Positions 1 through 64,000 of a DNA stretch of 64,000 nucleotides are shown in pieces. Below the pieces are notes generated by a model that saw only the letters and a list, made by a program, of their open reading frames with translations, had not been told where the DNA came from and made no database searches. Position numbers and translations under genes: made by a program. Positions within the stretch are counted from its first letter, which is position 1. Each line of letters opens with the position of its first letter. Origin of the DNA: an uncultured Agathobacter sp. (GTDB taxonomy: Bacteria; Bacillota; Clostridia; Lachnospirales; Lachnospiraceae); assembly GCA_944381555.1 (NCBI GenBank), contig CALWLL010000056.1, forward strand, positions 167,893 through 231,892, in the 5' to 3' direction.

Positions 1-1512
1 ATCTACAATCTTTTTTACCAGATGCGGTTCATAGTAATATCCGCCATTGATAACTGACGAAAAGGCGCTCGCAACCTGAATCATGGTTGCATTATAGTTC
101 TGTCCGAAAGCATTTGTTGCCAGATCGACTGCTGTCATATTTTCTTCTGTATAAATCAATCCTGCCGTATTTGCTTCTCCCGGCAGGTCAATCCCTGTCT
201 TTTGTCCAAAATTAAAAATGCTCTGATATTTTGAAAAATTAGGCACACCAATCAGATATGTCATCTGCATGATGGCATCATTACACGAATCCATCAACGT
301 TTTCTCTAATGTTTCAAGACCATGTCCGCGTGTGTTTACGCAGTTTATCGTATGACCGCCAACAACTTCATGTCCATCACATTCAAACGTCATATTAGCA
401 TTGATTGAACCGGTTTCAAGACCTGCCGCAAGCGTAAACGGTTTCTGGACAGACCCCGGTTCAAACGTTTCCGTGATGCAGTAATTCTTCCAGATTGCAT
501 TCAATGCCTCTAAAATTTCCTCCGAAGTCGCCTCTTCTTTTTCTTCCTCTGTCATAATCCCTGTCAAATCCCTTGGATTATTCAAATCAAACGTCGGGTA
601 TTCCGCCATTGCAAGAATCTCTCCGGTATTCGGGTTCATAATAATCACAGCGGTATTTGCACTACCGTCTCCTTCTCTGTAATTATCCTTATAAGTCTCA
701 TTAAATTCCTTAATCTTATTCTCTACAACCGATTGGATATTCGCATCAATGGTCGTTATCAGAGTATTTCCATCCTGTGGCGCAATTACCGTCTTTTCAA
801 AATCACTGTCAGAGTTCAGATATCCGTATTCACGGCCATTAATCCCGTTTAAAGTACTGTTATAGTAATTTTCCAATCCAATGGTTCCTACATTACCGGA
901 TGAAACGAAGCCGATGACGGAACTTGCCATAGAATCGAATGGATAGATTCTTTTGTATTCTTTTTCGAACCATACGCCTTTAATATTGGGATTTAATTTA
1001 TTTTCATCCTCGTCTACCGCTTCCTGAAGATTAATAAACGGCTGGATTTCATCATAAGAAAGTTTTTTCTTTAAAATGATATACTTGCTGTCCGGCCGTT
1101 CTTCAAGGTTCTTGCGAAGGGCTTCTTCTTCTAAATCCGGGAAACACTCTAATAATGCTTCTATGGTTGGCTCTACATATTTCTTTACCTCTTCGCCGTC
1201 TACTTTCGTAGTTGCGTTCATAACAGAACAATCCATGATGACATTATAAACAGCCACACTTGTCGCTAGAACCGTTCCTTTACTGTCGAGAATATCACCT
1301 CTCTGATACGGGATGGTTACGCTATCGTATGACTGCATGGATAATACTTTCTTTTCGTATTTTTCGCCGCTTGTATAATTGATATACATAAGTCTGCCTA
1401 TAAGCGCACATAAACAAAGTGTTAAAACCGTAAATAACACCATGAGTTTCTTGCGCATTCCTTTGGAGAACTTAAGCGCCGGTTTTTTCGGTTTATTTGT
1501 CTTTTTTGTCAC
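1..1512 (-). CDS. Penicillin-binding protein, transpeptidase (SpoVD/FtsI type), C-terminus off the window
   Basis: Class B penicillin-binding protein that cross-links septal or spore peptidoglycan. 504 codons are visible; the end runs past the left edge. A GTG start is chosen because a TTTAGGAG site lies about 7 bases upstream. A basic N-tail is followed by one membrane helix (about residues 24-44), the dimerisation domain and the transpeptidase domain. The active-site tetrad is SVQK (Ser354) in the context FEPGSVQKPF, and the second motif is Ser409-Cys-Asn. The KTG motif would lie off the edge. It sits 15 bases after ftsL in a division and cell-wall cluster. FtsI (vegetative) or SpoVD (spore cortex) cannot be separated without the C-terminal PASTA region. 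Confidence 0.9.
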   Translation of the reverse strand, partial: MTKKTNKPKKPALKFSKGMRKKLMVLFTVLTLCLCALIGRLMYINYTSGEKYEKKVLSMQSYDSVTIPYQRGDILDSKGTVLATSVAVYNVIMDCSVMNATTKVDGEEVKKYVEPTIEALLECFPDLEEEALRKNLEERPDSKYIILKKKLSYDEIQPFINLQEAVDEDENKLNPNIKGVWFEKEYKRIYPFDSMASSVIGFVSSGNVGTIGLENYYNSTLNGINGREYGYLNSDSDFEKTVIAPQDGNTLITTIDANIQSVVENKIKEFNETYKDNYREGDGSANTAVIIMNPNTGEILAMAEYPTFDLNNPRDLTGIMTEEEKEEATSEEILEALNAIWKNYCITETFEPGSVQKPFTLAAGLETGSINANMTFECDGHEVVGGHTINCVNTRGHGLETLEKTLMDSCNDAIMQMTYLIGVPNFSKYQSIFNFGQKTGIDLPGEANTAGLIYTEENMTAVDLATNAFGQNYNATMIQVASAFSSVINGGYYYEPHLVKKIVD

Positions 1513-1527
1513 GTTGTTACTCCTAAA

Positions 1528-2001
1528 TTACTCTGGAATATCTTCATACTGGTCCATGAAATTGTTGTTTTCTACAGAAAAGTAGCTGACCTGCTCTTCT
1601 GATGCATAATTCATTCCCAGTTGGTTAATTGCTACATCTTTAATATACTCCAAATCTACTGATGTGACAATCTCCTTATATCGGGCATCATTATCCGCCT
1701 TTAAATCTGTAATCTGGCTCTCTAATGCCGCAATATTCTTCATTCTCTGACTTACCTGCGACTGCATCTGAATTAGGGATACTGCCGCTAAAGCAACAAC
1801 TGCAACACAGGCAGAAAGAAACATAACATACCCCCTGCTCATATACAAGGCGCGTTCCCTGTTTCTCCTTGCCGCGTTTCTTCTGCGTTTTCTGCGCTGT
1901 TCTTCTTCTATTCTGCGTCTGTCAGGTCTTTGCGGCCGTCTGACCGGCTGAGTTTCTAATTCCCTGACTGCACTTCCGTTTATATAGTATGTTCTGCTCA
2001 T
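1528..2001 (-). CDS. ftsL: FtsL-like cell division protein
   Basis: Small bitopic division protein of 157 residues, expected to work with DivIC and DivIB at the septum. It has a very basic cytoplasmic N-tail (residues 20-50, rich in Arg), one membrane helix (about 58-78) and a short predicted coiled coil (about 79-115). This is the standard FtsL layout, although FtsL sequences are poorly conserved and the call rests mainly on layout and position between rsmH and a class B PBP. GGAG lies 9 bases before the ATG. Confidence 0.8.
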   Translation of the reverse strand: MSRTYYINGSAVRELETQPVRRPQRPDRRRIEEEQRRKRRRNAARRNRERALYMSRGYVMFLSACVAVVALAAVSLIQMQSQVSQRMKNIAALESQITDLKADNDARYKEIVTSVDLEYIKDVAINQLGMNYASEEQVSYFSVENNNFMDQYEDIPE

Positions 2002-2025
2002 AATTTATTGCTCCAATGAAAATGA

Positions 2026-2973
2026 TTATTTTTCTGTCTGCTTCTCGAAGATGCGAAGCTTCGCACTCTTCGATCTGCTGTTTGCTTCCAGTTCTTCCTT
2101 TGACGGAATAACCGGTTTTCTTGTCACTACATGTCCCTTTGACTTTTTGCCGCATACACAAACCGGAAAATCGCTTGGACATGTGCAAGGATTTTCATTC
2201 TTCTTAAAAATTGTTTTTACAATGCGGTCTTCTAAAGAGTGGAAGGTAATGATACAAATTCTTCCTTCCTCATTTAAAAGCTCAATCATGTCATCTAAGG
2301 TATCTCTTAATACGTCCAATTCCCTGTTCAGTTCAATTCGGATTGCCTGATATGTACGTTTAGACGGATGTCCTCCCGTAGCCTTCATTTTCATCGGAAT
2401 TGCTGCATCAATAATCTCGTTCAGCCGTCCCGTTGTTAGAATCGGTTCTTTTTTTCTTGCGTTTACAATATGCTTTGCGATGTTCTTTGCAAATTTATCT
2501 TCCCCATAATCCCGGATGATGCGAAACAGTTCCATTTCGCTGTATTCATTCACAATATCCTTCGCAGTGAGCGTTTGTCTGTCATCCATTCGCATATCTA
2601 AAGGGGCGTCTGCACTCCGATAAGTAAATCCTCTCTCAGGAGTGTCTAACTGAAAGGAAGAAACGCCTAAATCAAGGACTATGCCATCCACTTTCTCCAC
2701 TCCCAGCTCCCGCAGTATCTGTCTCATATTGGAATAATTGCTTCTTACGATAGTTACCATGTCGCCAAACCCGGCTAATCTCTCACCCGCAGCACGAATT
2801 GCATCTGCATCCTGGTCAATTCCAATGAATCTGCCCTGACCATTTAAGCGTTTGCATACTTCATAAGCATGTCCGCCTCCGCCAAGAGTTCCATCTACAT
2901 AAATCCCGCCCGGACGCACATTCAAATATTCAATTGTCTCATCCAATAATACGGAATAGTGATTAAACTCCAT
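2026..2973 (-). CDS. rsmH: 16S rRNA (cytosine-1402-N4)-methyltransferase RsmH
   Basis: Methylates N4 of C1402 in the 16S rRNA P-site region. The 315 residues match the usual family length. The N-terminus holds the SAM-binding glycine loop [12 protein letters not shown] (about 26-37), and a second conserved block is [11 protein letters not shown] near residue 100. The C-terminal part carries a Cys-rich [15 protein letters not shown] stretch typical of many Firmicutes RsmH. It lies between mraZ and ftsL, the invariant order of the dcw cluster. AAGGAT lies 8 bases before the ATG. Confidence 0.97.
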
Positions 2974-2994
2974 GCTTTTCTATCCTTTCAACGA

Positions 2995-3426
2995 TTAAAT
3001 TCCAAACCCAAGTTCAGCCATATGTTCAGCGATTTCATCCATATCATCATAATCACCGCTATCCTGCCATTTTTCTTTACTCCAGATTTCCACACGGCTT
3101 AAAACACCTACAGAAACTACATCTTTATCAATGCCTGCATATTCTCTTAAGTTTGTAGGAATTAAGATTCTTCCCTGCTTGTCCACCTCACAGGTTGCTG
3201 CACCTGCAAAGAAGAAACGCATGAATTTTCTTGCATCCTTGGAAGTAAGTGGTTTTTCGCGGAAGGACTTCTCAATATTTGCCCATTCTTCATTGGAATA
3301 TACGAAAAGACATCCATCTAAGCCCTTGGTAATTACAAATTCATTACCAAGCTGTTCACGGAATTTGGACGGAACAATCAGTCTGCCCTTAGCATCAATT
3401 GTATGGTTGTATTCTCCCATGAACAT
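2995..3426 (-). CDS. mraZ: Transcriptional regulator MraZ
   Basis: 143 residues with two tandem AbrB/SpoVT-like domains (about 5-52 and 81-124). The first contains [13 protein letters not shown] and the second [13 protein letters not shown], the signature loops of MraZ. The family forms a ring and represses its own division operon through short direct repeats upstream; such repeats are present here at 3503-3550. First gene of the cluster. AAGGAG lies 8 bases before the chosen ATG; a second in-frame ATG two codons later is less well spaced. Confidence 0.97.
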
Positions 3427-3502
3427 GGCGATTTCTCCTTTCCCTTTTTTATTCAGAGGCAGGTGTGTTGAAAAGTTATCAACATACTTATCAACTTATC
3501 CA

Positions 3503-3550
3503 CCACTTTCCTCCACTTTTATGGCTTTTCGCTCCACTTTCCTCCACTTT
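3503..3550 (-). promoter_or_regulatory. MraZ operator: four AAAGTGG boxes
   Basis: Read on the minus strand, AAAGTGG occurs at 3544-3550, 3534-3540, 3513-3519 and 3503-3509. Starts are 10, 21 and 10 bases apart, so all boxes lie on one helix face. They follow the -10 box directly, so a protein bound here would cover the start site and early leader. Helically phased repeats upstream of mraZ are the known MraZ target; the assignment of these exact boxes is inference. Confidence 0.8.
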
Positions 3551-3556
3551 TTTACT

Positions 3557-3585
3557 ATATTACTCCATAAAGTCCATAAAATCAA
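3557..3585 (-). promoter_or_regulatory. Vegetative promoter of the mraZ cluster
   Basis: On the minus strand TTGATT (3580-3585) and TAATAT (3557-3562) are separated by 17 bases. The start site would be near 3549, within the repeat boxes. Confidence 0.7.
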
Positions 3586-3617
3586 TACTTTTCAGAAAAA
3601 AGTACTTGGTTTTTAGC

Positions 3618-3652
3618 ACAAAAAAAGACGTACGATAAACTCGTACGCCTTT
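3618..3652 (-). terminator. Intrinsic terminator after the Spo0E-like gene
   Basis: On the minus strand a hairpin with stem GGCGTACGA / TCGTACGTC (3627-3649) is followed by a run of seven T. It ends the transcript from the small gene and lgt before the mraZ promoter. Confidence 0.85.
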
Positions 3653-3671
3653 TATAACTATTTAGTTTTTC

Positions 3672-3833
3672 TTATGCCGGAATCTGCTCTTCCATTTCAA
3701 TATACGTTTCGATCAGCTTATCAAGCTGTACGCTTTTTGCGTAATATACTTCATACTGATCCTTTACAATTGACTCATTTAACTCATCTCTTAAATTTTC
3801 AATTTCTGATTTGAGCTCGACTATTCTTTTCAT
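3672..3833 (-). CDS. Spo0E-family aspartyl-phosphate phosphatase-like peptide
   Basis: 53 residues starting MKRIVELK. The family signature S-x-x-L-D is present as SVQLD (residues 34-38), in YAKSVQLDKLIETYI, within a predicted two-helix hairpin. Spo0E-type peptides dephosphorylate Spo0A~P and delay sporulation. Many clostridial members of this size have not been tested, so the target is inferred. GGGTG lies 8 bases before the ATG. It is followed directly by a strong terminator and lies 17 bases after lgt. Confidence 0.75.
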   Translation of the reverse strand: MKRIVELKSEIENLRDELNESIVKDQYEVYYAKSVQLDKLIETYIEMEEQIPA

Positions 3834-3850
3834 TTTTTTCACCCATTATC

Positions 3851-4726
3851 TTAAAGTTCTTCATTAGACTTTTTAATTTTGATAGTTTTTCTTTTTATAA
3901 TTATCCAAACAATGGAAACAACCACCATTACTGCTGCCAAAACCTGAGACACCGGAATGTCTGTGTCTGGTATCAATAACTGGTCTGTTCTAAGTGATTC
4001 AATCCAAAACCTGCCTGTCCCGTAAGCCGCCAGATATAATAGGAATACCTCACCCTCGAACTTGCGGTGTTTCAAGTAACACAATAAGAAAATTAGCACA
4101 CCAAGATTCCATAAGGATTCATACAAGAAGGTTGGATGTACCTGAATATAAGAAACTCCGTCAACAAAAACGATGTTTTCTCTTAATTCCTGGGTAATTT
4201 CTCCGCTTCTAACCGCAGAAACCGGCAATTGCATAGCCAGAAGATTATCTGTATATCCGCCAAAGGCTTCCCGGTTAAAGAAGTTTCCCCATCTTCCTAT
4301 ACACTGTCCCAACGCAACCGCAGGAGCTGCAACATCAGCAATTGGGCCGATTTTCATTTTCTTACCTTTTGCATATGCGCATACAGCAATGACTGCCGCC
4401 AGAATACCCCCATAAATCGCGAGCCCGCCCTCTCTAATGTTAAAAATTCTTGTGAGGTCCTGACTGTAATAGTCCCACTGAAATGCCACAAAATACAATC
4501 TTGCACCAATAATCGCAGAAAGAATCGCTATGATTGCGATATCATAGTATTTGTCAGAATCTTGTCCGGTCTTCTTGGCGAGATGAACCGCTAGCATAAT
4601 CGCTCCCATCATTCCAACCGCAATAATAATTCCATAATAGGCTATTGCAAAGTCACCTATCATTATGTTCTTACCAACATTATCCAGATAAATATGTAAG
4701 TTAGGAAAATTAATATTATAATCCAA
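3851..4726 (-). CDS. lgt: Prolipoprotein diacylglyceryl transferase
   Basis: Integral membrane enzyme that moves diacylglycerol from phosphatidylglycerol to the lipobox cysteine of prelipoproteins. The signature GRWGNFFNREAFGG is intact, and HPTFLYESLWNLG follows. About seven membrane helices are visible. A TTG start at 4726 is chosen: GGGAGG lies 8 bases upstream, and a good promoter (4759-4787) overlaps the extension that a further-upstream ATG at 4780 would need. This gives 291 residues. Confidence 0.93.
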   Translation of the reverse strand: MDYNINFPNLHIYLDNVGKNIMIGDFAIAYYGIIIAVGMMGAIMLAVHLAKKTGQDSDKYYDIAIIAILSAIIGARLYFVAFQWDYYSQDLTRIFNIREGGLAIYGGILAAVIAVCAYAKGKKMKIGPIADVAAPAVALGQCIGRWGNFFNREAFGGYTDNLLAMQLPVSAVRSGEITQELRENIVFVDGVSYIQVHPTFLYESLWNLGVLIFLLCYLKHRKFEGEVFLLYLAAYGTGRFWIESLRTDQLLIPDTDIPVSQVLAAVMVVVSIVWIIIKRKTIKIKKSNEEL

Positions 4727-4758
4727 GTTTCTAACCTCCCTTGATTTGGTTCTTTTAC

Positions 4759-4787
4759 ATTTTACGATAACATTATCCAAAAATCAA
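4759..4787 (-). promoter_or_regulatory. Promoter of lgt
   Basis: Minus strand TTGATT (4782-4787), 17-base spacer, TAAAAT (4759-4764). The predicted transcript start is near 4752, about 26 bases before the TTG codon. Confidence 0.6.
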
Positions 4788-4882
4788 CCAATCTGGCTGA
4801 CAAGTTATTGCTATAATTCGACAAAATACGCAATGCATTTATGTAACAGGCATATTTTCGCACTTTTATGCACTTGTTTCTT

Positions 4883-4918
4883 CGCTGGTCTTTTGCAAAT
4901 ATTTACAAAAAACCAGTG
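4883..4918. repeat. 36-base near-perfect palindrome between lgt and the DUF1540 gene
   Basis: The arms CGCTGGTCTTTTGCAAA and TTTACAAAAAACCAGTG pair along their whole length if G-U pairs are allowed. No T-run follows on the minus strand, so it is not a clear intrinsic terminator, although it follows the DUF1540 gene. Confidence 0.55.
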
Positions 4919-4951
4919 AAAAAACGCTTGACGAGCTATACGAAATCGTTT

Positions 4952-5266
4952 TTATTTCGGTTCGAAGCTTCCGCACTCCGTTTCACCATTCGTTACAGCA
5001 TGTCTTCCTGCTATGCCAATGTGGTCTGCGGCACATATTTTTGAATCATTAAACCTGCAATTTAAGGCATCACATGAAACCTGTGTCTCTTTCTTTGGTC
5101 CGCAGCACGCATTTAATAAAGTGTTTGTCCCTTTCGGTGAAAAGCTATTACATACTGTTTCCGATGACTTATTGGCTTCGCGTCCTCCTACCGTAATATT
5201 ATCCCGTCTGCAGCTATTGCTGCTATTATACGCACAACCTGTAACATTGCAATCTAACCTTGTCAT
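4952..5266 (-). CDS. Twin DUF1540-domain protein
   Basis: 104 residues with two copies of a roughly 40-residue cysteine-rich DUF1540 module. Each copy has four Cys in the order C-x4-C-x6-C-x~16-C (first CNVTGC, second CDALNC), and a short CC linker lies between them. The spacing suggests a metal-binding or disulfide-rich fold; no function is established. The start at 5266 is chosen because GTGGAGG lies 7 bases upstream; an earlier ATG at 5326 has no such site. Confidence 0.8.
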   Translation of the reverse strand: MTRLDCNVTGCAYNSSNSCRRDNITVGGREANKSSETVCNSFSPKGTNTLLNACCGPKKETQVSCDALNCRFNDSKICAADHIGIAGRHAVTNGETECGSFEPK

Positions 5267-5302
5267 GATTCTACCTCCACTTTTACTCAAATATTTGTCT
5301 GA

Positions 5303-5345
5303 AATTACAGTTTTAGTATAAATCATAGATTTGAATTTATACTGT
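5303..5345 (-). promoter_or_regulatory. Inverted repeat in the DUF1540 promoter region
   Basis: On the minus strand AGTATAAAT and ATTTATACT form a perfect 9-base inverted repeat about 10 bases apart, inside a wider ACAG...CTGT frame. The second arm contains TATACT, which could serve as a -10 box. It may be an operator or part of a sporulation-type promoter; neither can be decided by reading. Confidence 0.4.
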
Positions 5346-5360
5346 AAAAAAATAACAAAT

Positions 5361-5447
5361 TGTGCGCTTGACGCACACCTTCGCGCCCGAGCGGTATCGC
5401 AAAGCGACTATTTCCTTTCCGCGAGGTGCGCATTCTTCGCGGAGCGT
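5361..5447. repeat. GC-rich, self-complementary block after the thrS terminator
   Basis: This block is clearly richer in GC than its flanks. GCGCACCT near one end and AGGTGTGC near the other can pair, with inner TCGC-TTT-GCGA and CGCGG hairpins. No ORF is supported. It directly adjoins copy A of the 60-bp palindromic repeat, so the two may form one composite element. Confidence 0.45.
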
Positions 5448-5452
5448 TTTTA

Positions 5453-5512
5453 ATATCATAGAAAAGTAAATTTCTTTCACGCGTTAATGTATCACGGTCT
5501 TTCCTATGATAT
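5453..5512. repeat. 60-bp palindromic repeat, copy A
   Basis: It starts ATATCATAGAAAAG and ends CTTTCCTATGATAT, which are inverted repeats with one mismatch. By eye 53 of 60 bases match copy B at 7590-7649, in the same orientation. It lies directly behind the T-tract of the thrS terminator. Confidence 0.8.
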
Positions 5513-5513
5513 G

Positions 5514-5552
5514 AAAAACTCTGCCATTCGTTGCCTCACAAATGACAGAGTT
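5514..5552 (-). terminator. Intrinsic terminator of thrS
   Basis: Minus strand stem AACTCTGTCATT / AATGGCAGAGTT with a 12-base loop, followed by a run of five T. It begins about 24 bases after the thrS stop codon. Confidence 0.85.
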
Positions 5553-5575
5553 CCCAGAAATTCAGATGCTCTATT

Positions 5576-7540
5576 TTATTTTACTTCTTCCGCCACTTCA
5601 ACCTTACGAATTTCTTTTGTACGGATTTCCTTACAAATCTGTTCCATGAACTGTGCCAAAGGTTTTACTCCTTCATCACCTGCAAAACGGCTTCTTACAG
5701 AAACCGTACCATCTATTTCTTCCTGCGCCCCAACGACTAACATATACGGAAGTCTGTCCATACGGGCTTCACGAATCTTGTAGCCAATCTTCTCTGCACG
5801 GTTGTCTACTGTTGCATCCACGCCGTTTGCTTTTAATTCTTTCATAACTTTCTGGGCATATTCCGCATATTTTTCCGAAATCGGAAGCACACGCACCTGC
5901 TCCGGGCAAAGCCATGTCGGGAATTTTCCTGCGTATTTTTCAATCAGCCATGCAAGCGTTCTTTCATAACATCCCAAGGAAGTTCTGTGAATGATGTAAG
6001 GACGAACCTTTTCTCCATTCTGATCCACATAGTACATATCAAAATTCTCTGCAATTGCACAGTCTAACTGGATAGTAATCATAGTATCTTCTTTGCCATA
6101 TACATTCTTCGCCTGAATATCAATCTTAGGACCGTAGAAAGCTGCTTCGCCGTCCTCTTCTGTGAAAGAAACGCCTTTTTCAATCAACACCTGACGAAGC
6201 GCGTCCTGTGTTGAATTCCAGTAATTATCATCGCCAAGATATTTTGCCTTATTATTCGGGTCCCACTTTGAAAGACGGTAAGTTACGTCATCCTGTAAGC
6301 CTAGTGTTGAAAGAACATAGTAGGCCAGATCCAGACACGCCTTTAATTCTTCTTCTGCCTGATCCGGACGAATTACATTGTGTCCTTCTGAAATGGTAAA
6401 CTGACGGACACGCGTCAGACCATGCATTTCGCCGGAATCCTCAGAACGGAAAAGTGTAGAGGTCTCACCCATTCTGTATGGAAGGTCACGATAAGAATGC
6501 TGTTCGTTCTTGTATACATAATACTGGAACGGACATGTCATCGGACGAAGCGCAAATACTTCTTTATCTTTTTCTTCATCCCCCATTACAAACATGCCAT
6601 CTTTGTAATGATCCCAGTGTCCGGAAATTTTATAAAGATCGGATTTTGCCATAAGCGGTGTTCTTGTACGAACATAGCCCCACTCCTGTTCTTCTAAGTC
6701 TTCAATCCATCTCTGGAGCTTCATAATCATCTTCGTTCCCTTTGGCGTGAAAAGAGGGAGTCCCTGTCCGACTACATCTACTGTTGTAAACAGTCCCATT
6801 TCACGTCCAAGTCTGTTATGGTCACGCATCTTAATATCTTCTAAGTGCTCCATGTGTTTCTGCAAATCTTCTTTATTGTTGTATGCTGTCGCATAAATTC
6901 TCTGAAGTCTTGCATTATCAGAATCTCCTCTCCAATATGCCATTGAAGAAGAAATCAGTTTATATGCTTTTACACCCTTTGTACTCATTAGATGAGGGCC
7001 TGCGCACAAATCTACGAAACCACCCTGATCATAGAAAGAAATTTCTGCATCTTCCGGGAGGTCTTCAATCAGCTCTACCTTATACGGTTCTTCTTTTTCC
7101 TTCATAAGAGCAATCGCTTCTTCTCTTGGAAGTGTAAATCTAGTAATTTTATGTCCTTCTTTGATAATTTTCTTCATTTCTGCTTCAATTGCATCTAAGT
7201 CTTCTCTTGAGAATGGCGCGCTGTCGAAATCATAGTAGAATCCATCCTCAATTGCCGGTCCGATAGCAACCTTTGCTTCCGGGAAAAGGCGTTTTACTGC
7301 CTGCGCCATAATATGAGAGGCTGTATGACGAATTACCTGCAATCCTGCCGGATCATTTGCTGTTATGATATTTAATGCAGCATCCTCGCTGACTATGGTT
7401 CTTAAATCTACAATACTGCCGTTTAGTTCACCTGCACATGCCACACGCGCAAGTCCTTCACTGATATCTAATGCGATATCATAGATACTTTTTGCTTCAC
7501 TGTACTCTTTTACAGAGCCATCTTTGAGTGTGATTTTCAT
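5576..7540 (-). CDS. thrS: Threonyl-tRNA synthetase
   Basis: 654 residues, a normal length. Domains in order: TGS (about 1-60), editing domain with HTASH and CAGPH, class II catalytic core and C-terminal anticodon-binding domain (about 545-640). The zinc ligands appear intact: Cys in RPMTCP, His in SEGH and His in IIHRTSLG. The enzyme charges tRNA-Thr with threonine and edits serine errors. GGAAGAG lies about 5 bases before the ATG. Expression is controlled by the T-box leader at 7650-7957. Confidence 0.98.
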   Translation of the reverse strand: MKITLKDGSVKEYSEAKSIYDIALDISEGLARVACAGELNGSIVDLRTIVSEDAALNIITANDPAGLQVIRHTASHIMAQAVKRLFPEAKVAIGPAIEDGFYYDFDSAPFSREDLDAIEAEMKKIIKEGHKITRFTLPREEAIALMKEKEEPYKVELIEDLPEDAEISFYDQGGFVDLCAGPHLMSTKGVKAYKLISSSMAYWRGDSDNARLQRIYATAYNNKEDLQKHMEHLEDIKMRDHNRLGREMGLFTTVDVVGQGLPLFTPKGTKMIMKLQRWIEDLEEQEWGYVRTRTPLMAKSDLYKISGHWDHYKDGMFVMGDEEKDKEVFALRPMTCPFQYYVYKNEQHSYRDLPYRMGETSTLFRSEDSGEMHGLTRVRQFTISEGHNVIRPDQAEEELKACLDLAYYVLSTLGLQDDVTYRLSKWDPNNKAKYLGDDNYWNSTQDALRQVLIEKGVSFTEEDGEAAFYGPKIDIQAKNVYGKEDTMITIQLDCAIAENFDMYYVDQNGEKVRPYIIHRTSLGCYERTLAWLIEKYAGKFPTWLCPEQVRVLPISEKYAEYAQKVMKELKANGVDATVDNRAEKIGYKIREARMDRLPYMLVVGAQEEIDGTVSVRSRFAGDEGVKPLAQFMEQICKEIRTKEIRKVEVAEEVK

Positions 7541-7589
7541 TTGATCTCTTCCTTTCTCTTTCCTGATTTTTATTAATGGAGCATTTTTT

Positions 7590-7649
7590 ATATCATAGGA
7601 AAGTTGTTTTCTTTCACTCGTTAACGTATGACGGTCTTTCCTATGATAT
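7590..7649. repeat. 60-bp palindromic repeat, copy B
   Basis: The terminal 14 bases, ATATCATAGGAAAG and CTTTCCTATGATAT, are perfect inverted repeats. It lies between the T-box terminator and the thrS start, so it would fold into a second hairpin in the read-through thrS mRNA. The flanks are also similar to copy A (GGAGC plus a T-run before, an A-run after). Confidence 0.8.
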
Positions 7650-7957
7650 AAAAAATCCCGAATGATACATCACCTGTACCATTCGGGACGATTTACAAAG
7701 TCGTGGTTCCACCCGGGTTTACTCCATATACAACTGATTCTCCTGTAAGGGTGTAAACCATTTCCCGGAAACTGCTGTATATAAGCCTCTTTCGACGATA
7801 ACGGCGTCTGCCGGACCTGATTGGGGTCACTCTGAGGTGGTCTTCGGCTGCTTCCTGTAAGGCGCTCGCACCGCATAAGCAAATCTTATGGCGCCTTTCT
7901 CTGATACATTCCACAACGTACTCTTCTCATCAACGTTTTGTTTATGGACTTAATTTT
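7650..7957 (-). promoter_or_regulatory. T-box riboswitch (threonine) controlling thrS
   Basis: Minus strand leader. The hallmark T-box sequence CGGGTGGAACCACGA is at 7701-7715. It is followed by a terminator with stem TCCCGAAT / ATTCGGGA (7656-7663 and 7681-7688) and a T-run. The 5' part begins near GATGAGAAGAGTA and has a long stem I. The candidate specifier in GAAGACCACCTC is ACC (7839-7841), a threonine codon. Uncharged tRNA-Thr should stabilise the antiterminator and allow thrS expression. Short ORFs across this stretch are not real genes. Confidence 0.95.
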
Positions 7958-7963
7958 TAATAC

Positions 7964-7992
7964 ATTGTATTCCCAAATTTCAAATTTGTAAA
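7964..7992 (-). promoter_or_regulatory. Promoter of the thrS T-box transcript
   Basis: Minus strand TTTACA (7987-7992), 17-base spacer, TACAAT (7964-7969). The start near 7957 fits the beginning of the T-box leader. Confidence 0.75.
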
Positions 7993-8008
7993 GAAGTTTA
8001 TGCAAAAA

Positions 8009-8521
8009 TTATTTTCCGCAGCACTGTTTGTACTTACGTCCGCTTCCGCATGGACATGGGTCGTTACGTCCAACTTTTTTGCCAACGACAACTGTGCCAG
8101 ATTTCTTTTGTTCTAAGTAAAGAGCCTTCTGTGTCTCTTTATCGAAGATATCGTCCCACATTGGAAGTCCGTAAAGCCATTCTGCATTTGCAGCTACCAT
8201 GCCTTTGTATAATTTTACTTTATCAAACGCGAGACTGACCTTTGTATCTTCTTCCATCTCTTCAATTGGATTTGGGGTAACAAGACAATCGTTGATTCCA
8301 TCTAAAAATCCTGTCATTTCCATAACGGAAAGACCATATTTATCAGCGAGTTCTTTTACCGTACCTTCTACAACAGTATCCGGTTCCGATAATAATTTTT
8401 CATAAACACCCTGCTCCTTTAAGAAGTAGTCTGCCCAGAATCTCTGCATCTGTCCCTGATCAGCTTTTTCATTATAAGCGATTTTGTGCCATTCTTTTAA
8501 TAATGCCATCTTTTCATCCAC
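8009..8521 (-). CDS. SEC-C motif protein
   Basis: 170 residues. The last 20 or so form a classic SEC-C zinc-binding tail, [18 protein letters not shown], as found at the end of SecA. The first 145 residues are mostly helical and acidic and I do not recognise a catalytic domain. SEC-C tails bind ribosomes or SecB-like partners in other proteins; the role here is unknown. It has its own promoter (8570-8599). Confidence 0.85.
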
Positions 8522-8569
8522 CTTTATGTTTTTATATTATGAGACATATTCCGTCTCTGCGTAACCAAT

Positions 8570-8599
8570 AGTATAACAAAAAAATATATAATTTTACAA
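8570..8599 (-). promoter_or_regulatory. Promoter of the SEC-C gene
   Basis: Minus strand TTGTAA (8594-8599), 18-base spacer, TATACT (8570-8575). Confidence 0.6.
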
Positions 8600-8610
8600 G
8601 CCCTTTATTC

Positions 8611-8838
8611 TTACTCTTCCGGTTTGTCCTTTTCTTCACTGTTTTTCTTTTTTATCAGTTTAAAAATATATAAATATATCCAAAGCAATACCGGTACCAA
8701 GATAACGGTAACAACCGCCGCATGAAACATATTCGAATCAGCTTCTGTTGCGCTTGCTGCCGCGAAAACCAATACAACGTTGATACCAATAATCAATACA
8801 ATTCCAAGTATTGCCAAAACCTGTTTTGCTTTTTTCAT
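8611..8838 (-). CDS. Small membrane protein, function unknown
   Basis: 75 residues with two predicted membrane helices (about 6-27 and 38-62) and a charged Lys/Glu tail. No family recognised. The start at 8838 is chosen because AAAGGAG lies about 8 bases upstream; a longer reading frame would run backwards through the promoter and the end of the upstream gene. It has its own promoter, with a 22-bp palindrome over the -10 region. Confidence 0.65.
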   Translation of the reverse strand: MKKAKQVLAILGIVLIIGINVVLVFAAASATEADSNMFHAAVVTVILVPVLLWIYLYIFKLIKKKNSEEKDKPEE

Positions 8839-8859
8839 GAAAAAATCTCCTTTAAATGC

Positions 8860-8904
8860 TAATATAACCTTAATTATATTAACATCCAAAGGAGAAGTTG
8901 TAAA
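8860..8904 (-). promoter_or_regulatory. Promoter with overlapping 22-bp palindrome
   Basis: Minus strand TTTACA (8899-8904), 17-base spacer, TAATAT (8876-8881). The perfect palindrome TAATATAA-CCTTAA-TTATATTA (8860-8881) covers the -10 box and the start site, which is a typical repressor position. Confidence 0.55.
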
Positions 8905-8908
8905 TTGA

Positions 8909-9529
8909 TTATTCTGACGAAGTTTCTGTTTCTGATGAAGTTTCTGTTTCTGACGAAGTTTCCGTTTCTGACGAAGTTTCTGTTTCTTCCGGCACATATT
9001 CCAAGTCTTCATGCGTAATTTCAAAATTGCTGATAAGCGTATCATCTACCAGATATAAATTGCTGTCACCTTCTACCATCAGGTAGTGTAAGCCCAGCAT
9101 CTCATTTTCTGCGCCAATCCTTATGATTATCTGCGTGCCGTCTACCGTAAGTGTTATGGTATTTGCCGGCTCGTCAAATCCGTACTCCGACAGATCCTCG
9201 TATTCTGTAATTTTTTCATCTGCTGTTACATTTCCTGCATAATACAATACGGTCTGTATCTCAGATTCGTCCATGTCCAATGTGGTATCTCCGTCATAGA
9301 GCCAATTGTCTTCATCCTTAGAAAAGCTGTACGTTACGTCTTCATATATATAAGAAAATGCCGTTACATCATCTGCATCAAAATCTGTTACATATATTAT
9401 ACTTTTAGCACTTTCTTCTTCCTCTTTTTCCGCCTGTAGATCATCATAATATGAGATTCCAAAATAAGACAACAGACATACCGCCAGAATTCCCACAAGA
9501 ATCATCAATTGTTTTTTCTGCTTTTTCAT
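8909..9529 (-). CDS. DUF4340-type membrane-anchored protein of the Gld-like ABC system
   Basis: 206 residues: one N-terminal membrane helix (about 7-27) and an extracytoplasmic domain resembling DUF4340, ending in a low-complexity tail. The tail is four copies of an ETETSS-type hexapeptide encoded by an 18-bp tandem repeat (about 8911-8985). The start at 9529 overlaps the stop of the upstream gene as TAATG, implying translational coupling. DUF4340 genes commonly follow GldG-type genes, so it is probably an accessory part of that transporter; the substrate is unknown. Confidence 0.75.
   Translation of the reverse strand: MKKQKKQLMILVGILAVCLLSYFGISYYDDLQAEKEEEESAKSIIYVTDFDADDVTAFSYIYEDVTYSFSKDEDNWLYDGDTTLDMDESEIQTVLYYAGNVTADEKITEYEDLSEYGFDEPANTITLTVDGTQIIIRIGAENEMLGLHYLMVEGDSNLYLVDDTLISNFEITHEDLEYVPEETETSSETETSSETETSSETETSSE
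8911..8985. repeat. 18-bp in-frame tandem repeat
   Basis: About four units reading TCTGACGAAGTTTCTGTT on the plus strand, with single-base variants. They encode the repeated Thr/Glu/Ser tail of the DUF4340 protein. Copy number could vary by slippage. Confidence 0.85.
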
Positions 9530-11658
9530 TATTTCTTTCTCCTTAAATACCAGATAACAATACCAAATCCCAACATTGCAACCGGGAAAATCACAATGAT
9601 AATAAGCGCCCACATCAGAGAGGTGGCTGTATCAATAGTAAGATTGCTTAGCGTTACCTCTTTTACCGGAATGACGCTTGATGACAATTCCGTCTCTGAA
9701 GTCATCTGCGACATAATATCTGTAAACATGAGTGCATGATTTCCGGATACCATACTGTTTGTGTCATCCGATAAAATCCACGCGCTTCCCAATACAACCA
9801 GTCTCGAAGTCGTTTCCTCATCAATGGTTTTTTCCGCCGCTACACCAAGCGCAAATGGTCCTTTGATATCGCCATCTTCGTATTCGGAGGTGGTAATCTC
9901 TTCTAAATTTGTTTTGGAGACAGATGAATCTGAGGTTTCCAATAAAGATTCATAGGTGATACTGTCAGTATCCTCCGGCAAAGTCACGCCTACACCATAG
10001 ACAGCAAGCACATAGCTTCCTGCGATGCTTGACGTATAATCCGTACTATTTACATCCGGCAGCAGATAGAACGGATTTCCGCTGTAATAATACTGTCTGT
10101 CATTTTCTGCAACAATCCCGTCTACCCAGTTTAAGCCATATGCCTCTAAGATGGAATTGAAATTTTCCAATCCCATATTTGTATAGTCACATGTAATAAT
10201 TGCATTTCCGCCAGCTTCCAAATAGTCGATTACTTTCTTGGCGTCATTCTCATTAAAGTCTGTAGTCGGAGCATGAATGATAATTGCCTGTGCATCTTCA
10301 GGAACTGCATCCTCATTAAATAATGTCAAAGTCTCTAACCGGATATTTGCTTTATCCAGACACTCTGTGAACGCAGTATCAAGCTCTGTTTCCCCATGTC
10401 CCGTAACCTGATATACAACGGCCAATTCCTCTTCGTCCATAGTGACATATTCAATACCGCTTGTAATCTGTCCTTCTGCATCATACCCCGTTACTTCTGT
10501 CGTATAGGAATAGTAGTCATAATTGTATTCTAATTCATATAAATCATAATAATCGATTACCTTAGAGCGCTGGCTTCCAACTACAATCACACTGTTGGCA
10601 TTTGGCGTCGTATCTGTATACTCTTTATAAAAATTTGGATTGATAGAAGGGTCTACATATTCTACTGTCACATGTTTTGATAACGCTTCATAACGCTCTA
10701 GTGTTTCATCTACCTGAACATCTTTGCTTTCTTCTGAGCTTAACACATAGATTGTGATATCATCCTCAAGATTAGACAGAAATTCTTCTGTCTGTTCTGA
10801 TAATTCATACATTTTTCCATATGTGAAATCAATTTCTGTTATGGTAACAGGCAGGCTGTTTACCGCCATATTTGTTACTACAACGATTGCCAGTACAACA
10901 CCAATTGTCGTGGTTGAGAAAACGCCTGTCGAAATTGTCTTTTTGCTCATGCTCCATCTGCGTTTCTGAATGGATTGCGCTGCAAGAAATACCATAAACG
11001 CAGAAACGGATACAAAATAAAATGCAGATGTCAAATCCAGACATCCGTTCAAAAATGCCTGAAACGGTGTATATAGGTCAAAGCACAGCAAAATCTTCGC
11101 CAGAATGCTATCTGTTTCTGTAATCATGCTGACAATCGAGCTCATCATATACCCTAAAAAGAGCGCCACAAAGGACAATACCGCTGCGATTACCTGACTT
11201 TCCGTGATGGATGAAATAAATAGCCCAATCGCAAGAAATGTACAGCCCATAAGCCAGAAACCAATGAGTGCCGTAAAGCTTTCCCCTAACGGAACTGTTC
11301 CAAACGAAGATAAAATCAGCGGCGTTACACCCACGAATATCATTCCCAGTGTAAATACAAATACCAATGCCAGATATTTTGCCAGAACAATTTTTCCAAC
11401 AGATACCGGCGCTGTCAAAAGAAGCTGGTCTACCTTCGTCTTATGCTCTTCTGCCAGACAGCGCATGGACAAAATCGGCACCGCTATCAAAAGAATAAAT
11501 GACACTCCGGAAAGCGCATAAGAAATATATGGATACCCTCCCTGTAAATTGTATGCAAAAAAATAAATACCATAAACTGCTATAAGCGCAGCAATAAATA
11601 ACCAGCCTAACACATTTTGGAAGTAGGATTTTACTTCGCGTTTAATAATAGCCAGCAT
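9529..11658 (-). CDS. Fused ABC-2 permease and GldG-family protein
   Basis: 709 residues. The first 235 or so are an ABC-2 permease with about six membrane helices (GldF-like). Then come a new membrane helix (about 250-270), a large extracytoplasmic GldG-like domain and a final C-terminal helix before an Arg/Lys tail. In Bacteroidetes GldA-GldF-GldG support gliding; in Firmicutes homologues motility is not implied and the substrate is unknown. The fusion of F and G parts into one chain is evident from the continuous frame. It starts 1 base after the ATPase gene stop. Confidence 0.85.
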   Translation of the reverse strand: MLAIIKREVKSYFQNVLGWLFIAALIAVYGIYFFAYNLQGGYPYISYALSGVSFILLIAVPILSMRCLAEEHKTKVDQLLLTAPVSVGKIVLAKYLALVFVFTLGMIFVGVTPLILSSFGTVPLGESFTALIGFWLMGCTFLAIGLFISSITESQVIAAVLSFVALFLGYMMSSIVSMITETDSILAKILLCFDLYTPFQAFLNGCLDLTSAFYFVSVSAFMVFLAAQSIQKRRWSMSKKTISTGVFSTTTIGVVLAIVVVTNMAVNSLPVTITEIDFTYGKMYELSEQTEEFLSNLEDDITIYVLSSEESKDVQVDETLERYEALSKHVTVEYVDPSINPNFYKEYTDTTPNANSVIVVGSQRSKVIDYYDLYELEYNYDYYSYTTEVTGYDAEGQITSGIEYVTMDEEELAVVYQVTGHGETELDTAFTECLDKANIRLETLTLFNEDAVPEDAQAIIIHAPTTDFNENDAKKVIDYLEAGGNAIITCDYTNMGLENFNSILEAYGLNWVDGIVAENDRQYYYSGNPFYLLPDVNSTDYTSSIAGSYVLAVYGVGVTLPEDTDSITYESLLETSDSSVSKTNLEEITTSEYEDGDIKGPFALGVAAEKTIDEETTSRLVVLGSAWILSDDTNSMVSGNHALMFTDIMSQMTSETELSSSVIPVKEVTLSNLTIDTATSLMWALIIIVIFPVAMLGFGIVIWYLRRKK

Positions 11659-11659
11659 A

Positions 11660-12583
11660 TTACTTTCCTCCTTCCTGTGTTAATTCAATAAATACATCCT
11701 CTAAGGATTTCGTTACCGTATTCATCTCCAGAATCGGCATTCTCTGTTCCGCCAATTCATAGAAAATAGTTTCACGGATGTCACAGCCCTTTTTCGCATG
11801 GACAATATAATCATCCTCTTCCATCTCTACTCTTTCCACCTGCGGGATGGCAAGCAGAATTTTTTCTACTTCCTCCTTACTGCCTTTTACTTTAAGCCGG
11901 ATTTCCTGACTGCCGGACATCACGCCCAACAATTTATCCGTGTAGTCACTTGCCACCAGTTTCCCTTTTGAAATGATAAATACATAGTCACATACGGACT
12001 GTATTTCCGACAAAATGTGTGAGCTTAAAATAACCGTATGTTCTTTTCCTAATTCCTTAATCAAATCACGAATTTCAATAATCTGCACCGGATCAAGACC
12101 TACGGTTGGTTCATCTAAAATGATTATTTCCGGGAAACCAAGTACCGCCTGCGCAAGACCTACTCTCTGCTTATAGCCCTTAGACAGATTCTTAATCATA
12201 CGCTCTTTTACATCTGTAAGCTTGGTTAATTCCATCGCTTTTTCAATTCCCTCTGACCGTTCTGCCTTTGGCAGCTTCTTTAGTTCTGCCGCAAACTGCA
12301 AATATTCCATTACTGTCATATCTGCATAAAGGGGCGGAATCTCCGGCAGATAGCCGATGCATTTTTTGGCCTCCTCCGGCTCGGCAAGAATATCATGTCC
12401 GTTTATGCTGATACTTCCTGACGTCAGTCCAAGATAACCCGTAATCATGTTCATGGTTGTTGACTTACCCGCGCCGTTCGGTCCCAGAAAACCATAGATT
12501 TTTCCTGGCTCCACAGTAAGACTTAAGCCATCCACCGCCACATGATTTCCATACTTTTTCACAAGATTAGAAATTTCAATCAT
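11660..12583 (-). CDS. ABC transporter ATPase (GldA/CcmA-like)
   Basis: 307 residues. Walker A is GPNGAGKST, the signature is LSKGYKQR, and Walker B with D-loop is ILDEPTVGLDP. A C-terminal extension of about 85 residues after the nucleotide-binding domain is normal for this subfamily. It powers the fused permease encoded directly downstream. GGAG lies 7 bases before the ATG. Confidence 0.93.
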   Translation of the reverse strand: MIEISNLVKKYGNHVAVDGLSLTVEPGKIYGFLGPNGAGKSTTMNMITGYLGLTSGSISINGHDILAEPEEAKKCIGYLPEIPPLYADMTVMEYLQFAAELKKLPKAERSEGIEKAMELTKLTDVKERMIKNLSKGYKQRVGLAQAVLGFPEIIILDEPTVGLDPVQIIEIRDLIKELGKEHTVILSSHILSEIQSVCDYVFIISKGKLVASDYTDKLLGVMSGSQEIRLKVKGSKEEVEKILLAIPQVERVEMEEDDYIVHAKKGCDIRETIFYELAEQRMPILEMNTVTKSLEDVFIELTQEGGK

Positions 12584-12658
12584 GATGTTACTCCTTCTTT
12601 TTCCTTAAACATATCTCCTATCTTATGAAATAAATGTGTCCATTCTTTGCAGAAAATG

Positions 12659-12675
12659 TGTTCATTTTGTGAACA
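12659..12675. promoter_or_regulatory. Inverted repeat upstream of the Gld-like ABC operon
   Basis: TGTTCA-TTTTG-TGAACA is a perfect 6-base inverted repeat. On the minus strand a second related half-site (TGGACACATTT against TGAACACATTT) follows about 22 bases downstream. It is a candidate operator for the ABC operon; it also lies just after the mgsA terminator. Confidence 0.4.
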
Positions 12676-12691
12676 GCGTTACCTGTAAATC

Positions 12692-12730
12692 CAAAAAAAA
12701 GAAACCAGTACTTACTGTACTGATTCCTCT
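12692..12730 (-). terminator. Intrinsic terminator of the groES-groEL-mgsA transcript
   Basis: Minus strand stem AATCAGTAC / GTACTGGTT with a short loop and a run of eight T. It overlaps the mgsA stop codon. Confidence 0.85.
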
Positions 12731-13197
12731 TTTAAGTCGCTTGAGCGTTGTTTTACAATCATATCAAAATCGATTACGGGATGTTCATATTCTTCATTCA
12801 TATACAATGAATTTAACATAAAATCCGCCGATGCACGGTTAACCGCCATAGGAATATCATACACCTGGGCAATTCTCATAAGGGCTTTAATATCCGGGTC
12901 GTGCGGCTGGGCGCTGAGAGGGTCGGAAAAGAATACGATAAAATCAATCTTTCCTTCTACAATCTTTGCACCAATCTGCTGGTCTCCGCCTAACGGTCCG
13001 CTGCTGTAGCCCCGAACCGGAAGCCCTGTTTTATCTGTAATCATACGGGCTGTTGTTCCCGTACCGCAAAGAAAATGCCGTCCTAAGATTTCCTTATTTT
13101 TTTCGCACCATGCAATAAGCTCCTGCTTCTTGCCGTCATGTGCAATAAGCGCGATGTTTTTTTGTTTTCCTATCGTCATAGTTAAGAAATTTTCCAT
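12712..13197 (-). CDS. mgsA: Methylglyoxal synthase
   Basis: Converts dihydroxyacetone phosphate to methylglyoxal plus phosphate, a bypass of lower glycolysis. The 161 residues include GPLGGDQQIGA and SDPLSAQPHDPDIKAL, the phosphate-binding and catalytic blocks; the Asp after the Phe pair (FFSD) is kept. The ATG is only 1 base after the groEL stop codon, and a terminator overlaps its end, so it appears to be the last gene of the groESL operon. Confidence 0.95.
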   Translation of the reverse strand: MENFLTMTIGKQKNIALIAHDGKKQELIAWCEKNKEILGRHFLCGTGTTARMITDKTGLPVRGYSSGPLGGDQQIGAKIVEGKIDFIVFFSDPLSAQPHDPDIKALMRIAQVYDIPMAVNRASADFMLNSLYMNEEYEHPVIDFDMIVKQRSSDLKEESVQ

Positions 13198-13198
13198 A

Positions 13199-15137
<1,939 letters not shown>

Positions 15138-15200
15138 CTTAATTCCTCCTTTAATTTCAAAAGGCTTGCGCCTTCTCTTAAAACTATTGTTCTAGATAGA

Positions 15201-15229
15201 ATAATATTACTTGAAAAAATAAATGTCAA
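15201..15229 (-). promoter_or_regulatory. Consensus promoter of groES-groEL-mgsA
   Basis: Minus strand TTGACA (15224-15229), 17-base spacer, TATTAT (15201-15206). The start near 15194 gives a leader of about 57 bases. Confidence 0.85.
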
Positions 15230-15236
15230 CAAAAAA

Positions 15237-15263
15237 TTAGCACTCTTTTAAAAAGAGTGCTAA
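15237..15263. promoter_or_regulatory. CIRCE element (HrcA operator)
   Basis: A perfect match to the consensus TTAGCACTC-N9-GAGTGCTAA. It lies 7 bases upstream of the -35 box of the best groES promoter. A weaker promoter-like pair further upstream (TTGATT 15286-15291, AATTAT 15263-15268, 17-base spacer) would start inside the element. Confidence 0.97.
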
Positions 15264-15328
15264 TAATTTTTGATTTTTCCTTTAAAATCAAGGGTTTACA
15301 GAATTCTTAAATGTTTATAAACTCATCC

Positions 15329-16114
15329 CTATATCAAATGATAATGCTGTAATGCATGATAAATTCCATCTTCATGGATATCCGTTGTCACATATTCTGC
15401 CGCATCCTTTGCCACCTGGGTGCCATTTCCCATTGCAATTCCATGACCGACGCATTTTAGCATCTCCAGATCATTGATGCTGTCTCCGATTGCATAGGTA
15501 TCCTCATGGGAAATTCCCAGATATTCACACAGCCATGCAATCCCCGTTGCTTTTGAAGTTCCCTTCGGCGTACACTCAAGTACCACCTCATCATGCATCA
15601 TAAAATCAAACTCGTTTTCCAACGCCGTTTTTACTGCAGCAAAATTGGTATATGGAAGCACATCCGCTGAAAACTTATTAACGTGGATTTCCTCACTGTA
15701 CCCACGCAGAATGACAGCATCCTCTCCCATATCTGCAATCAGATACTCCATATACGGATCGTTCTCAAAGCCCTTTTCACTGAACCAATGTCTGTAAGGG
15801 CCTTCCAGTACAACCGGCATACGGTTCTCTTCACAAACATTCACGATTCTTTCTACCAGCTTTGGTTCAAGAATCTTCTCATAGAGAACTTTTCCATCCA
15901 TCTCCACATGGTTGCCGCAGGCAGCTATTATCCCATCAAACCCGATGTCAAACAGCTTTTTGGAGCGGATATTTCCTCTGGAACGCCCGCTGCACAAAAA
16001 AGCCTTATGCCCGTTGGCACGAAGCATTCGAATCGCACGGATGGTACTTTCCGGAATATTGGTATTCCAATCCCAGATTGTCCCGTCTATATCAAAAAAA
16101 ACTATCTTCTGCAT
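15329..16114 (-). CDS. Cof-type HAD-IIB phosphatase
   Basis: 261 residues. Motif I is FFDIDGTIWD, motif II the serine of LCSGR, and motif IV GDSINDLEM, the classic HAD set with a large C2-type cap between motifs II and III. These enzymes dephosphorylate sugar phosphates, FMN or similar small molecules; the substrate cannot be read from sequence. It is the last gene of a run that begins with the folate genes. A weak hairpin near 15270-15291 may end the transcript. Confidence 0.9.
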   Translation of the reverse strand: MQKIVFFDIDGTIWDWNTNIPESTIRAIRMLRANGHKAFLCSGRSRGNIRSKKLFDIGFDGIIAACGNHVEMDGKVLYEKILEPKLVERIVNVCEENRMPVVLEGPYRHWFSEKGFENDPYMEYLIADMGEDAVILRGYSEEIHVNKFSADVLPYTNFAAVKTALENEFDFMMHDEVVLECTPKGTSKATGIAWLCEYLGISHEDTYAIGDSINDLEMLKCVGHGIAMGNGTQVAKDAAEYVTTDIHEDGIYHALQHYHLI

Positions 16115-16127
16115 ATATTTTTACCTC

Positions 16128-16916
16128 TTATGATTTCTTTTTTATTATACTCCTGCTATATAAAAACCATCCTATAATCCCCATGATACATAACGCTGCG
16201 GAAATTACCCATGCAAAAATACTGCCATCTGCGGTTTCCTTTAAAAAACCTGTTTCTGTACGAATCACCGCAATTCCATTCGCCGCCATGTGCGCGATGA
16301 CGGCCGGATAAATGCGATTCGTTTTTTCCACAAAAAATGCTAATGCAATCCCCAGTAAAAATGTATAAAGAAACTGTACTATGTTAAAATGAAGGGTTGC
16401 AAAAATAAGCGCTGAAACAAGCACCGCCGGCCATAACCCCATCATTTTGCGAAGCCTTCCATATACAACGCCTCTATGTAACAACTCCTCTAAGATTGGA
16501 GTAACAAGCGCAGAGCCAATCAGTTCTAAAACGATATTGCTTCCATACAGCGCATCGCTTGCATTCTGATACCCTTCGGATAATCCCGGCAATGGAGACA
16601 TGGAAATCAGATTATTCAAGGATACCGAGAGAATTATCATAATTCCGGTTACCGCAAGCAGGTTTAATAATTTTTCAAATGTCATATGCGGCTTTGCCCC
16701 AAAACGTCCCCCAATCATCAAATCATGCCTGTATTCCGTATACACGACAAACGTTGCCACAAGGCTTCCGAAAATCTTGCACAGCATATAGTTTTCATTT
16801 CCTCCGCCAAACACAAGCTGTGCAACCAGTATTCCGATTACAATGGCGGCATAATATATACACACCGGATACGCAATATCCCAAATTTTATATGCCAGAT
16901 TAAATTGTTGCTTCAA
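16128..16916 (-). CDS. CPBP-family intramembrane metalloprotease
   Basis: 262 residues and about seven or eight membrane helices. The family motifs are EELLHRGVVYGRL (EExxxR), LHFNIVQF and HMAANG, the glutamates and histidines that bind the metal. Members include CAAX prenyl proteases and bacteriocin self-immunity proteins; no bacteriocin gene is adjacent, so the substrate is unknown. It lies 13 bases before the Cof-type gene in the same run. Confidence 0.9.
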   Translation of the reverse strand: MKQQFNLAYKIWDIAYPVCIYYAAIVIGILVAQLVFGGGNENYMLCKIFGSLVATFVVYTEYRHDLMIGGRFGAKPHMTFEKLLNLLAVTGIMIILSVSLNNLISMSPLPGLSEGYQNASDALYGSNIVLELIGSALVTPILEELLHRGVVYGRLRKMMGLWPAVLVSALIFATLHFNIVQFLYTFLLGIALAFFVEKTNRIYPAVIAHMAANGIAVIRTETGFLKETADGSIFAWVISAALCIMGIIGWFLYSRSIIKKKS

Positions 16917-16957
16917 ATTATTTACCTCTCTTATGTTCCGGATTCCAAAATCTTAAG

Positions 16958-17605
16958 CTACATCTTTTCTAACACGTTTGGGAGTTTTGCCAAATCATCT
17001 ACAAAAGCCACCGCTCCCGCCTTACGCATTTCTTCCACATCACCAAAGCCATACGTTACGCCGATACATGGAATCCCAACCATATTTGCACCTTCTACGT
17101 CATAAATGGAATCCCCGACTAAGCACATCTCATGTTTGCCATAGTGGCTCCATCTGCGGAACACCTCTAAAAGAACCTCTTCCTTCGAATCAATTCTTCC
17201 ATCCATAGTCGCGCCTACCACATCATCAAACAACTCTAAAATCCCGAAACCTTCCAGTATGATTTTACAATATTCTTCCGGTTTGGAGGATGCCATCCCT
17301 ATGATATAGCCTTGTTTTTTCAATTCCTCAATACACTCACGGACATGCGGGTACATAGAGGTCTCATGGATTCCGGTCGGCGTGTATCTCTCACGGTATT
17401 TCGCGGTTGCTTCCCTTGCCTGTTCCAATGACATATCATAATATTTCATAAAGCTGTCCACAAGCGGCGGCCCGATAAATACCTCCAGCTTATCCCTGTC
17501 CGGCTCATCAATTCCAAAATGACTTAATGCATATTGCACGCATCTGGTGATTCCTTCTTTGGAATTGCTTAAAGTTCCGTCTAAATCAAATAGTACTGCT
17601 TTCAT
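16958..17605 (-). CDS. HAD-superfamily phosphatase (phosphoglycolate phosphatase-like)
   Basis: 215 residues. Motif I is LFDLDGTLSNS, motif II MASSKPEE, and motif III/IV GDSIYDVEGA. A helical cap (about 15-80) marks subfamily IA. This matches the Gph/PpaX-like group that hydrolyses phosphoglycolate, pyrophosphate or nucleotides. In its position after the folate genes it could act on a pterin phosphate, but that is only a guess from context. Confidence 0.85.
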   Translation of the reverse strand: MKAVLFDLDGTLSNSKEGITRCVQYALSHFGIDEPDRDKLEVFIGPPLVDSFMKYYDMSLEQAREATAKYRERYTPTGIHETSMYPHVRECIEELKKQGYIIGMASSKPEEYCKIILEGFGILELFDDVVGATMDGRIDSKEEVLLEVFRRWSHYGKHEMCLVGDSIYDVEGANMVGIPCIGVTYGFGDVEEMRKAGAVAFVDDLAKLPNVLEKM

Positions 17606-17630
17606 TTGTTATCCTCTTTATTTATCTATA

Positions 17631-18473
17631 TTATTTGTTTATATATTCCACCTGCTTTAACTCATTTAAAAGCTGGCTTACCGTCTTTCCAAGCAATGGA
17701 TGCCTGTAATTCGGACAAAGCTCTGCCAATGGCTCTAATACAAATAAGCGGTTTTGCATATCGATATGCGGAATAACAAGCGTATCACTCTCATATACAA
17801 GGCTATCAAAAAAAACAATATCCATATCTAAAGTCCTAGGCCCCCATCTAAGGATACGTTCTCTGTCTGCTTCCTCCTCAATCATATGCAGAAATTCTAA
17901 TAATTCCTCCTGATCCAGAAGTGTCTCCAGCTTTAAGCAGCCATTCAGAAAGTCATTCTGTTCTACCGGTCCATACGGCTTTGTCACAAAAAGCTGTGAG
18001 GCTTCTACACCCCGAATCAGCGGATGTTTCTTTAATTTTTCAATTCCCTGCGCAATAAGCGTCCTGCTGTCTCCTAAATTAGATCCAAAAGAAATATATG
18101 CGGTATGCCATGTGCGGTACATTGTTACCGATACATTCTCAAACGGAAGACCGATTGGAGCGTGGGGCTTTTGCAATTCCACCGATACTCCCCAAAGTAA
18201 GGAATATTCCAACAGCAATTTCTGACAGAGATTCTCACACGCCGCTTCGATTAAATCATAGCTTTTTTCCGTAAAAATGCGATGGATAAAATGGCTTACT
18301 TCTCCGTAATTTAACGCATCTTCCAATCTGTCGCTCTTTCCTGCTGCATGAAGATTTAAATAAAGCGTGGCGTTAATGTAAAAATCCTGTCCCTGTCTTT
18401 TTTCTTCTTCAAAAACGCCATGAAAAGCAAATATCTTCAAATTCGTTATTTTGATACAATCACGTTTTTCCAT
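17631..18473 (-). CDS. folK: Bifunctional dihydroneopterin aldolase / HPPK
   Basis: 280 residues with FolB (about 1-118) fused to FolK (about 122-280). FolB keeps the FHGVFEEEKRQGQ active-site block and the lysine in ELQKPHAPIG. FolK has SFGSNLGD at its start and RWGPRTLDMDI as its signature. FolB cleaves dihydroneopterin to 6-hydroxymethyl-dihydropterin and FolK pyrophosphorylates it, so the fusion channels two successive steps. It lies after folP in the folate run. Confidence 0.95.
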   Translation of the reverse strand: MEKRDCIKITNLKIFAFHGVFEEEKRQGQDFYINATLYLNLHAAGKSDRLEDALNYGEVSHFIHRIFTEKSYDLIEAACENLCQKLLLEYSLLWGVSVELQKPHAPIGLPFENVSVTMYRTWHTAYISFGSNLGDSRTLIAQGIEKLKKHPLIRGVEASQLFVTKPYGPVEQNDFLNGCLKLETLLDQEELLEFLHMIEEEADRERILRWGPRTLDMDIVFFDSLVYESDTLVIPHIDMQNRLFVLEPLAELCPNYRHPLLGKTVSQLLNELKQVEYINK

Positions 18474-18511
18474 CGTAATTCCTCTTAAGCTCTTATAAAC
18501 GTATCTAATAC

Positions 18512-19327
18512 TTATGCGTGCAGAATTGCTTCCATCATCCGGATTACACGCACATTTTCTTTGACATCATGCACCCTTACAAAACTGCATCCGCAATTTA
18601 CCGCCAGCGCAGTGGTAGCAAGCGTTCCTTCCGCCCTCTCTTCCTTCGGCAAATCAAGACTGATTCCAATTACCGATTTTTTTGAGGTTCCAAGAAGGAT
18701 CGGATATCCAAGCTGCTGCAACCGGGCAAGATGCTTCATTGCAAGAAGATTCTGTTCATATGTTTTGGCAAAACCGACACCCGGATCTAAGATAATCTTA
18801 TCATCACGAATCCCAGCCTTTAATGCCAAATCCACACACTCCCGCAAGTCCTTTAGCAAATCCGATACAAAGTTGTTGTAATCCGTATTCTCCCTGTTGT
18901 GCATAAGACAGCAGGCCACCTTTGTCTGAGCAATTACCTTTGCCATATAGGGGTCTGCTTTCAATCCCCAGATATCGTTAATCATGTCTGCCCCTGCTTT
19001 AATGGCTTCCTTTGCCACAGCACTCTTATAGGTATCTACGGAAATTGGAATCTCCAACTCCTTCTTTACTGCCTCAATCACCGGAACTACACGCTCAATC
19101 TCTTCTGCATCTGAAATTTTGGTGTATCCGGGTCTTGTAGATTCCCCTCCAATGTCAAGAATGGCGGCTCCTTCCCGCACCATCTCCTCTGCATGTAACA
19201 GCGCAGCATCAAGTTTGGAATATTTACCGCCATCTGAAAAGGAATCGGGCGTCACATTCAGTATCCCCATTACATAGGTATGTTCTTTTGTGTTAAAATC
19301 CTTGTTTCCGATTCTCACTTTATTCAC
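18512..19327 (-). CDS. folP: Dihydropteroate synthase
   Basis: 271 residues. The two signatures [13 protein letters not shown] and [10 protein letters not shown] are intact, along with [18 protein letters not shown] and the final RVHDV. It condenses p-aminobenzoate with the pterin pyrophosphate made by FolK and is the sulfonamide target. Its start overlaps the folE stop by 8 bases. Confidence 0.97.
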
Positions 19328-19877
19328 CTACCATTGTCAAAAATCTGTTTACCAGAGCTTCATTTTCTTCAAACGCGCCCTTCATGGAAAAAGTTACCGT
19401 CTTACTGCCCGGTTTTTTTACTCCGCGCATTGTCATACACATATGCTCTGCTTCAATCATTACTATTGCCCCTTTCGGCTGCAAATATTCCATGATGGCA
19501 TCTGCAATCTGCTCTGTCAGTTGCTCCTGAAGCTGCGGGCGTCTGGCAAATACTTCTACCGTCCGCGCCAGCTTGCTTAAGCCAACAACCTTGCCGTTTG
19601 GAATATATGCCACATGAGCCTTTCCATAAAAAGGCATAAAATGATGCTCGCAGGTAGAATAAAACACAATATCCTTTTCCATAACCATCTCGCGGTTGCT
19701 GACGGAAAAAGTCTTAGATAACGGTTCTTCCGCCGTCTGATACATTCCCGCAAAAATTTCTTCATACATTCTGGCAATACGCTCAGGCGTTTCTGCCAGA
19801 CCTTCCCTGTTTTTATCCTCGCCGATTCCTTCAAGAATCAGTTCTACGCCTTTTTTAATCTTCTCTTTATCAAACAT
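19320..19877 (-). CDS. folE: GTP cyclohydrolase I
   Basis: 185 residues. The zinc ligands are intact: Cys and His in [10 protein letters not shown] and Cys in [14 protein letters not shown]. It opens GTP to dihydroneopterin triphosphate, the first step of folate synthesis. It lies between folC and folP with translational overlap into folP. Confidence 0.98.
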
Positions 19878-19912
19878 TTTTCTTCCTGCTTTCGCAAAAT
19901 CCTCTGGCCGGA

Positions 19913-21313
19913 TTATTCTTCCGAACCAATCTGTCTTTGATATGCTTCCTTTAGCGGACCAAGATAAGACAGGGAGCCAAAGGCCAGTACCGGTACATTC
20001 TGCTTTGTTCCCTCTTCTATTGCCCTTTTTACGGCTTCCTCCACGCTGTCACAGTATACAGCTTCTACCTGATGTCCCAAAGCCTTACTTACTGCTTCTG
20101 CTTCCCCTGCCAGCACTTTTCCATCCAGACCGCGCATATTCTGCGGTGTAATGGTATAAATCTGTCCTGCATATGGGAGCATGAGCTCTAACATTTTCTT
20201 ATGCTCTTTATCCGCTAACACACCTATTATATATATAAGGGGCTGATTTGTAAAACAATTTTCTATCGTCTTTGCCAACTGACGTGCGGCATCTTCATTA
20301 TGTGCGCCGTCAATGATAAAAAGGGGATTTTCTCCCAAAACCTCAAATCTGCCCTGCCATCTGGCATTTAATATTCCAAGTCTTTCTGCATATTCCATAT
20401 CCATCCAGCCTGCAAGGGGTGCATCCTTGTCATTCCACATCTGCATTTCATCGGAAAGCCCAAATAACAGCTTTGGCCATATGGCATCAAATACTGCAAT
20501 GGCAAGAGCCGCATTCTGCATCTGATACAAGCCGGACATGGCAGTCATATAGTTTATGCCCAGATAACTAAAGCGCAGTTCTCCCGGCTTTTGGGAAATC
20601 AGTTTAGTTCTGCTGACATAAACATCCCCAAGCGTTGTTTTGACTCCCAGTTCTTCGCCTGCTTTACAAACCTCTGCAAATCTGCGGTGCAGTACGCTTT
20701 CTGCTTCCGGCTCCTGTTCTCCCCAGAAAATGACTGCTCCGGGCTTCATTATTCCTGCTTTAATCATTGCAATTTCTTCTAAGGTTTCTCCCAAAAACTG
20801 CATATGGTCACGGCTGATTTTGGTAAATACACAGGCGATAGGGTGGTCCACAACATTCGTGGCATCCGTTTCACCGCCCATACCGGTTTCCAATAAAAAA
20901 ATATCCGGCTGCATCTTTGCAAAATACACAAATGCTAATGCTGTTTCTATTTCAAATGCCGTAGGACAGATGCCCCGGGACATCACAATGTCACAGGCTT
21001 TTTTTACCTGTGACATAGCTTGTGCATATTCTTCTTCTGTTATATTTCTCCCATCATACTGCCAGCATTCCAGCGGATGAAAGACAGCAGGAGAACAGTA
21101 TCTTCCTGCTTTAAATCCGGCTTCTTTGCAAATGGATGAAAAATAAGCACCAAATGACCCTTTTCCATTGGTTCCTGCAATATGAATCGTGCGGATATGA
21201 TTCTGCGGATTTTGCAGTTCATCCATCAGCGCCTTCATATTGGCAAGACCAAGCACACTGCCTCTGCTTTTGCTTTGTTCCACAAATTTTCGTGCTTCCT
21301 CGTAAGTCAACAT
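19913..21313 (-). CDS. folC: Folylpolyglutamate / dihydrofolate synthase
   Basis: Mur-ligase-type enzyme that adds glutamate to dihydropteroate and folates. The P-loop is GTNGKGSFG and a second block is DGAHNEDA. The start at 21313 (MLTYEEAR) is chosen because GGGAGG lies directly upstream; a TTG one codon later would have even better spacing, and an earlier ATG at 21343 lacks a site. The result is 466 residues. It is the first folate gene, 45 bases after the topoisomerase A gene, so it may share that transcript. Confidence 0.95.
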
Positions 21314-21358
21314 AGTTCCTCCCGCAAGTTTCATGCCCAGCATGAAACACAGACATAT

Positions 21359-23605
21359 TTAGCGTTTCACACCTTTTGTATCCCGGTTGCCGATATGAAG
21401 ACGGTTGAGTGCAAGCTCTTTTCCTTTTACTTCAAGGATTTCATTCTCGCCATCTCCAAGGATATAGATGTTTTTAAGTTCATCTCCCTTGTCTAACTTC
21501 ATGCCGCGAACCCCCACCGCAGTCTTTTTCTTTTCCGGGATAGCTGCACAATCAATGCGCAAAAATACTTCTTTTTCCGAACGCATTACCATAGTTTCTC
21601 CGCCCTGCAATGCGTGTACTGCCAGTACTTCATCGCCATCTGCCAGTTTGGTTGCCGCAGTAGTCTTCTTGGCAACGACAAACTCGCTGCCTCCTACGAG
21701 CTTAACCATGCCCTGCTTCGTCCCGAATACCATCCTGCCTGAGGCAACCGACTGCAGGCTCGCAAGGTAGATATAGTTTTCTGTTTTACTATCGTAATTG
21801 CTTATATTGTCAATTGGAGTACCTTTGTCCTTCAGACGCCCTGCCGGCAAATCCTGCACCTTCATCAGGTGCATCTGCCCTGTATTTGTGAAAATACAGA
21901 TCTTATCCGTATTCTTACAGGTAAATACATATCTGTTTTCGGCATCTGCCGTTTCTTTGTTTCTCTCGTAGACAGACACATCAATGGTCTTTGCATATCC
22001 GAAGCGGTCCATTAAGAATACGACATCTTTTTCTTCCATTGGCTTTTCTTCCACAACCGCTTCCGCCAAGTTGTCAATAACTGTCTTACGCGGCTTTGCA
22101 TATTCTTTCTTAAAAGCGCTCAATTCTTTCATAATCAGCTTTGCCATTGAAGAACGATGTGAAAGTAAATCCTCGTAAAAAGCGATTTTTTCCAATGTTT
22201 CATTGTGTTCCTTCATCAGGGCGTCAATTTCTAAGCCAATCAATTTATATAAACGCATTTCTAAGATAGCATTTGCCTGACGTTCGGTAAAACGAAGCTG
22301 TTTTGCCATTTTCTCTGATTCTTTGGATTTTAATTTGATGTTGGATATATCACCTGTGGTCAGACATTTTTCCGCGTCTTTTCGATTGGCACATCCGCGA
22401 AGGATTTCAATAATCAAATCGATAACATTGCACGCTTCGATTAAGCCTTCCTGAATTTCTTTTTTATCTAATTCTTTTGCAAGAAGCGTTTTGTACTTTC
22501 TGGTAGCAATTTCATACTGGAAGTTTATGTGATGACGGATAATGGAGATAAGTCCCATCGTTTCCGGTCTTCCGTCCGCTACTGCCAGCATATTTACACC
22601 AAAGGTATCTTCTAATTTTGTCTTTTTATAAAGGAGGTTTTTAAGCGCTTCTACATTTGCGCCTTTTTTTAATTCCAGTACGATACGGATTCCTTCCTTG
22701 GAAGACTGATTTGTAATATCGACAATATCACTTGTCTTCTTTGTTTCCACTAACGCGGCCACGTCTAAGAGAAATTTGCCGATATTGGCGCCAATCATCG
22801 TATATGGAATCTCGGTGATAACTAAATTCTCCTTGCCGCCTTTTGCTTTTCCTATTTCTATTTTGCCCCGGATTTTGATTTTGCCCATACCGGTCTCGTA
22901 TATGGATAACAATTCATCTTTGTTGGCAACAATACCGCCGGTTGGAAAATCAGGTCCCGTAATGTACTGCATCAGTTCTTCCGTAGTAATATCCGGATTC
23001 TTCATATAAGCAATGACGCCATCTATCACTTCTCCAAAGTTATGCGGCGGAATACTGGTTGCCATACCTACCGCAATTCCTTCTGCACCATTGATAAGCA
23101 GGTTTGGCACTTTTACCGGAAGCACAAGCGGTTCTTTTTCCGTTTCATCAAAGTTTGGTCCGAAATCCACAACGTCTTTATCCAAATCCGCAAGGTATGC
23201 TTCCTGCGTTACCTTCTGAAGACGCGCTTCCGTATAACGCATGGCAGCGGCGCCGTCACCCTCAATGGAGCCAAAGTTTCCATGTCCGTCAATGAGCGGA
23301 AGTCCTTTTTTAAAATCCTGTGCCATCACTACGAGTGCTTCATAAATGGAGGAATCTCCATGTGGGTGATATTTACCCATAGTATCGCCGACAATACGCG
23401 CACTTTTCCTATGCGGTCTGTCGTATTTTACACCCAGTTCTGACATATCGTACAATACACGTCTTTGTACCGGCTTTAAACCGTCACGCACATCCGGAAG
23501 TGCGCGGGCAATGATTACGCTCATCGCATAATCAATATATGATTTCTGCATCAGCTCCGAGTACTCGGTGCGGATGATGTTATTATCTTGCATCATATTT
23601 TGCAT
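21359..23605 (-). CDS. parC: Type IIA DNA topoisomerase, A subunit (topo IV ParC-like)
   Basis: 748 residues. The catalytic tyrosine is in [10 protein letters not shown], preceded by the quinolone-region block [15 protein letters not shown]. The C-terminal beta-propeller repeats are present, but I see no canonical GyrA box (Q-R-R-G-G-R/K-G); the nearest is the weak AGRLKDKG. That points to a decatenating topo IV-like rather than a supercoiling enzyme. It follows its B subunit by 31 bases. Many databases label this pair gyrase/topo IV without deciding. Confidence 0.88.
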
Positions 23606-23636
23606 GTTCTTATCCTCTTCTTATTTCTGCTGCGTC

Positions 23637-25559
23637 TTAAATATCCAAATCTGCATCATGCGCATGCTCATGGATAAATGCTCTCCGCGGTGAAACATCC
23701 GTACCCATAAGCATTGCCGTAACATCAGATGCCATACGGCCATCTTCAATTTCCACACGCTTTAACATTCTTGTTTCCGGATTAAGGGTAGTTTCCCATA
23801 ACTGCTCCGCATCCATTTCACCAAGACCTTTATATCTCTGCAATGTAAAGTTTCCTGTATGCGTACGTCTGTATTTCTCTAATGCCGCGTCGTCATAGAG
23901 ATATTCCTCCTCCCCTTTGGACGGAATCACCTTATAAAGCGGCGGCATTGCCACATAGACATGACCTTCAAAAATAAGCTCCGGCATAAAACGATAGAAC
24001 AATGTCAAAAGCAAGGTTGAGATATGAGCACCGTCAACATCCGCATCTGCCATAATAATAATTTTATCATAACGAAGCTTGGTAATATCAAAGTCATTGC
24101 CGTATCCTTCGGAAAATCCACAGCCAAAGGCATTTATCATGGTTTTGATTTCTGCATTGGCTAAAACCTTATCAATACTGGCTTTTTCCACGTTAAGGAT
24201 CTTACCGCGGATAGGCATAATTGCCTGATACATACGGTTCCGCGCCATTTTTGCAGAACCGCCTGCGGAATCTCCCTCTACGATAAAGATTTCACATTTC
24301 GAAGCATCACGGCTTTCACAGTTTGCAAGCTTTCCGTTTGAGTCAAAAGAAAATTTCTGCTTGGTTAAGAGGTTTGTCTTTGCTTTCTCTTCTGTTTTGC
24401 GAATCTTTGCTGCTTTTTCCGCACAGGAAATCACAGCTTTTAAAGTCTCTAAGTTCTTATCAAAATACAACTGCATTTCATCCGCAGTAACCTTAGATGT
24501 TACGCGGGAGGCATCCGGATTATCCAGCTTTGTCTTAGTCTGTCCTTCAAAACGTGGGTCAGGATGCTTAATGGATACCACGGCTGTCATACCATTGCGC
24601 ACATCTGCGCCGGTAAAATTAACATCCTTTTCTTTTAAAATTCCAAGTTCTCTTGCATACGCATTGATAATGGTTGTCATGGCTGTCTTATATCCGGTAA
24701 TGTGCGTACCGCCTTCTGCATTGTAGATATTGTTACAGAAACCAAGGATGTTTTCGTGAAATTCATTGGTATACTGGATTGCCGCTTCTACCGTAATCCC
24801 TTCACTTTCTCCTTTGAAATAGATGACCTCATGCAGAGTTTCCAGATTCTTGTTTAAATCCTTAACAAACCCTATTATTCCATCCGGTTCATGATACTCA
24901 ATGTGTTCGATTTCATCCTTGCGACGGTCCTCATAAATAATCGTAAGCTTCGGATTTAAGTATGCCGTTTCATGCATACGGCTCTTTACATCCTCTTCTT
25001 TAAAATAAGTCTTTTCAAAGATTTCCGGGTCTGGGAGAAAGTTAATCTTCGTACCGGTTTTCTTTGTTTTTGCAATCTTAGGGAGAAGTCCGTTTTCGAG
25101 TTTTACGGTTGGATTGCCTCTCTCATAGCGGTCATGATGCACAAATCCCTCCCGGCTGATTTCTACGTCCATATAAGCAGACAACGCATTAACTACGGAA
25201 GAGCCTACCCCGTGAAGGCCGCCGCTGGTCTTATATACGGAGTCGTCAAACTTACCGCCTGCATGTAATGTAGAAAATACAATACGCGCTGCCGATACCC
25301 CTTTTGCGTGCATCCCTACCGGAATGCCGCGCCCATTATCCTCAACGGTACAAGAACCGTCTTTTTCCAAAGTTACCCAGATTGTATCACACTCTCCTGC
25401 GAGATGCTCGTCTACGGAGTTATCTACAATTTCATAAATCAGATGGTTTAAGCCCTTGCGGGAAACACTGCCGATATACATACCAGGGCGTTTACGAACC
25501 GCCTCAAGGCCCTCCAATATGGAAATACTGCTCTCATCGTATGTTACCTTCTTTGCCAT
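23637..25559 (-). CDS. parE: Type IIA DNA topoisomerase, B subunit (ParE/GyrB-like)
   Basis: 640 residues: GHKL ATPase domain with EIVDNSVDEHLAG and DNGRGIPVG, transducer domain, then TOPRIM with IVEGDSAGGSA and ADADVDGAHI, and the closing YKGLGEMDAEQLWETT. It supplies ATP-driven gate closing for the A subunit encoded just downstream. Length fits both ParE and short GyrB; paired with a box-less A subunit, topo IV is favoured. Confidence 0.88.
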   Translation of the reverse strand: MAKKVTYDESSISILEGLEAVRKRPGMYIGSVSRKGLNHLIYEIVDNSVDEHLAGECDTIWVTLEKDGSCTVEDNGRGIPVGMHAKGVSAARIVFSTLHAGGKFDDSVYKTSGGLHGVGSSVVNALSAYMDVEISREGFVHHDRYERGNPTVKLENGLLPKIAKTKKTGTKINFLPDPEIFEKTYFKEEDVKSRMHETAYLNPKLTIIYEDRRKDEIEHIEYHEPDGIIGFVKDLNKNLETLHEVIYFKGESEGITVEAAIQYTNEFHENILGFCNNIYNAEGGTHITGYKTAMTTIINAYARELGILKEKDVNFTGADVRNGMTAVVSIKHPDPRFEGQTKTKLDNPDASRVTSKVTADEMQLYFDKNLETLKAVISCAEKAAKIRKTEEKAKTNLLTKQKFSFDSNGKLANCESRDASKCEIFIVEGDSAGGSAKMARNRMYQAIMPIRGKILNVEKASIDKVLANAEIKTMINAFGCGFSEGYGNDFDITKLRYDKIIIMADADVDGAHISTLLLTLFYRFMPELIFEGHVYVAMPPLYKVIPSKGEEEYLYDDAALEKYRRTHTGNFTLQRYKGLGEMDAEQLWETTLNPETRMLKRVEIEDGRMASDVTAMLMGTDVSPRRAFIHEHAHDADLDI

Positions 25560-25597
25560 TATAATTGTTCCTCTTTCTCAAAAGTTATTTTGTCTTA

Positions 25598-26686
25598 TTA
25601 ATTACGCGTATCCTTCATATGTGCCAAAACCATTATGGCGATACGGAAAGTCATAGCATCATCAAAGCTTCTGATATCAAGCCCGATTGCTTTTTCAATG
25701 CGCTCTAATCTATATACCAATGTATTTCTATGTACATATAATTGTCTTGCTGTCTCAGAAATATTTAAATTATTCTCGAAAAATTTCTGAATCGTGGACA
25801 TGGCTTCCTCGTCTTCTAAAATATCCGGAGTTGTATCGCCGAATACTTCTTTGATAAACATATCGCACAAGCTCATCGGAAGCTGATAGATTAAACGTCC
25901 AATACCAAGCTTTCCATAAGAAATGGTATCCATGCCTGCATAAAACACCTTGCCTACTTCAAGCGCCATCTTTGCCTCCTGATAAGACTGCGCAATATCC
26001 GGAATCTGTACTACCACATTTCCATAGCCCACACGAACCTTAACCATAGCCTCCATGTGGAGATTGTCCACAAGACTGCTTGCAATTCCTTCCAATTCTG
26101 CTTCCATGCCGTCCTTTTCAATATAAGACACATCTTTTACTAAAACCACACTATGCTCGTCCACACTTGTCACAAAATCCCCAGATTTTAAATCGGACAG
26201 ATTTTTCACACATTCCATTACCGTATCGGTATTCTTATTTCCGGTGTCAATCACAAAGGTCACACGCGGCTTTGCCTCAATATGAAGTCTTTTTGCCCTG
26301 CCATATAAATCCACCGTAAGCAAATTGCCTAATAATACGTTTTGAATGAAATTGTTGCGGTCATAACCCTCCGCTTTGCTTAAGATGAGCGTGCGAATCT
26401 GGCAAACAGCCATCTGCCCGATTACAAAAGAGTTCTCCGCAAAGCCGTCCGTCACCAGAACATACTCTGTACTATGTTCAATATCAATCTTATAAAACTG
26501 GTAAGACATATAGATTTGCTGTTTGGCTTCCGAAACAGCAAAATCACTGACTACTTTCTCAAGTCTTGCGTCTACTTTCATCGTCGTTGCAACAAGCTTA
26601 CCGTTTATCTGAAAAAGAGCCAGCTCCAGTTTTGTAATTTCCTTTATTTCATTCAGTGTGTTTAGTATTTTTTGTGCAGAAATCAT
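25598..26686 (-). CDS. CdaR/PucR-type transcriptional regulator
   Basis: 362 residues. The C-terminal helix-turn-helix, about 55 residues with LNISETARQLYVHRNTLVYRL, is typical of the PucR/CdaR family of sugar-acid, purine and amino-acid responsive regulators. The N-terminal 300 residues should hold a sensory domain and a GGDEF-like middle, but I recognise no ligand motif. It lies between the topoisomerase genes and an orphan sugar-transport ATPase. GGGGG lies 4 bases before the ATG, right after the terminator of that ATPase gene. Confidence 0.85.
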   Translation of the reverse strand: MISAQKILNTLNEIKEITKLELALFQINGKLVATTMKVDARLEKVVSDFAVSEAKQQIYMSYQFYKIDIEHSTEYVLVTDGFAENSFVIGQMAVCQIRTLILSKAEGYDRNNFIQNVLLGNLLTVDLYGRAKRLHIEAKPRVTFVIDTGNKNTDTVMECVKNLSDLKSGDFVTSVDEHSVVLVKDVSYIEKDGMEAELEGIASSLVDNLHMEAMVKVRVGYGNVVVQIPDIAQSYQEAKMALEVGKVFYAGMDTISYGKLGIGRLIYQLPMSLCDMFIKEVFGDTTPDILEDEEAMSTIQKFFENNLNISETARQLYVHRNTLVYRLERIEKAIGLDIRSFDDAMTFRIAIMVLAHMKDTRN

Positions 26687-26699
26687 GTTTCCCCCTCGT

Positions 26700-26731
26700 A
26701 AAAAGACAGGGTGTAAATTTTACACCCTGTC
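26700..26731 (-). terminator. Intrinsic terminator of the msmK-like gene
   Basis: Minus strand hairpin with 13-base arms (GACAGGGTGTAAA / TTTACACCCTGTC, 26705-26731) followed by five T. The next gene's ribosome-binding site starts a few bases later. Confidence 0.9.
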
Positions 26732-26761
26732 AGAAATTTACAACTATTTAATTTTACCGAA

Positions 26762-27868
26762 TTAGTTTGTAATTGTCAATTCAGTCTCTTTGTCGAATAC
26801 GTGGATTTTATTAACATCAAAAGCAAGTTTGATGTGATCGCCGTAACGGGCAGGTGTGTCAGCAGATACTCTTGCTGTCATGTTAGCGCCTGCTAATGTG
26901 TAGTATAATAATACTTCAGCACCCAATAATTCATATCCTGTTACATCAGATTCTACATTTGCACCTTTCGCAAGAGCATCTGCGGAATCACTGATATCTT
27001 CCGGTCTGATACCTAACACAACTTTCTTGCCATTGTAGTTTCCTTCGATTAATTTCTTAGCTTTTGCTTCTGGTAATTCTACAGAAAATTCGCCGAATTT
27101 CAAGGAAACCTTAGAGCCTTCGATCACACATTCTGCATCGATGAAGTTCATCTGTGGTGAACCGATGAAGCCTGCAACGAATAAGTTGTTTGGCTGGTTG
27201 TATAGCTTCTGTGGTGAATCCACCTGCATGATAACACCGTCTTTTAATACAACGATTCTTGTACCAAGCGTCATAGCTTCTGTCTGGTCATGTGTTACAT
27301 AGATGATTGTAGCACCTAATCTGTTATGTAAAGAAGCAATCTCCGCTCTCATCTGTACACGAAGTTTTGCATCAAGGTTTGATAAAGGTTCGTCCATAAG
27401 GAATACTTTTGGATTACGAACGATAGCACGACCCATAGCAACACGCTGTCTCTGACCACCGGACAAAGCCTTTGGTTTACGGTCTAATAATTTCTCAAGA
27501 TCAAGGATTCTTGCTGCTTCTTCTACTTTTGCTTTAATCTGATCCTTTGGTACTTTTCTTAATTTAAGACCGAAAGCCATATTATCAAATACTGTCATAT
27601 GCGGATATAATGCGTAATTCTGAAATACCATTGCGATATCTCTGTCTTTCGGTTCTACGTCATTCATGATTTTTCCATCGATTCTTAATTCACCGGATGT
27701 AATTTCTTCCAAACCAGCAATCATACGAAGTGTTGTAGATTTACCACATCCTGAAGGTCCTACGAAGATGATAAATTCTTTGTCTTCTACTTCAAGATTG
27801 AAATCTTTAACTGCTTCAAAACCGTTTTCGTAAACTTTGCAAATGTTCTTTAATGATAAACTTGCCAT
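26762..27868 (-). CDS. msmK: ABC sugar importer ATPase (MsmK/UgpC type)
   Basis: 368 residues. Walker A GPSGCGKST, signature LSGGQRQRV and Walker B VFLMDEPLSNLDAKLR are intact; the C-terminal 130 residues are the TOBE/OB regulatory domain of the MalK branch. No permease or binding-protein gene is adjacent, so it is probably a shared ATPase serving several carbohydrate importers, as shown for MsmK in streptococci. It has its own promoter and terminator. Confidence 0.92.
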   Translation of the reverse strand: MASLSLKNICKVYENGFEAVKDFNLEVEDKEFIIFVGPSGCGKSTTLRMIAGLEEITSGELRIDGKIMNDVEPKDRDIAMVFQNYALYPHMTVFDNMAFGLKLRKVPKDQIKAKVEEAARILDLEKLLDRKPKALSGGQRQRVAMGRAIVRNPKVFLMDEPLSNLDAKLRVQMRAEIASLHNRLGATIIYVTHDQTEAMTLGTRIVVLKDGVIMQVDSPQKLYNQPNNLFVAGFIGSPQMNFIDAECVIEGSKVSLKFGEFSVELPEAKAKKLIEGNYNGKKVVLGIRPEDISDSADALAKGANVESDVTGYELLGAEVLLYYTLAGANMTARVSADTPARYGDHIKLAFDVNKIHVFDKETELTITN

Positions 27869-27913
27869 TTCTTAATTCCTCCTGTATACAAAAAGAGTTT
27901 CCTGTGAACTCTT

Positions 27914-27943
27914 ACTATAGCTATCCTATCCTAAAACTGGCAA
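27914..27943 (-). promoter_or_regulatory. Promoter of the msmK-like gene
   Basis: Minus strand TTGCCA (27938-27943), 18-base spacer, TATAGT (27914-27919). Confidence 0.65.
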
Positions 27944-27956
27944 AAAAGCCATTGGC

Positions 27957-27990
27957 AAAATGACAAGGATTTCACAAATCTATTGTCATA
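27957..27990 (-). terminator. Probable terminator of dut
   Basis: Minus strand hairpin ATGACAATAGATTT / AAATCCTTGTCAT with one bulge, followed by TTTTG. The T-run is short, so strength is uncertain. Confidence 0.55.
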
Positions 27991-28010
27991 TTGACGAAAT
28001 GGCTTCTGTT

Positions 28011-28445
28011 CTAATTTTTCCCAGTCGTTCCAAACCCGCCCCTGCTGTCATTTCCAAGGTGCTTTACCTCTTCAAACACAATCTTAGGCTGGTTTTCCAC
28101 GATGCGAAACTGCGCGATTCTGTCATTGACATGGATAACGGTATCACGGGTTGCATACACCGGCATCCGCCACATATCCTCATCCCCACAGTATGTATTA
28201 TCCACAATCCCGATACTGTTGGTCTGGATAATCCCCCATGTCTTAAAAGTGGAACTTCTTGGCGCGAGGTGTCCTTCATATCCCTTTGGAAGCTCCATAG
28301 CTACGCCAAGCGGAATCAATTTAAAATCGCCCGCCTTTAACTCTACTTCCTCTGAAGCGCGAAGGTCAATCCAGTCCGATTTTCCATCGATATAATCCAA
28401 TTTTTCGATTTTATCCGTAAAATATTTAATGCGAATTGTTTCCAT
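28011..28445 (-). CDS. dut: dUTP diphosphatase
   Basis: Hydrolyses dUTP to dUMP and pyrophosphate. The five trimeric-dUTPase motifs are visible, including APRSSTF, the catalytic Asp in GIVDNTYCG and the C-terminal RGGFGTTG. 144 residues with the start at 28445 (METIRI), chosen because GGAG lies 5 bases upstream; an in-frame ATG ten codons earlier has no site. Confidence 0.95.
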   Translation of the reverse strand: METIRIKYFTDKIEKLDYIDGKSDWIDLRASEEVELKAGDFKLIPLGVAMELPKGYEGHLAPRSSTFKTWGIIQTNSIGIVDNTYCGDEDMWRMPVYATRDTVIHVNDRIAQFRIVENQPKIVFEEVKHLGNDSRGGFGTTGKN

Positions 28446-28497
28446 CTTTTCTCCACTATTCCAAGTTTTCTGCAAATGTATAATTTTGTATCAGCTT

Positions 28498-29517
28498 TTA
28501 ATTTTGCACGTTCCAGTCTAAAGCCGCATGTTCGATACGCTTATCACGAAGCATAAGGTCTGTCACAGCATCCTTTGCGGATTTTCCATCAAACAATACC
28601 ATGTTTACCTGCTCAATAATCGGCATGGTTACATTATATTTTTTTGCAAGGGCTAATGCTGCTTTTGCAGAATATACGCCTTCTACCACCATCTTAACCT
28701 CTTTTGTTGCTTCTTCCATGCTCATGCCCTGTCCCATCAGCATTCCGGCTTTACGGTTACGGCTGTGTTTGCTCTGACAGGTTACAATCAAATCGCCCAT
28801 ACCGGTAAGGCCAGTCAAGGTTTCTGCTTTGGCGCCCATAGCCACTGCAAGGCGTGTAATCTCTGAAATTCCTCTTGTAATCAGCGCGGCCTTTGTGTTA
28901 TCTCCATATCCCAGACCGTCTGCCATACCTGCGGCAAGTGCAATCACATTCTTAAGCGAGCCTCCTAATTCTATCCCCAGTACGTCCGGGCTGGTGTAAA
29001 CCCGAAAAGATTCGTTCATAAAAGCATCCTGAACAAACTCTGCTGTTCTTTGGGTTTTTGCACCGGCTACTACCGTAGTCGGAAGCCCGGTTCCAACCTC
29101 TTCCGCATGAGAAGGACCTGATAAAACGCATACGTCAGCAGCAGGAATTTCAGCCTCTACAACTTCTGTGATCGTCATAAGCGTCTCTTCCTCAATTCCT
29201 TTTGCCACACAGACTATCTTCTGGTCTTTTGCAACATACGGCGCCATGCTCTTTGCAGTGCTTCTTGTAAAAACAGAAGGTACTGCCAGTACAAGCATAT
29301 CTTTTCCAATAATTGTTTCTTCCAGATTACAGGTAAAGTCCACATTTTCCGAAAGTTTCACACCCGGAAGCTTATCCAGACATTCTCTGTGTTCTTTTAA
29401 CATCGCAATCTCATCTTCGATAATGGACCATATTGTTATCTTATGCCCATTATTTGAAAGGTTCTTTGCAAGAGCAATTCCCCAGCTTCCTGCCCCGATA
29501 ATTCCAACCGTTCTCAT
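28498..29517 (-). CDS. gpsA: Glycerol-3-phosphate dehydrogenase (NAD(P)+)
   Basis: 339 residues, full length. The Rossmann loop GAGSWGIALA is at residues 7-16, and the catalytic lysine is in ELGGSLKNVIALAAG. It reduces dihydroxyacetone phosphate to glycerol-3-phosphate for phospholipid synthesis. Its start overlaps the plsY stop by 4 bases, so the two consecutive lipid steps are translationally coupled. Confidence 0.98.
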   Translation of the reverse strand: MRTVGIIGAGSWGIALAKNLSNNGHKITIWSIIEDEIAMLKEHRECLDKLPGVKLSENVDFTCNLEETIIGKDMLVLAVPSVFTRSTAKSMAPYVAKDQKIVCVAKGIEEETLMTITEVVEAEIPAADVCVLSGPSHAEEVGTGLPTTVVAGAKTQRTAEFVQDAFMNESFRVYTSPDVLGIELGGSLKNVIALAAGMADGLGYGDNTKAALITRGISEITRLAVAMGAKAETLTGLTGMGDLIVTCQSKHSRNRKAGMLMGQGMSMEEATKEVKMVVEGVYSAKAALALAKKYNVTMPIIEQVNMVLFDGKSAKDAVTDLMLRDKRIEHAALDWNVQN

Positions 29518-30161
29518 AGCTGTTTTTCCTTCTTTCCAATTTTATTTTCTGTTCCGTTTATTAAGCGGACAATGTTATCCTTGTGCCGGATAATCGCCAT
29601 CGCACCAAAAATGAATGCCAGAATATTAAACTCCGTAACTGCCGTCTCCTCCAGCCCCAGAATTCCGTAGTAATTAAATATAAATACCTGAATAATAAAC
29701 AAGAATGCCATAAGGATAGAGCCCAGTGACACATACCGGCTTAACGCAATACACAATAAAAATACGGTAAGACACACCGGTACGGCAGCAGGGCAAACTG
29801 TAAATGCCACTCCTGCCGTACAGGCTATTCCTTTTCCGCCCCTGAACTTTAAGTAAAACGGAAAATTATGCCCCAAAACGGCACCTAACCCCGCATACAT
29901 CTCTAATACCTTAATGTCTCCCTCAAAACTTCCTCCGAAAAGAAACTTTACCAAAAGAATTGCAAATACAGATTTTAAGCAGTCTCCGGCGAATGTGACA
30001 ACTCCGCCTTTCCAGCCAAACTTACGAAGCGTATTCGTTGCTCCGGTATTGCCGCTTCCATGCTGGCGAATATCCACGCCATGCAGCTTTCCATATATAA
30101 AACCTGTCTGAAAAATTCCAAATACATATCCAATTGCCAATGCTGCCAAACGCATTCCCAT
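29514..30161 (-). CDS. plsY: Glycerol-3-phosphate acyltransferase PlsY
   Basis: 215 residues, about five membrane helices. The conserved loops HGSGNTGATN and GHNFPFYLKFRGGKGIA mark the active site. It transfers acyl from acyl-phosphate to glycerol-3-phosphate, giving lysophosphatidate. Encoded 2 bases after der and overlapping gpsA. Confidence 0.97.
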   Translation of the reverse strand: MGMRLAALAIGYVFGIFQTGFIYGKLHGVDIRQHGSGNTGATNTLRKFGWKGGVVTFAGDCLKSVFAILLVKFLFGGSFEGDIKVLEMYAGLGAVLGHNFPFYLKFRGGKGIACTAGVAFTVCPAAVPVCLTVFLLCIALSRYVSLGSILMAFLFIIQVFIFNYYGILGLEETAVTEFNILAFIFGAMAIIRHKDNIVRLINGTENKIGKKEKQL

Positions 30162-30163
30162 AA

Positions 30164-31489
30164 TTACTTATCTTCCTTTCGCTCACGGGTAATAAATTTA
30201 AGGGCAGTTCCCCTGAATCCGAACGTATCACGGATGCGGTTTTCCAGATATCTTGTATAAGAAAAATGCATCAGATTTTTGTCATTCACAAATACTACAA
30301 ATGTAGGCGGTTTTACAGATACCTGTGTTACGTAGTATATCTTCAGGCGTTTGCCCTTATCTGTAGGCGGCTGCTGCATTGCAACTGCCTCTGTTACGAT
30401 TTCATTTAAAACACCTGTCGCAACACGCATGCTGTTATTTTCAATGACGATATCAATCATTTCAAAGATTTTGTGAAGTCTTTGTCCTGATTTTGCTGAG
30501 ATGAACAGAATTTCTGCATACGGCATAAAGCTTAAAACATCACGGATATTCTGCGTATGCTCTTTTACCGTATCGTTGTTTTTTTCAATGGCATCCCATT
30601 TGTTTACCGCAATGATAATTCCTTTTCCTCTGTCATGGGCGATGCCTGCAATCTTAGCATCCTGTTCCGTAACGCCTTCTGTTGCGTCAATCACAAGAAT
30701 AACAACGTCTGCTCTCTCTACTGCTGCCACCGCACGGATAATACTGTACCGTTCAATATCTTCGGTAATCCTGCTCTTTCTTCGAATTCCTGCCGTATCA
30801 ATAAAAACATATTCCTGTTTATTATACTTAATGACGGTATCGATTGCGTCACGGGTTGTTCCGGCAATATTCGATACAATGACACGGTCCTCCTGCGCCA
30901 GCTTATTGATAAGGGAGGATTTGCCAACATTCGGTTTTCCGATAATGGCAACCTTCGGACGGTCATCCTCTGCTTCTTCCTTTGCAGATTCCGGGAAGTA
31001 CTTTACCACTTCGTCTAACATATCCCCAAGTCCCAGCTTATCCGCAGCGGAAACCGGGTATGGCTCACCGATGCCTAAGTTATAAAATTCATATACGTCA
31101 GCCATGTATTTCTCAAAGCTGTCCACCTTGTTTACTACCAGTACAACCGGCTTATGAGAACGGCGGAGCATATCTGCAACCTTTGCATCTGCATCCTGAA
31201 GTCCCTGTCTTACATCTACAATAAACATAATTACATCTGCCGTATCAATCGCAATCTGCGCCTGTTCACGCATCTGTGACAGAATGACGTCTCTGCTGTC
31301 GGGTTCAATTCCGCCGGTATCAATCAATGTAAAATTATAATCTAACCATGATACGTCTGCATAGATACGGTCCCGTGTCACACCCGGAGTATCCTTTACG
31401 ATAGAAATTCGTTCTCCCGCGAGGGTGTTAAACAGAGTCGATTTTCCAACATTTGGACGGCCGACAATTGCCACGATTGGTTTGCCCAT
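30164..31489 (-). CDS. der: Ribosome-assembly GTPase Der (EngA)
   Basis: 441 residues: two tandem GTPase domains with P-loops [12 protein letters not shown] (about 8-19) and [12 protein letters not shown] (about 184-195), each with NKxD (NKVD, NKWD), then a KH-like C-terminal domain. It is needed for 50S assembly. It is followed at 2 bases by plsY, an order common in Firmicutes. Confidence 0.98.
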
Positions 31490-31521
31490 GATTTACCTCT
31501 TCTTTCTATATATCTAAACAA

Positions 31522-32889
31522 TTACTCTTCCAACTCACATCCGAGCATCGCCTCTAAAAGGGCCTGACCGCTTGATTTTACAATAAGGAGAGGAACTTGT
31601 AAAGCATTTTCCACATCCTCGGCCGTCTGGTCGTCTAAGAATACATTTTCACCCATACGAAGCATATTACATGGAATCGCAACCGCATTTCCAAGATTCC
31701 TGCCCTTAAGCTGCGCTACCATATCCTGTGCGGTAATAAGACCTGATACCGTAATTCTCTCCCCAAAGAACTCATTGCGGATTTCCACCACCTCTACCTC
31801 ATATCCTTTAAATTCCTTCATAAACTTCTCTGCGAGTTCTTTGATGAACGGTCCCGCCAGTTTTCCCGTAGCAATGGTAACCTTATGTACGCCGCCACAT
31901 TCATCTTCTAAGTATTCCATTGCCTCCGTTTTTGCCTTGGCATCATTCCGGTATTCATTCAGGGCGTCCTCAAACTCATTTATCAGAAGGCGAAGCATAC
32001 CCACACCGTTTTCTAACTGCAGATACCCGTCATAACGTTCCTCTTCCGGAAGCGGAAGTCCTGCTAAAAGGTACCATTCGTCACTTGCCTGCACAAAATG
32101 CATATCATGTTCTTTCATACAAATCTTCTGCCATTTTTCAACTGTCGCAATCACTTCTATGGCGTCTTCTTTTGTAAAAGGCTCTAATGGATATAACCCT
32201 TCGCGGTATTTGGTAAGCCCAACCGGTACAACAGACAGGCTTTCCATATAAGGAAGGTATTTTGACAAATCACGCAAGGTTCTCTCCAGCTCCTCTTTGT
32301 CATTTTCTCCCTTGCACAGTACAATCTGTCCGTTCATCTGAATCCCCGCCTCATAAAGGCGGTCAATCTTCTTAAGCGCCTCTCCCGCAAAACGGTTATG
32401 AAGCATTTTGCAGCGAAGTTTCGGATTTGTGGTATGAACAGAAATATTGATTGGGGCGAGTTTGTACTGGATGATTCTCTCTAAGTCCTTGTCCTTCATA
32501 TTGGTAAGGGTAACATAATTTCCCTGTAAAAAGGAAAGACGTGAATCGTCATCCTTAAAATACAAGGTTTCTCTCATCCCCGGAGGCATCTGGTCGATAA
32601 AGCAAAACATACACTTATTCGTGCACGACTTATACTCGTCCATTAACCCATTTTCAAACTCGATTCCCAAATCTTCATCATACTCTTTCTCAATCTCTAA
32701 TTTCCATTCTTCTCCATCTGCTTTGCGAATCAGAAGTTCTATATATATATCATTTACAAAAAAATGATAATCAAATACATCTTCTATCTCTTTTCCGTTG
32801 ATGGATACCAGTGTATCTCCCGGCTCTAATCCCATCTCTTCTGCGATACTGTCCGGTAATATGTTATATATAACATGCTGTCTGCTCAT
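31522..32889 (-). CDS. DUF512 protein with PDZ and radical-SAM-like region
   Basis: 455 residues. A PDZ-like N-terminus (about 1-75) is followed by a radical-SAM-type cysteine motif CTNKCMFCF (C-x3-C-x2-C) and a TIM-barrel-like region; the C-terminal 200 residues are DUF512. The family is conserved next to der in Clostridia but its reaction is unknown. The cysteine motif suggests a 4Fe-4S cluster. It starts the der-plsY-gpsA run, 32 bases upstream of der. Confidence 0.9.
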   Translation of the reverse strand: MSRQHVIYNILPDSIAEEMGLEPGDTLVSINGKEIEDVFDYHFFVNDIYIELLIRKADGEEWKLEIEKEYDEDLGIEFENGLMDEYKSCTNKCMFCFIDQMPPGMRETLYFKDDDSRLSFLQGNYVTLTNMKDKDLERIIQYKLAPINISVHTTNPKLRCKMLHNRFAGEALKKIDRLYEAGIQMNGQIVLCKGENDKEELERTLRDLSKYLPYMESLSVVPVGLTKYREGLYPLEPFTKEDAIEVIATVEKWQKICMKEHDMHFVQASDEWYLLAGLPLPEEERYDGYLQLENGVGMLRLLINEFEDALNEYRNDAKAKTEAMEYLEDECGGVHKVTIATGKLAGPFIKELAEKFMKEFKGYEVEVVEIRNEFFGERITVSGLITAQDMVAQLKGRNLGNAVAIPCNMLRMGENVFLDDQTAEDVENALQVPLLIVKSSGQALLEAMLGCELEE

Positions 32890-32985
32890 AATTCCTCTCT
32901 TACTGTTTCAAAATGAAATCCTGTACCTCTTCCTGCATGGAATAAGGCAATAATACTATACAATAAAACTTCCTGTCAGACAAGC

Positions 32986-33014
32986 TGAAAAAGTCCGGGA
33001 CTTTATCGTCCCGA
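32986..33014 (-). terminator. Intrinsic terminator of the YtrA-type ABC operon
   Basis: Minus strand stem CGGGAC / GTCCCG (33008-33013 and 32996-33001) with a GATAAA loop region and then GACTTTTT. Confidence 0.75.
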
Positions 33015-33026
33015 ACCTTCCTCTGC

Positions 33027-34913
33027 TTATTCAGAAAGCACATCCTCTCCCCAGTAAATATCCTCTGCGGATTCCAGATTTTTTAATTCTAATTCATTGA
33101 TTGCATTCAGAATGTTGACACAGTCCTTTCCAAAGTAAACATTTCTATAATTATATGCATACTCGCCGTCATCTCTCTTATCCTCAGAAATATAAGTCTC
33201 CAGATAAATACAATAAGTCAATTCCGTTTTTGTAGTGTCTTCGTATTCGCCAAAATAGTAACCGTTATATTTCATCAGATTTCCTGCTAATCCATCTGCA
33301 ATGATGGCCTCATACAATTTCTCGCCCTGTGTGGCAGTAAGCTCCTCCGATATGCTTTCCACTCTTAGCGTATCTGTATTCTCTGTTTTTACACAGACAT
33401 CCATATCGATTTGTCCATATCCAAATTTCTGCGGTTTTTCGTAATCGCTGCCCAACAGAAAGCTAAGGAAATTCTCCGGCTCTTTTTCTATTTCTTCAAT
33501 GGTATCAATGATTTCCTTTCCTTCCCCTTCGTATGGAATTCTATAGTTTCTTTTCATGGTGCTGCCATCCTTTAAGCAGTAAGAGATATAAATCCATTGT
33601 GTATGCACATCTTCATCATAGCTGCTTAAATCTAATTCTTCATACTCTTCAAGATTCTCTAATATTTTTTCATGGATATCAATTACTTTCTCCACATCTT
33701 CATTTTCATATTCTACATAATATCCCATACTAAGGCCTACATAGTCTACATCCTCCGCCTTAGGAATACGTTTTTCTTCCACATTGGAATAAACTACCAC
33801 TCCTCCAAGTGATAACAGCAATACGATGCAAAAGATTCCGCAGCCCTTCCAGTTTTGCTTCTTAAATACACGGAAGGTTTTTCTGACAAACATATCTGCC
33901 ACAAAATAGAACACCGCCCCAAAAAATAGAAGCCCAATCACAAAGCCTGCGTAAGAAAATGCAAATCCGATTTGTGTAAACAGTACACTAAAAAAAATCG
34001 TAATATAAAATCCTGCAAGCGAACCAACACCCCAGCGAAAAATCGGCTTTAAAATTCCAACCGTAATCAAATCTCCGGCACTCTCTATCCTGCGTCTGCG
34101 ATATACAAAATATGCTGCCACATAGAGAACAACTGCTATTATAAAATAAATAAGAATACAGGCAATCCCATCTACAGATAACCCTGTAATCCTGCCTGAT
34201 GCGTCTGTCTGATAGCTGATTGTAACCTTACTCAGATAGCACACAATCGGTGCGAACCATATCAGTATCTCTTCTGCCAAAAGCCCCACAGCACACACGC
34301 CATACCCGAATAGCTCTACAATCATCTGAACCAGAGCATTAACGGCATATGCAAGAGCATTGAGAATAATCACATAAACCGGTAATGCCACAAGCTGCCC
34401 TGTAAAAAAAGCACAAAACGTTACAAATGCAAATGAGATAAATGCAGTGACCATTGCGATTAACAGCCACATACCAACATATTCTACCTGCGGAATTCCC
34501 GCGTCTAAGCATACAAGAATCGTCAGCACAAAAGTAAAAATCTGCGGTACAATAAGAAACACCAATCCTGATATCACATTCGTTCCAAATAATTCCCTTC
34601 TGTCTACCGGAAGGGAATGAATCATGTTAGCGCTCTGGCTTCTGTACAGATAACTAAACAATGCCATACCTGCAATGACCACAGCACATGCAATAACACA
34701 AATATAATAAGAAGGCTGAATGGCTTCAGACAATTCCATAAGCATTTGCGTTTCGGTTAAAGGCTTTATCCTGTATCTATCCTGCATACTAAACCACAGG
34801 TTGACCGGAAGTCCCCCTAAAAGAAATAAGGTGTAGACAACCCAGATAGGCCAGTAAAGGGTTACATTTTTCAAAAATATGGTTTTATTAAAAAAGGATA
34901 TCTTTGACTTCAT
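33027..34913 (-). CDS. ABC permease with large C-terminal DUF6449-like domain
   Basis: 628 residues. About 350 residues carry about ten membrane helices of the ABC-2/YtrC-D type, followed after a final helix (about 358-378) by a 250-residue acidic extracytoplasmic domain resembling DUF6449. Its start overlaps the ATPase gene by 26 bases. Related Firmicutes operons respond to cell-wall antibiotics; that role is inferred from operon type, not shown here. Confidence 0.8.
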   Translation of the reverse strand: MKSKISFFNKTIFLKNVTLYWPIWVVYTLFLLGGLPVNLWFSMQDRYRIKPLTETQMLMELSEAIQPSYYICVIACAVVIAGMALFSYLYRSQSANMIHSLPVDRRELFGTNVISGLVFLIVPQIFTFVLTILVCLDAGIPQVEYVGMWLLIAMVTAFISFAFVTFCAFFTGQLVALPVYVIILNALAYAVNALVQMIVELFGYGVCAVGLLAEEILIWFAPIVCYLSKVTISYQTDASGRITGLSVDGIACILIYFIIAVVLYVAAYFVYRRRRIESAGDLITVGILKPIFRWGVGSLAGFYITIFFSVLFTQIGFAFSYAGFVIGLLFFGAVFYFVADMFVRKTFRVFKKQNWKGCGIFCIVLLLSLGGVVVYSNVEEKRIPKAEDVDYVGLSMGYYVEYENEDVEKVIDIHEKILENLEEYEELDLSSYDEDVHTQWIYISYCLKDGSTMKRNYRIPYEGEGKEIIDTIEEIEKEPENFLSFLLGSDYEKPQKFGYGQIDMDVCVKTENTDTLRVESISEELTATQGEKLYEAIIADGLAGNLMKYNGYYFGEYEDTTKTELTYCIYLETYISEDKRDDGEYAYNYRNVYFGKDCVNILNAINELELKNLESAEDIYWGEDVLSE

Positions 34914-35793
34914 AATCTACACCTCCCATCTCATAAATAAAAATCTCTTCCAATGTAAGCGGAAGAATATCTACAATTGCAAACTGATGCTCGTCATTGG
35001 CAATTGCTTCTGCTGCCTCTTTGGGATTTCCTCTTACGATTAACGTATACACACGTCCCGTATTCGCCATGTGCAGCACCTTAAACTCCGGTGGGAGCTT
35101 CGGCATACCGTTTTGGCACGCAACCTGAATCTTTGCAATATTTCCCTGCAATTCCGTCAGAGAACGCTCAATGATAACCTTCCCTTTATTCATAATGCCT
35201 ACATGATCACATACATCCTCTAACTCTCTTAAATTGTGGGAAGATACCAGAACTGTCACCTGACTCTCCGTAACCTCCGCCATAAGAATACTCCAAATCT
35301 GCCTTCTCATAACCGGATCAAGCCCGTCAACCGGCTCATCCAAAATCAAAACCTCCGGCTTACAACAGATTGCCAGCCAGAATGCCACCTGCTTCTGCAT
35401 ACCCTTCGAAAGCCTTCGGATATTCCGCTTTAAATCAATACTCGAAAAATATTCCTTCAGCCGATAGAACATCTCCTCGTCAAAAGACGGATATAAACCC
35501 TTATAGTAACGCATCATCTCCATTGTATCTGCCTGCAGAAAATAAAATAAATCATCCGGGATGTAGGCAATTTTAGCTTTTATGCTACGGTTTTCATATA
35601 CAGGCTCACCTTTTATAAACACTTCTCCCGCGTCCTGTCTGTATACGCCTGTCAGATGGCGGATGATGGTTGATTTTCCTGCTCCGTTCGGTCCTACAAG
35701 GCCATATACCTCTCCTTTTCCTACATGCATATTCACGCCATCTAACGCGCGAAAACCTTCAAATTCTTTTATCACATTATTTACCTGAATCAT
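34888..35793 (-). CDS. ABC transporter ATPase (YtrB type)
   Basis: 301 residues. Walker A GPNGAGKST, signature LSKGMQKQV and Walker B VLILDEPVDGLDP are intact. The middle gene of a GntR-ATPase-permease operon, overlapping the regulator by 17 bases and the permease by 26. Confidence 0.92.
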   Translation of the reverse strand: MIQVNNVIKEFEGFRALDGVNMHVGKGEVYGLVGPNGAGKSTIIRHLTGVYRQDAGEVFIKGEPVYENRSIKAKIAYIPDDLFYFLQADTMEMMRYYKGLYPSFDEEMFYRLKEYFSSIDLKRNIRRLSKGMQKQVAFWLAICCKPEVLILDEPVDGLDPVMRRQIWSILMAEVTESQVTVLVSSHNLRELEDVCDHVGIMNKGKVIIERSLTELQGNIAKIQVACQNGMPKLPPEFKVLHMANTGRVYTLIVRGNPKEAAEAIANDEHQFAIVDILPLTLEEIFIYEMGGVDYEVKDILF

Positions 35794-36163
35794 TTAAGTT
35801 TCCTCCTTCTGCCAGCCCTTGTACCCTGTCACTCAATTCCTCCGGTGTTACAGAAAAGCCAAATAACTGCTTTGCAATTTTATCAAACTGCTCATACAAT
35901 TCGTTTGTCCTTCTCTCCATTAAATGTAAATCTTTTTTCACATAAGTCCCTATTCCGGCCTGTGTATATAGAATACCTTCCTTTTCCAATTCTTTATAAG
36001 CTCTTGAAATGGTATTGGGATTGATTGCGAGCTTAGAAGCCATTTCCCGTACAGACGGCAGTTTTTCACCCGCAGAAAGGACTTCGTTATAAACCATCTG
36101 CTTAATACCCTCTTTGACCTGTTCATATATGGGCTTTGCATCTCTGTAATTAAGCTGAATCAC
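35777..36163 (-). CDS. GntR-family regulator (YtrA subfamily)
   Basis: 128 residues: a winged helix domain (about 10-75, with LPSVREMASKLAINPNTISRAY) and a short C-terminal dimerisation helix pair, no large effector domain, which defines the YtrA subfamily. It probably represses its own operon. The start codon is GTG with GGAGGG 6 bases upstream. Confidence 0.92.
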   Translation of the reverse strand: MIQLNYRDAKPIYEQVKEGIKQMVYNEVLSAGEKLPSVREMASKLAINPNTISRAYKELEKEGILYTQAGIGTYVKKDLHLMERRTNELYEQFDKIAKQLFGFSVTPEELSDRVQGLAEGGNLNDSGK

Positions 36164-36413
36164 GTTCTTCCCTCCTAAATAGTTGTGACACCGTTCTCTT
36201 TTTTGGTGTACTACTCCGATTGATACAGTCAGTGTACCACACCTTTTGCTTTCTGTAATTAAATCCTGCGGAATATTTTCTTATGACTTTCTTAATACTT
36301 GCGTATTCGCTTACTTTCTTTCTGCGAGTGGACTTAAGAAAATGTTGCAAAGTATGATGAGGTAGCAGGTAGACAACATGGAGGGTACCTATATTCACTG
36401 AAATAAAATCAAT
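36164..36413. other. Intergenic region without a supported gene
   Basis: About 250 bases. It holds the leader of the YtrA-type operon. Two similar GGTGTACTA / AGTGTACCA sites near 36205 and 36231 could be operator half-sites. TTTCTTAA and TTAAGAAA arms (near 36293 and 36334) frame an imperfect inverted repeat. A 106-residue minus frame crosses it but has no ribosome-binding site or recognisable protein. Confidence 0.4.
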
Positions 36414-36454
36414 AAAAAAATCTCCCGGTATGCTGAAGTGTATCGGGAGATTTT
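36414..36454 (-). terminator. Intrinsic terminator of the M42 peptidase gene
   Basis: Minus strand stem AAAATCTCCCGATA / TACCGGGAGATTT with a run of seven T. Confidence 0.9.
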
Positions 36455-36460
36455 CTATCC

Positions 36461-37498
36461 TTATTTGCAATAGGCAATCAACAGTTTTAAGGTATTCTCT
36501 ACGCCGTCCTTGTGGCTTCTTTCATATCCATGAGAAGCATATACGCCTGCACCGATCAAGCCATGACGAATGTCATAGCCCGCACATAAGGTCACGTCTA
36601 CATCCGAACCATAATACGGGTAAATATCAACGGCAAATCCCAGTTTTTCGTCCTTTGCAGCTTTGATAAGTCCGGTTACCACATCATAATTATATGGTCC
36701 GCGAGAATCCTTTGCACAAATCGATACCATATGTTCATCACAGGTTAGTCCATCGCCAACACAGCCCATGTCTACAGAAATCATTTCCGTAACCCCTTCC
36801 GGAATGGAAGCCGCACCGCCGTGTCCAACCTCTTCATATACCGTGATGTAATGGTATTGACGGTTTTCCAATTCAATTCTATTCTCTTTTAAATATTTGG
36901 CATATCCAAGTAATATTCCAACGCTTAACTTGTCATCTAGAAAGCGGCTCTTGATATATCCTTTTTCCGTGACTGTAGTCCTTGGATCAAAACATACAAT
37001 ATCGCCCACCATAATACCAAGTTTTTCGGTGTCTTCTTTGGAATGAACCACTTCATCCAATACAACCTCCATACCTGAATATTTTCGTTTTTCATCATTA
37101 TATTCGCCATTTACATGAACCGATGCATTGTTAAGCTGGAAGGTGCCTTCGTATACGCCGTCGAAACGGGTAATTATACGGCAGTTTTCTGCTTCTGCAT
37201 TATTTGGATTCATTCCGCCAAGCGGAGATACCTTAAGATTGCCGTTTCCCTTGATTTCGGAAACCATTGCACCAAGGGTATCCACATGTGCGGCAAGGAC
37301 AATGCCATTCTCTTTGTTCTTTCCGCCCAAGTCTGCAATTACACCGCCTTTTACCGTCATTCGCGGCTCATATCCCAGCTTTCTGTACTCATTCATTACA
37401 AATTCCGCTGCGGTTTTGGTATAACCCGTTGGGCTGTCGATTGCAAGAAGCCTGCATGTTACGTCTGTAATATAGTCAACATATTTCTTTACTTTCAT
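36461..37498 (-). CDS. M42-family metallopeptidase
   Basis: 345 residues. The dinuclear metal site is intact: His in AAHVDTLG, Asp in RFLDDKLS, Glu in EEVGHGGA, Asp in SVDMG and His in YASHGYERSH. Members are cytosolic aminopeptidases (glutamyl or leucyl) that form tetrahedral dodecamers and trim peptides; older annotation as endoglucanase is misleading. It is the last gene before a strong terminator. Confidence 0.93.
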   Translation of the reverse strand: MKVKKYVDYITDVTCRLLAIDSPTGYTKTAAEFVMNEYRKLGYEPRMTVKGGVIADLGGKNKENGIVLAAHVDTLGAMVSEIKGNGNLKVSPLGGMNPNNAEAENCRIITRFDGVYEGTFQLNNASVHVNGEYNDEKRKYSGMEVVLDEVVHSKEDTEKLGIMVGDIVCFDPRTTVTEKGYIKSRFLDDKLSVGILLGYAKYLKENRIELENRQYHYITVYEEVGHGGAASIPEGVTEMISVDMGCVGDGLTCDEHMVSICAKDSRGPYNYDVVTGLIKAAKDEKLGFAVDIYPYYGSDVDVTLCAGYDIRHGLIGAGVYASHGYERSHKDGVENTLKLLIAYCK

Positions 37499-37516
37499 AT
37501 AGTTATCCTCATTTCT

Positions 37517-38392
37517 CTATTTTAGATACATAAATGCTCCAAGATTTCCGCGTTTTCCCATACTTGCTCTATGCGAAAACAACAGCTTTTCGTTGCAGCA
37601 TGTACAGATGTTGGTCACTGCCAGATGATTCGGCTGTATTCCTGCCGCAAGCAGGATTATCTCATTGGTTTTCCAAAGGTCTAGCTGATATTTTCCGTTG
37701 CCTTTATCCAGAAAAATCTCTTTCCCTTCCTTTGGAAATGCCTGATAAAAATGCTCTGCCACATCTTCGCTTATCTCATAGCACGCCTTACAGATAGAAG
37801 GACCGATTGCCGCATATACGTCTGCGGGATTCGTCCCATACGCTTCCTTCATGGCTTCCAGTGTCTTTTGCCCCATCCGGTTGACCGTACCTCTCCAGCC
37901 CGAATGGCTAAGCCCGATTGCCTTATGCACCGGGTCTACAAAATACAACGGTACACAATCCGCATAAAAAGTAGACAGGACAACTCCCTGCTCATTTGTA
38001 ATCAGCCCGTCTACATCTTTGTATTCTTTTGGTCTTGTTATGCCTTTCCCGCAGTCTGCGCGTCCCACTTTCCGAACATTGGTCGTATGCGTCTGGTCGG
38101 CCGCCACAAAATCATCTACCTGTGCATGCATAGCCTTTGCTACTCTGCGATAATTCTCCATTACCGCCTCAGGGTCATCTCCCCTTGTTATGCCAAAATT
38201 CATGGTCCCATAAATCCCCTTGCTTACTCCGCCCAAACGGGTGCTAAAGCAATGCTCCACAATCCCCAACTGTTCAAGCATCGGGAAATGGAGCAAGGGA
38301 ACTATTGTCTTTGCATTCTCTTCCAAATTATCTTCTAAAATATGATTTGTAAAAACTAATATGTTTTGATTTGTTTTTTTGATAAATTCCAT
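37517..38392 (-). CDS. pgeF: PgeF/YfiH-family multicopper-fold enzyme
   Basis: 291 residues. The active-site His and Cys positions are visible: ADQTH, FYADCVPLYF and GLSHSGWRG. The family hydrolyses wrongly incorporated L-Ser from peptidoglycan precursors in E. coli and shows purine nucleoside phosphorylase activity in other species, so the role here is open. It lies 18 bases before the M42 gene. Confidence 0.92.
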   Translation of the reverse strand: MEFIKKTNQNILVFTNHILEDNLEENAKTIVPLLHFPMLEQLGIVEHCFSTRLGGVSKGIYGTMNFGITRGDDPEAVMENYRRVAKAMHAQVDDFVAADQTHTTNVRKVGRADCGKGITRPKEYKDVDGLITNEQGVVLSTFYADCVPLYFVDPVHKAIGLSHSGWRGTVNRMGQKTLEAMKEAYGTNPADVYAAIGPSICKACYEISEDVAEHFYQAFPKEGKEIFLDKGNGKYQLDLWKTNEIILLAAGIQPNHLAVTNICTCCNEKLLFSHRASMGKRGNLGAFMYLK

Positions 38393-38420
38393 TCTCTATT
38401 CCTACTAAAATTATTGCAAA

Positions 38421-38765
38421 TTAAAATGCATTTTCAATGTGTGTAAGATGTTCGCCCTCAAATGCAATCACATCAAACCTGCACGGCGTCCATTCCGTCA
38501 TGCCGTGTTTCATCAGATAGGCAAGCGCACTCTTTCGGATTTTCTTTTGTTTTCGAAAATCTACTGCTTCAAGAGGATTTCCATATGCGCTTGTAGTACG
38601 GTATTTTACCTCGATAAAGCACAGATACATTCCATCTTTCGCCACAATATCAATCTCCCCGCTTCGCGTATGATAATTGCATTCCAGAACGGCATATTCT
38701 TTTTGCCGCAGATATTCTACTGCTTTTTGCTCATAGTAAGAGCCTACCCTGCGCTTGTTTTTCAT
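38421..38765 (-). CDS. YraN/UPF0102 endonuclease-like protein
   Basis: 114 residues, the normal size. The nuclease-fold residues are in GEIDIVAKDG and FIEVKYR, the D-x-(E/Q)-x-K pattern of the restriction-enzyme fold. Often found near rnhB. Cellular role unknown. Confidence 0.92.
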   Translation of the reverse strand: MKNKRRVGSYYEQKAVEYLRQKEYAVLECNYHTRSGEIDIVAKDGMYLCFIEVKYRTTSAYGNPLEAVDFRKQKKIRKSALAYLMKHGMTEWTPCRFDVIAFEGEHLTHIENAF

Positions 38766-38792
38766 AAAGCCCCTTCTCTCCCCAAGCGGCTT

Positions 38793-39083
38793 TTATTTTT
38801 TCTTTGCGCCGTCTAATTTTGCTTTCAGACGGTCCATATCATCTACAAAGACAAGGATTTCTGCCACCACATCATACAGCTCCGGTGGTATGGAATCGCC
38901 AATCTTAAGTCTTGAGAGCGTATCCGCAAGCTTATTGTCTTTATATAGCGGCACATCATTTTCTTTTGCTTTTTCAATTATCTTCTCTGCCAGTTCGCCC
39001 TTACCGGTAGCCAGAATCTTCGGGGCGCCATCCCCCGGCTCATATGCCACCGCAACCGCAGTTTTTGTATCCTGTTCACTCAT
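38793..39083 (-). CDS. Stand-alone FlhB C-terminal-like protein (YlqH type)
   Basis: 96 residues that align only with the cytoplasmic tail of FlhB/YscU export-switch proteins: AVAVAYEPGDGAPKILATG, then EKAKENDVPLYKD and a final IPPELYDVVAEILVFV. The NPTH self-cleavage motif of true FlhB is missing; the protein begins where cleaved FlhB would. There is no membrane part and no flagellar gene in the window. It lies directly after a FliK-like gene. Confidence 0.88.
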   Translation of the reverse strand: MSEQDTKTAVAVAYEPGDGAPKILATGKGELAEKIIEKAKENDVPLYKDNKLADTLSRLKIGDSIPPELYDVVAEILVFVDDMDRLKAKLDGAKKK

Positions 39084-39164
39084 TGCTTTTCTTACCCACA
39101 GACTTTCTTTTAACCTTCCTTTTCGACATTTCTAAAATCTGTATACAGCTCCAAATTCCGCCCG

Positions 39165-40910
39165 CTAAGCGCGCACATCAAACGAGTATCTATGCAGCAG
39201 CCCTGTAGACGGTGCATCTTTTTTCAGAAAATCTTCTGCAAAGTTTACATGACGTCCCCCGTTTTCTACTTCTATCTTACAGTTATAGCCTTTGGCGCGA
39301 AGCCGCTCCTCCAATTGCGGCATATATGCTTTTACAAGGTCATACGCCGCATCGCTGTCCATATAGAATCTGGTAGCAACTTCCTTCTTATGCATGCGCA
39401 CCGATACATCCGTTGCGCCTAAATGCTCCAAATCCAAATGCAAAAATGCCGTCAAATCACGTTCCGGATCTTCCAGATTTCGCTTATTTGTGTATACATA
39501 CAGTTGTCCGCTTGCATTCTGATTACTCATTTTAAGAGGTATCTGTGTATAAATATATGCTTCATTTAACTGATTCATAAATTCCACATTTGCATGAATG
39601 TCACTTACCGTCTGTGCCAGCGGCGTACTTTTAAGTCCGGCATTCTGTAAGAGCGTTTCGAGTCTTTGCATTTTATCATCCAAACGGTTATACAGCTTCT
39701 TTAATTTTTCACCATCTGCCACATCCTTTGGCGCAAGATACGTCTGGCCTTCTGTCATCTGCTTCAGAAGGCTTTTCATATCTTCAGATGAAAACAACTG
39801 TAATAAAGCCTCCTTTGTTACATTCTCTCCGCCTGCAATATGTGAGGCTAATTTTTGCAGCATGTTCATTGGAGAATCGTCAGGGGTAATCTGGGTATCC
39901 CCAAAGAGATTCTTAATAAGAGTTATTACTTTTTTAAGGCCAGTATTCTGCATTACTAATTCCTGCGATGACTGGCTGTTATATATATCCTGCATATTCT
40001 GTTCGTTTGGAACAGCCTGCTTCTGCTGTGCGCCTTCTTTTATTTCCAGGTTCTTATCCCGCAGAACATTTACTGCCGCCTCTTCCTCTAACGCCTGTTG
40101 TCCGTTTGTCCCCTGTATCGTATCGTCTGTGGTTTTGACGGATGTATTTCCATTTGCAGCCGCATCCTGTATTCCCGCTTCTGCCTGATTTCCATTAACA
40201 TTTGTGCCGTTTTGGAGTTCTCCCTCTGCCCCCTCTGCCAAAAGCATCAGAAGCTGGCTGTCAAAAGCCTTCATCTGTTCTAAAGGCATATTCTTCGAGG
40301 ATAAAACCGCAGGTAATTCTGCAATAAATTTATCCAAAGCAGTGTGAACCGCACTTTTATCCTCCACATAGTTTTCAAATTGTGCAGCCATTTCGGCAGT
40401 AATCGGAATATTTAATTTTTTCATCTGTACCAACGTCTGCACATTCGTATCGGGATGATTCATAAGGATACGAGCCATCTGTGCCATACTGTTTTTATCA
40501 ATGGGCATCTGCTCCTGCATCATGGTATTTGCCATATTCAGATACCTATCCCGAATCGGCAGATTCGCGGCTTTTAGTGCATTTAAAAGCGTCAGATTCG
40601 CACCTGAACCGTCTACGGTATACGGACGGATGGCAATTGTCGCACCATCATTGGATTTTACCTGAAAAAACATAGACTGCCCCTGCACAAGCTGCATATC
40701 AGCTTCTATGCGTGCCGAAAGCTCCATCCCGTTAGACAATCCCAATAAGACTTGGTTTCCTTTAATAGAATTAACGGTTCCTTCAAAAATATTGCCAACG
40801 GTCAGACTGCGTACAGAAGAAACGAGGCTCTCCACGCCCCTTGTTCCATTCATAGATTCCGCTGATGAAGTTGTGCTGATATACTGTTTTGCCAAATCGG
40901 AAATCTGCAT
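39165..40910 (-). CDS. FliK-like large protein (YlqG position)
   Basis: 581 residues. An N-terminal beta-rich segment (about 36-100, with GNQVLLGLSNGMELSARIE) is followed by a long low-complexity Gln/Asn/Ala-rich middle (about 230-320). The C-terminal 150 residues resemble the hook-length domain of FliK: LGATDVSVRMHKKEVATRF and a final LEERLRAKGYNCKIEV. Its middle shows the typical ruler-like composition. It is encoded between rnhB and the FlhB-tail gene, the same order as ylqG-ylqH in Bacillus. Assignment to FliK is by pattern only. Confidence 0.7.
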   Translation of the reverse strand: MQISDLAKQYISTTSSAESMNGTRGVESLVSSVRSLTVGNIFEGTVNSIKGNQVLLGLSNGMELSARIEADMQLVQGQSMFFQVKSNDGATIAIRPYTVDGSGANLTLLNALKAANLPIRDRYLNMANTMMQEQMPIDKNSMAQMARILMNHPDTNVQTLVQMKKLNIPITAEMAAQFENYVEDKSAVHTALDKFIAELPAVLSSKNMPLEQMKAFDSQLLMLLAEGAEGELQNGTNVNGNQAEAGIQDAAANGNTSVKTTDDTIQGTNGQQALEEEAAVNVLRDKNLEIKEGAQQKQAVPNEQNMQDIYNSQSSQELVMQNTGLKKVITLIKNLFGDTQITPDDSPMNMLQKLASHIAGGENVTKEALLQLFSSEDMKSLLKQMTEGQTYLAPKDVADGEKLKKLYNRLDDKMQRLETLLQNAGLKSTPLAQTVSDIHANVEFMNQLNEAYIYTQIPLKMSNQNASGQLYVYTNKRNLEDPERDLTAFLHLDLEHLGATDVSVRMHKKEVATRFYMDSDAAYDLVKAYMPQLEERLRAKGYNCKIEVENGGRHVNFAEDFLKKDAPSTGLLHRYSFDVRA

Positions 40911-40935
40911 GTCTGTCCCCCCCCGTTTCTCTGTG

Positions 40936-41697
40936 TTAGATAAAGTTTCCTATAAAACTCCTTCTGTGAATTGGCGTCGGACCATACTTCTTAATTGCAG
41001 CAATGTGTTCTGCCGAGCCATATCCCTTATTAGATGCAAAGCCATACTGTGGAAAAATACGGTCGTATTCTTCCATCAGACGGTCTCTTGTTACTTTTGC
41101 AATAATGCTTGCCGCTCCAATGGAAATGCTTTTAGCATCTCCTTTAATAATCGGAACCTGTTTCATCAAAAGATTTGGTATTGTAACCGCATCATTTAAC
41201 AGCAGATCCGGCTGCGGATTTAACTTTCCGACTGCCTGACGCATCGCTTCATAGGTTGCCTGAAGAATGTTGATTTCATCAATACGCTCTGGCTCTATCA
41301 TTCCAAGTTCCGCAGCCACCGCCTTCTCCATGATTTCATCATAGAGTTCTTCTCTTTTGGCAGCAGACAGCTTCTTGGAATCATTGATATACAATATATC
41401 ACAATCCTTTGGCAGAATAACCGCACCGGCAACAACCGGTCCTGCCAATGGGCCTCGTCCAACCTCATCAATTCCTGCAATATAGCAAAAGCTATCGTAC
41501 TCTTTTTCATATTTTTTCAGGTTTTCTGTGCGGGCAATTTCCGCCAGATATTTTTCCTGACGTTTTTGGGCCGCAGCAACAAGTTTTTGTACCCCGCTTC
41601 GTTCATCTGACCGATAGGTTTCAATAAACCTTTGCAGCTCTTTTATCGTTATCGCTTCTAATTCTGCTTTAATGGCGCCGATTTTCTTCTCTTCCAT
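40936..41697 (-). CDS. rnhB: Ribonuclease HII
   Basis: 253 residues. GIDEVGRGPLAGPVVAGAVI carries the first Asp and Glu, LLLND the third acid and AKVTRDR the fourth. An N-terminal extension of about 65 residues precedes the core and is common in Firmicutes RnhB. It removes ribonucleotides from DNA and RNA-DNA hybrids. It lies between rbgA and the FliK-like gene. Confidence 0.97.
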   Translation of the reverse strand: MEEKKIGAIKAELEAITIKELQRFIETYRSDERSGVQKLVAAAQKRQEKYLAEIARTENLKKYEKEYDSFCYIAGIDEVGRGPLAGPVVAGAVILPKDCDILYINDSKKLSAAKREELYDEIMEKAVAAELGMIEPERIDEINILQATYEAMRQAVGKLNPQPDLLLNDAVTIPNLLMKQVPIIKGDAKSISIGAASIIAKVTRDRLMEEYDRIFPQYGFASNKGYGSAEHIAAIKKYGPTPIHRRSFIGNFI

Positions 41698-41728
41698 TTG
41701 TGTGTTTCCTCTATTATTTCTTCCCTCT

Positions 41729-42577
41729 TTATGCCTCCGGCGGCTGCTCTAAAGACAGCTTTCCAAGCTTTCCTGTCCGGAAATCATCCAGCAGAAGTAC
41801 AGCCGCCTTGCTGTAATCCAATTCATTTCCTTTGCTTACGCAGTTTCTGCTCTTGGCAATGGCGCAAAGCAGCTCTATATTATCTTCTGCTTCTTCTATA
41901 GCGTAACGCTCTGCCAACACACCCGGATATGCCTGTTTTAAATACTTTATAAGCTCTATCGCCAGTTCATCAATGTTGAGAATTTCATCCTTAATAGAAC
42001 CGATAAGCGCTAACCGGAGTCCCACCATCTGGTCTTCAAATTTCGGCCATAAAATACCCGGCGTATCCAGAAGTTCCACATTTTTGCTTAGACGAATCCA
42101 CTGTTTTCCCTTTGTTACCCCCGGCTTATTTCCGGTTTTCGCACATGCCCTTCCAGCGTAGGAGTTGATAAAAGTCGATTTTCCAACATTTGGAATACCC
42201 ACGACCATTGCCCGGACCGGACGGTTTTTAATTCCACGTTTTAAGTCCCTTTCTATTTTTTCCTTACAGGCCTCCATGATAATGTCCGTAATAGACTTCA
42301 TACCATTTTTACTGCGCGCATCAAGACTTACCACAAAATATCCTTTTTCTTTAAAATAAGCACTCCACTTATCCGTTATCTTCCTGTCCGCCAAATCCGC
42401 TTTATTCATAAAAATCAACCGGTACTTATTCTTTCCAAGCTCATCAATATCTGGATTACGGCTGCTAAGCGGGATTCTTGCGTCGACAATCTCCACTACC
42501 AAATCTATTAATTTTATATCTTCCTGCATCTGACGCTTTGCTTTTGTCATATGCCCCGGATACCACTGAAAATTCAT
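41729..42577 (-). CDS. rbgA: Ribosome biogenesis GTPase RbgA
   Basis: 282 residues with the circularly permuted GTPase order: G4 (MNKADLAD) comes before G1 (GIPNVGKSTFIN) and G3 (DTPGILWP). Needed for late 50S maturation and release of uL6. The C-terminal 90 residues are the RNA-binding ANTAR-like part. It is flanked by the LepB homologue and rnhB. Confidence 0.97.
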   Translation of the reverse strand: MNFQWYPGHMTKAKRQMQEDIKLIDLVVEIVDARIPLSSRNPDIDELGKNKYRLIFMNKADLADRKITDKWSAYFKEKGYFVVSLDARSKNGMKSITDIIMEACKEKIERDLKRGIKNRPVRAMVVGIPNVGKSTFINSYAGRACAKTGNKPGVTKGKQWIRLSKNVELLDTPGILWPKFEDQMVGLRLALIGSIKDEILNIDELAIELIKYLKQAYPGVLAERYAIEEAEDNIELLCAIAKSRNCVSKGNELDYSKAAVLLLDDFRTGKLGKLSLEQPPEA

Positions 42578-42595
42578 CTGCTTTACCTCTCTGTC

Positions 42596-43177
42596 TTAAT
42601 GTACAAATCCCATATCTTTTAGGGAATTAAACCGGAACCATGCTTTCCCCACAATGTATTCCTTCTTTACGTTGCCAATGTTGGCATAACGGCTGTCTTC
42701 ACTATTATTCCGGTTATCACCCAGCACAAAATATTCGTCATCGCCAAGCGTTATTTCCTCTCCTGCGATTCCGGCTTCCTCCATTGACGCCACCTCTATT
42801 TTTTCATCGTACAGTTTTCCATTAATATATACTGCCCCATCTTTAATCTGAATCTTATCTCCCGGAACGCCAATGACGCGGCGCACATAATAATGGGACT
42901 TTTCATTGCCGTTTGGAAGAAAAACCACCACATCCCCGGACTGCGGATTTGACAGTACATACACAAATTTATCCAATAGTATCTGATCTCCGTTTTGCAG
43001 GTTGTCTGCCATTGCCTGTCCCACAACGCTGGTACGCGTACCCCAGAAATAAATACATACATACGCAATAAATATAACTATAGAAATCTGAATAATCCAG
43101 CCCATAATTTCCTTAAACAGCGGCATATTAAATTTTCTTCTCTGCTTTCCGAACTGTAATCCGTTTCTTCGTCTCAT
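42596..43177 (-). CDS. Signal peptidase I homologue, catalytic residues apparently lost
   Basis: 193 residues with the full S26 layout: a basic cytoplasmic tail, one membrane helix (about 27-44) and the two-domain catalytic fold ending in the box LGDNRNNSEDSRY. However, the usual G-x-SM-x-x-T-L box reads GQAMADNL, with Ala55 where the catalytic Ser should be, and the usual Y-x-K-R-x-x-G-x-PGD box reads YYVRRVIGVPGD, with Arg99 where the catalytic Lys should be. All structural motifs are kept, so it looks like an intact non-peptidase paralogue rather than a decayed gene. GGAG lies 6 bases before the ATG. Confidence 0.9.
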   Translation of the reverse strand: MRRRNGLQFGKQRRKFNMPLFKEIMGWIIQISIVIFIAYVCIYFWGTRTSVVGQAMADNLQNGDQILLDKFVYVLSNPQSGDVVVFLPNGNEKSHYYVRRVIGVPGDKIQIKDGAVYINGKLYDEKIEVASMEEAGIAGEEITLGDDEYFVLGDNRNNSEDSRYANIGNVKKEYIVGKAWFRFNSLKDMGFVH

Positions 43178-43195
43178 ATCTATCTCCAGCTATTA

Positions 43196-43213
43196 TTTCC
43201 TATGATATAAAAA
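43196..43213. repeat. Half copy of the thrS-flanking palindromic repeat
   Basis: The 18 bases TTTCCTATGATATAAAAA match the end of copy B and its A-rich flank. The other arm is missing. It lies in the leader of the LepB homologue gene. Confidence 0.45.
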
Positions 43214-43223
43214 TGCACCTATT

Positions 43224-43252
43224 ATTATATAAAAATCATGCCTTTTTCGCAA
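43224..43252 (-). promoter_or_regulatory. Promoter of the LepB homologue gene
   Basis: Minus strand TTGCGA (43247-43252), 17-base spacer, TATAAT (43224-43229). It lies behind the rplS terminator, so the lepB-rbgA-rnhB run has its own start. Confidence 0.75.
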
Positions 43253-43254
43253 GG

Positions 43255-43276
43255 TATCACAGACTTTTCTGTGATA
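43255..43276. repeat. 22-bp palindrome behind the rplS terminator
   Basis: TATCACAGA-CTTT-TCTGTGATA has perfect 9-base arms and lies directly after the T-run of the rplS terminator, just upstream of the next promoter. Confidence 0.6.
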
Positions 43277-43277
43277 G

Positions 43278-43309
43278 AAAAAAACGACGCAGCCATCGGC
43301 TACGTCGCT
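43278..43309 (-). terminator. Intrinsic terminator of rplS
   Basis: Minus strand stem CGACGTAGCC / GGCTGCGTCG with a 3-base loop and seven T. Confidence 0.92.
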
Positions 43310-43324
43310 TCATTACGCAATTGT

Positions 43325-43678
43325 TTATTTTACTAATTCTTTAACCTTAGCAGCTTTACCAACGCGGTCTCTTAAGTAGTAAAGTTTTGCACGTCTTACT
43401 TTACCTTTGCGTACAACTTCTACTTTTTCTACGTTTGGTGAGTGAAGCGGCCATGTTTTTTCTACACCACAACCGTTAGAAAGTTTTCTGACTGTGAAAG
43501 TAGCACGATTGCTTCCACCCTGTTTCTTAATAACTGTTCCTTCGAAAACCTGAATTCTTTCACGGTTTCCTTCTTTGATTTTACCGTAAACTTTTACAGT
43601 ATCACCAACGGAAAATACAGGAACTTCTGCTTTTAACTGTTCTGCTTCAATGCTTTTAATAATTTCGCTTGCGTTCAT
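43325..43678 (-). CDS. rplS: 50S ribosomal protein L19 (bL19)
   Basis: 117 residues, normal length. Conserved blocks [31 protein letters not shown] and [22 protein letters not shown] are intact. It sits at the 30S-50S interface. It has its own promoter and a terminator, so it is a single-gene transcript here; trmD is not adjacent upstream. Confidence 0.99.
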
Positions 43679-43765
43679 TTTTGTGACCTCCTATATACTT
43701 TGACGTTCTTAATGCGCACTGTGCAAACAACAGAGGACCGTCACTTCTTTATTCACAACATTAGT

Positions 43766-43794
43766 AATCTATCACAATTATTCTAAGAATGCAA
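43766..43794 (-). promoter_or_regulatory. Promoter of rplS
   Basis: Minus strand TTGCAT (43789-43794), 17-base spacer, TAGATT (43766-43771). The leader of about 80 bases could hold an L19 autoregulatory structure, but I cannot identify one. Confidence 0.65.
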
Positions 43795-43814
43795 CTGTTT
43801 TTTTAAGAAATTTC

Positions 43815-45284
43815 CTAAATAATAATACATACCAGACCGCCGTTATTGTCGTTGACAATCTTCTGCATGGTATTCTGCAACTGAGTCTGACATTCATCAT
43901 CCATCTTGCTTATTTTATCACGGATACCATCTTCCATCAACTCACCAAGCGATTTTCCAAAGATATTTGCGCTCCAGAGCCCCTCCGCAGAGCCTTCTCC
44001 GTCTTTTATATATGCGATTAAATCCTCCGCCTGCTCTTTACTTCCTACAATTGGTGCTATCTCGGTTTCAATATTCGCCTTAATCATATGAATCGACGGT
44101 GAATTGGCCCGTATTTTGACGCCGTATTTTCCTGCATGGGTAATCAGTACAGGCTCTTCCATTGTAATATCTGCCAAAGCAGGAGATACTACACCATATC
44201 CTCTGGCATTTACGCTGTTAATCGCATCTTCTACCTTTTCATATTCCTGCTTCTTCTCAGACAGATTCTGAATCATATGTATCATCTGATATTCACTGGT
44301 AATCGGCATACCTGTGATGTTGCTTAAGAAGTCATAGTAATACTTATCATCTACGTCTATGCGCAGTTCTACCGTTCCGTCTGAGGTACGAATCTTTCGG
44401 ACAAATGGTTTACAAATGGCTGTTTCACTTTCGTCAGCCTGTATATCTTCCCGATATAAATCCCTCATTTTTGAAATTCTTTCCAGCCACTGGGTTGCAA
44501 ACCGGATAAGAGCCTGTTTAATCTCATTGTCCGGGGATAGCATTTCCGTCCACTTCGGAATATAAAATTCCACCTGGGACACCGGAAATTCCAACAAAAC
44601 ACTTTCTAATAGTTTTACGATATCGCTTTTTTGCATCTGCTTGCAGTTAATCGCTACGACCGGGCGATTATATTTTTCTTCCATCTCATTCTTTAACTGC
44701 TGGCTTTCCGCACTAAACGGACGCTCACTGTTAAGCAGAATGACATATGGCTTTTGGGTTTCTTCCATCTCGGCGATGGTTTGCTCTTCTGCATTTATGT
44801 AATTCTCACGGGAGATTTCGCCAAAGCTGCCATCAGTTGTTACGACAACACCAATCGTTGCATGCTCTTTTATTACCTTTAAAGTACCGATTCTGGCAGC
44901 ATCCTCAAATGGTATCTCTTCTGCAAACCAAGGGGTCTTTACCATTCTCTGTTCTTCTCCCTCCATATGTCCGTTTGCGCCTTCTACCACGAAGCCTACA
45001 CAGTCTACCAGACGCACCTTTACTTCCTGATTGTCATCAATCCGGATACTCACTCCATTTTGCGGAATAAACTTTGGCTCTGTGGTCATAATGGTTTTCC
45101 CCTGTGAGGACTGTGGCAATTCATCGATGGTGCGTTCTCTCATATGACCTTCTTCCATGTAAGGGATTACACACAAATCCATAAACCGCTTGATAAAGGT
45201 TGATTTTCCTGTCCGGACCGGCCCCACCACACCGATATAGATTTCTCCGTTTGTACGACTTGCTATGTCCTTATATATATCCAT
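43815..45284 (-). CDS. spoIVA: Stage IV sporulation protein A
   Basis: 489 residues, the family length. The TRAFAC-type P-loop GPVRTGKSTFIKRF is near the N-terminus; in Bacillus SpoIVA hydrolyses ATP to polymerise into the spore-coat base layer. The C-terminus NNGGLVCIII is the usual membrane-surface tail. It is expressed in the mother cell, so the window belongs to a sporulating species. GGAGGGG precedes the ATG. Confidence 0.98.
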   Translation of the reverse strand: MDIYKDIASRTNGEIYIGVVGPVRTGKSTFIKRFMDLCVIPYMEEGHMRERTIDELPQSSQGKTIMTTEPKFIPQNGVSIRIDDNQEVKVRLVDCVGFVVEGANGHMEGEEQRMVKTPWFAEEIPFEDAARIGTLKVIKEHATIGVVVTTDGSFGEISRENYINAEEQTIAEMEETQKPYVILLNSERPFSAESQQLKNEMEEKYNRPVVAINCKQMQKSDIVKLLESVLLEFPVSQVEFYIPKWTEMLSPDNEIKQALIRFATQWLERISKMRDLYREDIQADESETAICKPFVRKIRTSDGTVELRIDVDDKYYYDFLSNITGMPITSEYQMIHMIQNLSEKKQEYEKVEDAINSVNARGYGVVSPALADITMEEPVLITHAGKYGVKIRANSPSIHMIKANIETEIAPIVGSKEQAEDLIAYIKDGEGSAEGLWSANIFGKSLGELMEDGIRDKISKMDDECQTQLQNTMQKIVNDNNGGLVCIII

Positions 45285-45300
45285 AAAAATCCCCTCCGCT

Positions 45301-45319
45301 CATATATTGCTAATATATG
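45301..45319. repeat. 19-bp palindrome in the spoIVA leader
   Basis: CATATATT-GCT-AATATATG with perfect 8-base arms lies a few bases upstream of the spoIVA ribosome-binding site. Confidence 0.55.
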
Positions 45320-45350
45320 GGCAAAGGGGTCTGTTTATGCCTAAAAAATT

Positions 45351-46274
45351 TTATTTCATTATCTTAATTGCTCCCGGAATACATTCGATATGCATGACTG
45401 TATTATACGAACACATTTCCCCATCCGTATGCCATACAAACGGCGTTTTCAACACGATGTCCGCTTCTTTAAAATCAATGCCAAGATACGCATTTAAACT
45501 GGTATGCTTTCCGGCAAGCAGAGATGGAAATAATGTTAAGGCTCTCAATTTGCCCACCCCGCTAATGCAGCACAAGGACAATTTTCCATCCATAGCATCT
45601 GCAAGCGGCGCCATAGGAACTCCGCCGCCTTCGCATTTGTGATTCATAATCGCAATAAAGGTTACTTTATCCCTTATATTATGGTCCACACCATCTGCCA
45701 CGATATGCGCATTCATAGGAGGCATTGCAAAAAGCGACTGGATGGTTAATATTGCATATGTCAGTTTTCCCAGACCTATTTTGTTTAAAAATCTTTTGAG
45801 CCCTGAGAATAAAGCCCTTCTGCAAACATCTGCATCTACACCAACGCCGGTACTTACCGCAAAGTATTTTCTGCTTTCACCATCATCCCAGGACAAACAC
45901 CCTAAGTCCATTTTCCAATACTCTGTAGACTCCAGAATACGATTCAAATTCTCTAAGGGGTCTGCCGGCAGCTCCAGCCCCCTTGCAAGGTCATTCCCGG
46001 AGCCTGTTGGAATATAACCTAATTCAATTTTACTATAATCACGCGCACCATTGATAACTTCATTAAACGTGCCGTCACCGCCAATCACAACGATTTTTAC
46101 AGGTGTTTCTTCGTTTTTTACCAATCTGCGGGAAATTTCAATTGCATGACCGGCATATTTCGTTACATGAAGCGCATACATTACTTCACGGCGTTCCAGC
46201 TCCTGTCTTATATCTTCCCATATTCTTTTTGCTTTCCCTGTACGGGAATTTAAGTTTACAATAAAATGATACAT
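45351..46274 (-). CDS. Diacylglycerol kinase-family lipid kinase
   Basis: 307 residues. The nucleotide-binding signature GGDGTFNEVING and the PTGSGNDLARGL block are intact, followed by the two-layer C-terminal beta domain. Members phosphorylate diacylglycerol (DgkB) or related lipids such as undecaprenol-linked or sphingoid molecules; the substrate is not readable. It lies 19 bases after malQ. Confidence 0.92.
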   Translation of the reverse strand: MYHFIVNLNSRTGKAKRIWEDIRQELERREVMYALHVTKYAGHAIEISRRLVKNEETPVKIVVIGGDGTFNEVINGARDYSKIELGYIPTGSGNDLARGLELPADPLENLNRILESTEYWKMDLGCLSWDDGESRKYFAVSTGVGVDADVCRRALFSGLKRFLNKIGLGKLTYAILTIQSLFAMPPMNAHIVADGVDHNIRDKVTFIAIMNHKCEGGGVPMAPLADAMDGKLSLCCISGVGKLRALTLFPSLLAGKHTSLNAYLGIDFKEADIVLKTPFVWHTDGEMCSYNTVMHIECIPGAIKIMK

Positions 46275-46293
46275 ATTCTCTCTTCGCTTTTTC

Positions 46294-47775
46294 TTATCTA
46301 TTTAATCTTCCATACATCTGCATATATTTGTGAAGTTTGGATGCAAACCTGCTGTTAATCTCATCTGCGGTTGCCCTCCACATCCAATTGCCGCCTAACG
46401 TAGATGGCGTATTCATTCGCGCTTCTGAACCAAGCCCCAGTAAATCCTGCATTGGTACAATTGCCATATCAGCTACTGATGACCATGCTGCACGCATCAT
46501 ACCCCAGTTATAACCTTCCTCTTTGGTAAGATTCAAATATTCTTTTGCAAACTTTACCGATTCCTTTGGTGCAGTTTTCATCCAGCCCATACTTGTATCA
46601 TTGTCATGCGTACCCGTATAGACCACACAGTGTGCCGGATAATTATGCGGCAGATAATCACTTCCCTCGCGGGAATCAAATGCAAACTGGATTACTTTCA
46701 TTCCGGGAAAACCGGAATCCTCTAAAAGTTTATGAACAGATGGTGTTAAAAAGCCCAAATCTTCCACAATAATCGGAAGTTTTCCTAATTTCTTTTCTAA
46801 CACACGGAATAAATCCATTCCAGGTCCCTGTCTCCACTCACCGTTTGCCGCAGTCTTATCCTTTGCAGGAATCGCATAGTAGGAATCAAAACCACGAAAA
46901 TGGTCGATTCTTACAATGTCATATAATTCTGACATGGCAGAGATTCTCTTCGTCCACCATGCATACCCGTCTTTTTTCATAACATCCCAGCGGAATAACG
47001 GATTTCCCCATAGTTGTCCGTCTTCGGAAAAGGCATCCGGAGGACAGCCTGCTACGTCGATTGGATTTCTGTCTTTATCTAAATAAAACTGTTTTGGGTT
47101 TGCCCATACATCAGCGCTGTCTGCGGCCACATAAATCGGAACATCCCCAATAATCTCTATTCCATTTTCATTGGCATATGCTTTTAATTCCTTCCACTGT
47201 CTGAAGAATAAATACTGAAGCACCTTATAAAACTGGATGTCCTCTGCATACGTTTCTCTTGCGGCGTCAAGCGCACCCAAAACGCGGTATTTCAAATCTT
47301 CTTCCCACTCTGACCATGCCGCGCCGCCGTTTGCATCCTTTAATGCCATGAATAACGAATACTCATCTAACCACTCCTTATTTGCATCGCAAAAACCGGC
47401 GTATTCCTGTGGGATTTTTTTTATAAAGCGATTGTATGCCTTTCTAAGCAGCGCATAACGTGAGATATACATAACTCCATAATCCACATACCGTTCGTTC
47501 TCTCCCCAATCAAAGGATTCGCATTCCTTTTTGGTTAATAATTTATCTTTACACAAAATCTCTAAGTCGATAAAATATGGATTTCCTGCGAAGCTGGAGA
47601 ACGACTGATATGGAGAATCACCATAACTGGTTGGACAAATCGGGAGAATCTGCCAATACTTCTGACCGCCTTTCTTTAAAAAGTCAACAAATCTTCTCGC
47701 AGCCTTGCCCATTGTTCCGATTCCATATGGTGATGGCAGTGATGATATTGGCATTAACACGCCGCTAGTTCTCAT
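46294..47775 (-). CDS. malQ: 4-alpha-glucanotransferase
   Basis: GH77, 493 residues. Catalytic positions are the nucleophile in VRIDHFRGF, the acid-base in VEDLG and the transition-state Asp in GTHDNDT. It transfers malto-oligosaccharide segments and releases glucose; with the pullulanase nearby it fits glycogen or starch use. TAGGAGGAG precedes the ATG. Confidence 0.97.
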   Translation of the reverse strand: MRTSGVLMPISSLPSPYGIGTMGKAARRFVDFLKKGGQKYWQILPICPTSYGDSPYQSFSSFAGNPYFIDLEILCKDKLLTKKECESFDWGENERYVDYGVMYISRYALLRKAYNRFIKKIPQEYAGFCDANKEWLDEYSLFMALKDANGGAAWSEWEEDLKYRVLGALDAARETYAEDIQFYKVLQYLFFRQWKELKAYANENGIEIIGDVPIYVAADSADVWANPKQFYLDKDRNPIDVAGCPPDAFSEDGQLWGNPLFRWDVMKKDGYAWWTKRISAMSELYDIVRIDHFRGFDSYYAIPAKDKTAANGEWRQGPGMDLFRVLEKKLGKLPIIVEDLGFLTPSVHKLLEDSGFPGMKVIQFAFDSREGSDYLPHNYPAHCVVYTGTHDNDTSMGWMKTAPKESVKFAKEYLNLTKEEGYNWGMMRAAWSSVADMAIVPMQDLLGLGSEARMNTPSTLGGNWMWRATADEINSRFASKLHKYMQMYGRLNR

Positions 47776-47809
47776 AATTACTACTCCTCCTACATTAAAC
47801 CTTAGTTTT

Positions 47810-47838
47810 ATAATAACACTCTTTTCCTACAGCCGCAA
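47810..47838 (-). promoter_or_regulatory. Promoter of malQ
   Basis: Minus strand TTGCGG (47833-47838), 17-base spacer, TATTAT (47810-47815). Confidence 0.65.
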
Positions 47839-47890
47839 CCTTACAAATCATCCCTTTTCGATTTTTTTCGAGTTTTGCGATGGTTCTTTC

Positions 47891-47919
47891 TTGTCATTTT
47901 TAATAGAAGGTATTAGAAT
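47891..47919 (+). promoter_or_regulatory. Promoter of the CLC transporter gene
   Basis: TTGTCA (47891-47896), 17-base spacer, TAGAAT (47914-47919). It runs divergently from the malQ promoter about 50 bases away, and the start is only about 15 bases from the ATG, which leaves no room for a riboswitch. Confidence 0.65.
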
Positions 47920-47939
47920 AACAAAAGAGGTGTTAATTT

Positions 47940-49199
47940 ATGAAAAATTTATATATCCGTCATATAAAACCAGTTCTGTTGAACTGTCTGATTACTTTAA
48001 AATGGGTTGTGTTTGCAGTTCTGACCGGAAGTATTGTAGGGCTTTTCAGCAGCGCTTTTTACTTCCTGCTGACGCTTGTAAACGATATCCGTCTGGAAAA
48101 CAGATGGGTCATCTATCTTCTGCCCGTTGCCGGGCTTGCCATTGTAGGTCTCTACCACCTAATGAAAAATGATAACGATGGCGGTACCAATCTGGTTATT
48201 TCAGCCATCCACTCCGGTGACAAAATCCCTCTGCGCATGGCGCCGTCCATTTTTCTGTCTACTGCCCTCACTCATCTGTGCGGCGGTTCCGCCGGACGTG
48301 AGGGCGCAGCTCTTCAAATCGGCGGAAGTATCGGCAACGCTTTGGGCGGTCTGTTTCGCTTCGATGAAAAAGATAAACACGTCCTGATTATGTGCGGTAT
48401 GAGCGCCGCTTTCTCCACACTGTTTGGCACGCCAATGGCGGCCGCTGTTTTTCCAATGGAAATGGTCAGCGTCGGCGTGATGTATTACATGGCTTTGGTT
48501 CCATGCGTAGTAAGCTCCCTGACGGCTCATGCAATTGCTCTTCTTCTGGGCATTTCGGGAGAATCCTTCCAAGTTACGGAAATTCCGGGATTTGAACTCC
48601 TTCCTACCATACAAGGCGTAACGGTTGCCGTCTTATGCGCTTTTTTAAGCATTGTATTTTGTACGTTCCTTCATCATACAGAACATCTATATAAGAAATA
48701 CATAAAGAATCCATACCTTCGTATTGCTGTCGGCGGATGTCTTGTTGCCGCTCTTACTGCCCTTCTTGGCACCTATGATTATAATGGCGCGGGTATGCAC
48801 ATCATTGAGCTTGCAGTAGAAGGAAATGTACTGCCTGAGGCATTCCTGCTTAAAATGCTTTTTACTGCGCTTACTCTTGGCGCCGGATATAAAGGCGGAG
48901 AAATCGTTCCAACCTTCTTCGTTGGCGCTACCTTTGGCTGTCTTGCCGGACAAATAATTGGGTTAAGTCCGTCACTGTGTGCGGCAATCGGTATGGTTTC
49001 CCTCTTCTGCGGCGTTACCAACTGCCCGATTAGTTCTTTGCTTATCAGCTTTGAATTATTCGGATATGACGGAATGCCATACTATCTGCTGGCGGTTGCA
49101 TTCAGCTATATGTTATCCGGGTACTCCGGTCTATACCGCAGCCAGAAAATCATGTACTCAAAATATAAAACTGATTTTATCAACAAGCATACAAGTTAG
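47940..49199 (+). CDS. CLC-family anion channel/antiporter, divergent
   Basis: 419 residues with about ten membrane segments and the CLC signature GGSAGREGAALQIGGSIGN, which keeps the gating glutamate. The other chloride-binding motif GSGIP is not seen; its place holds NDGGTNLV, and the internal proton glutamate region reads FPMEMV in place of FIIEEM. This pattern resembles fluoride-type CLC proteins more than chloride exchangers, but the assignment is inference. It is the only plus-strand gene here. AGAGGTG precedes the ATG. Confidence 0.85.
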   Translation: MKNLYIRHIKPVLLNCLITLKWVVFAVLTGSIVGLFSSAFYFLLTLVNDIRLENRWVIYLLPVAGLAIVGLYHLMKNDNDGGTNLVISAIHSGDKIPLRMAPSIFLSTALTHLCGGSAGREGAALQIGGSIGNALGGLFRFDEKDKHVLIMCGMSAAFSTLFGTPMAAAVFPMEMVSVGVMYYMALVPCVVSSLTAHAIALLLGISGESFQVTEIPGFELLPTIQGVTVAVLCAFLSIVFCTFLHHTEHLYKKYIKNPYLRIAVGGCLVAALTALLGTYDYNGAGMHIIELAVEGNVLPEAFLLKMLFTALTLGAGYKGGEIVPTFFVGATFGCLAGQIIGLSPSLCAAIGMVSLFCGVTNCPISSLLISFELFGYDGMPYYLLAVAFSYMLSGYSGLYRSQKIMYSKYKTDFINKHTS

Positions 49200-49220
49200 C
49201 CTGCGAACAGGCTAACTTGT
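49191..49220. terminator. Hairpin between converging CLC and pullulanase genes
   Basis: ACAAGTTAGCCTG-CGAA-CAGGCTAACTTGT has perfect 13-base arms. It includes the CLC stop codon. T-runs are weak on both sides, but its position between converging genes suits a bidirectional terminator. Confidence 0.7.
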
Positions 49221-49232
49221 TATACTCTATTC

Positions 49233-51152
49233 CTATTCCGCTATTGCAGCCAGACAGGAAATCCCTTGTATTTCCACATGGCTGTCTTCTACTATCCGTA
49301 TTGCTTTATCGGATGCTTTATCACCATCAATGCAAATCTTCCATTCTTTACACTGCGGCAATTCAATTACAACGCTTTCCGGGTTCGCATTGTATGCTGC
49401 AAACAGTAGTTCTTCTTCTGCTGCAACAGTAAACGCTACTACATTCTTTGGAAGACCATCTATAAAGCGGATTCCGTTTTGTACTTCCTCTTTCGTTTTA
49501 AACCAGAATCCTTTATGTGCTTTCCGGAAAGCAATAAGGCCTCTGTAAAACTCATACAAATCTTTATATTTACTTAATCTGTCATACTTTAAGCTATTGG
49601 TATAAAGCGTCAGATTGAAACTATTTTCTGACAACTCATCGCTGCCTTCAACCGGCTTGCTGCGTGCAAACTCTTCTCCTGATAAAAGAAACGGGATTCC
49701 CTGTGACGTAAAGACAATCGAAGCAGCTAAGCGGTTCATTGCCTTTTTTTCCTCTTCACCTGCATCAGGTCTTGAAATCGTAAGTTTATCCCATAGTGTC
49801 AAATTATCGTGGCAGGATACATAATTTACCGTATCTGCGGGATTCTTTGCCCAGGCTCCTTTGCTATATGTATACGCCTTATAGTCTACCTGCGGGTGTC
49901 TGACTGCGCCAGCAACCGCATAACGGATAGCATTCTCTGTGCCTGTTTTGCCGCTTGCAAATCCTGTTTCCTTTTCATAGAATACATGACCTCTTACCGC
50001 ATCCCTGATGTCATCCGAAAAAGCTCCTATTCCGTTAAATTTGGATATATTATTTTTTAAGCAGCGTTTTCTTTCCGGCAATATGGATGGTCCGGCTGTC
50101 CAGCCTTCCCCATAGAGAATAATATCAGGATTGATTTTCCTAAGTTCTTTTACTGCTTTTTCCATCGTTTTAATATCCAGACAGCCCATCAAATCAAAAC
50201 GGAATCCATCAATATGGTATTCTAACGCCCAGTATTTTAAGGAATCTACAATATATTTGGAAACCATAGGCTTTTCAGACGCCACTTCGTTTCCGCATGC
50301 GGAGGCATCAGAGTACCCGTTTCTAGTCTTTCTGTAATAGTAATCCGGTACACATTTCTGGAAACAATTCCCATCAATATCAAAGGTATGGTTATATACC
50401 ACGTCCATGATAACGCCAAGTCCGGCTTGATGCAGTGCCTGTACCATCTGCTTATATTCTTTTATGCGTACTTCCCCGTGAAACGGGTCTGTGGAATAGG
50501 ACCCTTCCGGAAGATTATAGTTTACAGGATCATAGCCCCAGTTGTACTGCTCTTCGTCCGGCTTACTCTCATCAATACTGCCAAAATCATAGCTTGGCAT
50601 AATCTGCACATGCGTAATGCCGAGTTCTAATATATGATCAAGCCCTGTTGCCATTCCTTTGCGGTTTTTGGTTCCTCTTTCTGTCAATCCCAGGTATTTT
50701 CCCGGATATTTTGCTCCGCAGCTTGCATCCGCTGTTGTATCCGCCACCGATATCTCATATACCACGATGTCAGTTTCTTTCTCAACTACCGGTCCTTTGT
50801 CTTTATCAAAGCCTTCGGGATTGGTCTGCTCTAAATCAACAACCATACTCCTTTTTCCATTTACGCCTGCGGCCTTCGCATATGGGTCGTTGGTTTCCTG
50901 CTCTTTTCCGTCAATGCATACCAGATAGGTATAATAAACCTTATGTAAATCCCCACCCTTTTCGCAGGACCATGTTCCATCTGCATTTTTCTGCATTTCC
51001 CTAATTTCAGGAGTTTCTGTTCCATCCCCTTTTTCATAAAAACAGATGCGCACCCGTTCTGCCGTTGGAGCCCATAAACGAAATGCAGTTTCCGTCTTTG
51101 TATATACTGCACCTAAATCATTTCCGTCATAATATGTATACCTTTTTTTCAT
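49233..51152 (-). CDS. pulA: Type I pullulanase
   Basis: 639 residues, GH13 subfamily 14. An N-terminal CBM48-like domain (about 10-95) precedes the barrel. Catalytic positions: nucleophile in FRFDLMG, acid-base in YGEGW and Asp in VSCHDN, with YNHTFD as region I. It cleaves alpha-1,6 links of glycogen, pullulan and limit dextrins. No signal peptide is seen, so it is cytosolic. The start at 51152 is chosen because GGAG lies 7 bases upstream; an ATG five codons earlier lacks one. Confidence 0.95.
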   Translation of the reverse strand: MKKRYTYYDGNDLGAVYTKTETAFRLWAPTAERVRICFYEKGDGTETPEIREMQKNADGTWSCEKGGDLHKVYYTYLVCIDGKEQETNDPYAKAAGVNGKRSMVVDLEQTNPEGFDKDKGPVVEKETDIVVYEISVADTTADASCGAKYPGKYLGLTERGTKNRKGMATGLDHILELGITHVQIMPSYDFGSIDESKPDEEQYNWGYDPVNYNLPEGSYSTDPFHGEVRIKEYKQMVQALHQAGLGVIMDVVYNHTFDIDGNCFQKCVPDYYYRKTRNGYSDASACGNEVASEKPMVSKYIVDSLKYWALEYHIDGFRFDLMGCLDIKTMEKAVKELRKINPDIILYGEGWTAGPSILPERKRCLKNNISKFNGIGAFSDDIRDAVRGHVFYEKETGFASGKTGTENAIRYAVAGAVRHPQVDYKAYTYSKGAWAKNPADTVNYVSCHDNLTLWDKLTISRPDAGEEEKKAMNRLAASIVFTSQGIPFLLSGEEFARSKPVEGSDELSENSFNLTLYTNSLKYDRLSKYKDLYEFYRGLIAFRKAHKGFWFKTKEEVQNGIRFIDGLPKNVVAFTVAAEEELLFAAYNANPESVVIELPQCKEWKICIDGDKASDKAIRIVEDSHVEIQGISCLAAIAE

Positions 51153-51198
51153 AAAAGTACTCCGCAACCGTAAAATATTTTCGTAATTTTTCGTTACT

Positions 51199-51227
51199 AT
51201 TATATTTTAGTTTTGCGAGGCTGTAAA
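51199..51227 (-). promoter_or_regulatory. Promoter of pulA
   Basis: Minus strand TTTACA (51222-51227), 17-base spacer, TATAAT (51199-51204). Confidence 0.75.
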
Positions 51228-51270
51228 TTGTGATTTCTACTAATTTTTTTCGTAAATTTTAGTGAATTTG

Positions 51271-52281
51271 CTAACAGGTTCTATCCTTTTCAAAGATTAC
51301 ATCATAATTGATGTTTTTATAGAAAATATCCTCCTGATTTTCCTTAGAAATCTCTTTGTTGGCAAGCATCCACATGGTCTTTGCTATGGCAGACTCTAAC
51401 GTCATATCATAGGTTTCTAAGAAGCTGCACATCGTTTTCATCTCATTTCCCACTTCATATACCGTCATATCGCTGCCCTCATGTGCCACCTGCGTCGCCA
51501 TGACAATAATCTTCTTTGGGTACATTCTGCATAAGTCATAAAAGGTCTTTTGAATAGACTTTGGAATGCCGCCTACTCCAAAACTCTCCACTATAATTGC
51601 ATCATAGTGCGAAAAGATATACGTAAGCATCTGTGCGGAAATCCCCGGTATCAGTTTCAAAAGAAAAACATTTTCATTCATCTGATTATAAAACCGAACC
51701 TCCTTTTCATATGGAAGCATCGGAATGTAACGCATAATCTGTCCGTCCTGAATAACTGCCAGCGATGGAAAGTCAATACTGGAAAATGCATTATAGCTTT
51801 TAGAACGTACTTTTTTGGCGCGTGTTCCGGCGATTACCTTGCCGTCAAATACAATGGATACTCCCTGCGACTTATCATCTGCCGCATAAGTAAAGCTATC
51901 TAAGAGATTTGTCTTAGCATCTGTTATATCCATATTGATTGGTTTCTGTGCCCCCGTAATTACGATTGGTTTTCTGGAATTTTGAATCATATAGGAGAGC
52001 CCTGCCGCTGTATATGCCATAGTATCAGTACCATGAGCCACTACAAAGCCGTCATAATCGTTATAATGCTCTTTGATACACTCTTCTATCATAATCCAGT
52101 GGCGCGGCTCCATATTTGAACTGTCCAGATTAAGAAGCTGCACGGTATCCGCTTCACATATCTGCTTTAAAGCCGGGACATAGGATAATAGTTCATCAGG
52201 TGAAATCTGCGGTTTTAATCCATTTTCTGATTTTTTGGAAGCAATTGTCCCGCCTGTTGCTATAAATAAGATTTTTTTCAT
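51271..52281 (-). CDS. ansA: Type I (cytosolic) L-asparaginase
   Basis: 336 residues. The first catalytic threonine is in TGGTIAS (residues 9-15) and the second in HGTDTMAYTA. No signal peptide is seen, which fits the cytosolic form. It hydrolyses asparagine to aspartate and ammonia. It lies 7 bases after the SDR gene and ends the operon that begins with the GH2 gene. Confidence 0.95.
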   Translation of the reverse strand: MKKILFIATGGTIASKKSENGLKPQISPDELLSYVPALKQICEADTVQLLNLDSSNMEPRHWIMIEECIKEHYNDYDGFVVAHGTDTMAYTAAGLSYMIQNSRKPIVITGAQKPINMDITDAKTNLLDSFTYAADDKSQGVSIVFDGKVIAGTRAKKVRSKSYNAFSSIDFPSLAVIQDGQIMRYIPMLPYEKEVRFYNQMNENVFLLKLIPGISAQMLTYIFSHYDAIIVESFGVGGIPKSIQKTFYDLCRMYPKKIIVMATQVAHEGSDMTVYEVGNEMKTMCSFLETYDMTLESAIAKTMWMLANKEISKENQEDIFYKNINYDVIFEKDRTC

Positions 52282-52288
52282 TTTCTAA

Positions 52289-53074
52289 TTACCTTCTGCA
52301 TAATTTCTTTTTCTGCTGCAACCCCGTAAATGCCACACACCATTTCCTCGGAAAAATTCTTCCTAATGTAAGTAATACTTTCATTCCAATCGTTGGAATG
52401 ATTACCACCTTCTTCTGGAACATTTTCTTAAGTCCATACTTTGCACAATACTCTGCCGAAATCCCCGGCAGCGCAAATTCCACATTTGCAACCTGATTAA
52501 ATTCGGTATCTACCGGACCGGGGCAGAGACATCCGACATATACATTGGATTTTGCTTCCTTTAGTTCCTGTGCCACCGCCTGTGTGATACTCGTTACATA
52601 TGCCTTCGTTGCATAATAAACAGCCATATACGGACCTCCCGGAAGTAATCCCGCAGAGGAAGCCACATTTAAAATATACCCATAGTTGTTATCGCACATA
52701 CGCTTTAGCATCAGCTTCATTAACGTATGGACCGCCTTGACGTTTACATCCACCATCCCGAGTTCTTTCTCCAGATTTCCATTCATAAACGGACAGCAAT
52801 CTCCAAATCCGGCATTATTGATAAAAATATCGACAGAAATGTCTTCTATTTCCTGCATCAGCCTCTTACATTCTTCCAAAGCCGATACATCACATGGAAT
52901 AATCCGGCATTTCGTCCCATATTGCTCCTTTAATCTGTCAGCCAGATTTTTCAGACGTTCCTTGCGCCTCGCCACAAGAACGAGCGGATATCCTTTTTGG
53001 GCAAGCCTTTCTGCAAAAATCATCCCGATTCCTGAACTTGCACCTGTAATTACAGCATAACCTGATTTTTTCAT
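52289..53074 (-). CDS. Short-chain dehydrogenase/reductase
   Basis: 261 residues, classical SDR. The NAD(P) loop is TGASSGIG, followed by NNAGFG and the catalytic Ser, Tyr and Lys (NVASSAG, YYATK). The C-terminal 30 residues are basic and hydrophobic, resembling a membrane-associated tail as in the DltE/YqjQ group. Substrate unknown. It lies between the thymidine kinase and asparaginase genes. Confidence 0.9.
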   Translation of the reverse strand: MKKSGYAVITGASSGIGMIFAERLAQKGYPLVLVARRKERLKNLADRLKEQYGTKCRIIPCDVSALEECKRLMQEIEDISVDIFINNAGFGDCCPFMNGNLEKELGMVDVNVKAVHTLMKLMLKRMCDNNYGYILNVASSAGLLPGGPYMAVYYATKAYVTSITQAVAQELKEAKSNVYVGCLCPGPVDTEFNQVANVEFALPGISAEYCAKYGLKKMFQKKVVIIPTIGMKVLLTLGRIFPRKWCVAFTGLQQKKKLCRR

Positions 53075-53083
53075 AATAATCCC

Positions 53084-53677
53084 CTAATTAAATTCTTCTA
53101 ATAATTTATGGAAGTCTGGGCCTAAATTCCCTTCTTTCCAATGTTTCCGGCACAATGCAATATAAGAACTGTTTCCGCCAAGACACACCTGATCGCCTTC
53201 GCGGATAATTCCCATTTCATTAAATCTGGCATTGCACCTTGCGGCTTTTCCACACCAGCATACAGTTTTAATCTCTTCCAGCACATCTGCCCATGCTAAG
53301 AGCCATAAACTTCCCTCAAAAAGTTCATTTCTAAAATCCGCGCGAAGACCGTAACATATTACCGGAATGTTTAATTCGTCTACCAAATGGATAAAAAACT
53401 CAATCTGCGACTTACTGCAAAACTGTGCTTCATCCACGATAACACAATCATAATCCCGCAGTTTCTCATCTGGCATCCGAACCAGATCTTCTACCAGCAT
53501 ACACGGCAGTTCTAACCCAATTCTGGATCTGATAATCAGCTCTCCATCCCTTGTATCCATAGTGGGCTTTGCCATTATCGCCTTTTTGCCGCGTTCTCTG
53601 TAATTATATTCTACCATAAGCGCATTGGCCGTTTTGGAGCTGCCCATTGCACCGTAGCGAAAAAATAGTTTTGCCAT
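53084..53677 (-). CDS. tdk: Thymidine kinase, unusual P-loop
   Basis: 197 residues with the start at 53677, which overlaps the alpha-galactosidase stop as TAATG. It contains the type II thymidine kinase catalytic Glu in VIVDEAQF and the C-terminal zinc site (CWCGKAARCNARF and CRKHW). The Walker A loop reads YGAMGSSKT where this family normally has a G before the K (AMNAGKST in E. coli), so that Gly is Ser here. It phosphorylates thymidine in the salvage pathway. Confidence 0.92.
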   Translation of the reverse strand: MAKLFFRYGAMGSSKTANALMVEYNYRERGKKAIMAKPTMDTRDGELIIRSRIGLELPCMLVEDLVRMPDEKLRDYDCVIVDEAQFCSKSQIEFFIHLVDELNIPVICYGLRADFRNELFEGSLWLLAWADVLEEIKTVCWCGKAARCNARFNEMGIIREGDQVCLGGNSSYIALCRKHWKEGNLGPDFHKLLEEFN

Positions 53678-56025
53678 TATTCTTCTATCCTTTCCATAAA
53701 GTACATGCGTGATGCAAAATCCTGTGAGAAACGGATATCCTCGGAATAGCCTGTAGCTCCAAATCCCTGCTTTAACTTTACACCGCTCTCCATAAGCAGT
53801 TTGCCGGATGCAATACTGCATTCCTTTTCCCCATGCATACGAATCAGCTTGGAAACCGCATTATGAAGCAACGAATTCTGCTTAATATGAATCGGAGACA
53901 CCTGATTGATAAGCCCCCCAAATTCCTTAAGATTAAATGTCAGTTCACGGTTATAGAAAAGGTATTTTTCATCCTCCTTTAATCCCTTTGGTGTATACTG
54001 TTCAAAATGCGTATTCGCATGAAACAATACCTGAAGCATCATTCCAACTGCCCTCGACTTGTCCTCACTTACACAGGTCCACTCAAAGATGTTATCCCTT
54101 CTTCCCCTGTAAAATGTGCCAAACTGAAGAACCTCACGCCATTTCTTATACAGCTCAATCTGTTCTTTGATATCTTTTACCTCTTCCTTCTTCATCTCAC
54201 AAAGATTGCATTCATAACCCAACACGCCGAACGCCGCAACCTGAAATCTGGTTGCCATTGGAGTGTTGCGCAGCGTCTGATGATTTGGACAATCCGATAC
54301 ATGCGCACTGACCACAGACATTGGATAACCATAGCTGTAGCCCGTCTGTCCATGCACACGGTAAATTGCATCCGTATCATCACTTGCCCAAATCTGCGGA
54401 AAATAACACAGCATACCAAGGTCAAAACGATTGCCGCCTGACGCACAGCCTTCAAATAAAATATGCGGAAAGGTTTTCGTTAAAGAATCCAGCATTTTAT
54501 AAAGTCCCATCATGTAGCGGTGCGCCACTTCCTTTTGTCTGTCCGCCGGCAGAAACTTAGAGTAGTAGTCGGAAAAGATTCTGTTCATATCCCATTTTAC
54601 ATAAGCAATATTTGCAGACGAAAATACTTTTTCCATCTGCTTTGTCATGTATTCCACCACCTCAGGATTTGAGAAGTCTAAAATTCTCTGGTTGCGGCTT
54701 TCGGAATGTGGCTTTCCCGGAATCTCCATAACCCATTCCGGATGGGAACGGTACAGATTGCTGTTTACATTCACCATTTCCGGTTCTACCCAGATACCAA
54801 AATCAAGTCCCAGATCATTTACCTTTTTGGCAAGACCGGCAAGACCATTTGGAAGTTTCTTTGTGTTTGGATACCAGTCTCCCAGCGACTGGGTATCGTC
54901 ATCCCTTGTTCCAAACCAGCCGTCGTCCATTACAAAAAGCTCAACGCCTGCTTCTTTTCCCGCTTTTGCCAATTTCAGAAGTTTACTTTCATTGATGTCA
55001 AAATAAGCAGCCTCCCAGCTATTAAGCAGGACCGGACGAATTTTTTTCTTCCACTCTCCCCGGACAATACATTCACGAACAAAGGTATGCATATTCTGGC
55101 TCATTCCGTTAAAGCCATGCTTAGAATACGTCATAACCGCTTCCGGCGCTTCAAAAACCTCTCCCTGCGCAAGATAGAACTGAAACGACCTTGGATTGAT
55201 ACCGCACATCACTCTTGTTTTGCCATAAGCGCTTACTTCTGCCGCCTCATAATGATTGCCGCTGTAAATTAAGTTGATTCCATAACAGATTCCTCTATCC
55301 TCTCCGGTATCTGCTTTGGACAGCATGATAAATGGATTTGCCCTGCTTGAAGAACAGCCGCAATACGTATCATTTACGAATCTGCCTGCATTTACAGACA
55401 CATCATAACGCTTCATTTCTCTTCCCCACGCACCGTGAAAGGTTGATAACATCCAGTCTGCTGTTTCAAAATCCAACTGGGTGCTCATAAGTCTTTCTAA
55501 AGTGACAGGCTGATTGCTGCTGTTGATTAACTTTGCGGAGCGTGAAATAATATCATGATTCAGGAAAACATAATAATGCAGTTCCAGCGTCAGGTCATAG
55601 TTAGCATCCTTTAAAAAAACCACTAGTTCATCCACTAAGCCGTTTTCTTCATACGAACCCGGAAGTGTTTCAAACGCTGTTTTCCCATGCCTAATTACTG
55701 CATCGGAAAACACAAAATCCGAAGTATAACTTCCATCGCTATGGGTTACTTCGATAAAGGGCTCGCGAATATCGCCTTTACCATACGAAGACATTTCAAG
55801 ACGAATATCCTCTAAGGAAAAATTCGTATGCTCCGGGCTGTAACAAACTGCATTTCCCGGAGGACACGCACGTTTTTCCATTAAAACAACAGCTTCCTCT
55901 TCACTTTCAAGCGTAATTTTTTCTCCATAGTACAAATGCTCCATCTGTCCAGACGGAATAATTCCAAAAGCATATGTAGTATTTGGCGTATCTAATACAA
56001 AAACGTTTCCTAATCTTCTAATCAT
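53677..56025 (-). CDS. Alpha-galactosidase, GH36
   Basis: 782 residues. An N-terminal beta-sandwich (about 1-320) precedes the barrel. The nucleophile Asp is in YVKWDMNR and the acid-base in SDCPNHQT; DDGWFGTRDDD is another family block. No signal peptide is seen, so it is cytosolic and would act on imported raffinose-family sugars or melibiose. It lies 21 bases after the GH2 gene. Confidence 0.95.
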   Translation of the reverse strand: MIRRLGNVFVLDTPNTTYAFGIIPSGQMEHLYYGEKITLESEEEAVVLMEKRACPPGNAVCYSPEHTNFSLEDIRLEMSSYGKGDIREPFIEVTHSDGSYTSDFVFSDAVIRHGKTAFETLPGSYEENGLVDELVVFLKDANYDLTLELHYYVFLNHDIISRSAKLINSSNQPVTLERLMSTQLDFETADWMLSTFHGAWGREMKRYDVSVNAGRFVNDTYCGCSSSRANPFIMLSKADTGEDRGICYGINLIYSGNHYEAAEVSAYGKTRVMCGINPRSFQFYLAQGEVFEAPEAVMTYSKHGFNGMSQNMHTFVRECIVRGEWKKKIRPVLLNSWEAAYFDINESKLLKLAKAGKEAGVELFVMDDGWFGTRDDDTQSLGDWYPNTKKLPNGLAGLAKKVNDLGLDFGIWVEPEMVNVNSNLYRSHPEWVMEIPGKPHSESRNQRILDFSNPEVVEYMTKQMEKVFSSANIAYVKWDMNRIFSDYYSKFLPADRQKEVAHRYMMGLYKMLDSLTKTFPHILFEGCASGGNRFDLGMLCYFPQIWASDDTDAIYRVHGQTGYSYGYPMSVVSAHVSDCPNHQTLRNTPMATRFQVAAFGVLGYECNLCEMKKEEVKDIKEQIELYKKWREVLQFGTFYRGRRDNIFEWTCVSEDKSRAVGMMLQVLFHANTHFEQYTPKGLKEDEKYLFYNRELTFNLKEFGGLINQVSPIHIKQNSLLHNAVSKLIRMHGEKECSIASGKLLMESGVKLKQGFGATGYSEDIRFSQDFASRMYFMERIEE

Positions 56026-56046
56026 ATCTTTTTCTCCTAAATAGAA

Positions 56047-58509
56047 TTATCCCAGAATCTCAAATGTTAATTCAACCGTATCAAACTGCGGATTGGTAAG
56101 GCGTACGGTGGCTGTGCCTGCCTGTCCGGTAGTCTTTACATACAAGCCGCCCATTCCGCCTTTTAATGAAATCAGCTTTGGTCCAATCAATGCCAGCGGC
56201 CCCGTCGTTTCGATTTTGACCGCCTCCTGAAAATACGGCGCCTGATTCCCGTTATCATCTACTGCACAAAGGCGGATTTCCGCAACATCATAAGAATTTC
56301 TTTCCTGCAAGGTTGTATGCGACGCCTGTGCCTTAAGATAGATTTTTTTCATCGGCTTTTTGACAACTGTTTTGACAACTTTACCATCTCTTACCGCTTC
56401 AAATCGGTACTCGGTCGCTGTCTCGCCCCAGTTTCCAATATATCTGGTATACAAATTTACCAATTCCTCCGGCTTCATATGATACCGGAATATTGCGCAC
56501 AAGGCCTTCCAGATAATATGCAGCGGAAATGTCTGATATCCATGAATCGCAACATAATTTAAGGCCTCTGCAATCATTTTGGCTTGTTTTGGCGCAAACC
56601 CCTCTTTTGATACAAGCATATCTCCTATAAAATCATCTATTAAAATCGGACCGTGCAATATACCCCTAAACGCAGAATTTTTACTGGTATACTCCTTAAT
56701 AAAACAGTCATTTTTATACATCCTGACGCTGTCTGCATTAGAAAAGATATATATGCGTCCAAGGTTTGTAGCAGGATGCTCTCCAATATCCATAGAAGAA
56801 CTTACTTCAAGAACCACTTCCTCTTCCTGCTGACAGGCATATACCTTTGCAGCTAGCTTTGGATTACGGAACATATCCATAACTCCGTGATAACAGATTC
56901 TGTCACCGCTGCCAAAATCCTTATGTGTATTGTAGTCAAACATACACCAGCCAAAGCATCCCGCAATATCCGCTTCTTTTCCAACCGCATCTAAAACCCT
57001 TGCATGACGTATTGCCTGCTCAAGCCGGTGTTCTTCCCAATCAAATGCTTTTGCCGGATACATATGTCCGTTGTATTCGGTAATCAGATACCCTTTCGAC
57101 ATATCCGAGGTAACATTCCTCTTTGGTTCACAGCCCGGCTTTATACCATCATGCACAAATTCATTGTATGTATAGACATCCTCTAACAGATGGCTTTTTT
57201 TGAAGTTCCGCACCCCTCCGGTTGGCCGCGTATCGTCCAATTCATGTGCAATACGGTTTGTTTCTGCATAAAAGGCATCATCATCCTGCGATTCATTGAT
57301 TCGTATTCCCCATATCATAATAGACGGATGATTTCTAAACTGGCGGATCATATCTTTTACATTCTGACACGCCTGCATTTTCCATTCTCCATCTCCAATA
57401 TACTGCCAACCCGGAAATTCCATAAATACCAGAAGGCCAAGTTCATCACATCTGTCAATAAAATAATGGGACTGCGGGTAATGAGAGGTTCTGACCGCAT
57501 TACAGCCCAATTCCTTTTTAAGAATATCTGCATCAAATTTCTGCATACGCTCCGGCATTGCATATCCGACATATGGATAGCTTTGGTGACGGTTTAAACC
57601 GCGAATTTTAAATTTTTTATAATTGAGATAGAAACCGTCTGCGCGAAATTGCATATGCCGGAATCCAAAACGTGTCGTTACCGTATCATAAATGCTTTCC
57701 CCGCCTATGAGTTCCAGCTTTAATTCGTACAGATACGGAGCCGCCGCTTCCCATCTGTGAATATTGTTTACGTCGCGTTTTACCGTAAATGAAAGATTTT
57801 CCTGTACTATCAGTTCTTTTTCAAACAGAACCGCTTCCTCATTCCAGCTATCCTGCTGGGCCAGGGGACATACATCTGTAAAACTACGGCATAAGTATCC
57901 TTTTATTTTCCAGATGACATCAGAATGCAGGCTCTTAAAAAGCATCGCGTCCGATAATGCAATCTCACAATGAAGACTTCCTTCCTTCTCTTTGCCTTCT
58001 GCAATTTCCGTTTTTACAAATACATCTTTGATATACTCCGGCTCCTTTATCTCAAGATACACATCACGGTACACTCCGCCATAGGTCATGTAATCAATTA
58101 CAAAACCAAATGGCGGTATGTTTATGCTTTCCCTGCTGTCCACCTTCATTACCAGAATATTGTCCTGTCCATAGCGCAGATACTTTGCAATATCTGCGCT
58201 AAAGCCCGTATAACCGCAGGAATGCCTGCAAACAGCCTGTCCATTTACATACACTACGGTTTCATGCGCTGCACCTTCGCAGGTAAAAAGCACGCTTTTT
58301 CCTTCCCATTCAGACGGTGCGTATAAGATGCGGCGGTATCCGCTTAACATCTGATATGCATTCTCATCAAAATAATGGAACGGCAGCTCCTTGCAGGTAT
58401 GCGGCAGACGCACATCTGTAAGCGCATCTGTTTCTGCCTGCGGCCGGCATAGTTCTTCCGTAAACTTCTCTGTGAACTTCCAGCCGTCATTTAAATATAT
58501 TCTTCCCAT
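56047..58509 (-). CDS. Glycoside hydrolase family 2 (beta-galactosidase-like)
   Basis: 820 residues. Sugar-binding domain, immunoglobulin-like domain, barrel, then about 250 C-terminal residues of extra beta domains. The acid-base Glu is in WGIRINES and the nucleophile in ITEYNGHMYPAK. GH2 includes beta-galactosidase, glucuronidase and mannosidase; the alpha-galactosidase partner makes galactosidase likeliest. The start at 58509 is chosen because GGGGG lies 5 bases upstream; an earlier ATG at 58557 runs through an upstream hairpin. Confidence 0.9.
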   Translation of the reverse strand: MGRIYLNDGWKFTEKFTEELCRPQAETDALTDVRLPHTCKELPFHYFDENAYQMLSGYRRILYAPSEWEGKSVLFTCEGAAHETVVYVNGQAVCRHSCGYTGFSADIAKYLRYGQDNILVMKVDSRESINIPPFGFVIDYMTYGGVYRDVYLEIKEPEYIKDVFVKTEIAEGKEKEGSLHCEIALSDAMLFKSLHSDVIWKIKGYLCRSFTDVCPLAQQDSWNEEAVLFEKELIVQENLSFTVKRDVNNIHRWEAAAPYLYELKLELIGGESIYDTVTTRFGFRHMQFRADGFYLNYKKFKIRGLNRHQSYPYVGYAMPERMQKFDADILKKELGCNAVRTSHYPQSHYFIDRCDELGLLVFMEFPGWQYIGDGEWKMQACQNVKDMIRQFRNHPSIMIWGIRINESQDDDAFYAETNRIAHELDDTRPTGGVRNFKKSHLLEDVYTYNEFVHDGIKPGCEPKRNVTSDMSKGYLITEYNGHMYPAKAFDWEEHRLEQAIRHARVLDAVGKEADIAGCFGWCMFDYNTHKDFGSGDRICYHGVMDMFRNPKLAAKVYACQQEEEVVLEVSSSMDIGEHPATNLGRIYIFSNADSVRMYKNDCFIKEYTSKNSAFRGILHGPILIDDFIGDMLVSKEGFAPKQAKMIAEALNYVAIHGYQTFPLHIIWKALCAIFRYHMKPEELVNLYTRYIGNWGETATEYRFEAVRDGKVVKTVVKKPMKKIYLKAQASHTTLQERNSYDVAEIRLCAVDDNGNQAPYFQEAVKIETTGPLALIGPKLISLKGGMGGLYVKTTGQAGTATVRLTNPQFDTVELTFEILG

Positions 58510-58541
58510 ATATCCCCCAAAAATAATCCGTTTTATCACAC

Positions 58542-58574
58542 AATAGGGCTGTCGCAAATGGCAACAGCCCTATT
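58542..58574. terminator. Hairpin between the hypothetical gene and the GH2 gene
   Basis: AATAGGGCTGT / ACAGCCCTATT, with extra GC pairing. There is no T-run on the minus strand, so it may be a weak terminator or an attenuator in the GH2 leader. Confidence 0.5.
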
Positions 58575-58577
58575 TCT

Positions 58578-59030
58578 TTAATCCTCAATTGTTAAGACAC
58601 GTTCACTTACATCCATTGATACGCTGTCAGGATTGGCTTTATACATATCCATAAGCTGCGTCCATAATGCATGAATCTGATAGGTAAGCATCTGTGACGC
58701 CTCAACAGAATATGGAAGCAATGTATGAATGTTAAAATAGCGTACTCCAAGCGGCGGCAGGAATACCAGATTGGTTGTTCTGGTTTTATCTCCCGCGCTA
58801 TGAATCATCTCGTATGTAATCATTAAAAACTCTCTGCCTTTATATTCGCAGTGGTATGACACATAACATTCATCTACCGTCCAAAGAATTCCGTCCTCTT
58901 CTACCTGCGGTTTTGTCTTTGGATCATTATATTCTGTTGTCTGGCAGGTAATATTCCAATGAATTTTCCCTGCCTTTGTATCCTTAGCCATTTCTGTAAG
59001 CTGCTTTAATAGTTCTTCCTGTTTCTTCAT
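58578..59030 (-). CDS. Hypothetical protein
   Basis: 150 residues, not recognised. An N-terminal helix (about 1-20) is followed by a mixed alpha-beta core with VDECYVSYHCEYKGREFLMITYEMIH and LGVRYFNIHTLLPYS. No signal peptide, membrane helix or catalytic motif is seen. It is the last gene of the uppP run; GGAG lies about 9 bases before the ATG. Confidence 0.75.
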   Translation of the reverse strand: MKKQEELLKQLTEMAKDTKAGKIHWNITCQTTEYNDPKTKPQVEEDGILWTVDECYVSYHCEYKGREFLMITYEMIHSAGDKTRTTNLVFLPPLGVRYFNIHTLLPYSVEASQMLTYQIHALWTQLMDMYKANPDSVSMDVSERVLTIED

Positions 59031-59049
59031 AGCGATAAGCTCCTTCTTA

Positions 59050-59529
59050 CTATTCTTCCGGTCCTAATTCCTGCATTTTCTGCACATAATAATCTACAGC
59101 CTCTTTCGACGAATCAAATATATGGATTTCCGGTTCTTCCCCGGTTCCTGTAATTCGCACCTTATTATAATTGATATAGGCAATCTCTATCTGTTTGCCT
59201 TCGATTTCATATTCACGCTGCATAACCGGACGCTCTGTTTTTTCGTTCTCCCGTATCAGCGTTTTCGATACAGACTCTTTCGATGCAGTCTTTTCTGATG
59301 CAGTCTTTTCTGATGCAGTCTTTTCTGATACAGTCTTTTCCGATGCAGTCTTTTCCGGTACCGGTTCTTCCGGCGCAGTTTCTATCGCTTCCTCCGATAT
59401 TTCCGCATCTTTCCCTATCGTATCCTCCGGCATCAAAGACACCATCTGCACCTCTCCCACAGGCTCATTATCTAAGGCTTTAAATAAATCAAACATATTT
59501 AATTGTCCCCTCAAATTTTTACCAGCCAT
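59050..59529 (-). CDS. Hypothetical protein with pentapeptide-repeat linker
   Basis: 159 residues, not recognised. A short N-terminal segment (about 1-50) is joined to a C-terminal alpha-beta segment (about 100-159) by a linker made of five to six ASEKT-type pentapeptides encoded by a 15-bp tandem repeat. The start at 59529 is chosen because GGAGAG lies 5 bases upstream; the earlier ATG at 59610 lacks a site. No membrane segment is seen. Confidence 0.7.
   Translation of the reverse strand: MAGKNLRGQLNMFDLFKALDNEPVGEVQMVSLMPEDTIGKDAEISEEAIETAPEEPVPEKTASEKTVSEKTASEKTASEKTASKESVSKTLIRENEKTERPVMQREYEIEGKQIEIAYINYNKVRITGTGEEPEIHIFDSSKEAVDYYVQKMQELGPEE
59276..59362. repeat. 15-bp in-frame tandem repeat
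   Basis: Plus strand units of GATGCAGTCTTTTCT with single-base variants, about five copies, encoding the ASEKT pentapeptides of the protein at 59050-59529. Confidence 0.9.
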
Positions 59530-59649
59530 ATGTTCTCTCCGTTGTGCAAAAAATACTAAAAACAATGCATAGGCAGACGCTTTCCTACCCATATACACAG
59601 TATAGCACATCTTGTATAAATCAGCTATGGTTTTCCATAGATATTGGTT

Positions 59650-60153
59650 TTAGAATTTTCTAAGTTCATCACTTCCATCATCAATCGTATTTTCAATTTT
59701 CATAATCTTGACAAAATAGGAATAATTGTCATTTACCTTAACCTCGCACCGGTCGCCGACCTTATGCCCATAGATGGCAGCGCCAAGCGGCGACTCCTTG
59801 CTTACCAGATTTTTTAAAGAATTACTCCTTACCGTAGTGACAATCCGAAACGTCTCTGTTTCATTATCTTCTTCAAAAAACAGCTCCACCGTATTATTGA
59901 TTCCTATCTCATCCTCCTCTGACTCCTCCGGAATCACCTTTGCGGTGCGGATCATTTTCTCCAGATAACGAATACGGCTTTCATTCTCATTTTTGAATTT
60001 CTTTGCTGCCTTGTACTCAAAATTCTCACTTAAATCTCCATGCGCACGCGCTTCTTTTACATCTTCTAAGGCTTCTTTACGAACAACCAGTTTGCGATAC
60101 TCAATTTCTTCCTGCATCTTTTGAATATCCTTTGCAGTTAATTCATCATACAT
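59650..60153 (-). CDS. greA: GreA/GreB-family transcription elongation factor
   Basis: 167 residues. An N-terminal coiled coil with the acidic tip (HGDLSENFEYKAAK) that enters the polymerase channel, and a C-terminal FKBP-like domain with ESPLGAAIYGHKVGD. It restarts backtracked RNA polymerase. The start at 60153 (MYDELTAKD) overlaps the Sfp gene by 16 bases. Slightly longer than many GreA proteins and possibly a second paralogue. Confidence 0.9.
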   Translation of the reverse strand: MYDELTAKDIQKMQEEIEYRKLVVRKEALEDVKEARAHGDLSENFEYKAAKKFKNENESRIRYLEKMIRTAKVIPEESEEDEIGINNTVELFFEEDNETETFRIVTTVRSNSLKNLVSKESPLGAAIYGHKVGDRCEVKVNDNYSYFVKIMKIENTIDDGSDELRKF

Positions 60154-60779
60154 AGCTCTAATTCCTCTTCGATTTTCTCTTCCACATAGATACTTATATA
60201 ATACGCTTCGTCTAACCAAAAGGACAGGTAGTTTTCTTCTGCTTCATCAATTTTAGAAAAATCCATTGCCAGCCCTTTTCCGGCGGCCTTACTAACCGCC
60301 TCTTTTCTTGTCCAGGCTTTCAAAAAAAACTCCTGCCTTTTATCCTCCGGCGCGTTTAAAAATGCATCATATTCTTTTTCTGTAAAAATGCGCCCTGCCA
60401 CTGTCATCAGACGCTTTTTTTGTCCGGCTGCAAACAATCTTCTATTTTTATTTTCAAGATCCACACCCGCCTGCCTGTCCGAAATCAGGCAGGCTGCACG
60501 ATTTCCCGAATGACTGATACTAAAATGTATCTTCGGATGCGACACCAATACCGGCTTTTTCTCCTGCGTAACGGAAAACTCCAATGCATCATAATCCATG
60601 CCTTCCTGTTCTATACCATAACGCAGCAGAACCCCTGCCAATAAGGAGCATCTTCTATCCTCTTCATTTTTACAGCGGAGAACCTTGGCTCTCCGCTGCT
60701 CATTTACCTTGCTTAGAAATCTGTCATATACCTGTGGGTCTGAAATCAGTCCGGTATCTGCAACATATAGCTTCAACAT
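60138..60779 (-). CDS. 4'-phosphopantetheinyl transferase, Sfp type
   Basis: 213 residues with the start at 60779 (MLKLYVADTG). The magnesium-binding GVDLE and the WTRKEAVSKAAGKGL signature are intact. Sfp-type enzymes activate carrier proteins of polyketide, peptide or fatty-acid synthases; no such synthase is in the window, so the carrier is elsewhere. Confidence 0.92.
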   Translation of the reverse strand: MLKLYVADTGLISDPQVYDRFLSKVNEQRRAKVLRCKNEEDRRCSLLAGVLLRYGIEQEGMDYDALEFSVTQEKKPVLVSHPKIHFSISHSGNRAACLISDRQAGVDLENKNRRLFAAGQKKRLMTVAGRIFTEKEYDAFLNAPEDKRQEFFLKAWTRKEAVSKAAGKGLAMDFSKIDEAEENYLSFWLDEAYYISIYVEEKIEEELELCMMN

Positions 60780-60790
60780 ATACTTTCTCT

Positions 60791-61696
60791 CTAAATAATT
60801 CCAACAACTCCACACAACAATACCAATGCGCCAAGTACAATACGATACCAGCCAAATACCTTAAAATCATGCTTTCGAATATAGGACAGCAAGAATTTAA
60901 TCACAATGATGGATACCAGAAATGCACTGGCCATGCCTGCCAGAAGAATCATCCATTCCTCTTGCGATAAGGAAAAGCCAAAATCCAGAATTTCTAATAA
61001 ACTAGCTCCAAGCATAACCGGAATTGCAAGAATAAAGGTAAATTCACTGGCTGCTTTTCTTGATACGCCAATCAATAATGCTCCAAGAATTGTAGCACCC
61101 GAGCGTGAAGTTCCCGGAAATGCGGCTGCAATCAACTGAAATATTCCAATCAGAATTGCCATTTTCCATGTAATGTCCGTTAATTCTTCTACTTTTGGAG
61201 TTTTACCCGCATTACGGCTTTCAATGATAATAAAGGCAATGCCAAATACGATAAGCGCAACGGATACCCCAACTGCATTATAGAAATACTTGTCACAGGT
61301 TTCGTCCAGTCCCAGCAATACAAATACGATAGCCGGAAAACATGCTGCTACAATTTTTAACCAGTTAATGATAATCGGCATTTTTACCGCAATCGGTCCG
61401 ACGATCCAATGTTTCTGCTTCCAAAATCCCTGTTCTCCATTGTCAGAAAAAAAGTCATGCACGTTTTTAGACAGTCCAAATGGCCATATCCTGTTCCAAA
61501 ACAGCACCACTACCGCCAAAATCGCGCCTAACTGAATCACAACGAGAAACATATCCCAGAATCCTTTGCTTACATCCAGTTTTACGAACTCATTCAGCAA
61601 AATCATATGACCTGTACTACTGATTGGAAGCCATTCTGTAATGCCTTCTACAATACCAAATAAAATTGCTTTTAAAATCTCAAAAATATTTTCCAT
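60791..61696 (-). CDS. uppP: Undecaprenyl-diphosphate phosphatase
   Basis: 301 residues, about eight membrane helices. The active-site loops EGITEWLPISSTGH and PGTSRSGATI are intact. It recycles the lipid carrier for peptidoglycan and confers bacitracin tolerance. The start at 61696 is chosen (GGAGG four bases upstream); two ATGs further upstream fit worse. First gene of the run ending at 58578. Confidence 0.97.
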   Translation of the reverse strand: MENIFEILKAILFGIVEGITEWLPISSTGHMILLNEFVKLDVSKGFWDMFLVVIQLGAILAVVVLFWNRIWPFGLSKNVHDFFSDNGEQGFWKQKHWIVGPIAVKMPIIINWLKIVAACFPAIVFVLLGLDETCDKYFYNAVGVSVALIVFGIAFIIIESRNAGKTPKVEELTDITWKMAILIGIFQLIAAAFPGTSRSGATILGALLIGVSRKAASEFTFILAIPVMLGASLLEILDFGFSLSQEEWMILLAGMASAFLVSIIVIKFLLSYIRKHDFKVFGWYRIVLGALVLLCGVVGII

Positions 61697-61726
61697 TTCT
61701 CCTCCCATTAAGAGCATATTTAGTAT

Positions 61727-61755
61727 ATTATAGGAAATTTTCTTTTTCTTTGCAA
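61727..61755 (-). promoter_or_regulatory. Promoter of the uppP operon
   Basis: Minus strand TTGCAA (61750-61755), 17-base spacer, TATAAT (61727-61732). Confidence 0.75.
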
Positions 61756-61801
61756 CTAAAAGAACTCCTGCATTTTTGGATTTTTATTGTGTCAAAAGCA
61801 T

Positions 61802-61837
61802 AAAAGGCTGTAAGCCATTTCAAGCTTACAACCTTTC
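61802..61837 (-). terminator. Intrinsic terminator of the GH43 gene
   Basis: Minus strand stem AGGTTGTAAGC / GCTTACAGCCT with an 8-base loop, followed by TTTTATG. Confidence 0.75.
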
Positions 61838-61854
61838 CATTAATCAATCATTGT

Positions 61855-63873
61855 TTATTCCACCGGAGGCATATAACCCCAGACATTAATCTCATCATCG
61901 CCTAAAACAGTAAATGTCATAACTACATTTTGGCTGTTTTCCATTCTCTGTTTTACAAATACACCATTGTACTCAACCTCATCAATTGTCATGGTCACAT
62001 ACGGTGCGCCAAGTTTTTCAGAGAATTTCCACGTTCCCTCTAAATCCCCGTTTATTGTTCCATCTTCTTTTAATGAAACATCAACTGTCGTGTTGCACTT
62101 CTTATTTGCATAATTGATTTTCAGTTTATGCACAATCACTTTATAATCGCCTGCAACATCCTCTTTGTCAACATGGCAGAGGCCTTCACCGGTATATTCA
62201 AACGGAGCCGTTACCAGCCAGCCGTCTTCATTTACAAACTGCTGATGTACTCTTACGGAATGTACCTCTCCCTGATTTGTAAATCTGGTATGATACACTA
62301 CAAAAATTCCATTTTCGCCAGAGTATACAGAATTGTGTCCCTGTGCAATCTGTCCTGCTTTTACATAATCCCACTGGTAATTGCCCATTACGCGGACACC
62401 AATGTCACTATTGATATTATTATTGCCTGATTTTGCAATGGCAGAATCACCGGTTAAGTCTGTATACGGTCCGTCCGGATTCTCTGAACGGAATACCCGC
62501 ATATTGTAACCGCCATTTGAAGTTAATCCGCCATAAGAAAGGTACAGATAATAGTATCCGTCAATATACTCAATATATGCACCCTCGCCGGATACAACCA
62601 ATCCGCCCGCAATCTTAATACCCTGATATTCATCTGATTCATTTTCAATGGTTTCATATGTATGGGATGCTAACCGCATTCCGGTTGCGGGATCCAGTTC
62701 CAGCATATAGATTCCTCCAAACCAGGAACCGTATGCCATCCAAAGACGTCCCTCTTCATCATAAAATACGCATGGGTCAATTGCATTCAGGCCATAGGAA
62801 TGACTGCCGCCTCTTGTCTCGTTATAACGCTCCGGGAAGTCATCTCCTGTATACACATCATAAAAATCGGTTTCCAAAGCCTGTTCCCTATTCTGGAAGC
62901 CGGAATATACAACAGGTCCGACATACGTCCAGTCTCCATCTAAGGAATCTGCCGTAAGAAGAACGATAGACGAGTACCAGTTATCACCATTGATACTCAT
63001 ATACATGGTCCATTTTCCTAATTCTTCATTGTAAATGACATCCGGCGCCCACATATTGCCCGATACATCATACGTCTTACTTCCTTTTTGTGACCATTTG
63101 ATTGGTTCTGCAAAAAGCGTACGGTAATCGGTGTTGATATTGTTCTTAAATACCGTCCAGCTAATCAAATCCTCTGATTTTGCCCATGCCATGTGAGAAC
63201 CGAAGATATAATACATACCGGACTGCGGATCATACACTACGCTTGGGTCATGAACGGTAGGATGACTGACTCTGCTCAGATAATACTGGTTATATGTAAT
63301 CGTTGCGCTGACCTTAGCTTCTTTACCATTTAATGTGATTGCCGCTTCTGCATTCAGCCTTTCGCCCGCATTCGTAATATTTGCCGGAATCATGGTAATT
63401 ATTATGGCTAACGCCAGACACAAAGCCGCAGATGCTTTCTTTCCTTTTTTTCTGGCAAAAATTATAATAAGCACCACAATCACAGTAATTATAATAACTG
63501 CTGCCAATACTGCAAGCAAAACAGGCGTCACAGCTTTCGCCTGCGTTCCTGTTACTTCAAACGTCTTGCTCTCACCCGCCGCAAGCGTATCTAATACCAG
63601 CACTTCATCTTCTGCATCTGCAAAAGACAAGCCTTCCGGCCAGTTTACGCGGACATTTACATCTGACACCTCTGTTTCCGTATTGTTCGTAACAGTAACC
63701 GTTACCACCACTTTCTCGCCGGAACCGTAAGATTCTTTGTCCGTTGTAAGATCAACGGTCACATCCGTAACCGCAGCTGTTCCTTCTGTGTCAGCAAAAA
63801 AAGCCGTAGCTGTACCAACTGTCATAAGCAGCGCCATAACCACAGAACATAATACTTTAAAACCCTTTCGCAT
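61855..63873 (-). CDS. Membrane-anchored GH43 arabinanase-like enzyme
   Basis: About 672 residues. Signal peptide (1-28, ending TATAFF), an extracellular beta domain resembling a CARDB/DUF11-type module (about 33-110), then two adjacent membrane helices (about 118-140 and 150-167) joined by a basic loop ARKKGKKA, then the GH43 five-bladed propeller (about 200-560) and a lipocalin-like C-terminal domain. GH43 catalytic acids: Asp in HDPSVVYD, Asp in IDPCVFYD and Glu in GEGAYIEYI. The ATG at 63873 fits AAGGA better than the one at 63876. Likely cleaves arabinan at the cell surface. Confidence 0.85.
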   Translation of the reverse strand: MRKGFKVLCSVVMALLMTVGTATAFFADTEGTAAVTDVTVDLTTDKESYGSGEKVVVTVTVTNNTETEVSDVNVRVNWPEGLSFADAEDEVLVLDTLAAGESKTFEVTGTQAKAVTPVLLAVLAAVIIITVIVVLIIIFARKKGKKASAALCLALAIIITMIPANITNAGERLNAEAAITLNGKEAKVSATITYNQYYLSRVSHPTVHDPSVVYDPQSGMYYIFGSHMAWAKSEDLISWTVFKNNINTDYRTLFAEPIKWSQKGSKTYDVSGNMWAPDVIYNEELGKWTMYMSINGDNWYSSIVLLTADSLDGDWTYVGPVVYSGFQNREQALETDFYDVYTGDDFPERYNETRGGSHSYGLNAIDPCVFYDEEGRLWMAYGSWFGGIYMLELDPATGMRLASHTYETIENESDEYQGIKIAGGLVVSGEGAYIEYIDGYYYLYLSYGGLTSNGGYNMRVFRSENPDGPYTDLTGDSAIAKSGNNNINSDIGVRVMGNYQWDYVKAGQIAQGHNSVYSGENGIFVVYHTRFTNQGEVHSVRVHQQFVNEDGWLVTAPFEYTGEGLCHVDKEDVAGDYKVIVHKLKINYANKKCNTTVDVSLKEDGTINGDLEGTWKFSEKLGAPYVTMTIDEVEYNGVFVKQRMENSQNVVMTFTVLGDDEINVWGYMPPVE

Positions 63874-63884
63874 CATTTCCTTGT

Positions 63885-63910
63885 ATGATTATTTAGAAGC
63901 TAATAATCAT
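63885..63910. repeat. 26-bp inverted repeat in the GH43 leader
   Basis: ATGATTATT-TAGAAGCT-AATAATCAT with perfect 9-base arms, a few bases upstream of the ribosome-binding site. It could be an operator or a leader hairpin. The remaining 90 bases to the window edge show no gene. Confidence 0.55.
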
Positions 63911-64000
63911 ATATTTCCTTTCTTTTAATATCGTGGTTCAATACATTCAGATACTGTGGACTTTTGATTTATTTCCTGTAGCTCTGACTACTCGAAGGAG

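What the first reader, a model, noticed from the sequence alone, without database searches (positions are those of the whole stretch)
42596..43177. LepB homologue in which both catalytic residues appear replaced
The sequence shows GQAMADNL where signal peptidase I has G-x-SM-x-x-T-L, so the nucleophile position is Ala55, and YYVRRVIGVPGD where the general-base lysine is expected, so that position is Arg99. The structural boxes, including LGDNRNNSEDSRY, are intact and the gene has a good promoter and ribosome-binding site. Established knowledge: S26 peptidases need the Ser-Lys pair. Inference: this is a maintained pseudoenzyme, perhaps a signal-peptide binding or regulatory protein, or it uses another residue.
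Basis: partly seen in the sequence, partly recalled or inferred. Interest (0 to 1): 0.72.

Follow-up and report, generated by a model that had tools for sequence, protein, structure and literature searches.

The report
Conserved inactive signal peptidase in Lachnospiraceae
A gut-bacterial gene that looks like the enzyme that trims export tags off secreted proteins has lost both cutting residues, and the same two swaps have arisen repeatedly and been kept in its relatives, which points to a job that does not involve cutting.

Summary
The 193-aa ORF at 42596-43177(-) is a full-length S26 signal peptidase I with Ala55 for the Ser nucleophile and Arg99 for the Lys base. It is neither an error nor decay. 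In the window's genus, 30 of 60 orthologues read are Ala/Arg, 27 Ser/Lys, 3 Ser/Arg. The Ala/Arg genes use all four Ala and all six Arg codons; closest-pair dN/dS is 0.04-0.09, like the Ser/Lys ones. Their S1/S3 signal-peptide pocket residues are conserved. Wherever another SPase gene of such a genome was read, it is Ser/Lys.

The same exchange recurs at this locus (rplS-lepB1-rbgA) across Lachnospiraceae. On a tree built without the two columns, Arg needs 11 changes (at least 9 forced) and Ala 9 (at least 7 forced). In lepB1 every Lys replacement seen is Arg; Ser replacements are Ala, with one Thr. The paralogue behind rbgA (lepB2) is nearly always Ser/Lys. lepB1 often carries a basic GLxF tail motif that lepB2 lacks.

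Best reading: a maintained pseudoprotease that holds signal peptides without cutting, comparable to SipA. Inactivity and binding are inferred, not assayed. New variant of a known kind.

The parts
42596..43177 (-). lepB1, catalytically replaced signal peptidase I homologue, 193 aa
43127..43177 (-). codons 1-17: basic N-tail (cytosolic by inference) with the lepB1 GLxF motif (here GLQF)
   Evidence: GLxF in 44 of 52 A/R, 104 of 168 S/K, 4 of 9 S/R lepB1; 0 of 139 lepB2; 0 of 23 other SPases
43043..43126 (-). codons 18-45: single N-terminal helix, taken as the transmembrane anchor
   Evidence: helix 18-45 in the AlphaFold2 model
43013..43015 (-). Ala55 codon (GCA) at the nucleophile position
42881..42883 (-). 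Arg99 codon (CGC) at the general-base position
42689..42730 (-). box E, FVLGDNRNNSEDSR, intact
43224..43252 (-). promoter-like site TTGCGA-17-TATAAT
   Evidence: weak statistical support
43281..43311 (-). intrinsic terminator-like hairpin between rplS and lepB1
43325..43678 (-). rplS (ribosomal protein L19)
   Evidence: Pfam PF01245
41729..42577 (-). rbgA/ylqF-type GTPase
   Evidence: Pfam PF01926; gene name recalled
40936..41697 (-). rnhB (RNase HII)
   Evidence: Pfam PF01351

Best explanation
LepB1 is a membrane-anchored signal peptidase I homologue that has lost proteolysis but is maintained as a pseudoprotease. Its surface domain keeps the Ala-X-Ala cleft, with Ala55 removing the nucleophile and Arg99 keeping the positive charge without a usable base, so it can hold signal peptides or their c-regions without cutting. 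It may delay, present or protect preproteins, or partner the active SPase. Cleavage is done by a separate Ser/Lys SPase (in this genome the C33 gene). Shown: residue loss, conservation, recurrence, purifying selection, retained pocket residues, an active-type copy elsewhere. Inferred: inactivity, peptide binding, and the biological role.
For: 30 of 60 genus orthologues read are Ala/Arg. All 4 Ala and all 6 Arg codons are used; dN/dS of the 8 closest A/R pairs is 0.038-0.085, against 0.021-0.072 for S/K. Ala/Arg occurs in five further genera: 15 of 16 orthologues in g320 and 5 of 6 in g92, and one genome each of g28 (very probably Hominisplanchenecus faecis, also read as L147), g68 and g85. In an even family sample, 82 syntenic lepB1 genes read were 74 SK, 4 AR, 3 SR, 1 AK. 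On a tree built without the two columns, Arg needs 11 changes (at least 9 forced) and Ala 9 (at least 7 forced); 0% of 200 bootstrap trees have a single origin. S1/S3 pocket residues named for SpsB (PMC4704075, passages) map to T49, V51, M56, L60, V85, V98, each kept in 28-30 of 30 A/R congeners. S/K SPase at G000:C33. SipA is a precedent read in part: no dyad, cleft kept, essential for pilus polymerisation (PMC4049620).
Against: No assay. The AlphaFold2 model is moderate (pLDDT 72.9, residues 157-165 under 50) and cleft geometry was not inspected. In the genus the A/R proteins are looser than the S/K ones in several regions (mean entropy box B 0.81 against 0.45, residues 164-193 1.11 against 0.62), with mean identity also lower (0.66 against 0.74). 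In g92 constraint looks weaker: ratios 0.088, 0.164 and 0.263 where computable among the closest pairs, the rest saturated; several of the other pairs also have dS above 1.4. Family-wide the pocket residues vary in both states. Most sampled lepB1 genes (74 of 82) are still Ser/Lys. S/R genes persist and could be weakly active. One AK gene (L230) breaks the rule that Ala comes with Arg.
Confidence: 0.6

Rival explanations
1. Structural or scaffold pseudoenzyme: the protein is kept for its basic GLxF tail and membrane anchor, or as a partner subunit of the active SPase; the cleft is conserved only for folding.
For: The GLxF basic tail is specific to lepB1: 44 of 52 A/R and 104 of 168 S/K genes, against 0 of 139 lepB2 and 0 of 23 other SPases. 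The gene sits between rplS and an rbgA-type gene.
Against: Pocket-lining residues are kept in 28-30 of 30 A/R congeners. 64 of 168 S/K and 8 of 52 A/R lepB1 lack the strict motif, though 4 of the 8 have the close forms SLNF or ELNF.
Confidence: 0.25
2. It is still a peptidase, using another residue or Arg as base.
For: Box E and Gly53 are intact in the A/R set; Arg keeps the charge; 9 distinct S/R genes persist.
Against: No new invariant Ser, Thr, Cys or Lys in the A/R set. Arg is a very poor general base and Ala cannot attack (general knowledge). The Ser-to-Ala exchange is the one that crystallographers made in SpsB as a catalytic mutant (PMC4704075, passages).
Confidence: 0.06
3. Decoy for SPase-directed natural products (arylomycin type): a cleft that soaks up inhibitor.
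For: Pocket residues kept without the dyad; SipA's cleft binds a peptide much as arylomycin binds SPase I (PMC4049620, section 9 read).
Against: Inhibitor contacts to Ser and Lys (recalled) would be lost; no producer or resistance context was looked for.
Confidence: 0.05
4. Relaxed, decaying duplicate with no function.
For: lepB1 and lepB2 are often both present, so one copy could be spare; some S/R copies have altered box E (L153; L278); g92 shows weaker constraint.
Against: dN/dS 0.04-0.09 in the window's genus, identical replacement residues with free synonymous codons, no stops in the 60 congeneric genes, persistence across genera.
Confidence: 0.04

Closest known systems
SipA of Streptococcus pyogenes pilus clusters (PMC4049620; passages and section 9 read)
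   Same: SPase I fold, Ser-Lys dyad lost, peptide-binding cleft kept, no detectable peptidase activity reported; Foldseek hit 4n31
   Different: SipA has Asp48/Gly85 and belongs to pilus gene clusters; LepB1 has Ala/Arg, sits at rplS-rbgA, and its dyad loss recurs on the tree
SpsA of Staphylococcus aureus (PMC12445088; passages read)
   Same: inactive SPase I homologue in a genome with an active one (SpsB); lacks two conserved catalytic residues
   Different: described as dispensable, no role given in the passages seen; its replacing residues were not checked here
SpsB of S. aureus / LepB of E. coli (PDB 4wvg, 4wvi, 1b12)
   Same: boxes, fold, S1/S3 pocket residues
   Different: Ser/Lys proteases; the crystallised SpsB S36A mutant (PMC4704075, passages) carries by design the Ala that is natural here together with Arg

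Membership tests
Type I signal peptidase (S26, active) | S26 profile over the curated cut-off | tested here: met
   PF10502 136.8 bits, TIGR02227 139.9 bits
Type I signal peptidase (S26, active) | N-terminal membrane anchor and SPase fold | tested here: met
   helix 18-45; Foldseek best hits SpsB and LepB, best E 1.5e-8; moderate model, TM-scores about 0.5
Type I signal peptidase (S26, active) | Ser nucleophile in box B | tested here: not met
   Ala55
Type I signal peptidase (S26, active) | Lys general base in box D | tested here: not met
   Arg99
Type I signal peptidase (S26, active) | cleaves signal peptides | not testable with these tools
   needs an assay
Pseudo signal peptidase (SipA/SpsA kind) | SPase fold with the dyad lost and gene maintained | tested here: met
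Pseudo signal peptidase (SipA/SpsA kind) | peptide-binding cleft retained | tested here: met
   by sequence only: six pocket positions kept in 28-30 of 30 congeners; geometry not inspected
SipA proper | located in a pilus gene cluster | tested here: not met
   the five neighbours scanned are L19, RbgA-type GTPase, RNase HII, FliK-like, SpoIVA
SipA proper | Asp and Gly at the dyad positions | tested here: not met
   Ala and Arg

The most novel reading that the evidence does not exclude
Lachnospiraceae have repeatedly turned a housekeeping signal peptidase into a non-cleaving signal-peptide receptor: the LepB1 cleft captures exported preproteins and its basic GLxF tail reports or tethers on the cytosolic side (ribosome, SecA or the active SPase). 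This would be a convergent regulator of protein export that was reached by the same Lys-to-Arg and Ser-to-Ala exchanges in several genera.
Probability: 0.28. Interest if true: 0.8.

Novelty: new variant of a known kind. Interest (0 to 1): 0.62.

Why it matters
Here the same catalytic pair is replaced by the same two residues many times within one bacterial family, at a locus next to ribosome genes, while the substrate-pocket residues stay conserved in the window's genus. That is a natural experiment suggesting a selected role other than cutting, and it supplies Ser/Lys, Ser/Arg and Ala/Arg orthologues, some from named isolates (Lachnoclostridium sp. An196, Hominisplanchenecus faecis), to test what a signal peptidase does without proteolysis. 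It also warns annotation pipelines: NCBIfam's equivalog model for signal peptidase I accepts this protein well above its cut-off.

Tried and rejected
Sequencing error or pseudogene: rejected by 30 of 60 congeners, free synonymous codons and low dN/dS. Alternative nucleophile: none found by column comparison. Single origin or lateral transfer: the AU test was not run and no species tree was made; parsimony on trees without the two columns needs 7 changes for Arg and 11. The place of the two Ser/Arg genes L061 and L062 is unstable: grouped with the Ala/Arg clade (98/94, trait columns included), apart from it. Link between loss of lepB2 and Ala/Arg: no clear pattern. In the genus a second SPase was seen behind rbgA in 7 of 27 Ser/Lys and 2 of 30 Ala/Arg loci (lower bounds, flanks are short), while in g320 it is beside lepB1 in 15 of 16. 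The first R-motif scan used a pattern that excluded GTG and undercounted; redone, where 17 of 397 genomes match and 6 of the 17 are SPases. No complex was modelled; model coordinates were not examined. Rfam: no hit in the window. PMC12414704 is not held. PMC13104630: the passages shown for 'SpsA' were names of spa/sasD signal-peptide constructs or other text, none on the peptidase SpsA. PMC12445088 gives Lys83 as SpsB's base, whereas counting in the alignment puts the Lys of YVKRV at 77; I used the alignment.

Literature: in the listings (capped lists) I saw no paper on an Ala/Arg or Lachnospiraceae pseudo-signal-peptidase; the library holds open-licence PMC papers only.

Full report
OBSERVATION. 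The ORF at 42596-43177 on the minus strand encodes 193 aa that match Peptidase_S26 (136.8 bits, cut-off 22.9) and NCBIfam signal peptidase I (139.9 bits, cut-off 47) over nearly the whole profile. The residue at the nucleophile position is Ala55 (GCA, 43013-43015) and at the general-base position Arg99 (CGC, 42881-42883). The PDB alignment puts Ala55 on SpsB residue 36, which is Ala in chain 4wvg and Ser in 4wvh (the S36A catalytic mutant is described in PMC4704075, passages), and Arg99 on the Lys of YVKRV. The AlphaFold2 model (20-sequence alignment, pLDDT 72.9, pTM 0.63) has one N-terminal helix (18-45) and the SPase fold; Foldseek's hits up to E 0.001 are all SPases I or the pseudo-SPase SipA (23 hits, SpsB 4wvg best).

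SURROUNDINGS. Order on the minus strand: SpoIVA, rplS (L19), terminator-like hairpin (43311-43281), promoter-like site (43252-43224), lepB1, RbgA-type GTPase, RNase HII, FliK-like protein. The genome (2.31 Mb, 66 contigs, 97.8% complete) holds two Peptidase_S26 genes: this one and a 246-aa one at C33 with PTGSM and FVKRIIGLPG, that is Ser/Lys.

THE GENUS. Among 62 genomes of the genus, 61 have a match. I read 60 orthologues at this locus, the window's own included: 30 Ala/Arg, 27 Ser/Lys, 3 Ser/Arg. In the Ala/Arg set all four Ala codons and all six Arg codons occur, so the amino acid, not the DNA, is what is kept. Pairwise dN/dS of the eight closest pairs is 0.038-0.085 for Ala/Arg and 0.021-0.072 for Ser/Lys; several of these pairs have dS above 1.4 and are rough. 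In 9 of the 30 Ala/Arg genomes I read another SPase gene, and it is Ser/Lys in each (G000, G007, G008, G009, G012, G013, G015, G016, G026).

BEYOND THE GENUS. A scan of named genomes with the Ala/Arg alignment (capped: 80 best loci kept of 578) gave, by residue reading, 72 Ser/Lys, 7 Ala/Arg and 1 Ser/Arg. The 7 are four MAGs whose proteins equal congeners of the window, Lachnoclostridium sp. An196, Eubacteriales S27M_St_57, and Hominisplanchenecus faecis; the Ser/Arg one is Lachnospiraceae bacterium C7 (equal to congener L061). In the genus that holds the An196 sequence (g320), 16 of 17 genomes have the orthologue: 15 Ala/Arg and one Thr/Arg, with a Ser/Lys lepB2 read beside it in 15 of 16. 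In g92, 6 of 7 genomes: 5 Ala/Arg, 1 Ser/Arg, each with a Ser/Lys SPase elsewhere; constraint looks weaker there. For an even estimate I took 100 genera (one genome each, at least 90% complete) and read 87 loci (30 given, 57 fetched). Of these, 82 have a SPase placed as lepB1 by synteny with rplS or rbgA: 74 SK, 4 AR (one is the window itself; the others G088, G128, G145), 3 SR, 1 AK; 5 loci have none. Three further genomes of the 100 were read earlier: G152 AR, G138 SR, G177 SR. The other 10 were not read. In the same loci lepB2, the paralogue behind rbgA, is SK in 54 of 57 rows; the three others are one real SR (L265), one further SPase-like ORF at a locus edge without the SxM motif (L280) and one cut row (L239). 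Over everything read, distinct by the last 120 residues, lepB1 is SK 168, AR 52, SR 9, TR 1, AK 1, and lepB2 SK 136 of 139. These totals are enriched for the genera that I searched on purpose.

RECURRENCE. On trees from which the two columns had been removed, Arg needs 7 changes (at least 5 forced by well-supported branches) on 115 representatives and 11 (at least 9 forced) on 161; Ala needs 9 (at least 7 forced) on the 161 (the Thr row had been thinned out). 0% of 200 bootstrap trees have one origin. Bootstraps had not fully settled, and some changes could be reversions: L009 (Ser/Arg) sits inside the Ala/Arg clade. In lepB1 every Lys replacement seen is Arg. At other Lys-dominated lepB1 columns 31% of replacements are Arg, and at Ser-dominated ones 35% are Ala (few columns, 5 and 3). 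By rough hand arithmetic, if all forced changes were independent losses, nine all-Arg changes would have chance about 3e-5 and seven all-Ala about 6e-4. Ser/Arg is commoner than Ala/Lys (9 to 1 distinct), so Lys-to-Arg probably tends to come first.

WHAT IS KEPT. The SpsB S1/S3 pocket is formed by Tyr30, Ile32, Met37, Leu41, Val66, Asp74 and Val76 (PMC4704075, passages). By the alignment (Tyr30 by one step beyond its start) these fall on T49, V51, M56, L60, V85, Y96 and V98. In the 30 Ala/Arg congeners they are T in 29, V 30, M 30, L 30, V 30, Y 30, and V 28 with I 2. Box E is nearly invariant. No new invariant nucleophile or base appears. Against this, box B and the C-terminal part are somewhat looser in Ala/Arg than in Ser/Lys congeners, and family-wide the pocket varies in both states. 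A second conserved module is the N-tail: strict GLxF in 44 of 52 Ala/Arg, 104 of 168 Ser/Lys, 4 of 9 Ser/Arg and the one Thr/Arg lepB1 (not in the Ala/Lys one), but in 0 of 139 lepB2 and 0 of 23 other SPases; its distance from the nucleophile position is the same in 144 of 153.

HOW IT MOST LIKELY WORKS. Shown: loss of both catalytic residues, maintenance, recurrence, retained pocket residues, presence of a Ser/Lys copy. Inferred: it does not cut; it can still hold Ala-X-Ala c-regions in the membrane-proximal cleft; through this or through its tail it modulates export or the active SPase. Precedents are SipA (inactive, cleft kept, essential for pilus polymerisation; PMC4049620, passages and section 9) and SpsA (inactive, dispensable; PMC12445088, passages). 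I did not find a described Ala/Arg or Lachnospiraceae case in the listings.

VERDICT. The finding is real and larger than reported: not one odd gene but a recurrent, conserved pseudoprotease state of the rplS-rbgA-linked LepB1 in Lachnospiraceae. It is a new variant of a known kind, the pseudo signal peptidases. Mechanism unproven.

Noticed in passing
window 43127-43177 (-) and lepB1 loci: Basic N-tail with a GLxF motif at a nearly fixed distance from the nucleophile position (same in 144 of 153), specific to lepB1 in either catalytic state, absent from the 139 lepB2 read. No function known to me.
   Followed up: partly
loci L073-L152, e.g. L087 4001-6035: In many Lachnospiraceae loci the order is rplS-lepB1-rbgA-lepB2; the window's genome lacks lepB2 there.
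   Followed up: partly
L230 1471-2019: The only Ala/Lys lepB1 seen (G115): Ser replaced, Lys kept.
   Followed up: no
L265 3516-3968: A Ser/Arg lepB2 beside a Ser/Lys lepB1 (G130): the reverse of the usual pattern.
   Followed up: no
L153, L278, L245: Some Ser/Arg or Ala/Arg genes also carry altered box E (VLSDD, VLCDD, NHCED), perhaps further along in loss of the enzyme.
   Followed up: no
window 39165-40910 (-): FliK-like flagellar hook-length protein (Flg_hook) directly downstream of rnhB.
   Followed up: no
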